From positions 310,001 to 374,000 of the forward strand of contig MCGT01000001.1 of the NCBI GenBank assembly GCA_002104935.1: DNA of 64,000 nucleotides, in the 5' to 3' direction. The DNA is from Hesseltinella vesiculosa (Eukaryota; Mucoromycota; Mucoromycetes; Mucorales; Cunninghamellaceae). Shown here one piece after another: positions 1 to 64,000 of this stretch (positions are counted from its first letter, which is position 1; each line of letters opens with the position of its first letter). The notes under the pieces were generated by a model that was not told the DNA's origin, did no database searches, and saw nothing but the letters and a program-made list of their open reading frames with translations. The position numbers and the translations under genes are program-made.

Positions 1-63
1 CGGCCTCCTGGTATCCGTCATGAATACTTCAAACAAGCTCTACGACAGCGCTATGCAAAATAA
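1..63 (+). CDS. 3' end of an unidentified protein (partial)
   Basis: Frame 1 is open from the window edge to a TAA at 61-63 and encodes about 20 residues, rich in Arg, Lys and Gln, ending RQRYAK. The charged helical composition looks like a protein C terminus and the codons are unlike the AT-rich DNA that follows. The rest of the gene lies outside the window, so no family can be named. It could also be chance open frame; confidence is low. Confidence 0.35.
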   Translation, partial: RPPGIRHEYFKQALRQRYAK

Positions 64-1167
64 GCCTTGCTCCCTTCCATAGCATCACCTGGTCTTTTGA
101 TATCGTGTTCTGTTGAATCCTACCTTCTTAATATATCAGTAAAACTGCTCTGCAATCCCGGCATCCTTTGGCAGAATCAGGTGTTTTGAACTGGGAGCTG
201 CCAATATTTTTGCTTGGGCAAGTCAGGGAGTGGCCTCTGACGTTTTTGAGTTGATTTTGTCAAGCCAAGCTGAGGAAAGCGATATTGACACAGGCACAAA
301 AGAAAAGATCGGCTGCCAGGCTTTTCGTTGAGCGGTGAATAAATATTTTTGCCAGACGATTTTTTGAAGTAGATGGCCTTGTTGACCCTGGGGACCCCCT
401 GTGAAAAATGGTCGATTTTTCATTTTTTTTAGCAGGAGATTCGGAAGTGTCAAAAAAAACTATCCAAAAGTTGGCTGGGCGGCCTGCATCAATCAACCTG
501 ATTTTTTGAACATCATCATTATTCTTGCATTTGCCTACCTTTACAAAATATCAGACCGTTCTGATTGCTCAAAAGTGCTGTATACCATCTGCTTTTTTTT
601 TTTTAAAAAAAAAAAAATGAAAAAGCATTAGGTGGTCAAATTCAATTTCCGCACAACGCCTTGGATTCCTGCCCAGTACACGCAGCTGGTCATCAACGAC
701 TATTAACCTCGATAGGAAGACGTAGTCTAAAAGCCCAAAGTCTATGCCACCATTTAAAACGTGTTCCCAATGTCGGCAATCTCCTCTTTCGATGTTGTGT
801 ATGTTTCAACGTCGCTCCCTTCAGCTTGGCATGACAACAGCAGCTGATTTTTCTTCTCCAGATCACCGTTTGACTTGCGCGCACTAGGGAAGGTTCCACG
901 TGCACATGATTTTACTTTTGCGTGCATTAGAGAGTAAGGTGGTGGTTCACCCGTTGGGTTTGCCTGATAAAAAACGGATTCGCAGCTAAAAAAAAAAGCC
1001 AGAGTCAAACCGCAAGAGTGGCATGCCCCACGTAGTCTCCTTCTTTTTCTTATTCAAGAATCCTTTATTCGAATCCTATAAAGAAAAGCGACAATAATAT
1101 AGATGACAACATGAGAATGAATGGAAAAAGAAAGAGTAAAGGATGAAGTGAGTCAGGGGGTGGCGGA
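64..1167. other. intergenic, no gene seen
   Basis: About 1.1 kb with T- and A-runs (for example 593-619) and no open frame with coding character. It lies between the end of the partial gene at the left edge and the 3' end of the MAP kinase kinase gene, so it mainly holds two facing 3' flanks. Confidence 0.5.
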
Positions 1168-2848
1168 TCAGGGCCATCCCCAGACGTCCTTGGCGAATTG
1201 GGCAATATCCACAAAGCAGTTCTCCCACATTTTAATAAAGGGATGTTCGAGCATGCGTTGAGGTGTTGGTCGGTGGGCAGGATCTTTGGTTAAACTTGAT
1301 CATCGAGGGAAATAAAAGAAATAAAAAAAGGCAGGTGAATTCAGATCCTTGCCGCGCCACCTTCTTGATCGTCCTGGCAACCCACTCTCTAAGAAGCTCT
1401 TACCAAACAGATACAAAACTTTTACAGGCGTCTGACAGATGGGTGCCTTTCATTTCTGGCACTGGGTGTTGAACGATCAGCGTGAGTAATTCAAAGACGG
1501 ACAGATCAGGTTGGTCAGGCGGAGGGAAAGCAGGTTCATTTTGTGACACCTCAATCAAGGTCAAGCCCAGCGACCAAATATCCGATTGCACAGCGTACCG
1601 CTTGCCTTGAATACGTTCAGGCTGTGCAAAAAAAAAAAAAAAAATTGGATTCAGCCTGACTTGGTTTTTTTTTTTTTGCGTGATTGAGCTTACAGCCATG
1701 TAATACTTCGTGCCTGTGAAAGTCGCTGCGACGGAGTTGATCAATTCACCCGATACGCCGAAATCGCAGAGTTTGATTTGACCATTCCGTGTGATCAAAA
1801 TGTTGGAGGGCTTGATGTCTAAACCGAGGAATGAAAAATACCAGGTCAACGGCCTGTGTTTTCGCTTTTTCGTTTTGACTTGCCTCGATGAATCAATTTT
1901 TGAGAATGCAGGTACACCAAGCCTTTGCAGACAGATTCAGCAATGCGTTCCAAAACAGCTTCACCGATAATACCACCACGTTCACTTGCTCGTTTATAGA
2001 CATCCAGTAGACTGCCACCTTCACAATATTCCATGCATAGTGACATCGTGGCTTCGCCATCGTTCAAAAAGGCGCCGTAGAATGACACGACATACGGGGA
2101 CTGACATTTCTTCATAAACGCGAGTTCTCGAAGGATCTGTCGTTGTACGTTGGGGTCTGCATCGGTAGGGATGGACTAAAAGCATGGATGGTCAGCACAG
2201 GCAAGTCAAAAGGAGGAAGTCAGCATTGTTTTTCGCAGGCAATCGCCTATAAAAAGAGTGAGGGAGGGGGGGGGGTTCTACCTTTTTGGCCATGATCAAA
2301 CCAGAAGGGCGATGAAAGACCTTGTTGACTGTCCCAGCAGCACCTTCACCGAGATACTCCAGCAATTCCAAATCCTCGGGCCGGACGTCTTGTTCGGTGG
2401 AATCGGTAGAAGGGGTGGTATCAGGTAATTTGACGCTGGGGTGGTTGGTATCTCGGGTAGAAGGCGTAGGCGCAGGGGTGCCATTCATAGTCGCAGAAGG
2501 ATCGGCGTCGTCAAATGAAGAGCTGATTGGAGGGGCTTGTTGCTGCTGTTGTTGCTGCTGCTGCATTAGATAGATGGCTGCAAGCGAGGTTTCATCTTCG
2601 TCAGGCGTAGGGCCGCCATAATAGCTGGGGGCAGCGGCTATTGCCACATTACTTGGAGGCACTGTTGTAGAAGCAGGAGAAGTGCCATTCATTAGATTAT
2701 CAAATCGGGCCCTCAGGTTATTGCTATTGCTTTGTGGATTGGGAGAGGTGCCATTGATGGCGGGTTGAAGATGAAGAGGAGACAGCGTCAGGCCAACAGG
2801 ATTACGTTTGCCTGGCTTCAAGGACATGTTCATGTTGTTGACTTCCAT
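1168..2848 (-). CDS. MAP kinase kinase, Mkk1/Pek1-like (STE7 family)
   Basis: Dual-specificity kinase that would phosphorylate the Thr-x-Tyr loop of a MAP kinase. Five exons on the minus strand: 2848-2282, 2175-1884, 1818-1694, 1621-1404, 1294-1168, giving 442 residues. The first 150 residues are low complexity (Ser/Pro/Thr, a poly-Gln run). The kinase domain follows: Gly loop GEGAAGTV, catalytic Lys in MAKK, catalytic loop HRDIKPSN, DFG in CDFGVSGEL, and the APE segment PERIQGKRY with Ser and Thr in the activation loop ([11 protein letters not shown]). The [14 protein letters not shown] and [12 protein letters not shown] stretches are most like Mkk1/2 (cell wall integrity), while the Gly-loop region also recalls Ste7/Byr1, so the pathway is inferred. 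Intron 2 splits the Asp codon of HRD and has a GC donor. The last intron uses an AAG acceptor. Confidence 0.9.
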
Positions 2849-4501
2849 TTGTAATCAGGCCAGAACGTTGGAAGATTGCGGAATGTTACGTTTTTTTTTT
2901 TCCAAGAACAGGGGAAGAAAGGTTCAAAAAAAGGGAGGAAGACTTTTTTTCCACTTTCGGGATTTGTGTCACGGCGAGTTTTTCATGGGCAGCTGTTGAA
3001 AGCTGCGCTACAGCAACTTGGCAGTTTTTTTATACATTCATTTCTTTGCTGTAACTTTTTTTTTTAGGAAAAAGTTTTGTACCAATGGCATCCTTGACGT
3101 AGCTAATATGAGCGTCATCAACTTCAATGAACAGGAAATGTTGCACAACAAACCCAAAATAGATCCTTTCCAGCAGGATACTTATCCATCCTATTCCTCG
3201 TTGCGAGACGGGATATACTTCATAGCCACCGACGTGGTTCATTTCATCAGAGGATGACCGAGTTCATATAGTGAAAAAAAAAAAAAGCAAAAAATTAGTG
3301 TTGATCCATCGCATGCTTCATAAAGCACCATTGAGCATCATTGCTGACCAAGCATTGGCCACTGGCAATCGGACGTTTTTGTGTGTAACATCAACAAAAC
3401 CCAGAAGCCAACAGCTGGTCTGCCCAGTGTTTCCAATAAAACCTCAACGTCTTCATCAAACGCGAAAGCAAAAGACAATCAAAGGGTGTATATCATCTTG
3501 TCAGTAGCTGCCTTGAAAGAAAAGCAGGACCAAGCCGCGGTGCATTCTCTGCCCACCTATTAGACTATCCTCTGCCTGACACTTCTGATTGGGACACTTC
3601 GGTTTGTGACATTTTGGAAAGACCGTTCCTGCTGATTTCGTCTTTTTGGCTGGGGAATTGGTCAGAATTTTAAGATAGCTGGCAGGGACGTCGTTTGACA
3701 CAGCTAAAAAATGACATGTCAACTCTTTTGCTTGTGACTCTGAATTCCGAGCAAGAAATAGACCGATGTATAAACACAGAGTCTCGCTGGAATGTTGGCC
3801 ACATACGATTTCTACCTACCACACATAGGCTAGTGTATCATGGAGCTGAGATGTGAAAGGGAATTGGCATCGAGGTGCCATTGGCTTAACTTGCTCGTCA
3901 GACGGCGGCCAAGCTTCTACAATGGGAAGGCTGTGAAAAGCCCATGGGGAAATCCAGACAAGGACGACCCTGTTTATTTTTAAAGGGACAAGCGCTTGGT
4001 GATGCATTCATTGTTCGAGACACTTGAAAAAAAAAATGGCCGACCGTTTTAGGCAATTGGTCCGATTTGGCGGAGTGGCTCATCAGACCAAGCCCAAAAG
4101 ATTGGACAAGCGACGCCGTCGCCTCTTGACGAGCCACATCATCTCATGTGTTGTGGTAAGTCAGAAAGTCAAGGTGGGCGATTGGACCTTTTTTTGTAAC
4201 ACTTTGGCCGCCTATTTTTTTTTTATTCTTCTTGCCTTGGCATGTACTGCGGCTGGACATTTGAGGGGGGCAAAGCAAAAGCGTGCGAAATGTAAGCGAG
4301 GTAGGAACAGCCTCAATGATTTATTTCTATGGCGATTTTTTTTTCTTATAAAAAAAAATGGTGAAGGAGGGTTCATCGAGTTTGTGTGGTATCATTTTGT
4401 ACAAATAGTGATATTTGATGGGAATAAAAAGAAAGGTGCAAGGGATGCTGGATGGGGAATCAAAGTGTAGAATACGAAGGGAGTTGAGCGTAGAGACAGA
4501 A
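2849..4501. other. intergenic, no gene seen
   Basis: 1.65 kb between the MAPKK start and the first WWE-like gene. Several frames are open for 60-148 codons, but they carry poly-Phe or poly-Lys from homopolymer runs and show no recognisable domain or clean splice pattern. The 5' part must hold the MAPKK promoter. Confidence 0.45.
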
Positions 4502-4699
4502 TCATCGTCGGCAAATGGGGTAGTTGTAACCGTTGTAGTTGACTGAAAGGCCAGGACCATTGACATATGCCTGTGCTCGGAAGGACCCAACGTAAATCCA
4601 AGCTGCACGAGCGTTTCGCCATAAAGTTTCGATCTGTCTTGTGGACTGGGCATCAAAGGGCACCCATGCGCTACCTGCTGAATAGAACCACTTGGCCAT
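4502..4699 (-). CDS. 65-residue WWE-like single-domain protein (copy A)
   Basis: Intronless 65-residue protein with no signal peptide. It starts MAKWFYSAGSAWVPFD, continues with QIETLW, and ends YNGYNYPICRR. The Trp at 4, Trp at 12, the Ile-Glu pair near 24 and the final Arg match the W-W-E-R skeleton of the WWE domain, a fold known from Deltex and PARP proteins that binds ADP-ribose derivatives or mediates ubiquitin-related contacts. Nothing else is fused to it. A second copy at 7446-7643 has the same length and about 60% identity, which strongly supports it being a real gene. The start was chosen because the paralogue starts at the same residue; an upstream in-frame ATG would add a hydrophobic, Phe-rich stretch that is absent from copy B. 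Function is not known. Confidence 0.75.
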   Translation of the reverse strand: MAKWFYSAGSAWVPFDAQSTRQIETLWRNARAAWIYVGSFRAQAYVNGPGLSVNYNGYNYPICRR

Positions 4700-6218
4700 G
4701 TTAATTGAGTTGTTTGTAAAAAATAAAAAGACGTGATGGAAAAGATGAAAAAAGAACACGTAAAAAAGTGGTGGCATTTAAATAATGGGCATAAACTTTG
4801 CCACAGCCCCTGTCAACAGCAGCAAGAGCCGCTTTGCCAGTCAAAAGATAAATAAAGAACCTGGCGGGAAAAAAATGCTGTGCCATGATCATCCTGCAGA
4901 TGCACTGGTACTTGGTCCAATCTAAAAAAAAAAAACCATGGAGGTCAAGTGAGTGGCAAAGCCAAAAGCAACAGGTCATCATGGAAGGCTTCCAACGCAT
5001 GGACCATGGCGAGCGGTGGTTGGATAACAGGTGTTTGCGCTTTTTTTTCGGCTTATGTCTGCCCTGGTGTCATTGGTGCCGGAGACGGGTCCGTGAAATC
5101 CAAGCGTCACTGGCGCTTGGCTGGCTGCGGTGGAAAGAATGAAAAATGCGGAAAGCAGTGGAATGACGCGAAGACAGCCGTTTAATTAAAAAAAAAAAAA
5201 CCCCTCACCCCATCTCTCCTCAGCCAAAGTATTTTTAAACCAGGACTGGTCACACTTATTTCCCCAAAAATAGGAACCGCTTGGAAACTGTGCTGGCGTT
5301 GATGACTCACCCATTGTTGTGCTCGGCGGCCCAGCGGCTTCTTTGGCGGACAAAAGCACAAGCACTGAAGCTAGGTTTTTTTAAAAAAAAAAAAAAAAAC
5401 GATGCAAGTGTATGCAAGCATGTTTGAGGATAGTTGGTGCTCTCTTCGAAATGACAAGGCACGTGAGGTGGAAAAGCACAAGACTCCATTGTTGCCCTAT
5501 TTCGAGCCAGCCAATCAAAAAGGGGACCATTGGCCGATGAGCATTCAGCGCAGCAAAGCTTGGGATGGAAGAGATCTCCGCTCGCTGACACCAAAAAAGG
5601 TAAGTTCATTGTTCATTGCTGAGACTCTGCCTCATCATTGATTTGGGCAAGACACCGCAGTATTTTCATGACTCCACTTGGCTTGTCAACACATTGCCAA
5701 GCAAGATTGGACCAAGTGCTCTTCTAGAGGGAGTTCAGCCCTGAGGCCCACCGCTAAAAAAGACCCAGGTTGGTCCCAGCATCTTGATCAGTCGTCTTCT
5801 GGAACTATCTTTTGCTGAGCCACCACTGCTTCAGTTTGTTCAAAGGTATTTATCGATGATCTTGCATCGGAATGACAGGGACTGTGAACAGTCAGAGACA
5901 AGGATCAGAGGAACCGGGGAAAACGGGTGAAGGAACACCCGTTCCTTCATTTTTTACTGTTTGCTTGATAGGCAATTTTTTTTGTGAAACAGAGGAAACG
6001 TCATGGTGCTTGTGAAACGCTGGTCGGGCGATCATTGTCCTTCAGTCGTCTTGTCATGATGTTTGCTCTCAGGGTGGCGATAACAAGATGCTCTGTGTTG
6101 AGGGTGCAAATGGGCAGCAACCCGGTCCGTAGAGAGGTGGACGGCCTCTGAAAACTCCCCTCAAAAAAAAAAAAAAAAAAAAACGAACTGCCGCTCTTTA
6201 TCCCGCTTATTTCTCATC
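4700..6218. other. intergenic, no gene seen
   Basis: 1.5 kb between WWE-like copy A and HOP2. It contains A-runs at about 5188-5200, 5383-5399 and 6163-6183. The short open frames look non-coding. Both flanking genes are transcribed outward from it, so it must hold two promoters. Confidence 0.45.
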
Positions 6219-7237
6219 ATGTCGAAACGTAAAGCTACAGCTTCGTGCGAAGAAGAAGGTATAGATGAACCATCAAAAAGAGAGGTACTGACTATTTATG
6301 GCAGATGTCTTGTTGTACCTGACCAAAGTTGGCCGACCTCACAATGCTTGTAAGTGGATGAGCCACGTGAGAAGCACAAGACCCTTGCGTGCAACCTCAA
6401 TGATTTTTTTTAGATGAACTGTGCAATTTGATCCAAGGAAAGAATACCAAGAATTCAATGGTGCGTCATTTGGAAAGCTTGGTTGAAAGTGGAAAAGTGG
6501 TGAGCAAGGTATTTGGCAAAACAACGATTTACATGGCCAAGCAGGTAGCCTATGAAACAAACAATCAGCTTCTCCACCTCATCTCTTTTCCGTTCTTCTC
6601 AGGAGACAGCCACAGACATTGACACCAACCAGTTGGATGAGCTGATTCAAGCCAAGAGCCGACTCTTGGCCCAGGCCAAAAATACGACTATCCAATTGCA
6701 ACAAAGTAAAAAAAAAAAAAAAGGCACAGGCGAATTTTGATTTTTTCCTTCCTTTCTTCAAACTTGTAGACTTGAAGGGAGCGAAAGCTGAACTGACGAC
6801 AGAGGCTGCCAAGAAAGAAATCAACCGTCTTCAAGATGAAAATGCCAAGCTTGGCCAGCAGATCAAGGATATTAAGTCTGGTGAAACGCAAATCATTACT
6901 GAGCAGGCCCTTTACGCTGCTGACCAGGAATTGACTACCCATCGCAAGTTGTGGCGTGACCGACGTCAAACAGTAAGCAATGAAAAAAAAAACTGTCACT
7001 CTCTCGTTCATGCTTGGCCCCTGCTTTTGATCTAGTTTTTTCAAGTCATGGATGAAATTCTTACTCATCCCAAAGTGAGCCGCCGATCGCTCTTAGTAAG
7101 TTGTGTGCGACCATGCTATTGGATGCCGCTGGTGAATTACTCATCCACCTACCACTTTTTTTTTTTTTTTTTTTCAGAGCGCCATTGATTTTCATGACGA
7201 TGCCGTTCCATTTTACAAGGATCCAATGACCTACTGA
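6219..7237 (+). CDS. HOP2: Hop2 (PSMC3IP/TBPIP) meiotic recombination factor
   Basis: Partner of Mnd1; the heterodimer stabilises Dmc1/Rad51 filaments and promotes strand capture during meiotic homologous pairing. Seven exons: 6219-6258, 6305-6349, 6414-6544, 6603-6705, 6770-6972, 7036-7095, 7178-7237, encoding 213 residues, the normal length for the family. The N-terminal winged helix (about residues 14-75) includes YLTKVGRPHNAYELCNLI and GKTTIYMAKQ; it is followed by a long coiled coil (about 80-165, LIQAKSRLLAQAKN, EINRLQDENAKLGQQI) and the C-terminal segment RRSLLSAIDFHDDAVPFYKD. The first intron is only 46 nt. The presence of HOP2 implies a meiotic (zygospore) cycle, although expression cannot be judged here. 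Confidence 0.92.
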
Positions 7238-7445
7238 AGCATTTCACCCCTGCATCTCTCACTTTCGGTCGATTATTTTTCCGCGTCCAAATTTGACTGA
7301 ATTTTTTTTAATGATTCAATGAAAAATGAGTAAAAAAAAATGCTGATGAAATGGGGTAAAAATGATTTCAAAGAGTCAATATGTTGCACGTATGAATGGT
7401 GATGGTGGTAAGATGAAGGGTTGGCCGAAGGGCCAGGGGTGGCGA

Positions 7446-7643
7446 TCATCTTCGAGCGATTGGGTAGCTGATCCCATTGTAATTCATATACAGCGCTGCG
7501 GCATTGATGTAAGCTGGACCTCGGAAAGCAGCGACATAAACCCAGGCTGCTGTCGAGTGACGCCATAACATTTCAATTTGCCCACGAGACATTGGATCGA
7601 ACGGTAGCCAAGCACTACCAGAAGAATAGTACCAAAATGCCAT
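7446..7643 (-). CDS. 65-residue WWE-like single-domain protein (copy B)
   Basis: Intronless paralogue of the gene at 4502-4699: same 65-residue length, 39 of 65 residues identical by eye, with Trp4, Trp12, the Ile-Glu pair and the terminal Arg-Arg kept (MAFWYYSSGSAWLPFD ... YNGISYPIARR). Most replacements are conservative, which points to selection on protein sequence. It lies tail-to-tail with HOP2, only about 210 bp past its stop codon. The domain assignment (WWE) rests on the conserved Trp/Glu/Arg pattern and length only, and the role in the cell is unknown. Confidence 0.75.
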   Translation of the reverse strand: MAFWYYSSGSAWLPFDPMSRGQIEMLWRHSTAAWVYVAAFRGPAYINAAALYMNYNGISYPIARR

Positions 7644-9082
7644 GATTCAACTGGATCAAAAAAAAGCGACAGGAAAGGCTGGTCTGTCAATTTTTTTTAT
7701 TTTATTTCAGCAGTGGAGTTGAAAGTTAAGAAAGGAGGAAAAAGGGTGGAAAAAAAGAACAGGGACAGGGTGACCTTTTATAGGTGTGACATTTCGCAGC
7801 GGTTGGCATAATTCGTGATCCAGTGAGCAAAAGGAGTTTGATAGGTGAGCACAAAAGATGAAGCAGTACAACGCATTGGTCATATCCGAGGAGAAAGCGT
7901 ATCACCAACCCACCAGAAATGGGAGTTGCCATGCCGTCATCGCATCCTTTTCTTGTCTCTTCTTCTGGTCATTGGAAGGTTGGAATGACAGTAGCCCTAT
8001 TGAAAAAAATGAAAAGTGAGCAGGCGGCATTTCGGTTGTTGCTCAGTTTGTGCCAAACTTAATCTCGCCTTGCTGCCAAGATTCTTCTCCGCCTTCCCCA
8101 CATCGCACATCCTTTGTTATAACGTCAAGTGCTCATGCGCCCAATGACCCAGACCCATCCGTTGCCAATCACCTGATACGTATTTCCAATGAACGCTGAA
8201 GCGAATGGCCATTCCTCGCCCGATCCGGCGGCCTCCGATCCGTTCAACCTTTTATTGGCGGTCTTGGATTCTTGGCGGGCTGGTCCGACTTGGCTCCATG
8301 GCAATCTATAGCTCACAGAGACATGACGACTAGCATGGCTTCCTCAAAGGTCGTGCATTGATTCAACCATGGTGACCGTGGCATCTGCGTGACGTTCTTT
8401 TCTTCATGAAAGCGGCCTGCCTTGGCAGAGGGGCCCGTAGTGAATTGGATCATAAGCGAGGTCATGGCCAAGACAGCACCAAGAGAGCTCACAACAAGCA
8501 AAACCACGAAAGGAAAGCAGGAGACCAAAGGTTGAGCCAGATTTCTCAACGCTTTGTTTTCTATTCACCGAGTCATTTGCCCTCGGCCGACGCCACTCTA
8601 TCCCAGATTTGCCCTGCATTGACCGAGTCATACCACGTGCTCAACCTCTTTTTTTTTTTTTTTTTTTTTTTTGCTCCCCTTTTCATGACGAAACATTCAG
8701 CAATTTAAAAACTGGACGTGCTGAACCACCAAATTTAGACTATATTCCCTGGCAGCTGTGATTGGCCGGATGCATCCGTCCCATCCTCTTTTATTTTTTT
8801 TTTTTGTCTTCTCCCGCACACTAAAAAATGGGAGGGCGAAGGTTTTTCCAGGCCAAAAACCGTGCATGCTTCGTGCCAAGCTGTTTTATTTTTTATTTGT
8901 TTTTACTTCTTTTTATTGAATCATGCCACGGTGTAGGTAAAAAATAAAACACCCGTCCAGGATCGTTTTTTGTTTGATGGCAGGCGGCCGTTGAATCGGC
9001 ACATGTGGTGCTTTTTTTTTTGTTTTTTTGGGGGGAAAGCTTCTTTTTCTCTTCCAAACTTTCTTCTATTTTCATCTGCATC
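7644..9082. other. intergenic, no gene seen
   Basis: 1.44 kb between divergent WWE-like copy B and profilin, so it should carry both promoters. It has a T-run of about 24 at 8650-8672 and pyrimidine-rich DNA just before the profilin ATG. No convincing coding frame was found. Confidence 0.45.
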
Positions 9083-9701
9083 ATGTCCTGGCAACAATAC
9101 GTCGATAACAACCTCATTGGTACCAACCAAGTGTCCGAAGCTGCCATCTACGGTTTGAACGGTACTCTCTGGGCTTCCTCTCCTGGATTCACTGTAAGTG
9201 AAAAAAAAAAAAGATGGAAACATGATGACACGTGTGTGTTTTTTCAATCGGGTGACTGAAAGCACTTTTCTTAGTTGGCTGCCAATGAAGTGACTGAATT
9301 GATTGGTGGATTCTCCAACAGCGATGTCATCATTGCCAATGGCATCCATTTGAACAGTGTCAAGTACCTGACTCTCCGTGCCGATGAACGCTCCATCTAT
9401 GCCAAAAAGGTAAGAACGAGATGCAGTCAGGCAAAACCAACAGGGGACAGTGCACAAAAATTAGGAGACCGTATTATTGACACATTCTATCGTCTATGAC
9501 AGAGCGCTGATGGTGCTTGTATTGTCAAGACCAATCAAGCCATTCTTGTTGGTGTTTACAAGGAGGGTATGCAACCTGGCTCTTGTACCAAGGTCGTTGA
9601 AGGTTTGGCCGATTACTTGATCAGCGTTGGCTATGTAAGTGCTAAGGGAAACCAATGATCGGTCCATTGGTCAAAACGGCTCACCTTCTTTTTCATAGTA
9701 A
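9083..9701 (+). CDS. Profilin
   Basis: Actin-monomer-binding protein that promotes actin turnover and delivers actin to formins. Exons 9083-9193, 9275-9409, 9503-9634 and a stop codon alone at 9699-9701 give 126 residues, the same length as yeast profilin. The N terminus MSWQQYVDNNL is the profilin signature; VIIANGIHL, GACIVKTNQAILVGVY and the C-terminal DYLISVGY also fit. The protein ends with Tyr and the third intron falls exactly between this codon and TAA; if that intron were kept the protein would gain seven residues and stop at the TGA inside the intron. The gene is compact with a pyrimidine-rich leader, as expected for a highly expressed gene. Confidence 0.96.
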
Positions 9702-10224
9702 ACTGGACCTTGCTGACCTTTGATACACACCTTGAATATCCACCTTTTTTTTTTCCCTTGAAATATTCTTTATTTAAAAACCAATAAAGAAAAATGCTAC
9801 AATAAAAATGGGAGCAATGAAGATGAGTGAAACACCTGGATACAGTAAAAAATGATAGAGGAGGGAGGTAACAGGATGAATTTGGTCTCTTTGTTTGTTT
9901 GGAAAGACGAGAACGTCCGCCGCGGTGCCCCAGTGATTAAAACTTCGGCACCTGAGTGACTACTCTATTTTTTTTTTTTTTTTTTTGCGTGCTCAAATGA
10001 ACAGGGTTTGTAGAAGGGGGGGAAAAAGAGAGACATGTATTGAAAGTCTATGGACACTCTTGGCATCGCTCTTGGCATCAAAGGAGATGGGTTTTGGCTC
10101 GCCCTGGATTAAAATGCAGTGAAACCCATCACGTCAAGAAAGAAAAAAGGCAGGCTGACGTTCTCTTTTTTTTTTTTTTTACTTTGCTTCTTTTTCATAT
10201 TACAATAGAACAAAGCCGAAAAAA
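9702..10224. other. intergenic (profilin 3' UTR and SHO1 promoter)
   Basis: About 520 bp. It holds the profilin trailer with an AATAAA-like signal near 9782, two T-runs (9968-9986, 10167-10180), and the SHO1 upstream region. No gene was seen. Confidence 0.5.
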
Positions 10225-11304
10225 ATGGCAGGCTTTACTAAATTCTCGTTAACCAACCCTATCGTGCTGACAGTATCTGTTCTGGCTGCCGTAAGATCAC
10301 ACCTACAAGGTCAGACGAAGCAAAGGAAAACTCACCTTATTTCAATGTTGTAGATCGGGTGGTTTATACTATTTGTGGGCGCTTGTGCAGCATCAATGCA
10401 CGGTATCACTTGGTATATTATCATCTATAACTTGTTTGTGGTGGTGCTTGTCTTTTGTGGCCTTGGGCTGAAAAAGCTCGGCAACTACCAGAACATGGTA
10501 AAACACTCGCATGAATCGGAGTTGACTTGAAACCCATCCCGTTTTTTTTTTTTCTTCGTCTCGCGTTTGTAGATGATGATTCTTTTGACCATCAGCATTG
10601 TGTATTTGACATATATGATCCCTCTGTTGTTGGATGCACCAGGATCTGCTGCTCGCGCCTGTGCTGGAGGTGCTATTATTTTGATCATTTGCGAGGTAAA
10701 GCTCCTTTTTGGAACATGGGTGTCAAAAATGAGAATCCTGACTCACACTTCTTATTTTAGTTCTTATGGATTTTCTTGTTTGGCTCCTCTGAAGACTCTT
10801 GGATCCATCAGACTGCTCACCGCTACAATGATGTGGGCCCTAACATCCCAAGCATCACCACCCCTGCTGTCATCCAACGTCATTTGCATCGTTCACACTC
10901 CAAGAACACCACCCGTGACAGCCCTCTGCCCCAATTCCAAAGTGAAAAAGATGTTGAAGCTGCTGACGATGAACCAGTCCAAGCTACTGCTTTGCACACC
11001 TGTAAATGCCTAACCCTTTGATAAAAAAAAAACGAGAACGAAGGCTGACTTTTTTTTTTTTTTTTTTTTTACATAGACCAAGCGAACCCTGAAGACCCTA
11101 ACGAAATGTCATTTGAAAAGGGCGAATCTTTGGAAATCACTGATCGCAAGGGCAACTGGTGGCAAGCTCGCAAGGAGGACGGCACCACTGGCATTGTGCC
11201 CAGCAACTACGTAAGTTTCCTTCCTTCCTTTTTTAGTTGTCTCGGCGATTTGCGTGCTGACCCTTCTTCTGTCTCGCCTTCTCTTATCACAGTTCCAAGT
11301 TTAG
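10225..11304 (+). CDS. SHO1: Sho1 osmosensor: four-helix membrane protein with SH3 domain
   Basis: Plasma-membrane sensor/adaptor that feeds the Ste11-Pbs2-Hog1 branch and polarised growth signalling. Six exons: 10225-10290, 10354-10497, 10573-10695, 10761-11001, 11077-11210, 11293-11304; 239 residues. Four hydrophobic helices occupy about residues 8-120 (for example [20 protein letters not shown]), followed by a His/Ser-rich linker (about 125-180) and a C-terminal SH3 domain beginning [14 protein letters not shown] with the [11 protein letters not shown] and GIVPSNYF signature. This is shorter than yeast Sho1 (367) but of normal architecture. The last exon is only 12 nt (three codons and TAG). 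Two AATAAA signals follow near 11353 and 11365. PFF1 starts 287 bp downstream on the same strand. Confidence 0.94.
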
Positions 11305-11590
11305 CCCATGTAGCTGATGTTACTGGCAAGATCTTTTATTTTTTTAAACTTACAATAAACTCTTAATAAACTCTCAGTGCGCCAATGGACAGCGCTTTCA
11401 ACTGGGAATGCCACAACCAATCAATATTAATGTCACTAGCCAATCAAATTTGGCGAGTGTACTTGCTGAAAGCACGGATTTGGCAACCAAGCGCTGTATT
11501 CCGAAAGAGGAAAAAAAAGAAGAGCAAAAAAAAGGGGCGCCACTTTCTCTTTTTTTAGTTTCTTTTCTCACCCTTTTTTCCCTCTTGACC

Positions 11591-14553
11591 ATGGCGAATG
11601 AACAGACGCCGCTGATCGGCAAACGTCATGGCCATGATGGCGATGCTGGCAGCAGCCATTCTCAAGAACCTCAACCTCCCTTCCACGGCAATGGCCATTG
11701 GTATGGATTAGCTGCCCGTGGCTATGCCTTCTTGCTGATTTTCCTGATCGGCGTAGGTTCTTTTACTGACTGGTATCAAAACCAAATGCCTCGCCCATTG
11801 GGTGATGCTGAAGCCAAGGCTATCGATGGTTTTGCAGGTTTGCACACCTTTAATACCTATGTCAGCCAGTTCCACACTCCTCACCCAGGCAACAGCCACG
11901 AAAATGGCCGCATCCGTTCTTGGATCGCCTCACTCCTTGGCGATTTCCAATCTCAAGCTCAAACCAACCATATCCACATGGAAGTCATCGCCAATGACAC
12001 TGCCAAGACGGGTGTTCAAATCAATTGGTTCACTGATAGTAAGTGATGATGGAGAAAAAAGGGGCTCCGCCGATGAATCTCTACGCGTCGCTCTTGGCAT
12101 TTACCTGTTTCGTTTGCGTTTGATTTGGGTAGACGAATACTGGTTCTGTGACTCTAGAAATGTTCTTGCTAAAATCCATGGCTCTGACCCCGAGTTTGGT
12201 GAACAAACCATCCTTTTAAACGCCCATTTTGGTAAGTACCCAGAGGGAAGTCGAGGCATCTTTGGCTTGGGGGACCCACCTCTCCTTCAGACAGTGTTCC
12301 TACAAGCAATGGCGTCACAGACAATGGCATTTCAGTTGCTGTCCTGTTAGAATTAGTTCGCTACTACGTCCAGCATCCTCCCAAGCACACCATTCTCTTC
12401 TTATTCAACAACTTGGAAGAAGGGGGGTTGATCGGTGCCGAAACGATGGCCACCCACCCCTGGTTTAATCCAGTCAAAGCTTTTATTAACTTGGAAGGCG
12501 CTGGGGCTGGTAAATGGACAAGCCTGCCAAGTGCTTCAAAACACCTCACCTTCTCTCTCTTTTACTTTTAGGTGGCCGTGCTCTTTTATTCCGCAGCAAT
12601 TATCATTTTGGTGTCAAGCAATTGGCAAGTTCGGGCGTTTCGTTTGTACATGGATCACCCATGGGGAATGACATGCTGAAGCGTGGCTGGTTGAGAAGGT
12701 ACAGCCTACCTTTCAGACGTCGAAAGAGTCTCACCCCATTTTTTCCCTCCCTTTGTTTGTAGTGACACCGACTACTCCGTTTTTTCCAAGCACCAGGTGC
12801 CAGGCATGGATATCGCCTTTTACGGTCCCCGCTCCCATTATCACACCCCTCGAGACTCCATCGCTTACATCAAACCAAGTGCCGTCCAATATATGGGTGA
12901 CGTTGCTCTCCATGCCGTCCGTAGCATGGATCAGGCTGGAGCTTGGCCCGAGGTGGAGGATGACCCTGTCATCTATTACGATATCCTCGGTCGGATCATG
13001 ATCACCCTGTCCTTCCCTGCCTTTCAATTCTACAATATCCTCGTTCTGGTCACTGCCCCCCTTGTTTGCCTGTATATGGTGTACCGCGAGCACCCTGACG
13101 TACGCCAAGCCCTACGTATTTTTACCAAGGACACCTGTCGAGGCTTGTTGCTAGTCCTCTTTATTCTATTGGCGACCATCCTTGGCCTTGTCCTTGGTAG
13201 CACGCTCTTATTGACACTCTACCCACTGGCAAGAAGTCGCCCAAAAATAGAATCATTTGACTGACCAGCCTCTCTTTTGCTCCCATGCCATGGTAAACAG
13301 GTGACATACAGCAACGCAGGACTTGTCGTGTTTTACTTGTTCTTTACGGCTTGGTGTTCCATGCTGGGAATGCTTCTCGTCCTTCGGTCACAGCCTTGGA
13401 CATCCGCCTGGTTGAAGGAGAAGCCTGATATCCTTCTCTGTGGCATGAATGGTCTGTGGTGGCTCTTCCTGGTCATGGCCACCTGGTCCGGTAGTCAGGG
13501 CCTGTCTGCGCTTTACTTTGCCATCTACTTTGCCGTCTTTGGTACCCTGGCCTCGGTGATTTATCATTCCATGGATGCCAGCAGTAAGGCACGCATGCCT
13601 TTGATGTTCTCCGTCCAGTTCTTGCTTCCCTACATCCTGATGGTGCAGCTGATCACCATGTCCATGATTTCCCTGCGCCATAGTACAGTCGATGGGTCGC
13701 CCGAAGCAACAGGCAAGTCGAGGATCTATGCTCAGCGAGGGCTAGGTGCTGACGCGCTTGCTTCTTTTCTTGTTTAGTGTATGGCTTCTTTGCTTTACCC
13801 ATTTTGTTGATCGTGATGTCCATGCTGTTCTGGGTACAAAAAGCAGGCCATCTTGGCATTTTGCTCGACAAATCGGTCTTGATCTTGGGCGTGGTGCTCT
13901 TGGCATGCATGCTGGCACATCGCTTCGATGATGGCATGTCGCCCAATAAGATCAGTTTCCATGAGCAATACAACGCCTCGGCGCCAACCTCACAAGTCAC
14001 ATTGCGCACCGCCTATGGCGTCGACACCATCCGGTCGATCCTTGATGCCGATGAGCTCGCGACGTTTCACTGTAACACCGACAACGACGGCCTGGCTGAG
14101 TGCAAATACAACACCACTCGACGACCTGTGTATGCCACCCTGGCACCAGAAAAAGAGTATACTTTTGATATGACCAAGTCCTGCGACAACGACACGTGTA
14201 CAGTGCGAGGCTCCTACTCGGTCCAGCACAGTCTGATCTGCAGAATCCATTTAGAAGAGCACTTTGACCAAGTGCAGTCAGCCTGGATCAACGATGGTCC
14301 GAAACTCACCAATACAACCGTCCAGGCTCTTATCAGTTACACCGACGGGTTTGGCAAGCCTGTTCCATGGGGCTTCACCTACCCAGCATCCGCTCCTCCT
14401 CCTCTTGGCCAATTCTCCTGCTTCTACGATGAATGGGTCAATGGCGAGCTGCCTTCCTTCTTGGCCTTGCACAATGGCATGCCAATGGATACCGTGCTTT
14501 TGGTGCGTGGCGAAGGTCTGTCTCTTGTCCACTACCAATCCTTGACGTTTTAG
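11591..14553 (+). CDS. Vacuolar membrane protease, M28 family (Pff1-like)
   Basis: Predicted zinc metallopeptidase of the vacuolar membrane, related to yeast Pff1 (YBR074W). Seven exons: 11591-12038, 12133-12231, 12291-12509, 12572-12698, 12763-13228, 13301-13712, 13778-14553; 848 residues. After a cytosolic tail (MANEQTPLIGKRHG) and one membrane helix comes the M28 domain: LLNAHFDSVPTSNGVTDNG (His and Asp ligands), FLFNNLEEGGLIGAE (catalytic Glu-Glu), INLEGAGAGGR, SDTDYSVF, and GMDIAFYGPRSHYHTPRD (last His). About eight membrane helices and a lumenal C-terminal domain follow, as in the family. Introns 5 and 6 begin with GC rather than GT (see findings). The start ATG is preceded by a pyrimidine-rich tract. 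Confidence 0.93.
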
Positions 14554-15436
14554 TGCCTCCCCCTCTTGTTTTTATGTTGATCCCCCCCCCAAAAAAAAAA
14601 ATAAAATAAAATAAAAATAAAAATAAAAGCCCGGCCTGATACTTGCACTCAATTATTTTTGGACGAGCTCGACCAGAGGGTAAGGTGAGATTCCAGGCGA
14701 AGGAGGAAAAAGTTGAGGCGCAAAGGTCAGGTAGAAAACAAGTGGCGTTGTGATCAATGTCGAAGAATTTTAAAAAAAGATGGTGACATTGGTCATGGTT
14801 ACATTTTCAGAAAAAAAAGTGTGGCGGTCTCGTCTTCTGAACTCCCAAAAAGAAAAGCGGACCTTTGCAGCCTCAATTTTACAGTTTGTGACGAAGGATC
14901 AAAAAACGCGCTGTCTTTTCTATAACTATTCTTTCTATTAGCAGTAAAATCAATACCTTGGAAAAGATTGTCTGGGATGGTATTTGTTCGTTCATGAACG
15001 AACAGGTTCAGCAAGTCATTAGGAGGGGTGGGAAGAAACTCATCAGGATTGCGGCGCAGGCACAGCCGCCTTTGGTAAAACGGTAACACAACGGAGAAGC
15101 AAGAAACGGGGTCCAGCGATGATGCGTGGCAGTGCTTATGCCAATACGAGGCTTGGCCTTGGTAGGAGAGGTTAGAATAAAACGAGGGATCACAAAACTT
15201 GTGTTTCCACTGCAAGAATGAAATGAGCAAAAATAAAAAAAAACTTCCTTGCACAGGCAGCTTTTCTTTTTTTTAGGCGCGGAGAGCCAAAAATTATTGG
15301 TTCGTGTCACCACACCGCCACAAAAATAGCAGCAATTTCATTAACCTCTTTCTCATTTTCTTTTTCACTTCCTTTTTGTTTACCACCCATCCATTCCTTT
15401 TTTTTTTATTTTTTTTTTTTTTCTGACATTGTTCAA
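14554..15436. other. intergenic, promoter of the wall protein gene
   Basis: 880 bp. A low-complexity stretch of AAAAT-type repeats lies at 14590-14628, and T-rich DNA precedes the next ATG. An ORF on the reverse strand here has no coding character. No gene was found. Confidence 0.5.
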
Positions 15437-18400
15437 ATGAAAGTATCAACTCATTTGGCAAGTCTGTCTGTAGTGGCTGCTATGGCCTTGCAGTTCAGTA
15501 GCTTTGTTGAGGCCAGTCCTTTGTTCACCAGCCTCACCAACGGAAACGGTCCTGTCCATGCCAACGAAGATTACTCAACAGCTGATTCTGGTTGTCAAGG
15601 TAAGCTTTGCACTATCCCTGTACTTCAAACAACAATCATACTTATCAACTATTGTTCCTGTAGATTTCCGCTTCACTAACCCTGTCGCCAATGGTAATGT
15701 TTCGTTTTTTTTTTTTTTTTTTTTTGTTATCGCCCCCTGCCTCCTTGCTTCTTCCCGTTACTTCATTATCATTCTCGTGCCCATTGTTTTCATTTTTTTT
15801 TTCTCTGTTCTTTTTATTTCTTTTTATCCTCTCCCGTGAATCTGATGCTAAACTCATCCCTTTTTTTAATTGATGCGCGTGCATCCTTTAGGTATCTCCT
15901 TTGTTGAAGATTCAAAGCACATTGTTTCTTGGCAAGCTCCCCAAAACCTTGGCACAGTTGATTTGACTTTAGTGCCCGTGAATGGTGCTTCTCAACCCAT
16001 CAGTCTCGGTTCTTATGGTACGTTGCACATTAACCCTGTGAGCCACAGTGATACCGAACAGCCACATTTACGCTTTCCAATTTTTTTTTCCCTCCCATAG
16101 ATGGCTCACGCGGCGCCTCTGAAGATCTCTCTTTGAAACTGGAAGGTCGTCAACATGGCGAATACTACTTCCACCTCGCCTCCTCTCAGTGCTATACCGA
16201 TTCGGTCCATTTCCAAATCACCCCTACCCAACACAACAACGACCAATTTGAAGCAAAAATTGGTGAATACCGTCCACAACAAGGCGGTTTTGCTCAAAAT
16301 GATATCGACCGCATTCTTCAAGAAGCCGACTCCACCAGTCACCCCAACGGTGTGAATGATGTCTTGGACGAAATGCATCGCATCACCGATCACGCTAACT
16401 TCCATGATGGCACCTACCATCCCAACGGCGTGAACGATATCTTGGACGAAATGCACCGCATCACTGATCACGCAAACTTCCACGATGGCACTTATCATCC
16501 CAACGGCGTGAACGATATCTTGGACGAAATGCACCGCATCAGTGACCAAGATGGCTCCCATTCCAACGATGTCACTCAACAAGACAGTGGTGTCCTGGAA
16601 GGTGTTCACTCCAACCACCACAACCCCTCCCACACTGACAATGGTGTGAGCCAGCAAGGCGGCCGTACCCAAGATGGCCACTCGAACGAAGTTGTCACCC
16701 CACAAGTCCAAGGCCAACATATCGATGACGCCAGTCTTGATATCATCCTGGAAGAAGCCTCTCAAGGCCATCGCAACGACTTGGCTGCCACCATTGATGA
16801 CCTCGGCAACAGTGTCCTCAATAGCACCGATACTATCCTAAATGAAATAGCCAGCATTATCCATGCCAGCGGTCAAGGCAGCAGTCAAGGCAATGGCCAA
16901 GGCACCAATGGCCAAGGCAATGGTCAAGGCACCAACGGCCAAGGCAACGGCCAAGGCAACGGCCAAGGCAACGGTGATGGTTCCCATCACAACACCGCTG
17001 GTATCCATAAAGATGCTGTTCAACCTCTCTCCACGCATCAGGACTTCAAGACCTACATCGACTCCCTTGATCAACAATACAAATCCTACGTAAACAATGC
17101 TCGCCAGGAAGACGCCGCCAAGGGCCATGAAAACGAAGCCGCCGGTGCCGAAAACTACCACACGGACGACGCCAGCCGCTGGTTCACCAACGAAGACCGA
17201 CGCACTGGCACCCATGCTAAGAGCAAGCGTGATTACATGAAGGCCAAGAAAGCCAAGTCCAAGGCCAAGCGTGCTCTGGGTGACCACCCCTCCTGGGCCG
17301 TCGATGAAACTGGCTATTTCACCAACGATGACCGCCGCGACCAAACCGGCCACAATGATGGCAGCTGGGTCACTGACCAGCTCGATACCGTCGTCTCGGA
17401 AGTCGCTCCTAACCACCACCAAAACGATCACGAATGGAACGTGCACGAAAACTCTGCTGACGAGTCTGCTGGACGCTCGCAAACTCCCGGTGATCACAAC
17501 AACGTCTCTACTCCCGGCTCTTCAAACCAGCACGATAACAACACCCCTCGCTGGCAAGCGGCCGGTGATCACAGCAACGTTTCCACCCCTGGCTCCCCTG
17601 CTCTGTCAACCTCTGGCTCTACCAACCCTGATGAAGACTCGCATTGGAGCTCTGTCCACACTGACGTCGCTGATGCCGATCGCTCTCAATCTGCCCAAGA
17701 TCACGACAATGGCAATACATGGGTTTCCAACGACGCTGACGTGTCCACTCCCGGTCATGCTGTGGGCCCTACTCCTGGCGCTTCCAATGATTTGCACTGG
17801 GCTTCCGAGCACATGGATGTTGCTGATGCTGACCGCTCTCAATCTGGCCGTAGCCATGACGATGATACCGGCTGGAACATTTCTCCCCCTCACGGCAACG
17901 ACGTCCGCTGGGGTTCCGACGATGTCAACAACCACGTCGACGAAGTCCCTGACCACGTCATGGTCGAAAGCTCTGAAACCACTGGTGGACATGGCAATGA
18001 CCTCCACTGGGACATGAGCCACCAAGATGTCTCCACTCCTGGCTCCTCCAACGAAATCCCTGACCACATCGCCGTTGAAAGCTCTGAAACCACTGGTGAA
18101 CACGGCAATGACGTCCGCTGGGGTTCCGACGATGTCAACAACCACGTCGACGACGTCCCTGACCACATCATGGTCGAAAGCTCTGAAACCACTGGTGGAC
18201 ATGGCAATGACCTCCACTGGGACATGAGCCACCAAGATGTCTCCACTCCTGGCTCCTCCAACGAAATCCCTGACCACATCGCCGTTGAAAGCTCTGAAAC
18301 CACTGGTGAACACGGCAACGACGTCCGCTGGGGTTCCGACGATGTCAACAACCACGTCGACGACGTCCCTGACCACATCATGGTCGAAAGCTCTGAAACC

Positions 18401-19978
18401 ACTGGTGAACATGGCAATGACCTCCACTGGGACATGAGCCACCAAGATGTCTCCACTCCTGGCTCCTCCAACGAAATCCCTGACCACATCGCCGTTGAAA
18501 GCTCTGAAACCACTGGTGAACACGGCAACGACGTCCGCTGGGGTTCCGATGATGTCAACAACCACGTCGACGACGTCCCTGACCACATCATGGTCGAAAG
18601 CTCTGAAACCACCGGTGAACACGGCAACGACGTCCGCTGGGGTTCCGATGATGTCAACAACCACGTCGACGAAGTCCCTGACCACATCATGGTCGAAAGC
18701 TCTGAAACCACTGGTGAACACGGCAACGACGTCCGCTGGGGTTCCGATGATGTCAACAACCACGTTGACGAAGTCCCTGACCACGTCATGGTCGAAAGCT
18801 CTGAAACCACCGGTGAACATGGCAATGATGTCCGCTGGGGTTCTGACGATGTCCGCTGGGACGTGAGCCACGATGATGTCTCCACTCCTGGCTCCTCCAA
18901 CGACAACAACTGGGCTGCCAACACTGCCGATGTCGCTGACGATGTCAAGGTCACTAGCTCTGAAACCATTGGCGAGCACGGCAATGATGTCCGCTGGGGT
19001 TCCGACGATGTCCGCTGGGACGTGAGCCACGATGATGTCTCCACTCCTGGCTCCTCCAACGACAACAACTGGGCTGCCAACACTGCCGACGTAGCTGACG
19101 ATGTCAAGGTCACTAGCTCTGAAACCATTGGCGAGCACGGCAATGATGTCCGCTGGGGTTCCGACGATGTCCGCTGGGACGTGAGCCACGATGATGTCTC
19201 CACTCCTGGCTCCTCCAACGACAACAACTGGGCTGCCAACACTGCCGACGTCGCTGACGATGTCAAGGTCACTAGCTCTGAAACCATTGGCGAGCACGGC
19301 AATGATGTCCGCTGGGGCTCCGACGATGTCCGCTGGGACGTGAGCCACGATGATGTCTCCACTCCTGGCTCCTCCAACGACAACAACTGGGCTGCCAACA
19401 CTGCCGACGTCGCTGACGATGTCAAGGTCACTAGCTCTGAAACCATTGGCGAGCACGGCAATGATGTCCGCTGGGGCTCCGACGATGTCCGCTGGGACGT
19501 GAGCCACGATGATGTCTCCACTCCTGGCTCCTCCAACGACAACAACTGGGCTGCCAACACTGCCGACGTCGCTGACGATGTCAAGGTCACTAGCTCTGAA
19601 ACCATTGGCGAGCACGGCAACAACGTCCGCTGGGGTTCCGACGATGTCAACAACCACGTCGACGAAGTCCCTGACCATGTCAAGGTTGAAAGCTCTGAAA
19701 CCACTGGTGGACATGACAATGACCAACGCTGGACCACGGCCCATGAAGATGTCTCCACTCCCGGCTCCTCCAACGACATCCGCTGGGACATGAGCCACGA
19801 ATTCCATAATGATGTGTCTACTCCTGGCTCCTCCAACCATGCCGATGCTGATCAATTCTTCACTGAAGATGGCCGCTACTCCCAAGCTGGTGATAACCAT
19901 GGCAACGACATCCACTGGTCTGCTGAGGAACCTACTTCTATCGAAGGCACTCACAAGAACGAACCCATCCCCTGGTAG
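15437..19978 (+). CDS. Secreted Kre9/Knh1-like protein with long tandem repeats
   Basis: Four exons: 15437-15599, 15664-15693, 15892-16017, 16101-19978; 1398 residues. Residues 1-26 form a signal peptide (MKVSTHLASLSVVAAMALQF). Residues 55-145 resemble the Kre9/Knh1 (Ser-Thr-rich GPI protein) domain: FTNPVANGISF, SKHIVSWQAP, VDLTLVPVNG, GEYYFHLASS, DSVHFQITPT. The rest is acidic and Asn/Asp/His/Ser-rich, arranged as several tandem repeat families (separate entries). A basic stretch near residues 480-500 contains KSKR and KAKR, possible Kex2 cleavage sites. The C terminus (NEPIPW) has no hydrophobic GPI-anchor tail, so the protein is probably secreted or held in the wall by other means. It is likely a structural wall or spore-surface protein; this is inference. 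Confidence 0.85.
16340..16550 (+). repeat. 78-bp coding tandem repeat, about 3 copies (26-residue unit)
   Basis: Inside the wall protein exon, starts at 16340, 16418 and 16496. The unit encodes HPNGVNDILDEMHRITDHAN plus FHDGTY; the third copy diverges after EMHRISD. An LDEM(H) helix-like motif recurs later as DIILEEA and TILNEIA. Confidence 0.9.
16870..16985 (+). repeat. Gly-Gln-Gly-Asn short coding repeat
   Basis: Imperfect 6-18 bp repeats encoding GQGNGQGTNGQGNGQ and similar. It is a flexible low-complexity linker in the wall protein. Confidence 0.9.
17990..18817 (+). repeat. Higher-order repeat: three 210-bp units then two 99-bp units
   Basis: Units start at 17990, 18200 and 18410 (70 residues each: a 37-residue HGNDLHWDMSHQDVSTPGSS part plus a 33-residue HGNDVRWGSDDVNNHVD part), followed by the 33-residue part alone at 18620 and 18719. 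Copies differ by only a few, mostly synonymous, bases. Confidence 0.92.
18818..19612 (+). repeat. Five 159-bp tandem repeats (53-residue unit)
   Basis: Units start at 18818, 18977, 19136, 19295 and 19454. Each encodes HGNDVRWGSDDVRWDVSHDD followed by VSTPGSSNDNNWAANTADVA and DDVKVTSSETIGE. Protein units are identical or nearly so and the DNA differs at a handful of third positions, which suggests recent duplication or gene conversion. Confidence 0.95.
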
Positions 19979-20699
19979 AAGATTAAAAGATTAGTGTGAA
20001 CCATAATCTCTTTTTTTTCTCTTCCGCCCTTTTTTCCCCATCCCCGTTTACCCTGCTTAGCTCATAGATGCGATACATTCACTCACTTTTTGGGCTGTCC
20101 TTTCCTTGTATCAATATCCCTTCCTTGTTGTAATATCAAATGTGTGACCTGAAATAAAAACTGACTTATATGCCCACAATGAATACATGGGTTGCTCGGT
20201 AGAGTCTTCGGACCGAGCTTGAAAGAAAAGAAAACTAGGCAAAACTTGCTTTCACAAAAATCGAGTTTAACACGAATATGAAGTGCTATTGGCTGGGAGC
20301 TACTCCGAGGGACGGCTTTTATTTTTGCCCCATGATTCCCACTGTCAGATCGTCACTGCACTTCTACCCTGCATTCGATGATAGGCAGGTAGTGAAGAAG
20401 AAAAGGCTTACGATAACATGCATACGTTGTATAAGCCCGGTTTTATAGTCTCGGACCTAAAAAAGAAATAAATCCAGTCAAACCTCGCCGTTGACAATGC
20501 TGCTTACGGGTGTGGGGAAATTTCTGAACGGAAAAAGGGTCAAAGCGTCTCCTGTTTCAAATGATTGGTTCGATCCCCTTTTTCAAAGCGTAAGCAAACT
20601 TCCCACATTTAAATATTTACCCGACTTTCTTTTTTTATACAGCTATTCTTCACTTTTGCTGCCCTCTTTTCTTTAAACATTCTAGACGTAACCTTTAAC
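19979..20699. other. intergenic
   Basis: 720 bp holding the wall-protein trailer (AATAAA near 20154) and the promoter of the acyl-CoA synthetase. No gene was seen. Confidence 0.5.
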
Positions 20700-21381
20700 A
20701 TGATCTACAAATCAGATATTCCCGACTTTGACATTCCTGACCTTGATATCTTTACTTTTTTGTACCATAACAACGAATATGACCAATCGCCAGATAAGAT
20801 CCTGTCAGTCCAAGCTGAAAACGGCGCCTCCTTGACTCGTGCCCAGATCAAAGATCGCGTTTCTCGATTGGCCGCTGGTTGGAAGCAGACCCTAGGCTTA
20901 GGCAGAGGGGATGTTGTTGCTGTGTTTGCTCCTAACCAGTATGATCACGTCATGCTCTACCTGTCCTTGCTGGCGACTGGCTGCACCATCACGCCTGGGT
21001 AAACTTCATTTTTTCCCAGGGGACATTAGTCACCCAGCCAGTGCCTCATATTTTCTTTTCTTTTCCTTTTATCCAGTAACCCTGGCTATACAGAAAGCGA
21101 GTTCCACCATCAAGTGTCCAATTCAGGTGCCAATGCATTGATCACCGTTCCTGAGCTGCTACCCGTGTTGCTCAAAGTATGCGAACAGACAGGTATCCAG
21201 CGCGATCGCATCTTTGTCTTTGGTAACCAAGAAGCCGACGGCATCCTCCCATTTTACTCCCTGATCCCTAAAGACGGCAGCCGTATCACCGAGGCACCTT
21301 CTGGCATTGTTCCTTCGGAAGATGTCGCCTTCATTTGCTTTTCTTCTGGCACCACCGGCAAAGCTAGTAAGTGTCATGGCC

Positions 21382-21412
<31 letters not shown>

Positions 21413-22805
21413 GGAGCATTCAACCAGGCCATTCCCATTTTCTATAGAGGGTGTTGAATTGACGCATCGCAATTTTGTGGGCGAAATCGTTACCAATGTC
21501 AAATTTGACCCCGCTACTTTTAGCGACCAAGACGTGTTGAGTAATGATCCGATATACGCTACCCTTGCTCAGTTGACTCATTTTCTCCTGTTTCTCCCTT
21601 AGGTGCCTTCCTCCCATTCTTCCACATTTACGGCTTGGCGTTATGTTTTAACAGCTTCTACCGAAGCAGCCTGATGGTGGTGCTGAAAAAGTTTGATCTG
21701 GAAGTCTTCCTCAAATGCATCCAAAAATACAAAGTGACAATCGGCAGTATTGTTCCTCCCATTGCTGTTATCTTGGCAAAGCACCCTCTTGTCCGTCAAT
21801 TCGATCTGTCCTCTCTCCGTATTTTGAGCAGTGGTTAGTGGCGTCATTTTTACACGGGGCACGCGTGCTCATTTTTATTCTTTTTTTGTCTTACCCTTCA
21901 TAGGTGCAGCGCCTCTGGGGCAAGAGCATATCGAAGCTGTTAACCGTGTCATCCCAGCCGTCATCCGTCAAGGTCAGCCATCCCTTTTTTTTTCGGCAAA
22001 AGGTTCTAATGTTTTCTTTTCCTGGTCTTTTTCAACAGGTTTTGGTATGACTGAAACTACTGGGGGCGTCATTATTCAAAAATCCGCTAACATTGTGCCT
22101 GGATCGATCGGCGTGTTGGTCGCCAACAATCAAGCGAGGATCGTTGACGAACAAGGCAATGGTAAGTAGCCGGGAAAAAGCGAGGCGATGACGTTTATTC
22201 TTATCTTTCATTTCATAGACGTGGGCCCTGATCAGCGTGGCGAATTGCTTGTGCGTGGTGTGTCTGTAATGAAGGGTTATCACAACAACCCTGAAGCCAA
22301 TGCAAACACGTTTACCAAGGATGGGTGGATGCGCACTGGTGATGTGGCTGTGTTCAGATCCGATAGCAAGCAATTCTTTATCGTTGACCGTATGAAAGAA
22401 TTGATCAAGACCAATGGTTTCCAAGTCCCTCCTGCAGGTAAGTGTTGGCATCTTTGGATTTTTAAAAAAAAGACTTATTCTCTTTTTCAAGAATTGGAAG
22501 CCCTGCTGTTAAGCAATGACAAGGTCGCTGACTGTGCCGTGGTAGGCGTGTACAGCGCCAAGGATGCGACTGAATACCCCCGTGCCTACGTAGTTCTGCA
22601 AGCTGGTACACCTGAATCTGAAGAAACAGCAAAAGAAATCTCTGGCTTTGTAGCCAGTCGAGTGGTTCGCTACAAGCGACTGGGCGGTGGTGTGCGCTTC
22701 ATCAAGGCCGTGCCCAAGAGTGCATCGGGCAAGATTCTACGCAAGGATATCAAGCAGTGGATCAAGGAAGAAGAATCCTGCAAGCAGTCCCAGGCCAAGC
22801 TGTAA
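20700..22805 (+). CDS. 4-coumarate:CoA ligase-like acyl-CoA synthetase, peroxisomal (AKL end)
   Basis: Adenylate-forming enzyme that couples a carboxylic acid to CoA by way of an acyl-AMP. Eight exons: 20700-20998, 21077-21366, 21448-21540, 21603-21833, 21904-21972, 22039-22161, 22219-22437, 22492-22805; 545 residues, typical for the 4CL family. Motifs seen: P-loop SSGTTGKAKGVELTHRN, PFFHIYG, GFGMTETTG, the hinge region GWMRTGDVA, DRMKELIKTNGFQVPPAELE, and the C-terminal catalytic Lys in PKSASGKILRKD. The protein ends QAKL, a conserved variant of the type 1 peroxisomal signal, so it probably works in peroxisomes. The substrate (fatty acid, phenylpropanoid or other) cannot be told. Intron 2 contains an A-run of about 28. 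Confidence 0.93.
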
Positions 22806-23321
22806 CAGCATGCTCTGCAATATGTATTTTATAAAATAGCAACTCTACAGTATAAAAAAAATGCCTGCGTTTTTCTGCGCCTCGTCTGCGCGTGAAATTT
22901 AAAAAACTACAGGAGTGTGCCGACTAGCTTTTTTTTTTTTTCTCAACATTCTTCACTTGACAAATGCATTTACAGGTTGCACCGAAAAGGTGCATCCCAT
23001 GGTCTTTGTTGGGAATGGTAATAAGATCTCTTTTGCCACGACCTTGTGCCATTGTTCGTAAAAGGTCATTTCCTTAACCTTTCCTTTATTTTTTTATTTT
23101 TTTTTTTTTTTTGGGTGAGGGTAGATACGACCAGCCAGGCCAGTTCGTCCTTTTCAACATGCGCCCAACTGGTCAAAATCATTGCACTCAACATCACGTC
23201 TGCTACGATCTACTTACGCGTATGCCATAATTTGAAAAGCTACCGGCTTACCGAACGATAAGATCTGGCCCATTAACCCCAATTTTTCTTTTGTTCTTCG
23301 CTCCTTCTCGACAGACCACGA
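22806..23321. other. intergenic
   Basis: 515 bp with T-runs at 22930-22942 and 23088-23114; holds the ABC transporter promoter. The base pattern CGACAG just before 23322 resembles an acceptor, so a short upstream exon of the transporter gene cannot be excluded. Confidence 0.4.
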
Positions 23322-26129
23322 ATGACGATAAGCCAGCATCTTCAGCGCATGGCGTGGCCAAAACCTAATGGCTATGTACGACCTGCTCTTTTCTCCCTGA
23401 CGTTTGTTGCTGTCAGCACTAGACGAGCCTTCCTCCAGCCTCTGTATTGCGAGGCCAAATACCCTGAGGATTTCCTTCGGCCACTCCCAGCACCTAGGAA
23501 ACCCGTCGTGTCAACTGCCACTGCCAAAGCTGCCGTCGACGGGCCACCCGTGTCCATGTGGAAGGACATTTGGGAACTGATGAAACCGGATTTGCTGACC
23601 TTGGTCTGTATTGTGCTGACTGCTGTAGGTGCAGCTGTGGTACATTTGCAAACACCCACTATCACCGGCGAATTGATCAACGTCTTGACCGCCAGTGCCA
23701 AGGCAACTAGCCAAGGCCTTGCGTTTTCCATCGAACACCTCAACGGCCCTGCAATGAAATTGTTTGGTCTCTTGACTGCTCAAGGTATGGAACAACGGAA
23801 TCGGCCCATAGATTCACTCATCCAATAGCTTTCTATTCTTTCGTTAGCCGTCTTGACGTTTGCTCACATCACCCTGGTTGCCAGGTTTGGGGAAAGAGTT
23901 GCACAGCGCTTACGAGCCAAGCTATTTGCCGCGATTATCCAACAAGACATGGTTTTCTTTGACAAGCATCAAAGCGGTGAACTCGTTTCTCGACTAACAA
24001 CCGATGTGGCAGAATTCAAGGTAATGGCTTTCGTTCATTTTATGAGTAGCTGATAGTCGCCTCACATTTCAATCTGTTATCACATGCGGTAGAGTACATT
24101 CAAACAATTAGTGACACTGGGATTGAAATCCGTGACGCAAACGGTGGGCTCAGCTGTGCATTTATTCCAGATCTCGACGTCTTTGACCTTCACGATGCTT
24201 TCCACCATGCCTGTGCTGTACATCCTTCTGAATATTTATGGAGCCTATTTGCGACGTCTCTCCAAGAAGAACAAGCGACTTGACGGCATTGCTGGTGGTG
24301 TTGCCGGTGAGGTAGGATGAAGAAGAAAAGCTGCTCCCTCCCACAGAAAAAAAATGCGAAGCTTCTTATCATTCTAACTTTAGGTGGTGGCTAACATGCG
24401 CACTGTGCGAGCTTTTGCTGCCGAAGAACGAGAAATGGTCCATTATGCAAACGTCTGCAACGATGTTGCACAGGCTAATCAAAACATGGGCTTCCATATT
24501 GGCATGTTCCAAGGTGAAAAAAAAAAAAAAGAGCGTGAGGGCTGTGGAAACATTTCATGATTTACTAACCTCTTACTTTGTGCTCATCCTGGTAGGCTTG
24601 ACGAATGTGTCTATCGGTTGTATGATGCTGACAGTGCTGTATTTCGGCGGATCTTTGGTAGTGCGCGATCAACTAACGAGTGGTGATCTCATGTCGTAAG
24701 CTATCAGCAAGTTGGATTAGAGAGTGCGCCAGCTAATTTTTATATACTCATTCTAGGTACATGCTTTCTACTCAGACAGCACAACAATCACTGGGTATGA
24801 GAGGGAGAACGCATAGGTGGAAAGGGCAGACGCATGCTCACTTTTTTTTTCTTTTGATTACTTGGTATAGTCTCACTCGGGGTTTTGTTCGGTCAAACTA
24901 TCAAAGCACAAGCGTCAGCAGCCCGAGTCTTCGAATTTATCCACAAATCACCCCGTGTGTCTTTGCATGGGGGCGAGTGCCTGTCCTCTGTCCATGGTGA
25001 TGTCTATTTTGACCATGTCAGCTTCAATTATCCTTCAAGACCTAACCATCCTGTGTTACAAGATTTCAGCCTCCATATCCCACCTGGTACAACCGTTGCC
25101 CTCTGTGGTCATTCAGGTAACGGGCCCTCTCTATTTTTCTGGCGAGCTAACCAAATTCGCTAAAGGTTCTGGAAAATCTACCATTGCATCGCTGTTGGAA
25201 CGATTTTATGAACCTACCGGTGGTGACATCATGTTGGATGGTCACCCACTGCACGAGCTGGATCCATCTTGGTTACGACATCACATTGGGTTTATCAATC
25301 AAGGTGAGCAGGGCGAGAGAAGTAAACAGCTAGTCACTCACCCCCCCCCCCCTGCCAACGCTATCACCCTGTCTAGAGCCTATCTTGTTTGACACTACCA
25401 TTCTGGAAAACATTCGCTACGGTCACCCTGAAGCCACATTGGATCAAGTCAGAGAAGCCGCTCGACAGGCCAATGCCGAGGTGTTTATCGACGGCTTCCC
25501 CGATGGATACGACACGGTGGTAAAGAAGGACGGATAAAAAAGCTGCGACTTCGGTGTCACTGATTTTTTTTTTTTTTTGCGTTTGATATAGGTGGGTGAA
25601 CGGGGTGCCAGCTTGTCAGGCGGTCAGCGCCAGCGGATTGCCATTGCACGTGCCATTCTGAAGGACCCCAAGGTAAAAACAAAAGAAAAAAAAATGGCGA
25701 CATATGCATGACTTGAAAATACTAAAACCAACACTTTTTTAGATTTTGATTCTGGATGAAGCCACTAGTGCTCTCGACAGTAAGCAGAGGAATGAGAAAT
25801 AAGATGAGGCTGGGACACTCACTTTTTTTTTTAGCCCACTCGGAGAAACTTGTGCAAGATGCCCTGGATAAACTCATGGAAGGACGGACGGTGCTAGTGA
25901 TCGCACATCGATTATCTACAATCCGCAAAGCTGACATGATTGTGGTGATGGGCAAGGTGCCTGGCAACATTCTCGAAAAAGGTAAGGTGCCGCTCGCACA
26001 AAAAGCCGGGCATGTATTTTTTTAATTTATCTCCATGGCTCAACTGCTTTTTTCATAGGAACTCATGATGACTTAATGACAAAAGGAGCAGTGTATTTCC
26101 GCCTTCATAATCAACTTACGCATGAATAG
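23322..26129 (+). CDS. Mitochondrial ABCB-type half transporter (ABCB8/Mdl1-like)
   Basis: ATP-driven exporter of the inner mitochondrial membrane that works as a dimer. Thirteen exons: 23322-23784, 23848-24020, 24093-24311, 24384-24513, 24596-24695, 24757-24794, 24871-25116, 25166-25303, 25377-25519, 25592-25672, 25743-25779, 25835-25981, 26059-26129; 661 residues. An Arg-containing, acid-poor N terminus fits a matrix-targeting presequence. Residues about 85-390 form the six-helix transmembrane domain ([34 protein letters not shown]). The ATPase domain has Walker A GHSGSGKST, signature LSGGQRQR, Walker [13 protein letters not shown] and the switch His in IAHRLS. It is closest by eye to ABCB8/Mdl1; Atm1 is less likely. 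Exons of 37 and 38 nt are present. Confidence 0.92.
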
Positions 26130-26771
26130 ACAGAAATAAACAAATCTTTTTTTTCTAGAACACTGCACAGACTTTTTTCCATGTACGATGGTTAGCTTAT
26201 TTTTTTTTTTTAGTTTTTGTGACACCAATGAAAATCCAGCGACTCGATTTTTGGAACTCATCACCAGCAGCAAGTGACCAGTGGTCAGGAATGAACGTTC
26301 AAATCGTAAAAGAAGAACAAGAGAAAAAAGGAAACCAACAACGAGCATTGATGATTGTAGGAAAAAAAAAAAGGTTCCAGACCACCGAAGGAGATGGTTA
26401 CACATGCTGATGACTCGTAGATCCCATTTTTTATATTCAAAAAAGAAACGAACTCCAAGAAATTGTCAACTATGTTTTATATTAATTTCTGTTTTGAACA
26501 TCTATGCGCTGGCATGACCATCATGGCATGTTTTCTTTTATTGGATATCACTCTCCCATTGGCGACACAACATTTCTATTTGCTGCAAGCAACCAAATGA
26601 TTGCGAAAAGAAAAACAAGGCTAAAATTGGATGACAGCCTCCTTTTTTTTTTTTTGTTGTTGTTTTTTTTTCTTCTTCCCCACTGGCACCTTTTACATTA
26701 TTCACCAGCTCTCTCAGCATTCTCTTATCTTTTAACGCATAACACACCATTCCATTCTTTTTAATCGTATC
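26130..26771. other. intergenic
   Basis: 640 bp between two + strand genes; T-rich stretches, especially 26640-26680. No gene was seen. Confidence 0.5.
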
Positions 26772-28034
26772 ATGACTTTGATTTGCTCATTTCGACCTAG
26801 CAAACGGTGGGTGGTGCTGTTCCTTGCGGTTGGATCCATGCTATTTTTATTCCAACAAAGCAGTACACCAGGTGCTCGCCATTGTCAGACTCCTCGATCC
26901 ATTGACACCAGCCATATCTCGTCCTCATCGTCCTCCTTCTCTTCCCTGCTTTCGTCCTGGCGTCGAGCATCCAGCATGACCAGCGAATCCGTATACCTCG
27001 ACCTGAACACCTTGAATGCCACCAGCAAGGCCGCAGAAAACAAGGAACGCATCTTGATCCTCACCCCATTGTTAAAACGCAATGCCATTGACCATTTGGA
27101 TCGCTACTTTGAACTCTTGGACCAATCCACCTACCCCAACCACTTAATATCAATCGGCTTGCTTGTGTCTACTCAGGACGACGTCGACCCGCTCCTGATT
27201 GCTGTTCAGCAAATGATCCAGCGCCTTGAACGACGCTGGTTCCATGCCTTTCACGACATTACTGTCTACAACAAAGACTTTCTCTACGACTTCAATAACG
27301 ACGACCACTCGCAAGACGACTTCAAACTACAACCGTATCGCCGCTCGATGATGGCTCGTGCCCGTAATTATCTCTTATCTTCAGCATTGGAACCCGACCA
27401 CAGCTGGGTAAACTCGCCATCCCTCTCCGCAGGCGACCGATAAAAGAACCTCATTTTTTTTTTTTTTTTTTGTATCCTCTAGGTCGCATGGGTTGACGTC
27501 GACCTTGCTTCTTACCCATCCAATGTGTTTGACGACTTGATGGCTCATGATGTCGATGTGATTGTGCCCAACTGCTTGCTGGCGACGGAGGACGGCTCGT
27601 TCTGGGGCTATGACCGAAGGAACTGGCAAGAAACCGACTACTCGTCACGATTCCAGCGCACCATTGGTGACGATTTTGTCATGATGGAAGGCTACGACGA
27701 TCAACTTGCCACGGGCCGATCTCGCATGGTCGACATGCCTACACAGGTGGGCATCGATTACAAGGTGCCTTTGGATGGTGTGGTAAGTGCTGCCTGGTCT
27801 TTTTCTGGACGGCTTTGTGCAAGCTCTTATTGTCACAAAAAGCTCACTTTCTTTCCCCCATATCTCTAGGGCACCTCCTTCACCTTGGTCAAGGCACATG
27901 TTCATAGAGAAGGCGCCAACTTCCCCTCTTTCCCATTACAGCATCAGGTGGACTCCGAAGGCTTTGGCCGCATGGTCCGTGGCATGGGCTACGAAGTGTA
28001 TGGCCTACCAAGTTATTTTGTTTACCACTCATAA
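26772..28034 (+). CDS. Anp1/Mnn9/Van1-family mannosyltransferase
   Basis: Golgi alpha-1,6-mannosyltransferase family acting on N-glycan outer chains (M-Pol complexes in yeast). Three exons: 26772-27407, 27483-27782, 27870-28034; 366 residues. Topology is type II: short cytosolic tail, signal anchor WVVLFLAVGSMLFLFQ (residues 13-28), Ser-rich stem, then the catalytic domain starting ERILILTPLLKRNAIDHLDRYF. Family hallmarks are RRSMMARARNYLLSSAL, the metal-binding DxD in WVDVDLASYP (the first intron lies just before it), VDMPTQVGIDYKVPLDGVG and the C-terminal VDSEGFGRMVRGMGYEVYGLP. It could be Mnn9, Anp1 or Van1; the subfamily is not resolved. Confidence 0.92.
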
Positions 28035-28307
28035 AATCATCCTCCCCTATTACCACTTTTACTGAAGTATATAAACACCATACGCCATACCCTCTCGCTC
28101 GTTTTTTATTACTTGAATGTGTTGAATGCGCTAAATGGGTTGAATGCGCTTATCAGTGGGAGCGAGGAGGAGGAAGAATGGTGTTGGCGGGGGGCATTAA
28201 CTGTTTTTTTGGTAGGGGACTAGTCTTTTTTTTTGCATTTTTTCTTTTTTGCTGTGTTTTTTTTTCATTCTTTTCATGTTACTTTTTTTTTTTGTTAGAG
28301 GGAGGCA

Positions 28308-29545
28308 TTATGATGAAAAATGGTTGCGAAGGCTGTTGCTGTTGGTGAATCGCGTGAACAATCCTTGGGCGTGCCCTTCATCAAGGCACTTCTTCCAATG
28401 CATTCGACCATTCAAGTTTCGGAAGTTGTGCACAAATACACGTTCAGATTCATACGAGCTGGTGGAAGCAGCTGTGATGGAGACGTTGTCCAACAGGTAA
28501 TCACTTGGAACATCAAGAGACGCGTCGGACGAGTCATCTGATTCCATCATTGCTGAAAGCTTGCGTTTAAGTCGGGTGTTGTACGCCAATCCACGGTCGA
28601 TGATCTCCATGGTCTTGGATACTTCAGGAACGTCTATGAGCGATCTCTTGGTCTTGTTCAGAACCCTTTCTTGGGTGGAGCATACAGCATTCATTGCCTC
28701 CTTCATACCAGAAGTGTTCTTTTGGCTGTTGAATGGCAATCGTATGCAAGTTTGTAAAGCCGTTCGATAATTGGGTTATTACAGTGACTATGACAGTAAT
28801 ATGAAGGCACCTGTTCCGTGAAAAATGAGACGAGCGCTTGCAATTGTGTACGGTTAGAAGCGAAGTAGCATGCTTTTGCCCAGAAATCGCAATTTGCTGA
28901 GTAGTGAAGCCAAGGTTTGTCTACAACAGGAGTGAACTTGGGGAGGAGAGACTTGGGTGACACTTTATCGATGCGTATTACTAATACCACAGGGCACTCA
29001 TTGTAAATTTGGAAGACGTTGAGAGAGTATTGAATTAGCCTGCGCATGAATGCCTCGTTCACAGCTTTCTGGACCTCGACAAGGATGGGTGGGAGAGATT
29101 ACTTAATGGCAAGACGAGGAACGTAGAGCATGTCACATCGGCTCCCACACCACTCAGTATTGGTGACAGTGTAAGTCTCATTAGGAACGTTCAGCAATCG
29201 AAGTTACACTCAGCCTGGGATTGTCCAATAAATTCGTTTTTCTGTTTTTGGATTTCTTTTTTTCCAATTTCCTTCCCATTTACCTGGAAGTTGTTGTCAA
29301 TACTCGCTTGAGCTTGTACAGGAAGCGTAAAAGACGATAGCTGAGCGTCTTGAAGGGTCATGGAAAAGCTTCAAATAGAACATGAAGCCAGACGTTTCAT
29401 AGAGATGCACAATGAAATGACGCGCAAAGTCGCCAACCGGCAAGGAAGATGCACTTTGATAGGCAGAGCAGGGTTGTGACGGAACTGGCCATAAAATTCA
29501 TCTAGCTCATCCCAGTTAATCATTGCTTTAGAAGAGGGAGATCAC
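28308..29545 (-). pseudogene. Broken PD-(D/E)XK-nuclease-like multicopy gene
   Basis: Minus-strand coding remnants run in order but in different frames and with in-frame stops. From about 29518 downwards: MINWDELDEFYGQF-like start, a frame change to GDFARHFIVHLYETSGFMF, then KTEKRIYWTIPG, then NTEWCGSRCDMLYVP, a stop, LPPILVEVQKAVNEAFMRRL, SLNVFQIYNECPVVLVIRID and NPIIERLYKLAY, another frame change, and a Ser/Lys-rich tail ending near 28308. The Asp of CDMLYVP followed by VEVQ and then R..QYS matches the D...(E)xQ pattern of Rpn/YhgA-like PD-(D/E)XK nucleases. My recollection is that related proteins form large families in Mucorales genomes; that is not verified here. No intact frame exists, so it is a relic. 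Confidence 0.6.
29199..29232 (-). repeat. Inverted repeat, left copy (34 bp)
   Basis: Read on the minus strand it starts TTTATTGGACAATCCCAGGC and ends GTGTAACTTCG. It is an exact inverted match to 29739-29772, with a further AAAAACAGAAAA match just upstream of both. It lies inside the broken nuclease-like gene. Confidence 0.85.
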
Positions 29546-29589
29546 TACAGCGAGCGATGGGCAATTGATCAGTTACTTGCATAAAGCGT

Positions 29590-29790
29590 TCAATGGAGGT
29601 ATTATCCAGGCGCGTAACGTTGTGTGATGGCATAGAAATGGCGAAGAGAAAGAAATATCAGGAAAAGGTGTTAAAAAAAGCAAGTAAGCTTTTCTCTTCC
29701 CATCCCCCCTTTTTTTTTGCCAAAAACAGAAAAGTGGTTTTATTGGACAATCCCAGGCTGAGTGTAACTTCGTATCCGTGAATTTTCTGA
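29590..29790 (+). pseudogene. Second fragment of the same multicopy element, opposite orientation
   Basis: The plus strand here carries the same segment as the minus-strand relic (CCAAAAACAGAAAA, then the 34-bp match at 29739-29772, encoding a KTEKWFYWTIPG-like peptide). Sequence diverges on both sides, so it is a short rearranged fragment rather than a gene. Confidence 0.5.
29739..29772 (+). repeat. Inverted repeat, right copy (34 bp)
   Basis: Exact inverted partner of 29199-29232, about 540 bp apart. See the pseudogene entries. Confidence 0.85.
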
Positions 29791-30575
29791 ACCTCCTCGT
29801 TTATTTAAATCTGCTGCCATAATGTCCAATTGAGTTTTGAGAACATATTTGCTCAAAGAGTCATTTCCTGGTAGGTTCTCGGATGACAGCTGGAAGAGTA
29901 AAAGATTGTCGACTACACAAATGAATGCATTTGTTAATACGCATAATTAAAAAATACCATGTAACATTTTCTTCTTCATTTTGGCTCATATTTGTTTCCT
30001 TGCTTGTTGTCGAGAGCCCTCTTTTCATTCCCTCTAGTACAGATATTCTTGAAAAAAGGTGCGCAAAGGCGGTTACTGCACGATAAGCTTAGATTTGGCT
30101 CGCGTCAATGAACGAGGAACCAGGTACATTACCCAAACTCGGCAATGCACACCAGGCTCTCAGGCACGCGCCCTTTCCCCCCCCCCCAAAAAAAAAAAAA
30201 AAAAAAAAAAAAACGACGTGGCCATTTGCGATTTCCGTTGTTTCTACCTCCTCAGCCGTTGAAAACATAGTTTTCCTTCAAGTATGAAAAATCAGGTCCG
30301 TCACGATGTTTATTACAAACGGTAGTTGGTTTAATTAGGCACACGATGTGCGCCACATAGAATTGTAAAGAGAGACGGCGAACGAAGGGGAAGGGGTGAG
30401 GGATTACAATAAACAAATAAGATAGTACATGAGTGGAGAAGGTTCAGCAATACAATAAAGTAGATTATAGCGTAGAGAAAAAAAGGGAGGAGAGTTGTAA
30501 AAAAAAAAAGGACAAGGAGCACGGGAGGGGTTGGGACGCCGTTTGGAAGGCAGGCAGAAAAATATGGCGGTTGAT
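29791..30575. other. intergenic, no gene seen
   Basis: 780 bp between the element remnants and the 3' end of the aldehyde dehydrogenase gene. It contains a C10/A28 compound homopolymer at 30178-30213 and purine-rich DNA. Confidence 0.45.
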
Positions 30576-32964
<2,389 letters not shown>

Positions 32965-33634
32965 GACAATTAAAAAAAGGCACAAAAATGAAAAAGAGAA
33001 AAGAAAAAAAAGTTCAAAAGCGGGGAAGGTTTTTTTTTTTCTAATGGCGCTGGGTTTTAAGGTTTTCCATCCGATTTTGAAGGCAAAAAAAAGCTGACAC
33101 TCATCAAAAGATTCCAGTTGGAGGAGTCCACTTTATTGCCTCGCCACATGATTTTTTTTCCTCTTGATTTTGTTCCCTCGTTCACCCTTATTCGCTTTTA
33201 TTGCGCTATACTTCTGACTAATCCTAGACCGCAGAATAAAGGAGAGGATAACAAAGTCAACCTGAGAAACACGTTTATTGAGTCAGCAGCTTGGGTTTCA
33301 TGGTCGATCTTGAAGCCAGGATGGTGATAACGATGCAGGACAGCATGTAACCAGTGAACTTGAAAAAGGCAGACCGCGAATATTGTCGTTCTTCCTCGGG
33401 TGACCGAAATGATGCATAAATTTTCCACAAGTTTGGTAATGCCATGGGTATCAAAAGAAACTAGTCGACAAAGAAGAAGAAAAAAAAACACTGCTGCTTT
33501 TGAAAAAAAGGATGAAACCCGTCCAAAATGCCGTTTGCCTTTTTTGTGCCACTCTGCAAACAGCATGGTTTTGCCACTTGTTCCCCCCCTTACTTTTTTG
33601 TTGTTTCTTCCTTTGTTTCCTTCATTTAGTTACC
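32965..33634. other. divergent promoter region, ALDH / AIG1-like gene
   Basis: 670 bp between two gene starts pointing outward. It is T-rich near both ends. No gene was seen. Confidence 0.45.
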
Positions 33635-34559
33635 ATGGCGACTACTGATAAGCCATTCACTCGGTATTTATCCTTCACTCTAAATGCTTTTGGCCTTGTG
33701 TCTAACTTGGCTACACTCTATACCGTCCATTTTGTTTACGCCAACCCTTTTGCTCAAGGTTTTGGCGGCCACTTTCAAGTAAAGCCTGCCAGAAACATTA
33801 TTGCCTATAAGAAAACTCATTTTTTTCTTGCAAAACTATCCAGTACCTGACCATTCTTGCACTTTCTTGGGCCACCGTGGCCTTTGCCATCAACATGGTC
33901 CGCTGCTTTTCGCCTGCTGCCCTGCCAGGTAACCACCCTGCCATGGACCCTCCTTGATTACGCTAAGCCGATATTCATTACCATAGTCATGTATGAAGTC
34001 GTTTACCATATTGCCACCCCTGTAAGTCGGCGGTCTCTCCTGAACGCCTATCTCACTCTTATGAATAGCTTGAAGCCCTCGTCAGCCTGCTCTATTGGGG
34101 CATGGTGTATGTTGACCCTCACCTCTTGGTCCCAAAAGGTGTCGAGCCTATCCCATTCATTGTCGATGCTGCGCTCCATCTCAATCCCACAGTCATTCTT
34201 TGGACCGATTTCTTGCTTTTGAATCAAGATTTCAAGAGATCTTGGCGACACACAGGCTATATCTACCTCTTTGCTGTCGGCTACTACTTCTGGTCTTGGC
34301 TGTGCCAAATCAAAAACGGCTATTGGCCATACCCTTTCTTGGAAGCCTTCAAAGCTCCTTGGCAACGCGTTGCTTTTTATGTAGGCTCCGGCACCATGTC
34401 TTGGCTCGTCTATGAAGCAGGTAACTTGGACAAAAAAAAAATTAAGAAATATGCACCTTGCTGGTCTAACCGCTGGTCTTATCTCCTTTTCTTTCAGGAG
34501 CGCTGATCCATGCAGCAAAACTACGTGCCCAAGCCATGGCTAAATCAAAACTAGCCTAG
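33635..34559 (+). CDS. FAR-17a/AIG1-like multispan membrane protein
   Basis: Five exons: 33635-33778, 33844-33928, 33987-34021, 34069-34420, 34498-34559; 225 residues with about six hydrophobic helices. Human members AIG1 and ADTRP are membrane threonine hydrolases that split fatty acid esters of hydroxy fatty acids, using Thr and His. Here HLNPTVILWTDFLL places a His at the expected helix, and the opening FTLNAFGLVSNLATLYTVHF, YWGMVYVDPHLLVPKG and YPFFLEAF-like (WPYPFLEAF) segments fit the family. The protein lies next to, and divergent from, the fatty aldehyde dehydrogenase. Activity is inferred from family. Confidence 0.8.
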
Positions 34560-36045
34560 ATGTCACCTTTTTGATCCCCTTGTTTCCCCACTCCGCTCTC
34601 CTTTTCCCCATTTTGATTACCCCGAGCGATTGGCTGTGGAATAAAAGCGTTGACTGGTCTCGGCCTACAATATCTTCTGCAAGCTACATTAGCTTACCAT
34701 CTTGAATCATTTCTCTGATCATCTCCCTTCCATTTTTAGAATCAAAGATATCTCCTGAAGCTCACCTCCTGCGGGCTCAATTCTTGCTGGTGGCCGTCCG
34801 TGCCTGCTCATCGACTGCTTCCCCACCTCGCATGCGCCAAATCTGGATCTTTTGGCTGAAATTTTGCTTTTTTCTTGTGGAAGGCTATCTGGCTATCTAA
34901 TTTAACGTGCTTTTTGATGATCTTTTTTTTTTCTACTCACATTTATGCGCGCCCATAAATCTGATGTCCGCCAACTCCAAAGAATTCATAAATAGTGCAT
35001 TAGGGCGAGGGGTGGTAATGGTTAAAACCACAAGAATCTCTGGTACTATATCGGTCAGTTAGGACTAAGCAACACCAAGCAAACCCCCCCCCCAAGGCAT
35101 CTAGCGGTAGGTGGGAAATATTCGGCGGTCGAGAAAAGTGAGAGTTTTACAGACGCCACACCTGTTCCATCACATGCTGATTTATTAGGCTAGATTAAGG
35201 CAATGGCAATAGATGAAAATAAGCAAAAAAAAAAAAAAAAAAGATAGGTGTCTCAAGTTGGTTGGGCAGCCCTCACCAGTCGAGAAAATACAATAAAAAA
35301 AAATCAAACAAACCAAAAAAAAAAAAAAAAGAGTCATTTTTTAGCTGGGGATTTGGAGGAGCCATAAGGAAAAGGATGACAGGATGGCTGGCCAACCTTT
35401 ATGGATCAACCTGATTTTTTCGGTACCCTTGCCTTTTATGAGAATATACATCTATGCAAAAAGTCACATCGATCCATTCACTCAAAAATAACCTGCAGCA
35501 GTTTCTTTATTTTTCGAAAAGCCAAGGGGGACGCCTTTGGTTTTCGACCTGTTTTGGCTGGACAAAAATCCAAACAACGTCAATTTTTGTTTCTCCCCAA
35601 ACTTTGCAGAAGTTTAGTATATAATAAAAAGGCATGATGGCGTGAATCACAAGCCTTTCTGATTTCGTATCGTGGAGTCGTGGGCATGCCAGCATGGACT
35701 GCCAGGGGCGGCTGGCTGGCTTGGAAGCACTCTATACCCCACATGTACCAAAACTGAACTTACCCAATCGTTCCAAAGTCATTCTCGCCGATAATACTGC
35801 TCGCATACAAGCTTTTATTGGTATAAATCATCCTGCATTTATCGTATTCATGGCAAATGGATAATCTGAAAGAATGGCAAGACAAGGAACTCCTATTGGC
35901 TCATTGCCCGGGGTTGGGATGAGAGGCGGGGGCAAAGTCACTTTTTTTTTTATTTTTTTTGAGAGCCTGCGTTTTTTTTTTCTTTTCTCTTTCACCCCTC
36001 TCTCCCCTTTTTTCGTACCAGTTGGGCTGTACCATTCTTACATTG
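34560..36045. other. intergenic, no gene seen
   Basis: 1.5 kb with several A-runs (35225-35243, 35314-35331). No open frame with coding character. Its right end contains the complex I subunit promoter, pyrimidine-rich at 35940-36010. Confidence 0.5.
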
Positions 36046-37049
36046 ATGTATTCTCTTCGTACTGTTCTCCGACAAGTGTCCCCCAAGGTGCCTGTCACCC
36101 GACGATTCTTCCAATCTTCGACTGCTGCCAAATCGGATGCACTTTTTATTGTAAGTTGGCGATGAGCATTTTCTTTTTTTGTTTTGATTGACATTTGACA
36201 CTTTATAACTTTATATCACTTGTAGCATCGTGACACCCCCGATAACAATGCTAACGTCAAGTTCGAATTCAACACTGACAACAAGAAACGCATCGAAGAA
36301 ATCTTGAAGAAATACCCTCCTCAATACAAAAAGGGCGCCATTATGCCATTGTTGGATCTTGGTCAACGACAACACGGCTACACCTCTTTGGGTGTCATGA
36401 ACGAAGTTGCCCGTTTGTTGGAAGTACCTCCCATGCGTGTCTACGAAGTCGCCACCTTTTACACCATGTACAACCGGTAAGTTTTTTTATTTGACATGGG
36501 ATGGCTCCCCATTTCAATCTTTTTTTTTTTTGTTTTTTCTTGGGCTGACACTTTTTTTTTAGCAACCCTGTGGGCAAATACTTTTTACAACTGTGCACCA
36601 CTACCCCCTGTCAATTGGGTGGTTGTGGCTCCACCAAGATCTTGGAAACCTTGACCAAGGAACTTGGTGTGCAACCTGGTGAAACTACCAAGGACGGTTT
36701 GTTCACTTTGGTTGAAGTTGAATGTGCTGGTGCTTGCTCCAACGCCCCCGTCATGGCCATCAACGATGACTACTACGTAAGACTCTCACTCAAACCAGAC
36801 GAAATAGAGAACGCACAGCTTTCATCCATGACTTACCCTTTACCTTTTTTTTTTTTTTTTTCTTGGCTTTCGCAGGAAGATCTGACCCCCGAAACTACCA
36901 AGAAGCTCATTGACAACTTGAAGAGTGGTAAGCCCGTCAAGGCTGGTCCTCAATCCGGTCGTCATACTTGTGAATTCGCTCCTGGTGTGTACACTTCTTT
37001 GAACTCGGAACCCTATGGCCCCGGCTTCAAGGTGCGCGAAGATTTGTAG
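36046..37049 (+). CDS. NADH:ubiquinone oxidoreductase 24 kDa subunit (NDUFV2)
   Basis: Peripheral-arm subunit of respiratory complex I carrying the N1a [2Fe-2S] cluster. Four exons: 36046-36150, 36226-36476, 36563-36776, 36876-37049; 247 residues, normal length. An N-terminal matrix presequence is clear ([20 protein letters not shown]). Conserved stretches are [33 protein letters not shown], and the cluster ligands in [11 protein letters not shown] and CAGACSNAP, then [11 protein letters not shown]. Introns carry T-runs just before the acceptors. Confidence 0.97.
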
Positions 37050-37362
37050 ATTTTTTCCCCTCTCACTTTCACCCACTTTCCTCACCTCCCACCCACTCTT
37101 TTCTTTACCACCCTGCCTCTTTTTTTTTTCTTTTTTTCTAGATAAACCTTTTCACTCCACCCCCCTACCTCTACCACAAACAACTGCACAGAATTAAGAC
37201 AAAAATAAAAAAAGAAACCCAAATTGCTGTTGAACAAGGATAGTGACCAAAAAGAAAGCACAAGGTGGTCGCAAACGCATTAGGAAAACAGATGGAAAAG
37301 AAGCAAAAAAAAAAAAAAAAAAGACCAGCTTTTTTCTTTGGCTTTATTTATGGAGAGAAAGG
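37050..37362. other. convergent 3' flanks
   Basis: 313 bp between the stop codons of the complex I subunit and the BEM2-like gene; T-rich then A-rich. No gene was seen. Confidence 0.6.
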
Positions 37363-40300
37363 TTATTCTTCAGTATCTTCGACGTCAAACAAATAATGAT
37401 AATGCAAAACCAGGTATTTGACAATGTTCTGGTGGTGTCCAAGGTTGGACATGGACGTGGTGAACGAGGCTGGGCCCGGCGCAGGCTGCAGTAAAGTGGG
37501 GCCAAACACTATGGCAAGGTTGGTAGCATACATGTGATTGATGGATTCGTAGTCGGTCACACTGAGAAAAAGAGGTAAGCAGGGGTTATTTTTCTTTTTT
37601 TGCCGCTCTAGTGGTAAATTACATCACGAGGTGCTCCACCAAACGCTTCAACACCAAGTAGTTGCCATGAGGTAGCTTGTGAACAGCTTGTTTGATCTTA
37701 TACAGGCGGTTGTCATGGTCTACCGTGGCTACAAGAAAAAAAAAATTCAGAAGGCTATGCTCACTGACACGCTTAGCTGCGCTTACCCGAGGCTTCAATG
37801 AAATCGTCATACAGGTCAAACGTGAGCAGAGGCTCGGGCAGGTCACGAATGAATTGCTTGAGTGCATCGGCAATGACATTGATGTCTGGGTAGTAGTCGA
37901 TATCAAGATTGACATGGCTGGAGGTGTTGAATTCTTTTTTGAGCTGCTGCACCATGGCTCCTGAACCAGCCACGCGGTAGATGCCGACTTCATCGAGACC
38001 GCGACGTTCGATCTCCTCGATACAAGCCGTTAGTGGATAAGGGAGTTTGCCATGGTCCCGCATGAAGAGCTGTCCCAAAGGAATGCCGTAGATGCTCTTT
38101 CGTGAAGGCTTGGAAGTTCGGCCGGGGGACTGGCTGGGAGTGGCCGAGGCGTTGATTGGGATGCTGCTGGCAGAGGAGGTCGAGGAGCGTTGCTGCTGTT
38201 GCTCAGCTGCAAGGATGCTTTGGCGCTTGGCGGTGCCATGACGAACCGACCGGTTGATTTCATCAAGCCAATCCTGCATGTCGGCCAGGCTGTCAGCTTG
38301 AAGCAGGTACTGAGCGCCTTCTTCGGTCACGATGCGGAACACGAATGGTCGTTTCTCGTCGCCACTGCAAATGGACGTCGTGGCTTGGACAAGATTGATC
38401 ACCAGGGATGGCTTGGTATCATCAAAGCTAGCAGGGCTGCGCAGGCTGGACGGGCTGCCTTCGGCCAAGACCTCAGGAGGGTCGTTGTGGCCGGTGGAGG
38501 TCGATCTTAAAGACCGCAAGAGGGCTGGCCATTTGCGGTGTGCATGGTGATGCTGGTGATGCTGGTGGTGAGATGGAGAACGGCTATGCAACTGGTCGTA
38601 GGGATCTGAGGAGAAAGCGGATACAGAGGACGACGAGGCATGGCGCTGGTGACGATGACGGCGACCGAAGCTTTGGCCAATCGAGCTGCCTGTGCTCGAG
38701 GAAGGCGACGGCACGATGTGACCGAAGGACTGTTGGCTGAGAACAGTAGGTCGTTGCTGCTGACACTCAGCTTTGGCTTGTTGCATTTGGTCGAGCCGAA
38801 GGCGTTCTTTCAAATCATACTTCATCTTGGTCACCTGTTCTTGCACAAGCCTGCTAAAGACGCCATGCTTGAGCGAGATATGGGTGCCGGCAGGGGGGCG
38901 GTGATGGCTGGAAGACGTCGGTTCGCAGGGGGACGGAAGATTGGTGGAGGACGGGGAAGCGGCGGGAGAAGCGGCTTGAGGGAAATGATGATGGTGGTGC
39001 AGTTTGTTTTCCTTGGCTGCATCTTGCTTGAGGTGCTTCCAGGAGCGTTTTCGGTCGTTGGGGTAGAGCAAGAAGGACATGTTGATAGAAGAGGGCTCGG
39101 GAGTGTCCTTGAGCAAAACTTGGGCGTTGATGACCATGGTGAAAAACTGCTGGAGGTAAGTGCGTTTGTCGATCAAGATCATGCCCTGGTAAGTACTGGG
39201 GATGGCTAGGCAGAGGTCGATGACACGCTCAAAGATCCAGCCTAGGCTGGGCACCAAGAGCAAGGCTGGCGACGACAAAGCGGCAGGAGAGCAAGGTGAG
39301 GAAGCTGACGCCGTCTCACTCTTCTTTTTCATCTTCTTGTCCACGCCCGGGTCAGTGGTCGACAGGGAACGAGGAGAGGACGGCGATGTTGGCATGTAGG
39401 AGGGCTGGTGGCACTTCTCAGCTGCATCGACAACAGCTGCCAAGGTATCAAGGTTGGAAACGCCATATTTTTGGGCCAGCCATTTCCAAGCCTTGGTGAA
39501 AACGCGGACTTCGGGGCTGACCAAAGCACTGGTGACGGCATATTCGACAAAGCCAGGGACATATTTGCCTGCAGGCTGGCGCTTTTTCATTTCCTGGAAA
39601 AGGTCCATTCTGCGGCTGACCTGGCGGCTGAGGACAATCATCTGCAAAAAGGTGTCGATCCGGGACACCCGGGTGAGGAGGTCAATATCCTCGGCAGAGA
39701 TCTCATGGGTGACCCAGCTACGGATGATAAAATGCATGCAGTACAAGTACTGGATAGAGCTAGGCATGGCCAAGAGCAAGTCGTCAGCGGTAAACGCTAG
39801 GGGTGAGATCATCGAGCGGCGCGCGCACTCAATGCTGGTGAAGATGTCGGAGATGATGATTTGATCGGTCGGCACATGCGCAGGGTCCTCGACCACGTAA
39901 GTCCCTCCTGGAAAATCACAAACAGGCGACAGCGTTGCAGACACTTGGGAGGGTCGCTCGTCATGACGGCTAGCTTTGGGTTTCTCATCTGTGAGGGAAC
40001 GAAGCGTGTTAGGAGCTTCCTTTTTGTTGTTGTGGCTGGTCTTACCTATCTTGGATGCAGGGCTATTGCTGCGACCGCTGTAGGTGGACCCGGTAGACGC
40101 TGTGGGAGCTGAGGCTGCGGGCTTGCGAACGGGAATCCAGGATTCGTGGTCCATAGCTTGGAGTTCCAGCACATTACACAGCTGAATCCAGTCTTGCTGG
40201 ACAACGGAAGAGAAGAGTTTACCAACGGCTCGGTCGGCTTGCTCCAGAAGATCAAAGGCGCTGTAGCGGTCCACCACAGATGTGCCCGAGGTGTCCAGGG

Positions 40301-43300
40301 TGTTTTGACTGACCGAGAAGACGGTGGATTTGTTGCTGGCAAGCTGTAACGTGACGCTGAATTTATGCGCGCCGTTTGTTAGTTGGCGATATAGCTCGTC
40401 AGCATGGCGTGTACCAATGGTGTCGTATGGAAGTGCTTGCCAATCGTAAGATGGCGACAGGGCTTTGCGCATCACCAGCATTTGCAGTTGTTCCAGCCGG
40501 TTCGAAATCACGCCACCGAGCATCAAGGCGATCTGGTTTTGCTCATCAATTTGTTTTTCCTAGGATAAAAAAAAAAAAAAAAAAAAAAAAAGGTGAGTCG
40601 ATGCAGGTCCGTGGCTGAAACGGAAAAGGCGTACGCCTTTGATTTCTTCATATTGCTGCATCAAGGAGACATGCCAAATATCGAGATAGGCTTTGGCAGT
40701 AGAGATGGAGTCAAAGATAGAGCGGAAGAGGTTGATTTGGTCGACAAAATCGTAGAAGCAGCGGTCAATCCAGTACATGAGAAGATGCACCACCCGGATT
40801 TGCACACTGGCCACAGGCAGCCAGTCCAGGGAAAAGAGATCCACGGCACCTTGGCTTTTGTAAACGTCTTGGATGGCACCTTTGGGACGCGCGCTTGTGA
40901 ATTGTTGTTGCAAGAGCTGCATCAGCTGTGCAGGAGAGCAATAGACACGATAGGTGCTAAAGAAGCTACGCAGGTTCTGCTCATCGTCCATCATGACATG
41001 GTCAATGTTGCCCGAGGACCACTGACTTTGGAATTCTCCAGTACATGGCTCGATGCCTTGGACCAAACACTTGAGTAACGCATGCAAAAGACCTGCCCGT
41101 AGCTTGACAAACAAGGTGCGGTCGGGTTTGTCTACCATGGAGCCGCTCATCACCAGGTCGTGGTCGTACACGTAGAAGCAGCGCTGCTTCAGATGGCTGT
41201 CGGGTTGGCTCTTGCGCTGCTGGTCGAGCTCTTCCTGTACTTTGCGGAGCCGTATGTCGTAGCTATCAAAATAATCGAGCAAGGCTTTGCGTTGTTCATC
41301 GGTGACCAAGGATTGCATTTCATCCTTGCTATCGCCAATCATGGTGCGGATGCGCGCCGAGCGAGACATGCCAGGACGCAAAGGGCGCACATCGTTCAGG
41401 CCGGAAAGAAAAGCATGGGAGCATCTGGGCAGGGAGGTCAGCGACCAGGGCTGGTTGCTGGGCTTTCCATGCGGAAGGAGCTCAGGGTCGATCAAGGTGA
41501 TTCTGCTGGAACTGAAGATAGCTGGGAAATGGAATTGCTGCCAGAAAGCTGTGGTATTGAAGGATTGAAAATTGCATTCTTGGACGAGGACTGGATTGTC
41601 ATCAAGTGAGTCCAAGGTGCTGTCGACGTCGGTTGAGGGAGAGGTTGTGCTGGAGGTGGGCGAAGACGAGGGCGACAGGGGCTTCTCTGCAGGCAAGAGG
41701 TCACGTATTTGATCGGCTGGAAGCAGCACATGGTTGACTTGGCCAAACGTTTGTGGTTCGCAAGCTAAGGAGCATTCATGCAAAAACTTGAAGTCATGTG
41801 GTACGGATGACACTTCATTGACCGACGATAAAAAGTAGTCTTGTAATGGTTCGACAATGTTAAACAATGAGGTTGTCTGAGATCCTTGCTGGTTCTTCTT
41901 TTTCCTAAACCCAGCAGAGAGTCATCATTAGGATCATTGTCAAGAAGCGTGTTTTTTTTTTCGAGCAAGACAAACTTACCATGTGCCAAGGCCGGAGCGA
42001 ATGGTATCATGAACAGACCAGCTGCAGACAAAATTGATGACCTCGCATGTGGCGTTGGAGGATGTAGACAAATACAGAGGCACATGGCGGCGAATGCGAT
42101 CAACCGATTGCTTGATGGATCCAAAATAAGGTAACGATTGGATCGATGCACCGTTCAAGGGCGAGATTGTACCAGTTGTGCCGGTGGGTGTTGTGGGAGG
42201 GGTGGAGGCGGGCGTGGTGGTAGATGGTGTCTTTGGCAATGGCAGCGATTCCAGTAATGGCGGCTGAAGATGCTGCTGCTGCTGGTCGGAAGGCTGTGAT
42301 GGATTCAAGCTGAGGGTGTCGTGGTCCAAGACTTCGGCATACATGCCCATGCGCCGCGTATTGGTTTCCCAGCCATCCATCCAGATATGTATGCTAAAGA
42401 GGCCATGGTCGGCAATCAGAGGTGTCCACACCTGTGCGACTTGCCATACGAGGGACCGGTCGACGGCTTTCCAGGCTTCCTTGAGACGAGCCACTTCGAG
42501 GGAGCAGATGCCCATGGCCACGGCTGTCCAGCCTGTCATGTCCTTGAGTTCCATCAGAGCGACGCCTACGCGGATCCAGTGTTCGAGTAGCAGCGTGCGC
42601 AGGACGCCGGGATTTTCGGATGTTTGCATGCGACAATGCACAAGTAACTGGCTCCAGATCAGCCGGGTCAAGAAGTGAGGCGACTGAGTGGTGTAGAGCA
42701 GCACATTCAGCATTTGGGGTGGCATCTGGCATTTGGAGGCGTAGGACAAGGCGCTGAGCAACTGGTAGCGGTGCCGGTCATGCTGAGCAGCATGGAACAC
42801 GTAGATCTGCTGGGCAAAGGCGGTGGGGTCGATGGCCAGGAAAACAAAAGGGGTCAAGCCGGTTGCCATCAGGTTGCTGAGGTCCAATGTCGCATCGCCT
42901 GAGTCGCTAGTGGGGCTGGTGTTGTCCACCACAGCCGTGGTCAAAGTACTGCTGCGAGGGATCGAGTGGGTAGTCTTGCTGCCAACAGGACGCTGGGCTT
43001 GGGCGTATTCGAGCACATGCAGGTTGTCGTCAAGAGTCTGGCGGATGAGACAGCGCAATTCCTTTGCGCGGTCTTGCATCGAAGCGGGGTATTCCATGTC
43101 TAGCAGCTCTGTGACATTCTTCACAAGGTCACCGTCCACATCATAAGCGAAGCGTTCACACCAAATGCTGAACAGGTCAAACAGGCGGTCCCATAAGCAG
43201 ATCCAAAGGTCGGTACCTTTGAGGGCTTGGGTATAGCCTTTGATGAGCCCAAAGATCGAACAGGTGGTGGTGAAGGTAGCGTAGGTCAGTAGGAACGCAT

Positions 43301-44740
43301 AGGTGAAATCCTTGCCTTTGGTTTGGGTTTCGAACAACAACTCATGCACAAGCGCCGGCACTGTGCCGCCTTGAATATGTCGGTCTTCTTGGGACTGCAG
43401 GACCAGGCCCGGGTGAGGTTTGGCATATTCATAGATCACCACATTCAAGTTTTGTGCGGCCATTTCCTGGCATCCAAGAAAGCAAGGGTCAAGCATTGGT
43501 TTTCTACGGGTTTTTTTTTTTTTTTTTTTTTTTTGAAGCTTACCTTGGACTGGTTACATTCGCTTAGGGCTCTGGGGATGGCCAGTGGGTAGGCGGCGGC
43601 AAGGTGCTGAGCATCATAAAAGGTATTCATCCATTCGCTGACAATATCCTTGGCCAAGGAGACATAGGACATCTGTTGCCAAGGTCGGGTGACATCGAGC
43701 AAGTTGAAGCGGTGCACATGGGTGTTGACGGGCCGGTCGGTAGTGGAAATGGGCAGGGCCAGGTCTAGTTGAGATGAGGTGGAGGACGGTTTGTTGTTCG
43801 CATCAGGCAGGAGCGTGGCTGGTGAGAGGGTGAGTTGGCATAGCGGGATGCTGCTGTGGATCCCCCAGCAGCGTTCTGAGCTTGATTCCGGTCGATGGCG
43901 TTTGCAAATGACAAGGCGGTCGGCGTAGATCATCAGATAAGAGGCGACAGACGACATTTTCCGCTGACGATCCCATTCGGTGAAGATGGCTGCATGGAGA
44001 AGCTTGGAAGGGGTGGCGAAGAGGGCTCTTTGCGATTGTTCATCGAATTCAGCTGGGTTGGGTTGGAGTATATGGCGACAGAGAGCGCTTGTGGTGCCGG
44101 CAGTAGCATCTTCCTGGATCGTCGAAGTATTGGCCTTGAGTGTCACAGACAAAAGGCTGGCGGAAGGACTAGGTTGAACCATTTGGAGCGAATAAGACGA
44201 AGAAGAGGGTGAAGAGGCGATGGAGCGAGAAGGTGATGTGGAAGACACGCCTTCGACGACAGCAGAAGCCGCATAGTGTAAAAAGTGCCGCACAGAGTCG
44301 TGGCTGGTCTTGTAGAGGTAGAGTTTATGGCCACGCAGAAGCACCCGGTAGAGTTTCCAACCGCGGATAGACTTGCGAGAGTGGAATGGACGGAAATCAG
44401 GCTTCTTATGCAAGTAGCCCTCCTTGAAGACAATCTGGCTGAGGCGGTGTTCATTCTTGAGTTTGCTACTTGGCTGCGCTGGCGAATCCAAGGCTTTGAG
44501 TCGGGGGTCGAGATCAGACGTGGCTCTTCGTATGGCAGGACGCATGGTGGGGAATGAAGAGGTAGAGCTTGGGATGGCATCGGTGGATCGGTCCGTTAAG
44601 GATGGATCATCTTGTTGGGCGCTCTTGTTGTTGCCATGAGAATGAAACAGCCGATGCTTCAAATACGAAAAAGCTCCTGTCCGTGTAACATCGGTGGGAG
44701 ATTGGTGTGCATGGGCATGCTGTTTCGATTTAGGTTTCAT
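37363..44740 (-). CDS. BEM2: Bem2-like PH / RasGEF / PH / RhoGAP protein, 2343 residues
   Basis: Rho-family GTPase-activating protein for cell polarity and bud/hyphal morphogenesis. Six exons on the minus strand: 44740-43544, 43466-41980, 41904-40635, 40559-37787, 37728-37623, 37561-37363. Domains: an N-terminal PH domain from about residue 105 (KEGYLHKKPDFRPFHSRKSI), RasGEF_N at about 430-560 (GGTVPALVHELLFETQTKGK), RasGEF catalytic-like region at about 610-800 (IDPTAFAQQIYVFHAAQH, GWTAVAMGICSLEVARLKEA), a second REM-like/RasGEF-like region at about 960-1700, a second PH domain at about 1990-2095 (FRIVTEEGAQYLLQA, MQDWLDEINRS) and a C-terminal RhoGAP at about 2140-2343 with the arginine finger in GIYRVAGS and LPEPLLTFDLYDDFI. 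Bem2 of yeast (2167 residues) has the same layout. RasGEF activity is doubtful; the GAP residues look intact. Confidence 0.93.
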
Positions 44741-45363
44741 CGATGGTGGTAATTAATATAAGGAATGGAGACAAAGAATACAGAAATGGAGGGAGGGGGA
44801 AAAGAGAAGAAAGGAAAAAAAAAAAAAAAGGCGGGAAACAATCTTCCCTTCGTTTTTTTTTTTTTTTTCCAAGCATGGCGATTTCCCTGGTTGGCCAATG
44901 GAATGTGCTTGATCTTATCCGTTTTTTGTTCCAAACATCAAACTGCTTGCTTGACCAAGTTTATGCAAAAAAAAGGCTGGTGTCACCCGCTGCGCTCGGT
45001 TTTGCAATGCTATTTGTCGTCAAAAATAAAAAGGGTGCCGTTTCAAAAGCAAAGGAAACATCCATGACATTGGATTTCCGACGAAAGAGCCCTTGTTGAG
45101 CGTCAGAAATTGAGAACAATGTGCCTCCAAACGCGACAGCCATTGAAGAGCTACATGGAAAGCTGGTCAGCCTATAAGATTTGCTGAGGATCGTGACACA
45201 AGCATGATGCCCGCACGTGTGTGGGGGGGGGGGGGCAGGATCAGGCCTAAACTAGCAAAGGCTCCTTTTTCAATGCCAACTTACACAAGCCCTTCTTTTT
45301 TTTCTTCTTTTTTTATTTTTTATTTTTTTAACCTTTTTCACCGGTTTCCGTCAAAAAACTTAA
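44741..45363. other. divergent promoter region
   Basis: 623 bp between the starts of the BEM2-like gene and the stanniocalcin-like gene. T-rich DNA (45296-45332) precedes the latter. No gene was seen. Confidence 0.5.
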
Positions 45364-45888
45364 ATGTGGAAGGTACTTTCCTTGCTGCTATTCATGATCC
45401 ATTTCGAAGCAAGGATAGATGCAAACACGTCTGTCAACTGCCGGCAACCTCCTCGGCACTCGTGTGCTTTTTACACTGAATGCCTCGAAGACACTTTCCA
45501 CTGCGGTTCAAATGGATACCCACTCGCTTTTGGCTATAAATTCTGTCATGCGTTCGCTGAAGATGCTTCTTCCTTCTCACCCAAAGGCCAAACGTTTTTG
45601 TGGGACACCATGCTCTGCCTCGAGAAGGGCCTCGTCCAGCCGTTTATTACCGCCGCCAGCATCACGTCCCAAGGCACAAGTACCTGCGCCACCATCGAGT
45701 CTTACGCTCTCTCCACCCATCCTCAGTGCTACGTTGACAGCGGCTTCTGTAGCCTCAGCATCAAGGACAAGCTGACCTTGGTCAAGCTCATCCTCACCCA
45801 TGACGTCACGGGTATTCTCAAGCAAGTCATCCAGCAAGGCCTTACCACCCTTGACGACTGTCTGAAGGAACTTTTGGATTGGCTGTAG
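45364..45888 (+). CDS. Small secreted Cys-rich protein with stanniocalcin-like cysteine pattern
   Basis: Intronless, 174 residues. Residues 1-20 (MWKVLSLLLFMIHFEARIDA) form a signal peptide. The mature part has eleven cysteines. The block from CLEDTFHC onward mirrors the core of animal stanniocalcins: a Cys followed 23 residues later by the next Cys with an F..KG..F...T pattern between them, later 13 residues between two Cys, then C-6-C (CYVDSGFC). These three spacings equal those of human STC1 as I remember it, while two loops are longer here. Predicted to be secreted, disulfide-rich and helical. A hormone role makes no sense for a fungus; function is unknown. No GPI or membrane segment is visible. 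Confidence 0.82.
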   Translation: MWKVLSLLLFMIHFEARIDANTSVNCRQPPRHSCAFYTECLEDTFHCGSNGYPLAFGYKFCHAFAEDASSFSPKGQTFLWDTMLCLEKGLVQPFITAASITSQGTSTCATIESYALSTHPQCYVDSGFCSLSIKDKLTLVKLILTHDVTGILKQVIQQGLTTLDDCLKELLDWL

Positions 45889-46078
45889 CGTTCTCTTGCG
45901 AAATAAAATAAACACCCAATGATTCGTTTTTCGTTTCGAAAAATAAAAGCGCCAGTGTTTTTTTTTCAGCTCTCTTTTTCCTTACCGCCGTTGATCCCCC
46001 ATTCTTTCCATTTGCTTGTATACCAGCCCGCCTTTTTGAATCTTGTCATCTTGGATTGATTCCTCATAGAAAGAAACA

Positions 46079-48440
46079 ATGTGGGAGCCCAATGAACAAC
46101 TTTTACTTCGGGTCCAAGTGAAATACAAAAAGAAAGATGGCTCGCTGTTTGTCACTCCTCGTCGTGTCGCATTCCAAGAAAACAATGTCCCCCAACTCAC
46201 GCCTTCTATATATTATGATACCATCACCTGTAAGCCACTATAATAGAATGGAGCGAAGATCGTACTCATTTTTCGGTCCATCCACAGCCTTGCAACAAAC
46301 ACCAGAATCGGCTCCCAAAGTTCAGTTCAAGATTGTGACGAATCCTCCTGATTCGAAAGCCTACACCTTTCACTTTACGTCTGGTCGTGCATTGATCGAA
46401 CGAGAAGGTGTCAAGGCACAAGTGGCTGAATTGCTGGCAAAAGCAAAAGGCACTACGCCTTCGTCCCTCGGCACCCCTGCTCCATTCACACCATCGGGCG
46501 TGCCCTCGCCCGCCACTCCTTCCACCCCCAGCAACCAGCAACCGACATCGCCTTCTACAGCCGCACCTACACCCTCCACCCCAGCCTCAGCTGTTCCAGC
46601 CACCCCCGCTAGTGCTGCGCCAAGCCGAGTCCAGTCACCTGCCAACGCCTCGTCTCCTCGAAACATGCATGTCCGTCACCATGAATTTGCAGCCCGCAAG
46701 CAACTCTTGTCCTCGAGCCGTGAGTTGCAAAAGCTTCACAAAGAACTGGTGCTTACCACCAAGGCGGTGAGTGAGGAAGAGTTCTGGTCAAGCTCCTACA
46801 TCAAGCGCGTGCGACAAAAGCTCAAGCTGGATCCCGCCGCAAAGGAAGGCAAACAAAAGGGCAAATCTTCACGCTTGGTGGAACTCAAGCCTGGCCAACA
46901 AGAAGGCTCAGATATCAAGTATACTCTGACCAGCCAGATGATCCACAACATCTTCTCGGAATATCCATCCGGTCAGGAAAAATAATTCCCAAAAAAAAAA
47001 AAAAAAATCTCATCCTTGATTTTTATAGTCAAACGTGCCTACGACACGAATGTGCCTGATAAATTGTCAGAGCAGCATTTTTGGAAGCGATTCTTAGCGT
47101 CCGAATTCTTCCATCGTTCTCGCTCAGGTGGCCGATCTCAACTGACACCCTATGATGATATCTTTGACCGTTGTTTGGAGGAAGAAAATGCGGAGGATGC
47201 CAGGGGCCCAGACCTTGCCCTGTTGGAAAATATCAAGCAAACGATCAATCTAGAAGCCTCCAGAGAAGACCATGACGAGGTAACCTGCACCCTCACTGCT
47301 CAAACATCACTCAGGCTGATGATTCTTTAGAGTGGCAACGCGCCTGATTTTACGATGGTCCCTGGCAAAACTGAGCAAGTCTTGCCTTTATTACGTCGCT
47401 TCAATCGTCACTCCAGTCGGGTTTTAGACATACAGCCCAAAACGTAATGCTAGCCCCACTATGACATAGACGAACCCTAACGCTTTCTCCCCCCCCCCTA
47501 TTAGAAACAAGCCTAAGCCAAGCAGCGAGAACTCCGACGTAAGCTTCATGGAATGTCAAATGGACACTCGCCTCACCTCTGATGATAGTCCTACCTGGAA
47601 GACGAAATCCTCTTGGCCGACCTGACAGACAATCCTCCTCCAGAGAAAATCGTTCTTGACATCCAAGACACCTCTCGCCACTTTGAGAGTCTGAGTAGCG
47701 CCAATGCTACAAAGGAATTGGAAAATCAGGTAAGGCCCAGGCATCAGCATGTCACTTTCTAAAAGTAGCCATTGACCACTTTCATTAGAATGTAGCCCAA
47801 GTGCTGTCCAGCTTCAAGCGGCAGTTTGAGCATTGGCAAGGTGATCTGACTAAGGCAAGTTCAATCATCGGAGATGACAAAAAGGCATCCTGTTTCATTG
47901 ATACTTTTTTTTTTTTTTTTTTTTTTACTAGCCGACAATGCCCATCGACGACGCCAACGGCGTGTGCTCGGATTTGAATGAGCGAATAAGGAAAAAGAGT
48001 CGACGCAAAAACGGAATCAACTCTGGTACAAAAATAATCCCGGTAATTCCCAATTGACCGATCCCATTTTTTTTTCTCGCACAGATCAAAAATTGCCGTC
48101 GCTTGCCTTCCAGCAAGTTCAGGCATATCATACCGCCACCAGCGAGCTGCTACGCCATTTCTGGTCATCCATGGAACCCTACCGAGCCGAGAAGAACGCA
48201 CGCATGGTGGATATCTTAAAGCGACAGCATCATAAGCTCGAAGAAGTCTTGGCTTCCGTCAAACATTATCAAGGGGACATGGAAAGAGCAAAAGAGGTAA
48301 TATGATTTGCGCAATGAATGACCATGCTGACTGGTCCATTTGCTTTTATGATTTCTAACACTTTATAACAGGTTCTGGAACCATCAGCCAAGTCAGTCAC
48401 AAAAGCTCTGGAGGCAGCAGCCAAGCGACGAAAACGGTGA
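46079..48440 (+). CDS. TFB1: TFIIH core subunit Tfb1 (p62)
   Basis: Subunit of the transcription/DNA-repair factor TFIIH that contacts activators, TFIIE and XPG/XPC. Ten exons: 46079-46229, 46288-46971, 47029-47279, 47331-47443, 47505-47538, 47589-47729, 47789-47854, 47932-48025, 48085-48296, 48372-48440; 604 residues. The N-terminal PH domain (about 1-105) contains KYKKKDGSLFVTPRRVAF; a Pro/Thr/Ser-rich linker follows; BSD domain 1 is marked by EEEFWSSSYIKR and BSD domain 2 by EQHFWKRFLASEFFHRSR; the C-terminal helices (HATS ELLRHFW-like, FWSSMEPYRAEKNARM) bind the rest of the core. The seventh intron (47855-47931) has a GC donor. The HSF-type gene starts 250 bp downstream. Confidence 0.94.
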
Positions 48441-48690
48441 AACTTGTTTAATAAAACTTGAACCGATTGTTTGACGGATCTTCTAGTTTACCTGACGATG
48501 GGTTTCGTGGCGGAGTGTGTAAAAGTCGTGCTTTCATTTTCAGCAGGCGTCTGCCAGTGAAAACGAAAAAAAAAACCCCCCACATTGCTGTTTCTTTTCT
48601 TCTTCAGCGCATTAGCTTCCAGCCTTCCTGTGCACCCCTTTGATACAATTGTAGTCTCCCTCCTTTCCTTGTTATCAAGCTGTCATCACC

Positions 48691-49966
48691 ATGGCTTCGC
48701 CAGCGTTCCTTTCCCCTAACATCGTCTCACCCTCTACTTCCCCTTTTGACTTGAGCTCGGATAACCTCAGTGACTGTTATGAAATGGCCTCGACCCAAAA
48801 GACCCGAAAATCAACCAAAAAGAATATCAGCTCCTTCATTCAAAAGCTCTTCAAGTAAGATAGCACTTGAGCGGTTTGCGAATGGAAAAGAAAGTGACCC
48901 TCTTTTTTTTGTTTAGCATTCTCCAGGAATGCCCCTATCCTGATTTGATCACCTGGAATGAGAGTGGAAACTCGTTTTTTGTATTCAACGCCAAGCGTTT
49001 TGCCCACGAAGTTCTACCCACGCATTTCAAACATAGCAACTTCTCCAGCTTTGTGCGCCTCCTCAACATGTAAGAAAAAAAAAAAAACCGCAGATCACGC
49101 CCGACCTCTGACTTTTTTTTCTATGGTTCCACCCAAAAAGGTATGGATTTCACAAGATCAATAAATCTGCTCGAGGACAGCGTAACAGCGAGACCGAAAT
49201 CTGGGAATTTTCACACCAAAAGTTCTTACGCAATCGTGCCGACCTGTTGACAGGCATCAAGAGAAAGTCGCTTGACACCGAAACCATCCGCCGCGAAACC
49301 GGCGATCTCCAATCCAACATGGTTCTGTTACAGGCCTCGCACTCTGAATTGCTACAGCAGCATCAGTCGCTCCAAGACAGCTTTCGGGCCATGATGATCA
49401 CTATGAATGAAATGAGGTGTGTCCAACGTGACCAGCAGTTGCAGCTCACGCAAATCGCTGAATTACAGGGTGTCACCTTGAACCCCAGTCCAGCTATGAA
49501 ATGGGATGCCCAAGATCAACAAAGCCATCGAAATAATGATGGCAGCTTATTGCTCTCACAGCCCTTGAACCAGCTGCAGCCAAACCATCCTCACCAGCGC
49601 CAGTCATCCAACGACTCTGTCCATTCTTTCCACTCTCTGCAGCAGGACGGCTTCCAGATGACCTTGACCAGCCCTCCTACCGAGCCCACCAACCATCTCT
49701 ACCATTCTAACACAGCCTCACCTCAGCCGCCTGTGTCGCCACAGCAAGCTCTGCTCGACCAGCAGTACAAGCTCTCGACCAAGTCCGCTCCTCTCTCACC
49801 CAACCCCTTCCAGCATGCCGTCCACCCATTACCTAATACCCCTCTGAACCTTGCTAGTCCAGAATTCACCCTGTCCCCTGACCCTCCAAAAAGCTCCATG
49901 GCCATGGACATGCCGCCCCTCGACATGATTTCCAATACCCTCGATAACACGTTGTTCATGCACTAA
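48691..49966 (+). CDS. Heat-shock-factor-type transcription factor
   Basis: DNA-binding regulator of the HSF family. Three exons: 48691-48854, 48917-49069, 49141-49966; 380 residues. The HSF DNA-binding domain spans about residues 45-145: [53 protein letters not shown] and [18 protein letters not shown]. It is followed by a Leu/Gln heptad region (about 165-225) for oligomerisation and a Gln/Pro/Ser-rich C-terminal half, probably an activation region. Both introns fall in the DNA-binding domain. It may be Hsf1 itself or an Sfl1/Skn7-like relative; no receiver domain is present, so Skn7 is excluded. Confidence 0.92.
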
Positions 49967-50689
49967 AAGCCAGAGAGAGACCATCAGGGAAAAAAGGAGA
50001 TCCTCTCAGTTTCACCTCTGAATGCCATCTGCCCATTTAAAAATAAACGTCCATAGGAAATAATCCAGGTTGACTACTGTTTCAACCCCAAAGCTGTGAC
50101 TTCCTGGGGCTTGTGGACAGTGCAAAACTGAATGGCTAGTCGGGTGCAAAGACTGTCTGGGCGGCCTTTGATTGGCGTTTTCCCTTGTGAGGACCCAAAC
50201 CTGATCGAGAACCACCCCCAGATTTCGCACAGGAACAAGCCTACAAGGGTAAACTCCGTAGATTGTCGTCATCACAAGGCTGCATCTGCACTTCAGCTTC
50301 GTTACCAACGGCACTGTCGCTTTGCATACCACTTTTTCTACTGTATTGCTGTTCGTCATCGACACTGGTATCAAAGGGAAATGATCAATGACGGCATTTG
50401 AAAAAATATCCATGTCGTGCACTTTTGAGCAATCAGATCGATATGATTTTTTGTACGTGTGCAAATATCATGAAGGATGATCGCATTGAAAAAAAACGGG
50501 TGGATTGGTGATGGTCGCCCAGCCAACGTTTGCCAAAAAAAAAAAAAAAAAAAAAAAAGACACGCAGCTGCCCATTTCCCCCAGCCCAGTCTCTCTCTCT
50601 TTCGCCCAGACGCTCGCATGCTTATGTTTTCAATAAAATCTATGAGGGGAGTGTACATTGTTTCGATAGAAAGCGTAGGGGGTCTATAG
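49967..50689. other. intergenic, facing 3' ends
   Basis: 720 bp between the HSF-type stop and the carbonic anhydrase stop. It contains an A-run of about 24 at 50535-50558. No gene was seen. Confidence 0.5.
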
Positions 50690-51813
50690 TTATATCTTGA
50701 CTCGGAAAATATGGTTCAAATCCTTGTTGTTGCTGACTTGCCAGTCCAGACGATGAGCAATGCCGTCACCAATATCATAGGCCCAGGCATGCACAGTCAA
50801 CTTCTGGCCTCTTTCCCACGCACGTTGCACAAAGACGGTATGACAGACATTGCGAGCCGAGTTGATGGCATTCAATTCAACCAATTTCTTGACGCGAGCC
50901 TCCTTGTCGTCTATCCCTTCAAATTCCTTTTCATTTGCTACCAAATACGCAGAGAAAAAGTGAGGTCCAACCCTTCTCGCGTCCCATATTTTTTTTTCTT
51001 TGACACCCGAAAAAAACAACGTTACCTTGGTAAACGTCTTTGATCATCCGTAACCAAGAATCGATGAAGCCATAGGTTTTGTTGGACAAGGCAGCAGAGA
51101 TACCACCACATCGCATGTGGCCACAGACGATGATATGCTCCACTTTGAGGGACTCTACAGCAAATTGGATCACAGACAAGCAATTCATATCACCATGATG
51201 CACCACATTGGCGATATTCCGATGGACAAAGATCTCACCGGGACCTATCGCAGAAGAATAAAAGACAGGCTAATGGTCAGCTCTGCGGAAAGACAAGGGA
51301 CCTGAGTATTACCTAGTTGGACGATTTGATTGGCGGGGACTCGAGAATCAGAGCAGCCTGGGGTAGTAAAAAAAAAAAAAAGTGAGGGAGGACCGTGCGA
51401 AAAGAAGGCAGAGGCTTACCTATCCATAAGATCTTGGGTTCTTGGCGCACGGAGATGTTTTTGAAGAATTCAGGATCTTCTTCGGTAACGGCAGCAGCCC
51501 ATTGACGATTATTTTCGAGCAAGCCATCCAGACTAGAATCGGCAGGATCGAACTTATTGCGCTGGACTTGGGACGTTAATGGCGTGCAGCAGTTATCGCG
51601 GATCTTTTCATTGCTGGGATCGTTAAATGCAAGAGGTTGGAAGAAGCGTAGGAAGCGTCTATCTTTCTTGCCGGGTTTCTTATTGTTACTGTCGTCGGCA
51701 AGAACAGGCCATGACAATGAAAAAGATCGCTGAGCCATCGCAAAGGGTATGCGTGTTGAGGAGAGAAGCGATGACTTGCTGGGCCATGATCGTGCAGCAG
51801 ACCGTAGTATCAT
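50690..51813 (-). CDS. Beta-carbonic anhydrase, probably mitochondrial
   Basis: Zinc enzyme interconverting CO2 and bicarbonate, supplying bicarbonate to carboxylases. Four exons on the minus strand: 51813-51420, 51357-51313, 51244-51026, 50937-50690; 301 residues. The first about 50 residues are Arg/Ser-rich with few acidic residues ([20 protein letters not shown]), a likely matrix presequence; an internal Met at residue 26 could give a shorter form. Zinc and active-site residues are present: [11 protein letters not shown] (Cys, Asp, Arg), [10 protein letters not shown], and [11 protein letters not shown] (Cys; the His lies in [10 protein letters not shown]). A second exon of 45 nt encodes the CSDSR loop. 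Confidence 0.95.
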
Positions 51814-52028
51814 TGTAGCAGTGCTTGTGAATCAATGACAAAACAAGTAGAAGTGGAGGAGGAGCGTCAAAATGAGAAGAAAGCACACCCAAAAAAAAAA
51901 AAAAAAAAAAAAAAACCCTTCAGCTTGATTGCTGTTCCGCTAGATCACGCCTTTCTTGACACACGTGCGGAGCCAATGATGCACGATGACGCAGACGGAG
52001 CCAAGTTTATTTTTGGGAAATGAAAAAA

Positions 52029-53428
52029 TCAGCGGCCATCTTTTCGTGGCTTCTTGCTGCTGCCAAAGAAATCAGAAATCTTGGTGCTGGAAGAGTCATC
52101 GTCAATGAGGCGGCGACCTTTTCCATACTTTTTGTCGACCCCCGAGCCTTTGTCCTTGGCTGACTCCTTCTTTGGTGGCGAGGACACCTTGTGGTATGTG
52201 CCGCCGCATTGTTGCTGATGGTCTGCAAACCAGCGATCTGCTTTCTGAGGGGGTCTGCCACGCAATAAAATAAGATGAGAGAGGGTCCGACGAGCATAGG
52301 ATAGGCTACCTGTTCATGGATCGCTTGACCCAACCAAAGTAGGGAGCTCTCTCTCGACAAGGGCCCTTTGAAATAAAACTGTCAAAGACAAAGAGCTATT
52401 CAGAAACAAAGCTTACATCACAGCGCCAGACATGGGTTTGGTGGTGCTTGACTTCGTCGTGGAAGCTGGTTGAGAAAAAAAAAATGGTTAGGCTACGACA
52501 TGGACCACCTACTTTGATGGCCTTACGTATGATAAACCGTGATGTTGGTACCGGCCAACTTGTTGATGCGGTCAGCATAAGCCAGGAATTCAGGGCCATG
52601 GCCATCTTTGAATCAGTGAGCAACCTCTTGTGACACATTAGCTCCACTTACCTCGGTTATCGAATTTCCTGGTAACAAACAACAGGGCATGGATCATTTC
52701 ATGAAGAAGGGTGTCGATCATATCAGAACGCGGGCGAAATTTGAGCAGCGATTCCGACAATGTGATGGTAACCAACGAGCTTTGAAACCGACAAGTCCCA
52801 GCACTGTGAAGGAGAGGAATGAGTGGTTTCCTTGTCGAAGTGAACAAACGTGTTACCAAAGGGTCATTCGAGAAGACCATCGAACCACACAAGCACTGAG
52901 CTTGCCTTCAAAGTACATGTCATTAAATGCCAGGAAGAGGCTGTGCAGATCTGGATTTGGGTCGAGCTCATCAGTGACATTGGTGGATGGTATCGAGAGT
53001 GGTTGGTCTTGACTGGTTTTCTGCGGCTGCTGCTGCTGCTGATCTTCTTCCATTTGTAGTTGGAGCGCCAGGGCCAAGTCTTTTTCGGGGGTATCATTGG
53101 CATCAAAAGAGAGATCATGGTCCCAGATAACAGGTTTGGATTTGCTATCGTCAAGAACGACAGGGTTACAAGAGCTGGATCCAGCTGGATTCTTCATCCC
53201 ATGCATGCGCTCGGCGGCCGTTCGACTGCTTTCGGCATGGCTGTCTTGCAGTTGATCGATGGTGCTGGATAAATCATTGATTTCGCATTGGAGTTGCTGT
53301 GCGAGAGCTTCATCGGCCTTGATCATGGCAAGTTGTTGATGTTGGTATTGCTCCTCTTCTTGGTTTGAAAGCCATCGGGCCAAGTCTTCATCAGACATGG
53401 CTGCCATCCCAGGGCTATCGGATGCCAT
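52029..53428 (-). CDS. SPRTN/DVC1-like DNA-protein crosslink protease
   Basis: DNA-dependent metalloprotease that digests proteins crosslinked to DNA during replication. Six exons on the minus strand: 53428-52857, 52803-52652, 52605-52527, 52465-52417, 52365-52310, 52254-52029; 377 residues. The first about 140 residues are acidic and Gln-rich with UIM-like segments (DLALALQLQMEED). The SprT domain starts near LFLAFNDMYFEGKL, with the zinc site HEMIHALLF and the third His in DGHGPEF. A zinc-ribbon part follows (VWRCDGPCRERAPYFGWVKR, WFADHQQQCGGTYHKV). The C terminus has Lys/Ser-rich DNA-binding character and ISDFFG, similar to a PCNA-binding PIP box but lacking its Gln. It sits head-to-head with RFA1, 287 bp apart. 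Confidence 0.93.
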
Positions 53429-53715
53429 GATGCTACTACTACTATTATTATTGCTGTGATTATGAACTGCGGACGAGGTTGTAGCAAACAGAAAAAGGTG
53501 AAAAGGTAGCGTAGGCTGAAAAATATCTCTTACGAATAATTCTCATGATGGCAGGTGTGTGGAACAGTAAGTGATACACCGGTCAATGACTTTTTGCTTG
53601 GCCACGCTGCGCGGTGGCGAAAGGGAAGAAAAAAAAAACAGACCGCGCGCTTCCTCTTTTCTTTTTTCTTCCTCTTTACTTTTCCTATCCCATCTTTTTT
53701 TTTTCCATTACAAAC
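53429..53715. promoter_or_regulatory. Shared divergent promoter of SPRTN and RFA1
   Basis: 287 bp separate the two start codons. It contains TGGCGAAA (53615-53622; reverse TTTCGCCA) and two GCGCG clusters (about 53609-53614 and 53644-53650), which resemble E2F/SBF/MBF sites that drive G1/S genes in fungi. Site identity is inferred from consensus only. Confidence 0.4.
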
Positions 53716-56153
53716 ATGTCTGTCACAAAAGATGCTATCCGCGGTTACTACTCAAACAGCTCTGCACAATCCGATGCTGTTATCCAGGTCATCAACATTC
53801 GACCGATTGCCAGCCCTTCTGGGCCTACTCGCTACAGGTACGTTTTGTCGCCAAGGATTGAATCAAATGACTCATGCAAAATCATTTCTTCCACTAGATT
53901 GGTCGTCTCTGACGGTGACCATTATATGCAATGTAAGTCCTGATTTAAGTTGTTGGATGACCGTGCTCAGTCTTTGCTGATTTCTAGCCATGCTTCATAC
54001 CAATCTGTCTCCCTTGATCGAAAACAACACGATGAAACGTAACTCTATTTTCAAAGTCAAGAGCTTCACTGTTAATGATGTGCAAGGCCGAAAGTGAGTA
54101 TACCATTTATTTCGGATCTTCTGTTTTGATCAGACTGGGAAATGAACTCACATGCTTATTCTTGAAGGAAAACTCGCATCTTGGTCGTGCACGAACTGGA
54201 AATGATTACCAGTGATGTGGAAAACCGTATTGGTAGCCCTGTCAACATAGAAACTGCCATGGATGAAGATACTAACTCTGGCAGCGTGACTTCTGCTCCT
54301 GCTGCCGCAACCTCTGCCCAGTCCTCGTCTGACAACCAGCCGTTGTTCATGCACAACGTCTCAAACCCAGCCCCCTCTGCTCCTGTCAATATGCAAATGG
54401 AGTCCAACCTGTACCCTATCCGTGGCTTGAATCCTTATCAAAACAAGTAATGATCGTTCGGCATCATAGGAAAAGGCACTGATACTTTTTTTTTTTTTTT
54501 ACCAGGTGGACCATCAAGGCTCGTGTGACTCTCAAGTCAGACATCCGACACTGGTCAAATGCTAGATCTGAAGGCAAATTATTCAGCGTACACTTGTTGG
54601 ATCAATCTGTAAGTTGCTCTACAGTTATCAGAGACACGCCCTCTCACCTTCCCCCTTTTTTTTTCAAAAGGCTGAAATTAAGGCCACTGCTTTCAAGGAA
54701 CAAGTCGACCGTTTGTATGATCTGTTTGAAGAAGGCAAAGTCTATTATATCAGCAAGGCCCGCGTCACCATGGCCAAGCGCCAATTCTCAACGCTGGACA
54801 ATGAATACGAACTCACCTTTGATAGCGGTACTGAAGTTATTCCTGTATGGTATCTTCCCTTCCGACCCCGTCCATATACTCACCTTGTTTTGATAGTGCT
54901 CTGATGAAGCTGTGATCCCTAAAATGAACTACAGCTTTGTCAAGATTGCTGACATGGATAAGCGTGAAAAGGGCGATGTTGTTGGTAAGTGCGAAGACAA
55001 AGAATGACCCATACTCATTCCCTTGCTCGTCAGACTTGCTGGCTGTCGTGCGCAGTGAAGGCAACGTCCAAGAAATCGTTTCCAAAGCTACCGGTCGACC
55101 TGTAAGTCCACCCTAACGAAAACACCCATGACTCATACACTTAGGAACATAGACCAAGAAACGTGAATTGACGCTTGTGGATGAAACCGAAAAGGAAATC
55201 CGCCTGACCTTGTGGGACCAACTTGCCGAAAGCTTTGATGCAAGCGACATGCCCGTCGTTGCCTGCAAGGGTGTCCGTGTCAACGACTTCAATGGCCGAT
55301 CGCTGTCCATGACCCAAGGTGGTAAAATCGTCAAGAACCCAGACGTCCCCGAAGCCTCTCGTTTGCAGCAATGGTAAGTTAAACGTTAGGTCGAATCCAG
55401 CTATTTACCTTTTATGAACTAGGTATAACTCAAACGCGCAACAAGCCTCATTCACTGGATTTGGTGGCATGAGCACTTTCGGACAAGCTGCTGGTGTGCA
55501 AGTGACTGAACAAATCACGCTGCAAGATGTCAAGGATCGTCAACTGGGCGAAAGCGAACGTGTAAGTCAAGAGACAGAACCGAAGCGTTGATCTGACCCC
55601 CTTCTCCTCATCTAGAACGACTACTTTACAACCCGTGCTACGATTGCCTATATCAAGCATGAAGGCAATGTGACCTATCCTTCTTGCCCTGACTGCAAAA
55701 AGAAGGTGATCCAAGACACCAATGGTTGGCGATGCGAAAAATGTGACAAGACGCACGATCGCCCTGAATACCGCTACATCCTTCAGTGCCGTCTGGAAGA
55801 TGCCACCAACCACATCTATGCCAGTGCGTTTGATGAAGTTGGTGCCAAGATCATGGGTGTCACCGGCAACCAAGTCCAGGAAGCTCACGAAAATGACGAG
55901 AATGCATACAATCGCCTCTTTGCCGATGCTGTCTTTAAGTCGTTTATTTTCAAAATCCGTGCCAAGCAAGAAGTTTACAACGTAAGCTTGACAGGAATAG
56001 ACCATGGGAAAGTGGTCCGAAAGATGCCAACTAAACTGCCTCTTTTCATAGGATACCGCTCGTGTCAAATTCCAACTGATGGAATTAACTGATATTGACT
56101 ATGCCAAGGAATCCCGCGATCTGGTTGCTGCCATCGAGAAGCTGGCCGTTTAA
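53716..56153 (+). CDS. RFA1: Replication protein A large subunit (RPA70)
   Basis: Major single-stranded DNA-binding subunit for replication, repair and checkpoint signalling. Twelve exons: 53716-53837, 53898-53932, 53988-54093, 54168-54446, 54506-54608, 54671-54844, 54897-54984, 55034-55101, 55153-55373, 55423-55561, 55616-55981, 56052-56153; 600 residues, typical length. The N-terminal OB fold (about 1-115), a Ser/Ala-rich linker, DBD-A from [24 protein letters not shown] ([38 protein letters not shown]) and DBD-C with the C4 zinc ribbon ([20 protein letters not shown]) are all present. DBD-C ends with [17 protein letters not shown] for trimer formation. Exon 2 is 35 nt. Confidence 0.97.
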
Positions 56154-56802
56154 AACAAAATCAACTAAACCCTCTCCCCCCCCCCCTCTCTCTCTCTCAA
56201 CCCTTTTTTTTTTCCCCAGCCTCTCTCTAGCATTCTATTCTCCATGATGAAATTAAACAAAATACTGTGCACCCACCCCCTTTTTTTTCATTGCATTAGC
56301 TTTGCTTTGTTGGCTACTCACCCTGGTCTGGGCGTATAAAATAAATGACAAGTAATGTGTACAGCGAGGATCTCATCTTTGTCCTGCAACTGCTCTTTGC
56401 TGATATTGTACATGCAAGAGGAAAGCGACAGTGGCTCATGTCCTCCAAACGATGTGCCAATATTCAAGTGGCAAACGAACCCGACTGTTTTGAGGCGTTG
56501 TTTCAAAAAAGCGTGCCAAAAGAGATTGGCATTCTTTCTTTTTTGCTCCTTTTTTTTCAGTTCGTTCTTGTTTTTGGTTCAGGTCATTGGCTTCCTGCTT
56601 CTCCTTTTTATTAAATCGTTCTTACACCTCTTATTTTGTTTATTGATTAGACATTGTTTGAACAAAAAGGTCTGCTCAACTCTTTTTGCATCAACCGATT
56701 CCCCTCTTTCTTTTTTTGTTTGATTCCTCCCTGCATTCCCTCTTTTTATTGTTTACCCATTCTCCTACGATTCATTTATTTAAGAAGAAACTGACTGTGG
56801 AC
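56154..56802. other. intergenic
   Basis: 650 bp with the RFA1 trailer (CT-rich tract at 56176-56215) and a T-rich promoter for the IVY1-like gene. An in-frame upstream ATG for the next gene lies at 56686 and would add 39 hydrophobic residues; it was not used. Confidence 0.45.
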
Positions 56803-58374
56803 ATGACCTTGTCAACGCCTCCAACAAGTCCGCCCACGCAATCTACCTCTTCTGCCAGCATCAAGCAGGTCGATTCATTCACCTTGCCTAAAAACAGCAC
56901 CCCTTTGTACCATGACGATCAGCCTTATCTAGCAACCACCACCACCAATGCATTAGATTACCTTGGCACTTCCAACAGAAAAGCCATGAGTGTTATGTCC
57001 TATTCCAGCTACCAGTATGCCAGCAGCACCTATGGTGACGACGACGACCATGATTCCGTTCACTCCGCCCCTCTCGCCGATGATGCTCCGGCCATGCCGC
57101 TCTCCAAGCAAGACTTGGCATCCTCTATCCAACACCATCAAGATCTTCTGGAAGCTGCCCAGCAATATAGAGAGCAGTTGGCACATCTCTCCAAAGCCGC
57201 TGCCAACTTTGGTCTTGCCCTGGAAGCCATGGCCAAGCAAAAGGCCTCGATGGACGCAGGTGAAATGAAAAAATGGACAATAAAAACACACGGACGTCTG
57301 ACCCTCACATTCCCCTGCATCTTTATTAGGTCAAGACCTGCAAGCCGTCGCCGGTCTCCAATTCTTGATATCAAATCATCACCACCTGTTGGTAAAGAAA
57401 AAAATAACGAACAAAAAAAAAACCCAGGGGAACAAAAGAGGGGTCATTAAGGAGCTTTGCATCTATTTGTTTACACCTTTTCATGCAGGCCGACACGTGC
57501 TACAAAGTGTTTGAGGAACCGCTTGCAGAACAATTGGAAGATCATCAGAAAGTCATCAAGGTAAAAGAGCACAAAACATTTGCCACCGGTTCATTTATTT
57601 TTTTACGCCTCATTGTATTTGCCGCCCCTTTTTTTTTAGACTAGCCAAATCAATTATGAACATGCCTTGCAAACAATCAGCGAAAAGATCAGACGTACCG
57701 AAGCCATCAATCTCCAGCAAGCCAAAATGGGACAAAGAGATCTAAGACAATACCGACGCACGTTGCAAGACCTGACAAGACAAGTGGACGAGCTGGACCA
57801 AGTGAAGTCAGGGTACTATCGACATATGCAACATGTTGAACAACAACACCACCAATCGCTGCTATTCCAGACGGGCTGGCTCGTCCGGGCTCAAGTGGAC
57901 GTGTACGAATTGCTATCCAGCAAAGGACTCGGTGACAAGACTCTGGAGGCTATGATGCAACACCACCCCGATCCATTCTCCGCCTATGCAACCGTACACG
58001 ATCATCCTTCCTCTGGCCTGTTCACTGTTCTGCCCACCAATGCCTTGATCGACCCCATTCCCTCTTGTGCCACAACGACCACCTCCACCACCAACATCAT
58101 GGCTGCCAGCCCGCCATTACCTCCATTCATTGCCAACCTCTCTTCTCTGATCACACGGGCTACCAGCTCGAAGCATCACGAACCCCCACCTTTGTCACAG
58201 TCCCCAAAAGCCTTTCGCTACCCTGACACCACCAACCTCCCATTACCGCCTTTGCCCAGTCATGCCACTTCGCCCCCGATCACCTGTGCATCCTCGTCAA
58301 CCTATGTTTCCCCAGACCTGTCCTCCTCCTTGCACGATGATGCCATCCATCTGCCTGTCACTCACCCTGATTGA
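56803..58374 (+). CDS. Ivy1-like phospholipid-binding I-BAR protein
   Basis: Related by eye to yeast Ivy1, a vacuole/endosome protein with an inverse-BAR fold that binds Ypt7, Vps33 and phosphoinositides and modulates TORC1. Four exons: 56803-57259, 57330-57391, 57489-57560, 57640-58374; 441 residues. A Ser/Thr-rich N terminus is followed by a long helical region (about 105-305): LSKQDLASSIQHHQDLLEAA, AKAAANFGLALEAMAKQ-like helix, LQAVAGLQFLISNHHHLL, ADTCYKVFEEPLAEQLEDHQ and the very charged IRRTEAINLQQAKMGQRDLR. It ends with LVRAQVDVYELLSSKGL and a Pro/Ser-rich tail. The start at 56803 was chosen because the upstream ATG would add a non-conserved Phe/Leu-rich stretch. Confidence 0.8.
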
Positions 58375-59503
58375 AACCCTGCTATTTCTTGACTTTTTTT
58401 TTTACTCCTCCCCTCTCTCGTTTCAAAAAGACTGATACAACTCTTCACGTCCACCTTTGTGTTCTGTTGCCTTTTTTTGCCTTCTCTCCTCCTTATTTTT
58501 TTTGTCCGAGTAGCATCCTCATTCGTTTACAGTAAAAACCAATTCAGCTGAAAATTTGGCACATTTGACTTGGCCATGACCTGAGAGATCTTGTACCATT
58601 CAAAGAAGCTACTCCCTTCATTGTCTTAACTGGACACAGCAATGTCCAAGTTCGCACCAATGGAACGCGAACTTTCGTTACATTCCTCACCAAACTGCGA
58701 TGACTGGGCTAAAAGGTGTGCTTTGGTCTTTCACCTTCGACAAGGACTCATTAACTTGGGCATCTGGGCTCTTGTAAACACCAGGACATGACAATATGGG
58801 TAAAAATTTGTCACAATTAGAGAAGAGGCTGTGGAGGTCTTGGTACTGATTATCAGGTGAATCCGTATGTATTCAAGAGATCAAGCAGCAGAAAATCGCC
58901 CTGATCGACCTGCGCATCTCCAAGAACTAGTCATTCAAGGCAACCATCAATGTGAAGCCGAAAAGTGAAAACAGCAGTGCCACTCAGTCTCATTTTTTCA
59001 CTTCTACCGTTACCCCTGCACCCATGCTCCCGTCATTTAAAAAGACACCATGGTATCATGCAACACACGCTTATGTTGGCTTCTGATTCCGAATCAGATG
59101 CTTAAAGCAAGGTCTTTCCAGATAAAAAGAAAGAATAGATTTACCGCGCAGGAGCCAAGGGTTGACGCATATTCCTAGAAACGGAAGCTACTGTAGATTG
59201 GGAAAATGCTGGAAAATCCTGAAAAATTCCAGGAATGCCCGGTTTCATTTGCCACAATGCTTTGCTCTACATCATTTGACCTAGACGGTGCATTTTCATT
59301 CATTTTCCCAGTTCAATCCAACGGCACATTTTTTTCCCAAAATGGCCCAATCACCCTTTTTAGCTTGGCTCAGTCTACATTTATCAGCTATTCTGTCCCA
59401 CTATGAGGCTCTAAATTACTTCGTTTCATGGAACCTAATAGCCCATTAGACCTGTTTATGGTCACTTTATTTAAAGTTAAACGAGTCCATAATTGAGCTA
59501 CAG

Positions 59504-59516
59504 ACCCTGTCAGGGT
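59504..59516. repeat. Palindromic motif ACCCTGTCAGGGT, copy 1
   Basis: Inverted symmetric arms ACCCTG/CAGGGT around a central T. The 15-mer AGACCCTGTCAGGGT recurs at 60145-60159. Confidence 0.6.
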
Positions 59517-60146
59517 TGAGGTCCATTTTCGTCTGTTTCCATGGTAATACATTTTAGGTTACATGTCCGCCAATTCATTTTCAATGGATCCTTGTACCAA
59601 AACCAGAATCTGCTTTCTTCAATAGATGCGAGTCTACCCTCTCATGAAAATATAAATAATGCTCTGTCATTCACGGACATGCGATAAGAAAAAGAAGTGA
59701 GTCATGCTCAAACTGACTAGGAGCCTGCCAAAAAAAAAAAATTGTCAAATTCTGCTTGTGGGGGATCGAGGGAAGGGAAAAAAAAAAAAAAAGGCTCAGG
59801 CTGAGAGCCGCTAAAGACCAAGGAGGATAACCTCACATTCGAACATTCTTCCAAACATGAAGAGTTAGTGACGATCGAATGGCATGAACCGGCTTTCTTT
59901 TTTTTTCATGACTCCCTGCCCTGTTGGATCAATGACATACTTTCAAGAATAGATCCTCCGAGGAAGCCGGAAAATGAAATAAAAAAAATCGGCCCAGGGC
60001 ATTCAAGCTGTTCAAAGTGGCTCGGCTCTGGATGATGTCAAATGGCAACTCTTTTCTTAATAGACTTGGTTCCCAGATGAACGATGCTTGTTTGTTGTTT
60101 ATGCTTGCCATTCTATATTTATCGCAGATAGCACCTTTTTGAGTAG

Positions 60147-60159
60147 ACCCTGTCAGGGT
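60147..60159. repeat. Palindromic motif ACCCTGTCAGGGT, copy 2
   Basis: Second copy, same orientation, 643 bp from the first; followed by GAGGGACCTCCC. Confidence 0.6.
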
Positions 60160-60575
60160 GAGGGACCTCCCTTTTTGAACATTGAAATAACGTTCGTACT
60201 CCGCACACATCATGAGGTAATCAGCAGCCACCAATGAAACATGGGTAAAAAAAACACAACCTTCACATCACTCATCTTTTCCTAGATATGATTCTAAAAA
60301 AAAAAAAAAGGCTTTGACGTCACATGATCTTACTGTGAGAATCACCTCTGATTATTTAGAATTGGAAAAGAAGAAGTGTGTGTACAAAAAAAAATCGCTT
60401 TCGACAAACTGCGGGGAGCTTCGAAAGAATGCGGGGGGGGGGAGCACAAATAGGAATTTGTGCTTGAAGCGGTGATGCGGAGCAAGAGTGTTCCATGGAA
60501 ATGGAAAGGCACAAACCAGTGCATTTCATGAAGCAGTTTCATTCGACCTCAGCGTGTGAAGTAGCACAGCGAAAT

Positions 60576-60586
60576 TATATAAAAAG
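60576..60586 (+). promoter_or_regulatory. TATA box of the ATG22-like gene
   Basis: TATATAAAAAG lies 67-77 bp before the ATG at 60653, at a normal distance for a TATA element with a short leader. It is the clearest TATA-type promoter element in the window. Confidence 0.5.
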
Positions 60587-60652
60587 ACCCTTTTCAAAAG
60601 AAGTTCCCTGAATTTTTTTTCTTGCTCTTTCCCCTTTTCTTCTTCATTGGCG

Positions 60653-62638
60653 ATGGCTGACCACGAACTGGAAAAAGAAGACTTGTCTTATTCTTTAAAG
60701 GATCAATGGAATGCTGATCCTTTTGCATCTACTGAGGACCAGGTCGATGACTCGACCGAAGCTGGCCGAATCGTGAAACAGCAACCTCCAGCAACGAAAT
60801 GGGAACTGCAGACGTACTACCTTTACTACAATGCCAACAATGGGTTCACCATGAACTCGTATATGACCAACATTTTCCAGCAACTGGCCTTTGCTGGTGG
60901 CTACACCAACCCAAGCGATCCATCTACCCGAGGCTGTACCGATCCCACCGCTCCTTGTTATGTGCCTTGGTCTGGCTCCTTTGCCAACGTACAATCGATC
61001 ACTCTGTATCTCCAGGCCATTTCATTCTCGATCCAGTTTGTGCTCTACACGACGTTCGGATCCCTGGCTGATTACGGCCGCTGGAATCGTCATATTTTAC
61101 TTGTTGCCACCGTGATCCTGATCGCCTGTCAAATCCTCCCCATCACACTCGTCAACGACGACGGCTCACATTGGAATGGTATGCTCGCTCTGGATATTGT
61201 TGGGTTGATCTCCTATGGTGCTACTCTAGTTTTTTATGGGGCTGCTTTCCCTAATCTCAGGTAAAGGCGGAAAGAAAGGAGAAAACCACCAAAAAAAGAG
61301 AATTCCAGACCCTGATTTTTTTTTTCCCCTAGCGACAACCTTCCTGTGGTTCGTCAAGCCCGAGCCGATCCTACCAAGACAAAGTCTGAAAAAATGGCTG
61401 TCGTCGAACGATGGCGCAACCACGTGTCGGCTATTTCCACCACTCACTCCAACATTGGTTTCTTGGTGCTGACGGGTGTCTTGTCTGGCGCTGGCTATTA
61501 CCCTTGGGGCAACAAATACAACTTTGCCGATGGCACTCAACCGATTCTCGGAAATGCCCCTATCTTTAATTACATGTATGTAAAAAAAAAAAAAAAAAAA
61601 AGGAGAGAAGAAACGGGCAACGATGAAAAAAATCCATCGAGGCTCATCCGATGATTTTTTAATAGTGCCACTGTTGTCTGTGGTGGGTATTTGCTCCTGG
61701 GCACTGTGCCCTACTTTATTGCTCAACCCCGTGGCCGCGGAGGCCCTGCTCTTCCTGAGGGTGAACATTATATGACCATTGGCTGGAAGAATGTCATCAA
61801 TGCCCTCAAGTAAGTGAAGGTGGGAAAGGCTGCGGAGATGAGCTGACCATTTTTCTTTCAGGGAAGCACGCAAATTCAGATACCTGTTCTTGTACATCTT
61901 CTCTTACTTTTTGTTTGCTGACGCTGTAACGACCACCAATGTGATGATTGGCACTATTCAAGGCGAGCTGACCAGCTTCAATGGCTTGCAAACCACCATT
62001 TTGAATCTGGCCTCGGCCGCTAGCTCCATCGTGGGCTGTCTGCTGTTCCTGCTGGTGGCCAAGAGATTTGGCGTGCGCACCAAGGTGAATTTGTTCATTA
62101 TTGTCTTCCTCTCGGCCATCGTAGCTGTGTGGGGCTGTATTGGTATTGGCTCGGACAGATTTGGATTCAAGAACGTCTGGGAGCTGTGGGCATTTTACGT
62201 CTGGTCTGGTTTGTTCACAGCCCCCATCTGGGCCTGGCAGCAAACCATGTTGGCCGAACTGATCCCAAAGGTGAGAAAAAAAGAGCACACAAAGTCAAGA
62301 ATCAAGATTTTTCACACTTTTTTTTTTTCCAGGGCAAGGAAAATCTGTTCTTTGGTTTGTTTGGTGTTGTCAACAAAGGCTCCGCTTGGGTCGGTCCTGT
62401 TATCATTGGTGCCATTACCGACAAGGTCTCCAATCTTTATTTAGGTTGGGCTGTGATCTTGGCCTTCTTTGTGGTCAGCCTGATCATCTTGTGGTTCGTG
62501 GATGTGGATGCTGCCAAGGCCGATATTGAGCGATTCTATCGTGAGCAAGAAAAGCTCGAGCTGGATCAAGCCCAGCAGCTGCAGCAACCCGAGCTACATG
62601 GTGAAAAAGTGGAAGTGTCCTCGGTCGAAAAAGCCTAA
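60653..62638 (+). CDS. Atg22-like vacuolar amino acid effluxer (MFS)
   Basis: Multi-span carrier of the Atg22 family, which exports amino acids from the vacuole after autophagic breakdown. Five exons: 60653-61260, 61333-61575, 61666-61809, 61862-62270, 62333-62638; 569 residues, about twelve membrane helices. Family features include TKWELQTYYLYYNANNGFT at the first helix, the early loop with ADYGRWNRHIL, VRQARADPTK after helix 4, FRYLFLYIFSYFLFADAVTT, and WAWQQTMLAELIPKGKENLF then GLFGVVNKGSAWVGP. The charged C-terminal tail is cytosolic. Start is the ATG of MADHELEKEDL; an upstream TTG in frame was ignored. It converges with the inositol kinase gene, 128 bp apart. Confidence 0.9.
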
Positions 62639-62766
62639 GCGTGTTTTTTTTATCGTCTATCTATTACCGTCTATTTTTTTCCCTCCCTTACACCCTACAC
62701 CTCCTATACTCATCCTGTTGAATGTAATTTTACTGCTTTAAATAATGTATCAACCACGAAAAAAAT

Positions 62767-63974
62767 CTAAACAGGAGGGTCACTGAGGACTTGCTGTAGC
62801 ATGGAAAGCATGTTGCCCAAGGCTTTCATCAGTGAGGGGTCTTGTTCGTCGCGTCGCCCATGTTCCCATCGAGACCGGGCAAAATCGATCAAACGGACGT
62901 CGCATAGCTTGGGTTCCAGAGGCTCGTCTACTTCATCTTCATTGTCTTGTTCCTCATCTTGATCTAGAGTGGCTGCGGTTGGCTGGCTGTCGTGCTGTTT
63001 GTCCTCGTCTAGATAGCGTTGCCAGATTCTTTGCGCAGCATCCGCATCACCTTCATAGACCAGCAGCAGCGACGATGCGGTCAGGTGCAGCTCAGGATGA
63101 TCCATTAAAAAATCCATGATTTCCTCGATGGTGTCCATAAAATGTTCGACAATCCATTCGATTTTTTTCTTGTTGAGTGGTAGGGTGGAGGTGGATGTGT
63201 TTTTGAGAGGGACGCGTCGACAATGAAGTGGCAGGCCGGTGTCGTCTGCGCGATGGTCTGTGAGCTGTCCAGGATAAAAGAACGAAAGCAACCCTTGTAT
63301 AAAGTTGTCCTTGGTGCGATCCCGTCCATATTGCTTTGGGTATACAATGTAGCCATGCTCTTGCGGTTGAAATACCTGAAGTGAAGGGTGTCAAAGAGCA
63401 TGACTCTATTTTTGGCCGTGTGATATTTTTAATAACCTTCATGCCTGATATCCGTAGCCCCATCGATTCCGTGGTGGTGCCTTGTGCATTTCTGATCATT
63501 TTTGCTTTTTTCTTCTCGTCTGCAGTATCTTCATAGATATGATAGCCCAGCTTGATATCCACAATGCAAGGCTGGACAAACCCACTGACGATGTTTTCTA
63601 AGCAAAGGTGATGTAAAAAAGAAAAAAAAAAAAGCGAGTCAAGGTTATGGGCTACTGATGCATCCATGAAAAAGGGTAAAGAAATTAAAAAAAAGGATAT
63701 GATCTAGATCGGCAGTAGGTGATGGGTTGTCGAGTCGTGGTAGCGATGTAGCTTGCTCATCCTTGTTCAGCATCTGGATTTCCTTGTCGGTTGCTTGGCG
63801 CAATGTGCCATAGCACTCTGGGATCCAGTCTAAAAAGTCGTCGTGTGCCTGGGCTTGCTCGTAAAATAGCTGTTCTTGATCACTGCATGGTTTGATGATC
63901 AGTAGATCGTGCGTCGAGAATTGCAGTATGTTGTCGTGGCCAGCAACCTGGTTGTCAAATCGCTTGAGATCCAT
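62767..63974 (-). CDS. ARG82: Inositol polyphosphate multikinase (Arg82/IPMK family)
   Basis: Phosphorylates inositol trisphosphate and tetrakisphosphate on the route to IP5/IP6 and pyrophosphates; also a nuclear transcription cofactor in yeast. Three exons on the minus strand: 63974-63701, 63612-63437, 63375-62767; 352 residues. Motifs: N-terminal QVAGHDNILQF, the family signature PCIVDIKLG (PxxxDxKxG), TASSLLLVYEGD (SSLL) and the metal site VRLIDFARS. An acidic insert (DQDEEQDNEDEVDEP) precedes the last motif. The first intron is best explained as U12-type AT-AC (63613-63700). An alternative GT-AG choice keeps frame but inserts Phe-rich residues and loses the conserved LCLENI lead-in. Start is the ATG of MDLKRFDNQ. 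Confidence 0.93.
63613..63700 (-). other. Probable U12-type AT-AC intron
   Basis: Read on the minus strand the intron begins ATATCCTTT, an exact match to the U12 donor consensus, and ends TTTTTTAC. AACCTTGAC inside it matches seven of nine positions of the U12 branch consensus TTCCTTRAC, about 25 nt before the acceptor. Splicing joins DLDH to HLCLENIVSGF in frame. Confidence 0.68.
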
Positions 63975-64000
63975 GAATAACAATCGTGACAAAAAAAGAA

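What the first reader, a model, noticed from the sequence alone, without database searches (positions are those of the whole stretch)
63613..63700. AT-AC (U12-type) intron in a fungal inositol multikinase gene
Seen: ATATCCTTT at the donor, CCTTGAC core of a U12 branch site, AC acceptor, and a join that keeps frame and yields the family-like LCLENIVSGFVQPCIVDIK run. Known: the minor spliceosome is absent from most fungi studied but its components have been reported in zygomycetes such as Rhizopus and Phycomyces. The donor has no GT within the conserved region, so the ordinary spliceosome has no good alternative. If right, this organism still runs a minor spliceosome.
Basis: partly seen in the sequence, partly recalled or inferred. 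Interest (0 to 1): 0.8.

Follow-up and report, generated by a model that had tools for sequence, protein, structure and literature searches.

The report
Minor-spliceosome intron in a Mucorales fungus
A gene for an inositol-phosphate kinase in the mould Hesseltinella vesiculosa carries a rare AT-AC intron of the kind removed by the minor spliceosome, and the same genome still holds parts of that machine and other introns of this type.

Summary
On the minus strand, window 63700-63613 is an 88-nt intron with a perfect U12-type donor (ATATCCTTT), a CCTTGAC branch core and an AC end. It interrupts an inositol polyphosphate multikinase gene in phase 1. The AT-AC-spliced product (352 aa) is letter for letter the public protein of Hesseltinella vesiculosa (Mucorales). 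It fits relatives better than nine other readings tried. The nearest GT-AG alternative (63655-63598) loses the conserved LE and scores 17 bits lower.

The 27-Mb genome has U11 and U6atac RNAs above Rfam's cut-offs, a probable U4atac below it, and the minor-spliceosome protein SNRNP25. U12 snRNA was not found. Four other AT-AC introns of the same build lie in genes for prefoldin 5, importin-9, TBC1D20 and a CNH-domain protein; for the first three, solved homologues align without a gap across the join.

Protein records of Absidia repens and Phycomyces blakesleeanus read 'D-IL(F/S)' at the same junction, which is what a retained ATATCCTT donor would encode. This hints that the intron is old in Mucorales.

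Minor introns in Mucorales are already in print, so this is a new member of a known kind. No RNA reads were available.

The parts
63701..63974 (-). exon 1 of the inositol polyphosphate multikinase gene (ATG at 63974), ending after the first base of a codon
   Evidence: aligns to relatives and to the solved IPMK 2iew
63613..63700 (-). AT-AC U12-type intron, 88 nt, phase 1
   Evidence: spliced product identical to public protein P0001
63692..63700 (-). U12-type 5' splice site ATATCCTTT (followed by five more T)
   Evidence: the genome's U11 5' end can pair with it over 8 positions
63638..63644 (-). branch-site core CCTTGAC, presumed branch A at 63639, 26 nt before the intron end
63613..63614 (-). 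AC 3' splice site
63437..63612 (-). exon 2; after the split codon it reads HLCLENIVSGFVQPCIVDIK
63376..63436 (-). second intron, ordinary GT-AG (GTTATT...TTCAG), 61 nt
62767..63375 (-). exon 3 to the stop codon
   Evidence: Pfam IPK 143.2 bits for the whole protein
63598..63655 (-). rival GT-AG intron (GTAGCC...GCTTAG), 58 nt, not favoured
   Evidence: In frame but 450.1 bits against 467.3 for AT-AC, and it replaces LE by K

Best explanation
63700-63613 (minus strand) is a U12-type AT-AC intron in the IPMK gene of Hesseltinella vesiculosa. U11 would recognise the AUAUCCUUUUU donor and U12 the CCUUGAC branch site. U6atac, delivered with U4atac, would then replace U11, and the intron would be cut out in phase 1 to restore the IPMK frame. 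Shown here: the sequence elements, the frame and homology, identity with the public protein, U11 and U6atac genes, SNRNP25, and other introns of the same build in this genome. Inferred (the steps are established knowledge of the minor spliceosome, recalled): actual splicing in cells, the role of a U12 snRNA not located here, and common ancestry with introns in other Mucorales.
For: Elements in place and in frame. The AT-AC protein is identical to the public record P0001. It has the best profile score of ten readings: AT-AC 467.3, next 462.9, GT-AG 63655/63598 450.1. No gap against the solved IPMK 2iew across the junction. U6atac 56.3 bits (cut-off 33), U11 62.3 (cut-off 39), U4atac 39.9 (cut-off 53, E 2.4e-4). 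The U4atac and U6atac candidates share 9 perfect complementary pairs; 7 of 2000 shuffles reach that. SNRNP25: Pfam 67.8 bits, aligns to 8r7n chain B. PDCD7 26.1 bits, cut-off 27. Of 100 inspected RTATCCTTTTT sites (IPMK included), CCTTRAC lies 20-110 nt downstream of 9 and in the 90 nt upstream of 1. Prefoldin 5, importin-9 and TBC1D20 align gap-free to solved chains across their AT-AC joins. Read-through D-ILF and D-ILS in two relatives.
Against: No RNA reads. U12 snRNA not found. SCNM1 and U11-48K profiles give only chance-level matches. Branch-to-acceptor distance of 26 nt and a long T run are unusual as I recall U12 introns. A looser 9-mer branch score showed no excess downstream over upstream in the 100 sites. 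Of five motifs tried, CCTTRAC (9 against 1) and CCTTRAY (11 against 3) showed a clear excess, CTTRAC and TTRAC a small one, CTRAC none. So Fisher p 0.018, or 0.035 without the IPMK site, is not corrected for choice. Profile scores alone do not separate the AT-AC model from two neighbours that differ by one residue.
Confidence: 0.95

Rival explanations
1. The major spliceosome removes a 58-nt GT-AG intron 63655-63598, and the ATATCCTTT stretch is coding exon.
For: It keeps the frame and has a T-rich tract and TTAG end. GT-AG is the common type, and intron 2 of this gene also has an untypical donor, GTTATT.
Against: It gives HILFFNFFTLFHGCIKNIVSGF instead of the conserved LCLEN, scores 17 bits lower and differs from the public record. 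Its donor GTAGCC lacks the usual +5 G (recalled).
Confidence: 0.03
2. An AT-AC intron removed by the major spliceosome, as a few U2-type AT-AC introns are (recalled).
For: Long T tract and a branch site that also fits YTRAY; U12 snRNA not found.
Against: The donor is the full U12 consensus. U11 and U6atac exist, and sister introns share ATATCCTTTTT and CCTTRAC.
Confidence: 0.02

Closest known systems
U12-type AT-AC introns of Rhizopus oryzae and Phycomyces blakesleeanus (PMC2846911, passages and section 11 read)
   Same: Mucorales (placement recalled); minor snRNAs present; few introns per genome (Rhizopus 3, Phycomyces 17 by the Burge method)
   Different: Other species. The word 'inositol' is absent from the paper's main text; its intron list is in a supplement not seen
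Minor introns of Rhizophagus irregularis (205) and Basidiobolus meristosporus (249) (PMC10639083, passages read)
   Same: Fungi outside Ascomycota and Basidiomycota with minor introns; in Rhizophagus all four minor snRNAs and SNRNP25 are reported
   Different: Many more minor introns than were found here; Rhizophagus consensus features said to follow animals and plants closely
Minor spliceosome RNAs of Lichtheimia corymbifera (PMC4133162, passages read)
   Same: Mucorales; four of five AT-AC splicing RNAs found; U12 of basal fungi said to be structurally reduced, which may explain why the Rfam U12 model found none here
   Different: U4atac not found there, while a probable one is found here
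Blastocystis minor introns (PMC10639083, passages read)
   Same: Strong AT-AC bias (196 of 253)
   Different: Unrelated stramenopile; very short introns

Membership tests
U12-type (minor) spliceosomal intron | Donor RTATCCTTT at the exon border | tested here: met
   ATATCCTTT 9 of 9 at 63700-63692
U12-type (minor) spliceosomal intron | Branch site of the TTCCTTRAC type (recalled) near the 3' end | tested here: met
   CCTTGAC core 7 of 7, but AA instead of TT before it
U12-type (minor) spliceosomal intron | Short branch-to-acceptor distance (10-20 nt, recalled) and no strong polypyrimidine tract (recalled) | tested here: inconclusive
   26 nt and a T run here; with the AC acceptor I chose for each, the seven other ATATCC candidates with CCTTRAC span 12-27 nt
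U12-type (minor) spliceosomal intron | AC end (AT-AC subtype) and frame-keeping join | tested here: met
U12-type (minor) spliceosomal intron | Host genome encodes the minor snRNAs | tested here: inconclusive
   U11 and U6atac over cut-off, U4atac below cut-off, U12 not found
U12-type (minor) spliceosomal intron | Minor-spliceosome-specific proteins | tested here: met
   SNRNP25 over cut-off; PDCD7 just below; U11-48K and SCNM1 not found; 65K, 35K, 31K and 20K not tested
U12-type (minor) spliceosomal intron | Intron removed in RNA by the minor spliceosome | not testable with these tools
   No transcript reads available; the public protein agrees with removal
Inositol polyphosphate multikinase (PF03770) | IPK domain over Pfam cut-off and alignment to solved IPMKs | tested here: met
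   143.2 bits, cut-off 22.2; 2iew E 1.1e-19

The most novel reading that the evidence does not exclude
In this lineage the minor spliceosome has narrowed to a small set of nearly uniform AT-AC introns (ATATCCTTTTT donor, mostly CCTTGAC instead of CCTTAAC branch, often a T tract), perhaps with a matching change in U12. The IPMK intron would be an ancestral Mucorales minor intron that gene callers have mis-modelled in several species.
Probability: 0.3. Interest if true: 0.5.

Novelty: new member of a known kind. Interest (0 to 1): 0.36.

Why it matters
It adds a Mucorales species whose genome looks able to run a minor spliceosome and names genes that would depend on it. IPMK sits in inositol phosphate signalling, and prefoldin 5, importin-9 and TBC1D20 serve basic cell functions (recalled). 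A fungus with few, similar minor introns would be a simple system for asking why the minor spliceosome persists. The apparent read-through peptides in deposited Absidia and Phycomyces proteins suggest that AT-AC introns are mis-annotated in public fungal records.

Tried and rejected
U12 snRNA: the Rfam model found nothing, and no control genome rang, so that answer does not show absence. A 16-mer from the conserved U12 5' region gave 131 hits against 159 for the reversed control; 100 were listed and 30 cut out as loci. cmscan of 20 of those 30 found no U12, and the 30 contexts read by eye did not look like U12. A 14-mer gave 85 hits against 77 for the control; I looked only at its two exact hits, which are not U12. 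So a U12 gene among the unread hits, or one unlike these motifs, is not excluded. The U4atac/U6atac duplex energy was uninformative: 27 of 400 random windows did as well. Only the perfect 9-pair match stood out. The loose branch score did not separate downstream from upstream. L069 (the only GTATCC site with CCTTRAC downstream) is not convincing. L030, L050, L053 and L104 have open joins but no Pfam match, so they are unresolved. The TBC1D20 peptide had no TBC match in Pfam either and rests. L032 and L042, the two sites with a full loose score, looked like chance to me. DNA of relatives at the IPMK intron was not at hand: the collections offered hold viruses, metagenomes, prokaryotes, phages, plasmids and E. 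coli, and I did not search them for it. An early Pfam call failed because the frame was wrong, and a first model started one base off (corrected).

Full report
What is there. On the minus strand, after the ATG at 63974, a first exon runs to 63701 and stops after the first base of a codon. Then follow ATATCCTTTTTTTT... (63700), CCTTGAC (63644-63638), a long T run, and AC (63614-63613); the next exon begins at 63612. The join gives LDHHLCLENIVSGFVQPCIVDIK. A second, ordinary GT-AG intron lies at 63436-63376, and the gene ends at 62767. The 352-aa product is an inositol polyphosphate multikinase: Pfam IPK 143.2 bits against a cut-off of 22.2. It aligns to the solved IPMK 2iew (yeast Ipk2, species recalled; E 1.1e-19) without a gap across the junction.

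Is it more than chance? The donor 9-mer occurs once in the window, about what shuffles give (1.05), so the motif alone proves nothing. Its place does. By my arithmetic about 0.001 such motifs are expected in the roughly 120 bases of one strand where an intron must lie. A CCTTRAC branch core then follows 56 bases on.

The public record. A protein search with the AT-AC-spliced product returned P0001, Hesseltinella vesiculosa, at 100% identity and coverage, under the name 'SAICAR synthase-like protein'. A script confirmed that it is identical letter for letter. The species is a Mucorales fungus of the Cunninghamellaceae. How the depositors made their gene model was not seen.

Alternatives. I enumerated in-frame GT-AG, GC-AG, AT-AC, AT-AG and GT-AC pairs around the junction and scored ten readings, including intron retention, with a profile of relatives. 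AT-AC 63700/63613 came first (467.3 bits). Two AT-AC neighbours differing by one residue scored 462.9 but lack a U12 donor. The GT-AG rival 63655/63598 scored 450.1 and retention 125.6. The profile used 15 of the 28 relatives in the alignment, picked by me among those with an intact junction (P0005, P0006 and P0010, also intact, were left out), so it leans towards LCLEN.

Minor spliceosome in the same genome (27.05 Mb, 85 contigs). U6atac scores 56.3 bits (cut-off 33) and U11 62.3 (cut-off 39). In the 14 control genomes U6atac and U4atac rang in none; U11 rang in three at E up to 10, none over its cut-off. The U11 5' end AAAAAGGG can pair over 8 positions with the donor. The U4atac candidate scores 39.9, below its cut-off of 53 (E 2.4e-4). 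It has 9 perfect complementary pairs with U6atac, which 7 of 2000 shuffles reached. The protein SNRNP25 is present: 40.8 bits for one exon, 67.8 for the joined exons, and E 4.9e-11 to the chain named U11/U12 25 kDa protein in 8r7n. PDCD7 reached 26.1 bits against a cut-off of 27. U11-48K and SCNM1 gave only chance-level matches. U12 snRNA was not found, which read only part of the motif hits. A paper on Lichtheimia says that U12 of basal fungi has an atrophied third stem and a shorter last stem (PMC4133162, passages read), which may explain the miss.

Other introns of the same build. RTATCCTTTTT occurs 168 times in the genome against 77 for the reversed pattern. I inspected 100 of the 168 (those listed), the IPMK intron among them. 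CCTTRAC lies 20-110 nt downstream of 9 and in the 90 nt upstream of 1 (Fisher two-sided p 0.018, or 0.035 without the IPMK site). Other motifs: CCTTRAY 11 against 3, CTTRAC 12 against 8, TTRAC 21 against 15, CTRAC 9 against 13. A loose 9-mer score showed no excess. Split by first base, 8 of 62 ATATCC sites and 1 of 38 GTATCC sites have CCTTRAC downstream; that difference is not significant (p 0.15), so the AT-AC bias is a lead only.

Five of these AT-AC joins restore conserved genes. One is IPMK itself. Three more run gap-free across the join against solved chains (human, species recalled): prefoldin 5 (6nr8, E 2.9e-13), importin-9 (10sm, E 2e-6) and TBC1D20 (4hl4, E 6e-4). Pfam agrees for prefoldin (43.5 bits) and the importin-beta N-terminal domain (32.9 bits) but shows no TBC domain for the short TBC1D20 peptide. 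The fifth is a CNH-domain protein (29.9 bits, cut-off 26). Three further joins (L030, L050, L053) and L104 (CCTTAAT) stay open in frame but have no Pfam match. The single GTATCC case, L069, is not convincing. Of the eight ATATCC cases with CCTTRAC downstream, six read CCTTGAC and two CCTTAAC.

Relatives. In the alignment of the 29 closest proteins (one unnamed), Absidia repens P0007 reads LDDILFLCVCVCHLCLEN and Phycomyces blakesleeanus P0026 reads LPDDILSL at this exact junction. A retained phase-1 ATATCCTTT donor after a G would be read as D-I-L-(F/S/...), so both look like annotation that ran into the same AT-AC intron. Other records start late, lack the region or differ at this junction (P0017, P0020, P0022, P0024, P0027, P0028, P0029). 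This is suggestive only, because the DNA of those species was not at hand. Two paralogues in this genome (L001, L005; IP6K-like by my recall) read straight through the position; L002 and L003 were not checked on their coding strand.

What is known. Rhizopus oryzae and Phycomyces blakesleeanus have a few U12 introns (PMC2846911, passages and section 11). Rhizophagus and Basidiobolus have hundreds (PMC10639083, passages). The Lichtheimia paper reports indications of a functional minor spliceosome. Searches for Hesseltinella with spliceosom-, IPMK with U12-type, minor introns with Mucoromycota, and U12-type with intron and Mucorales each found no paper in the held library. Of 12 papers with Hesseltinella vesiculosa and genome I saw the listing of 10. 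That library lacks most subscription journals, and intron databases were not searched.

Verdict. The observation and the interpretation both hold. It is a new member of a known kind. The small set of AT-AC introns leaning to CCTTGAC is the part worth following.

Noticed in passing
L063, L036, L098, L038 (G000 contigs C12, C5, C19, C5): AT-AC introns in prefoldin 5, importin-9, TBC1D20 and a CNH-domain (perhaps VPS39-like, recalled) gene of the same genome
   Followed up: partly
L030, L053, L050, L104: Further candidate AT-AC introns with open in-frame joins in genes not identified by Pfam
   Followed up: partly
alignment A1, P0007 and P0026: Deposited IPMK proteins of Absidia repens and Phycomyces blakesleeanus appear to contain translated intron at the same junction, so these records are probably mis-modelled
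   Followed up: partly
L009 1501-1627 and L008 1501-1639: U4atac candidate below Rfam's cut-off whose 5' region is complementary over 9 bases to the U6atac of the same genome
   Followed up: partly
branch sites of the AT-AC introns (L014, L030, L036, L038, L050, L053, L063, L098): Six of eight ATATCC introns or candidates with a CCTTRAC core read CCTTGAC rather than CCTTAAC; whether U12 changed to match is unknown because U12 was not found
   Followed up: no
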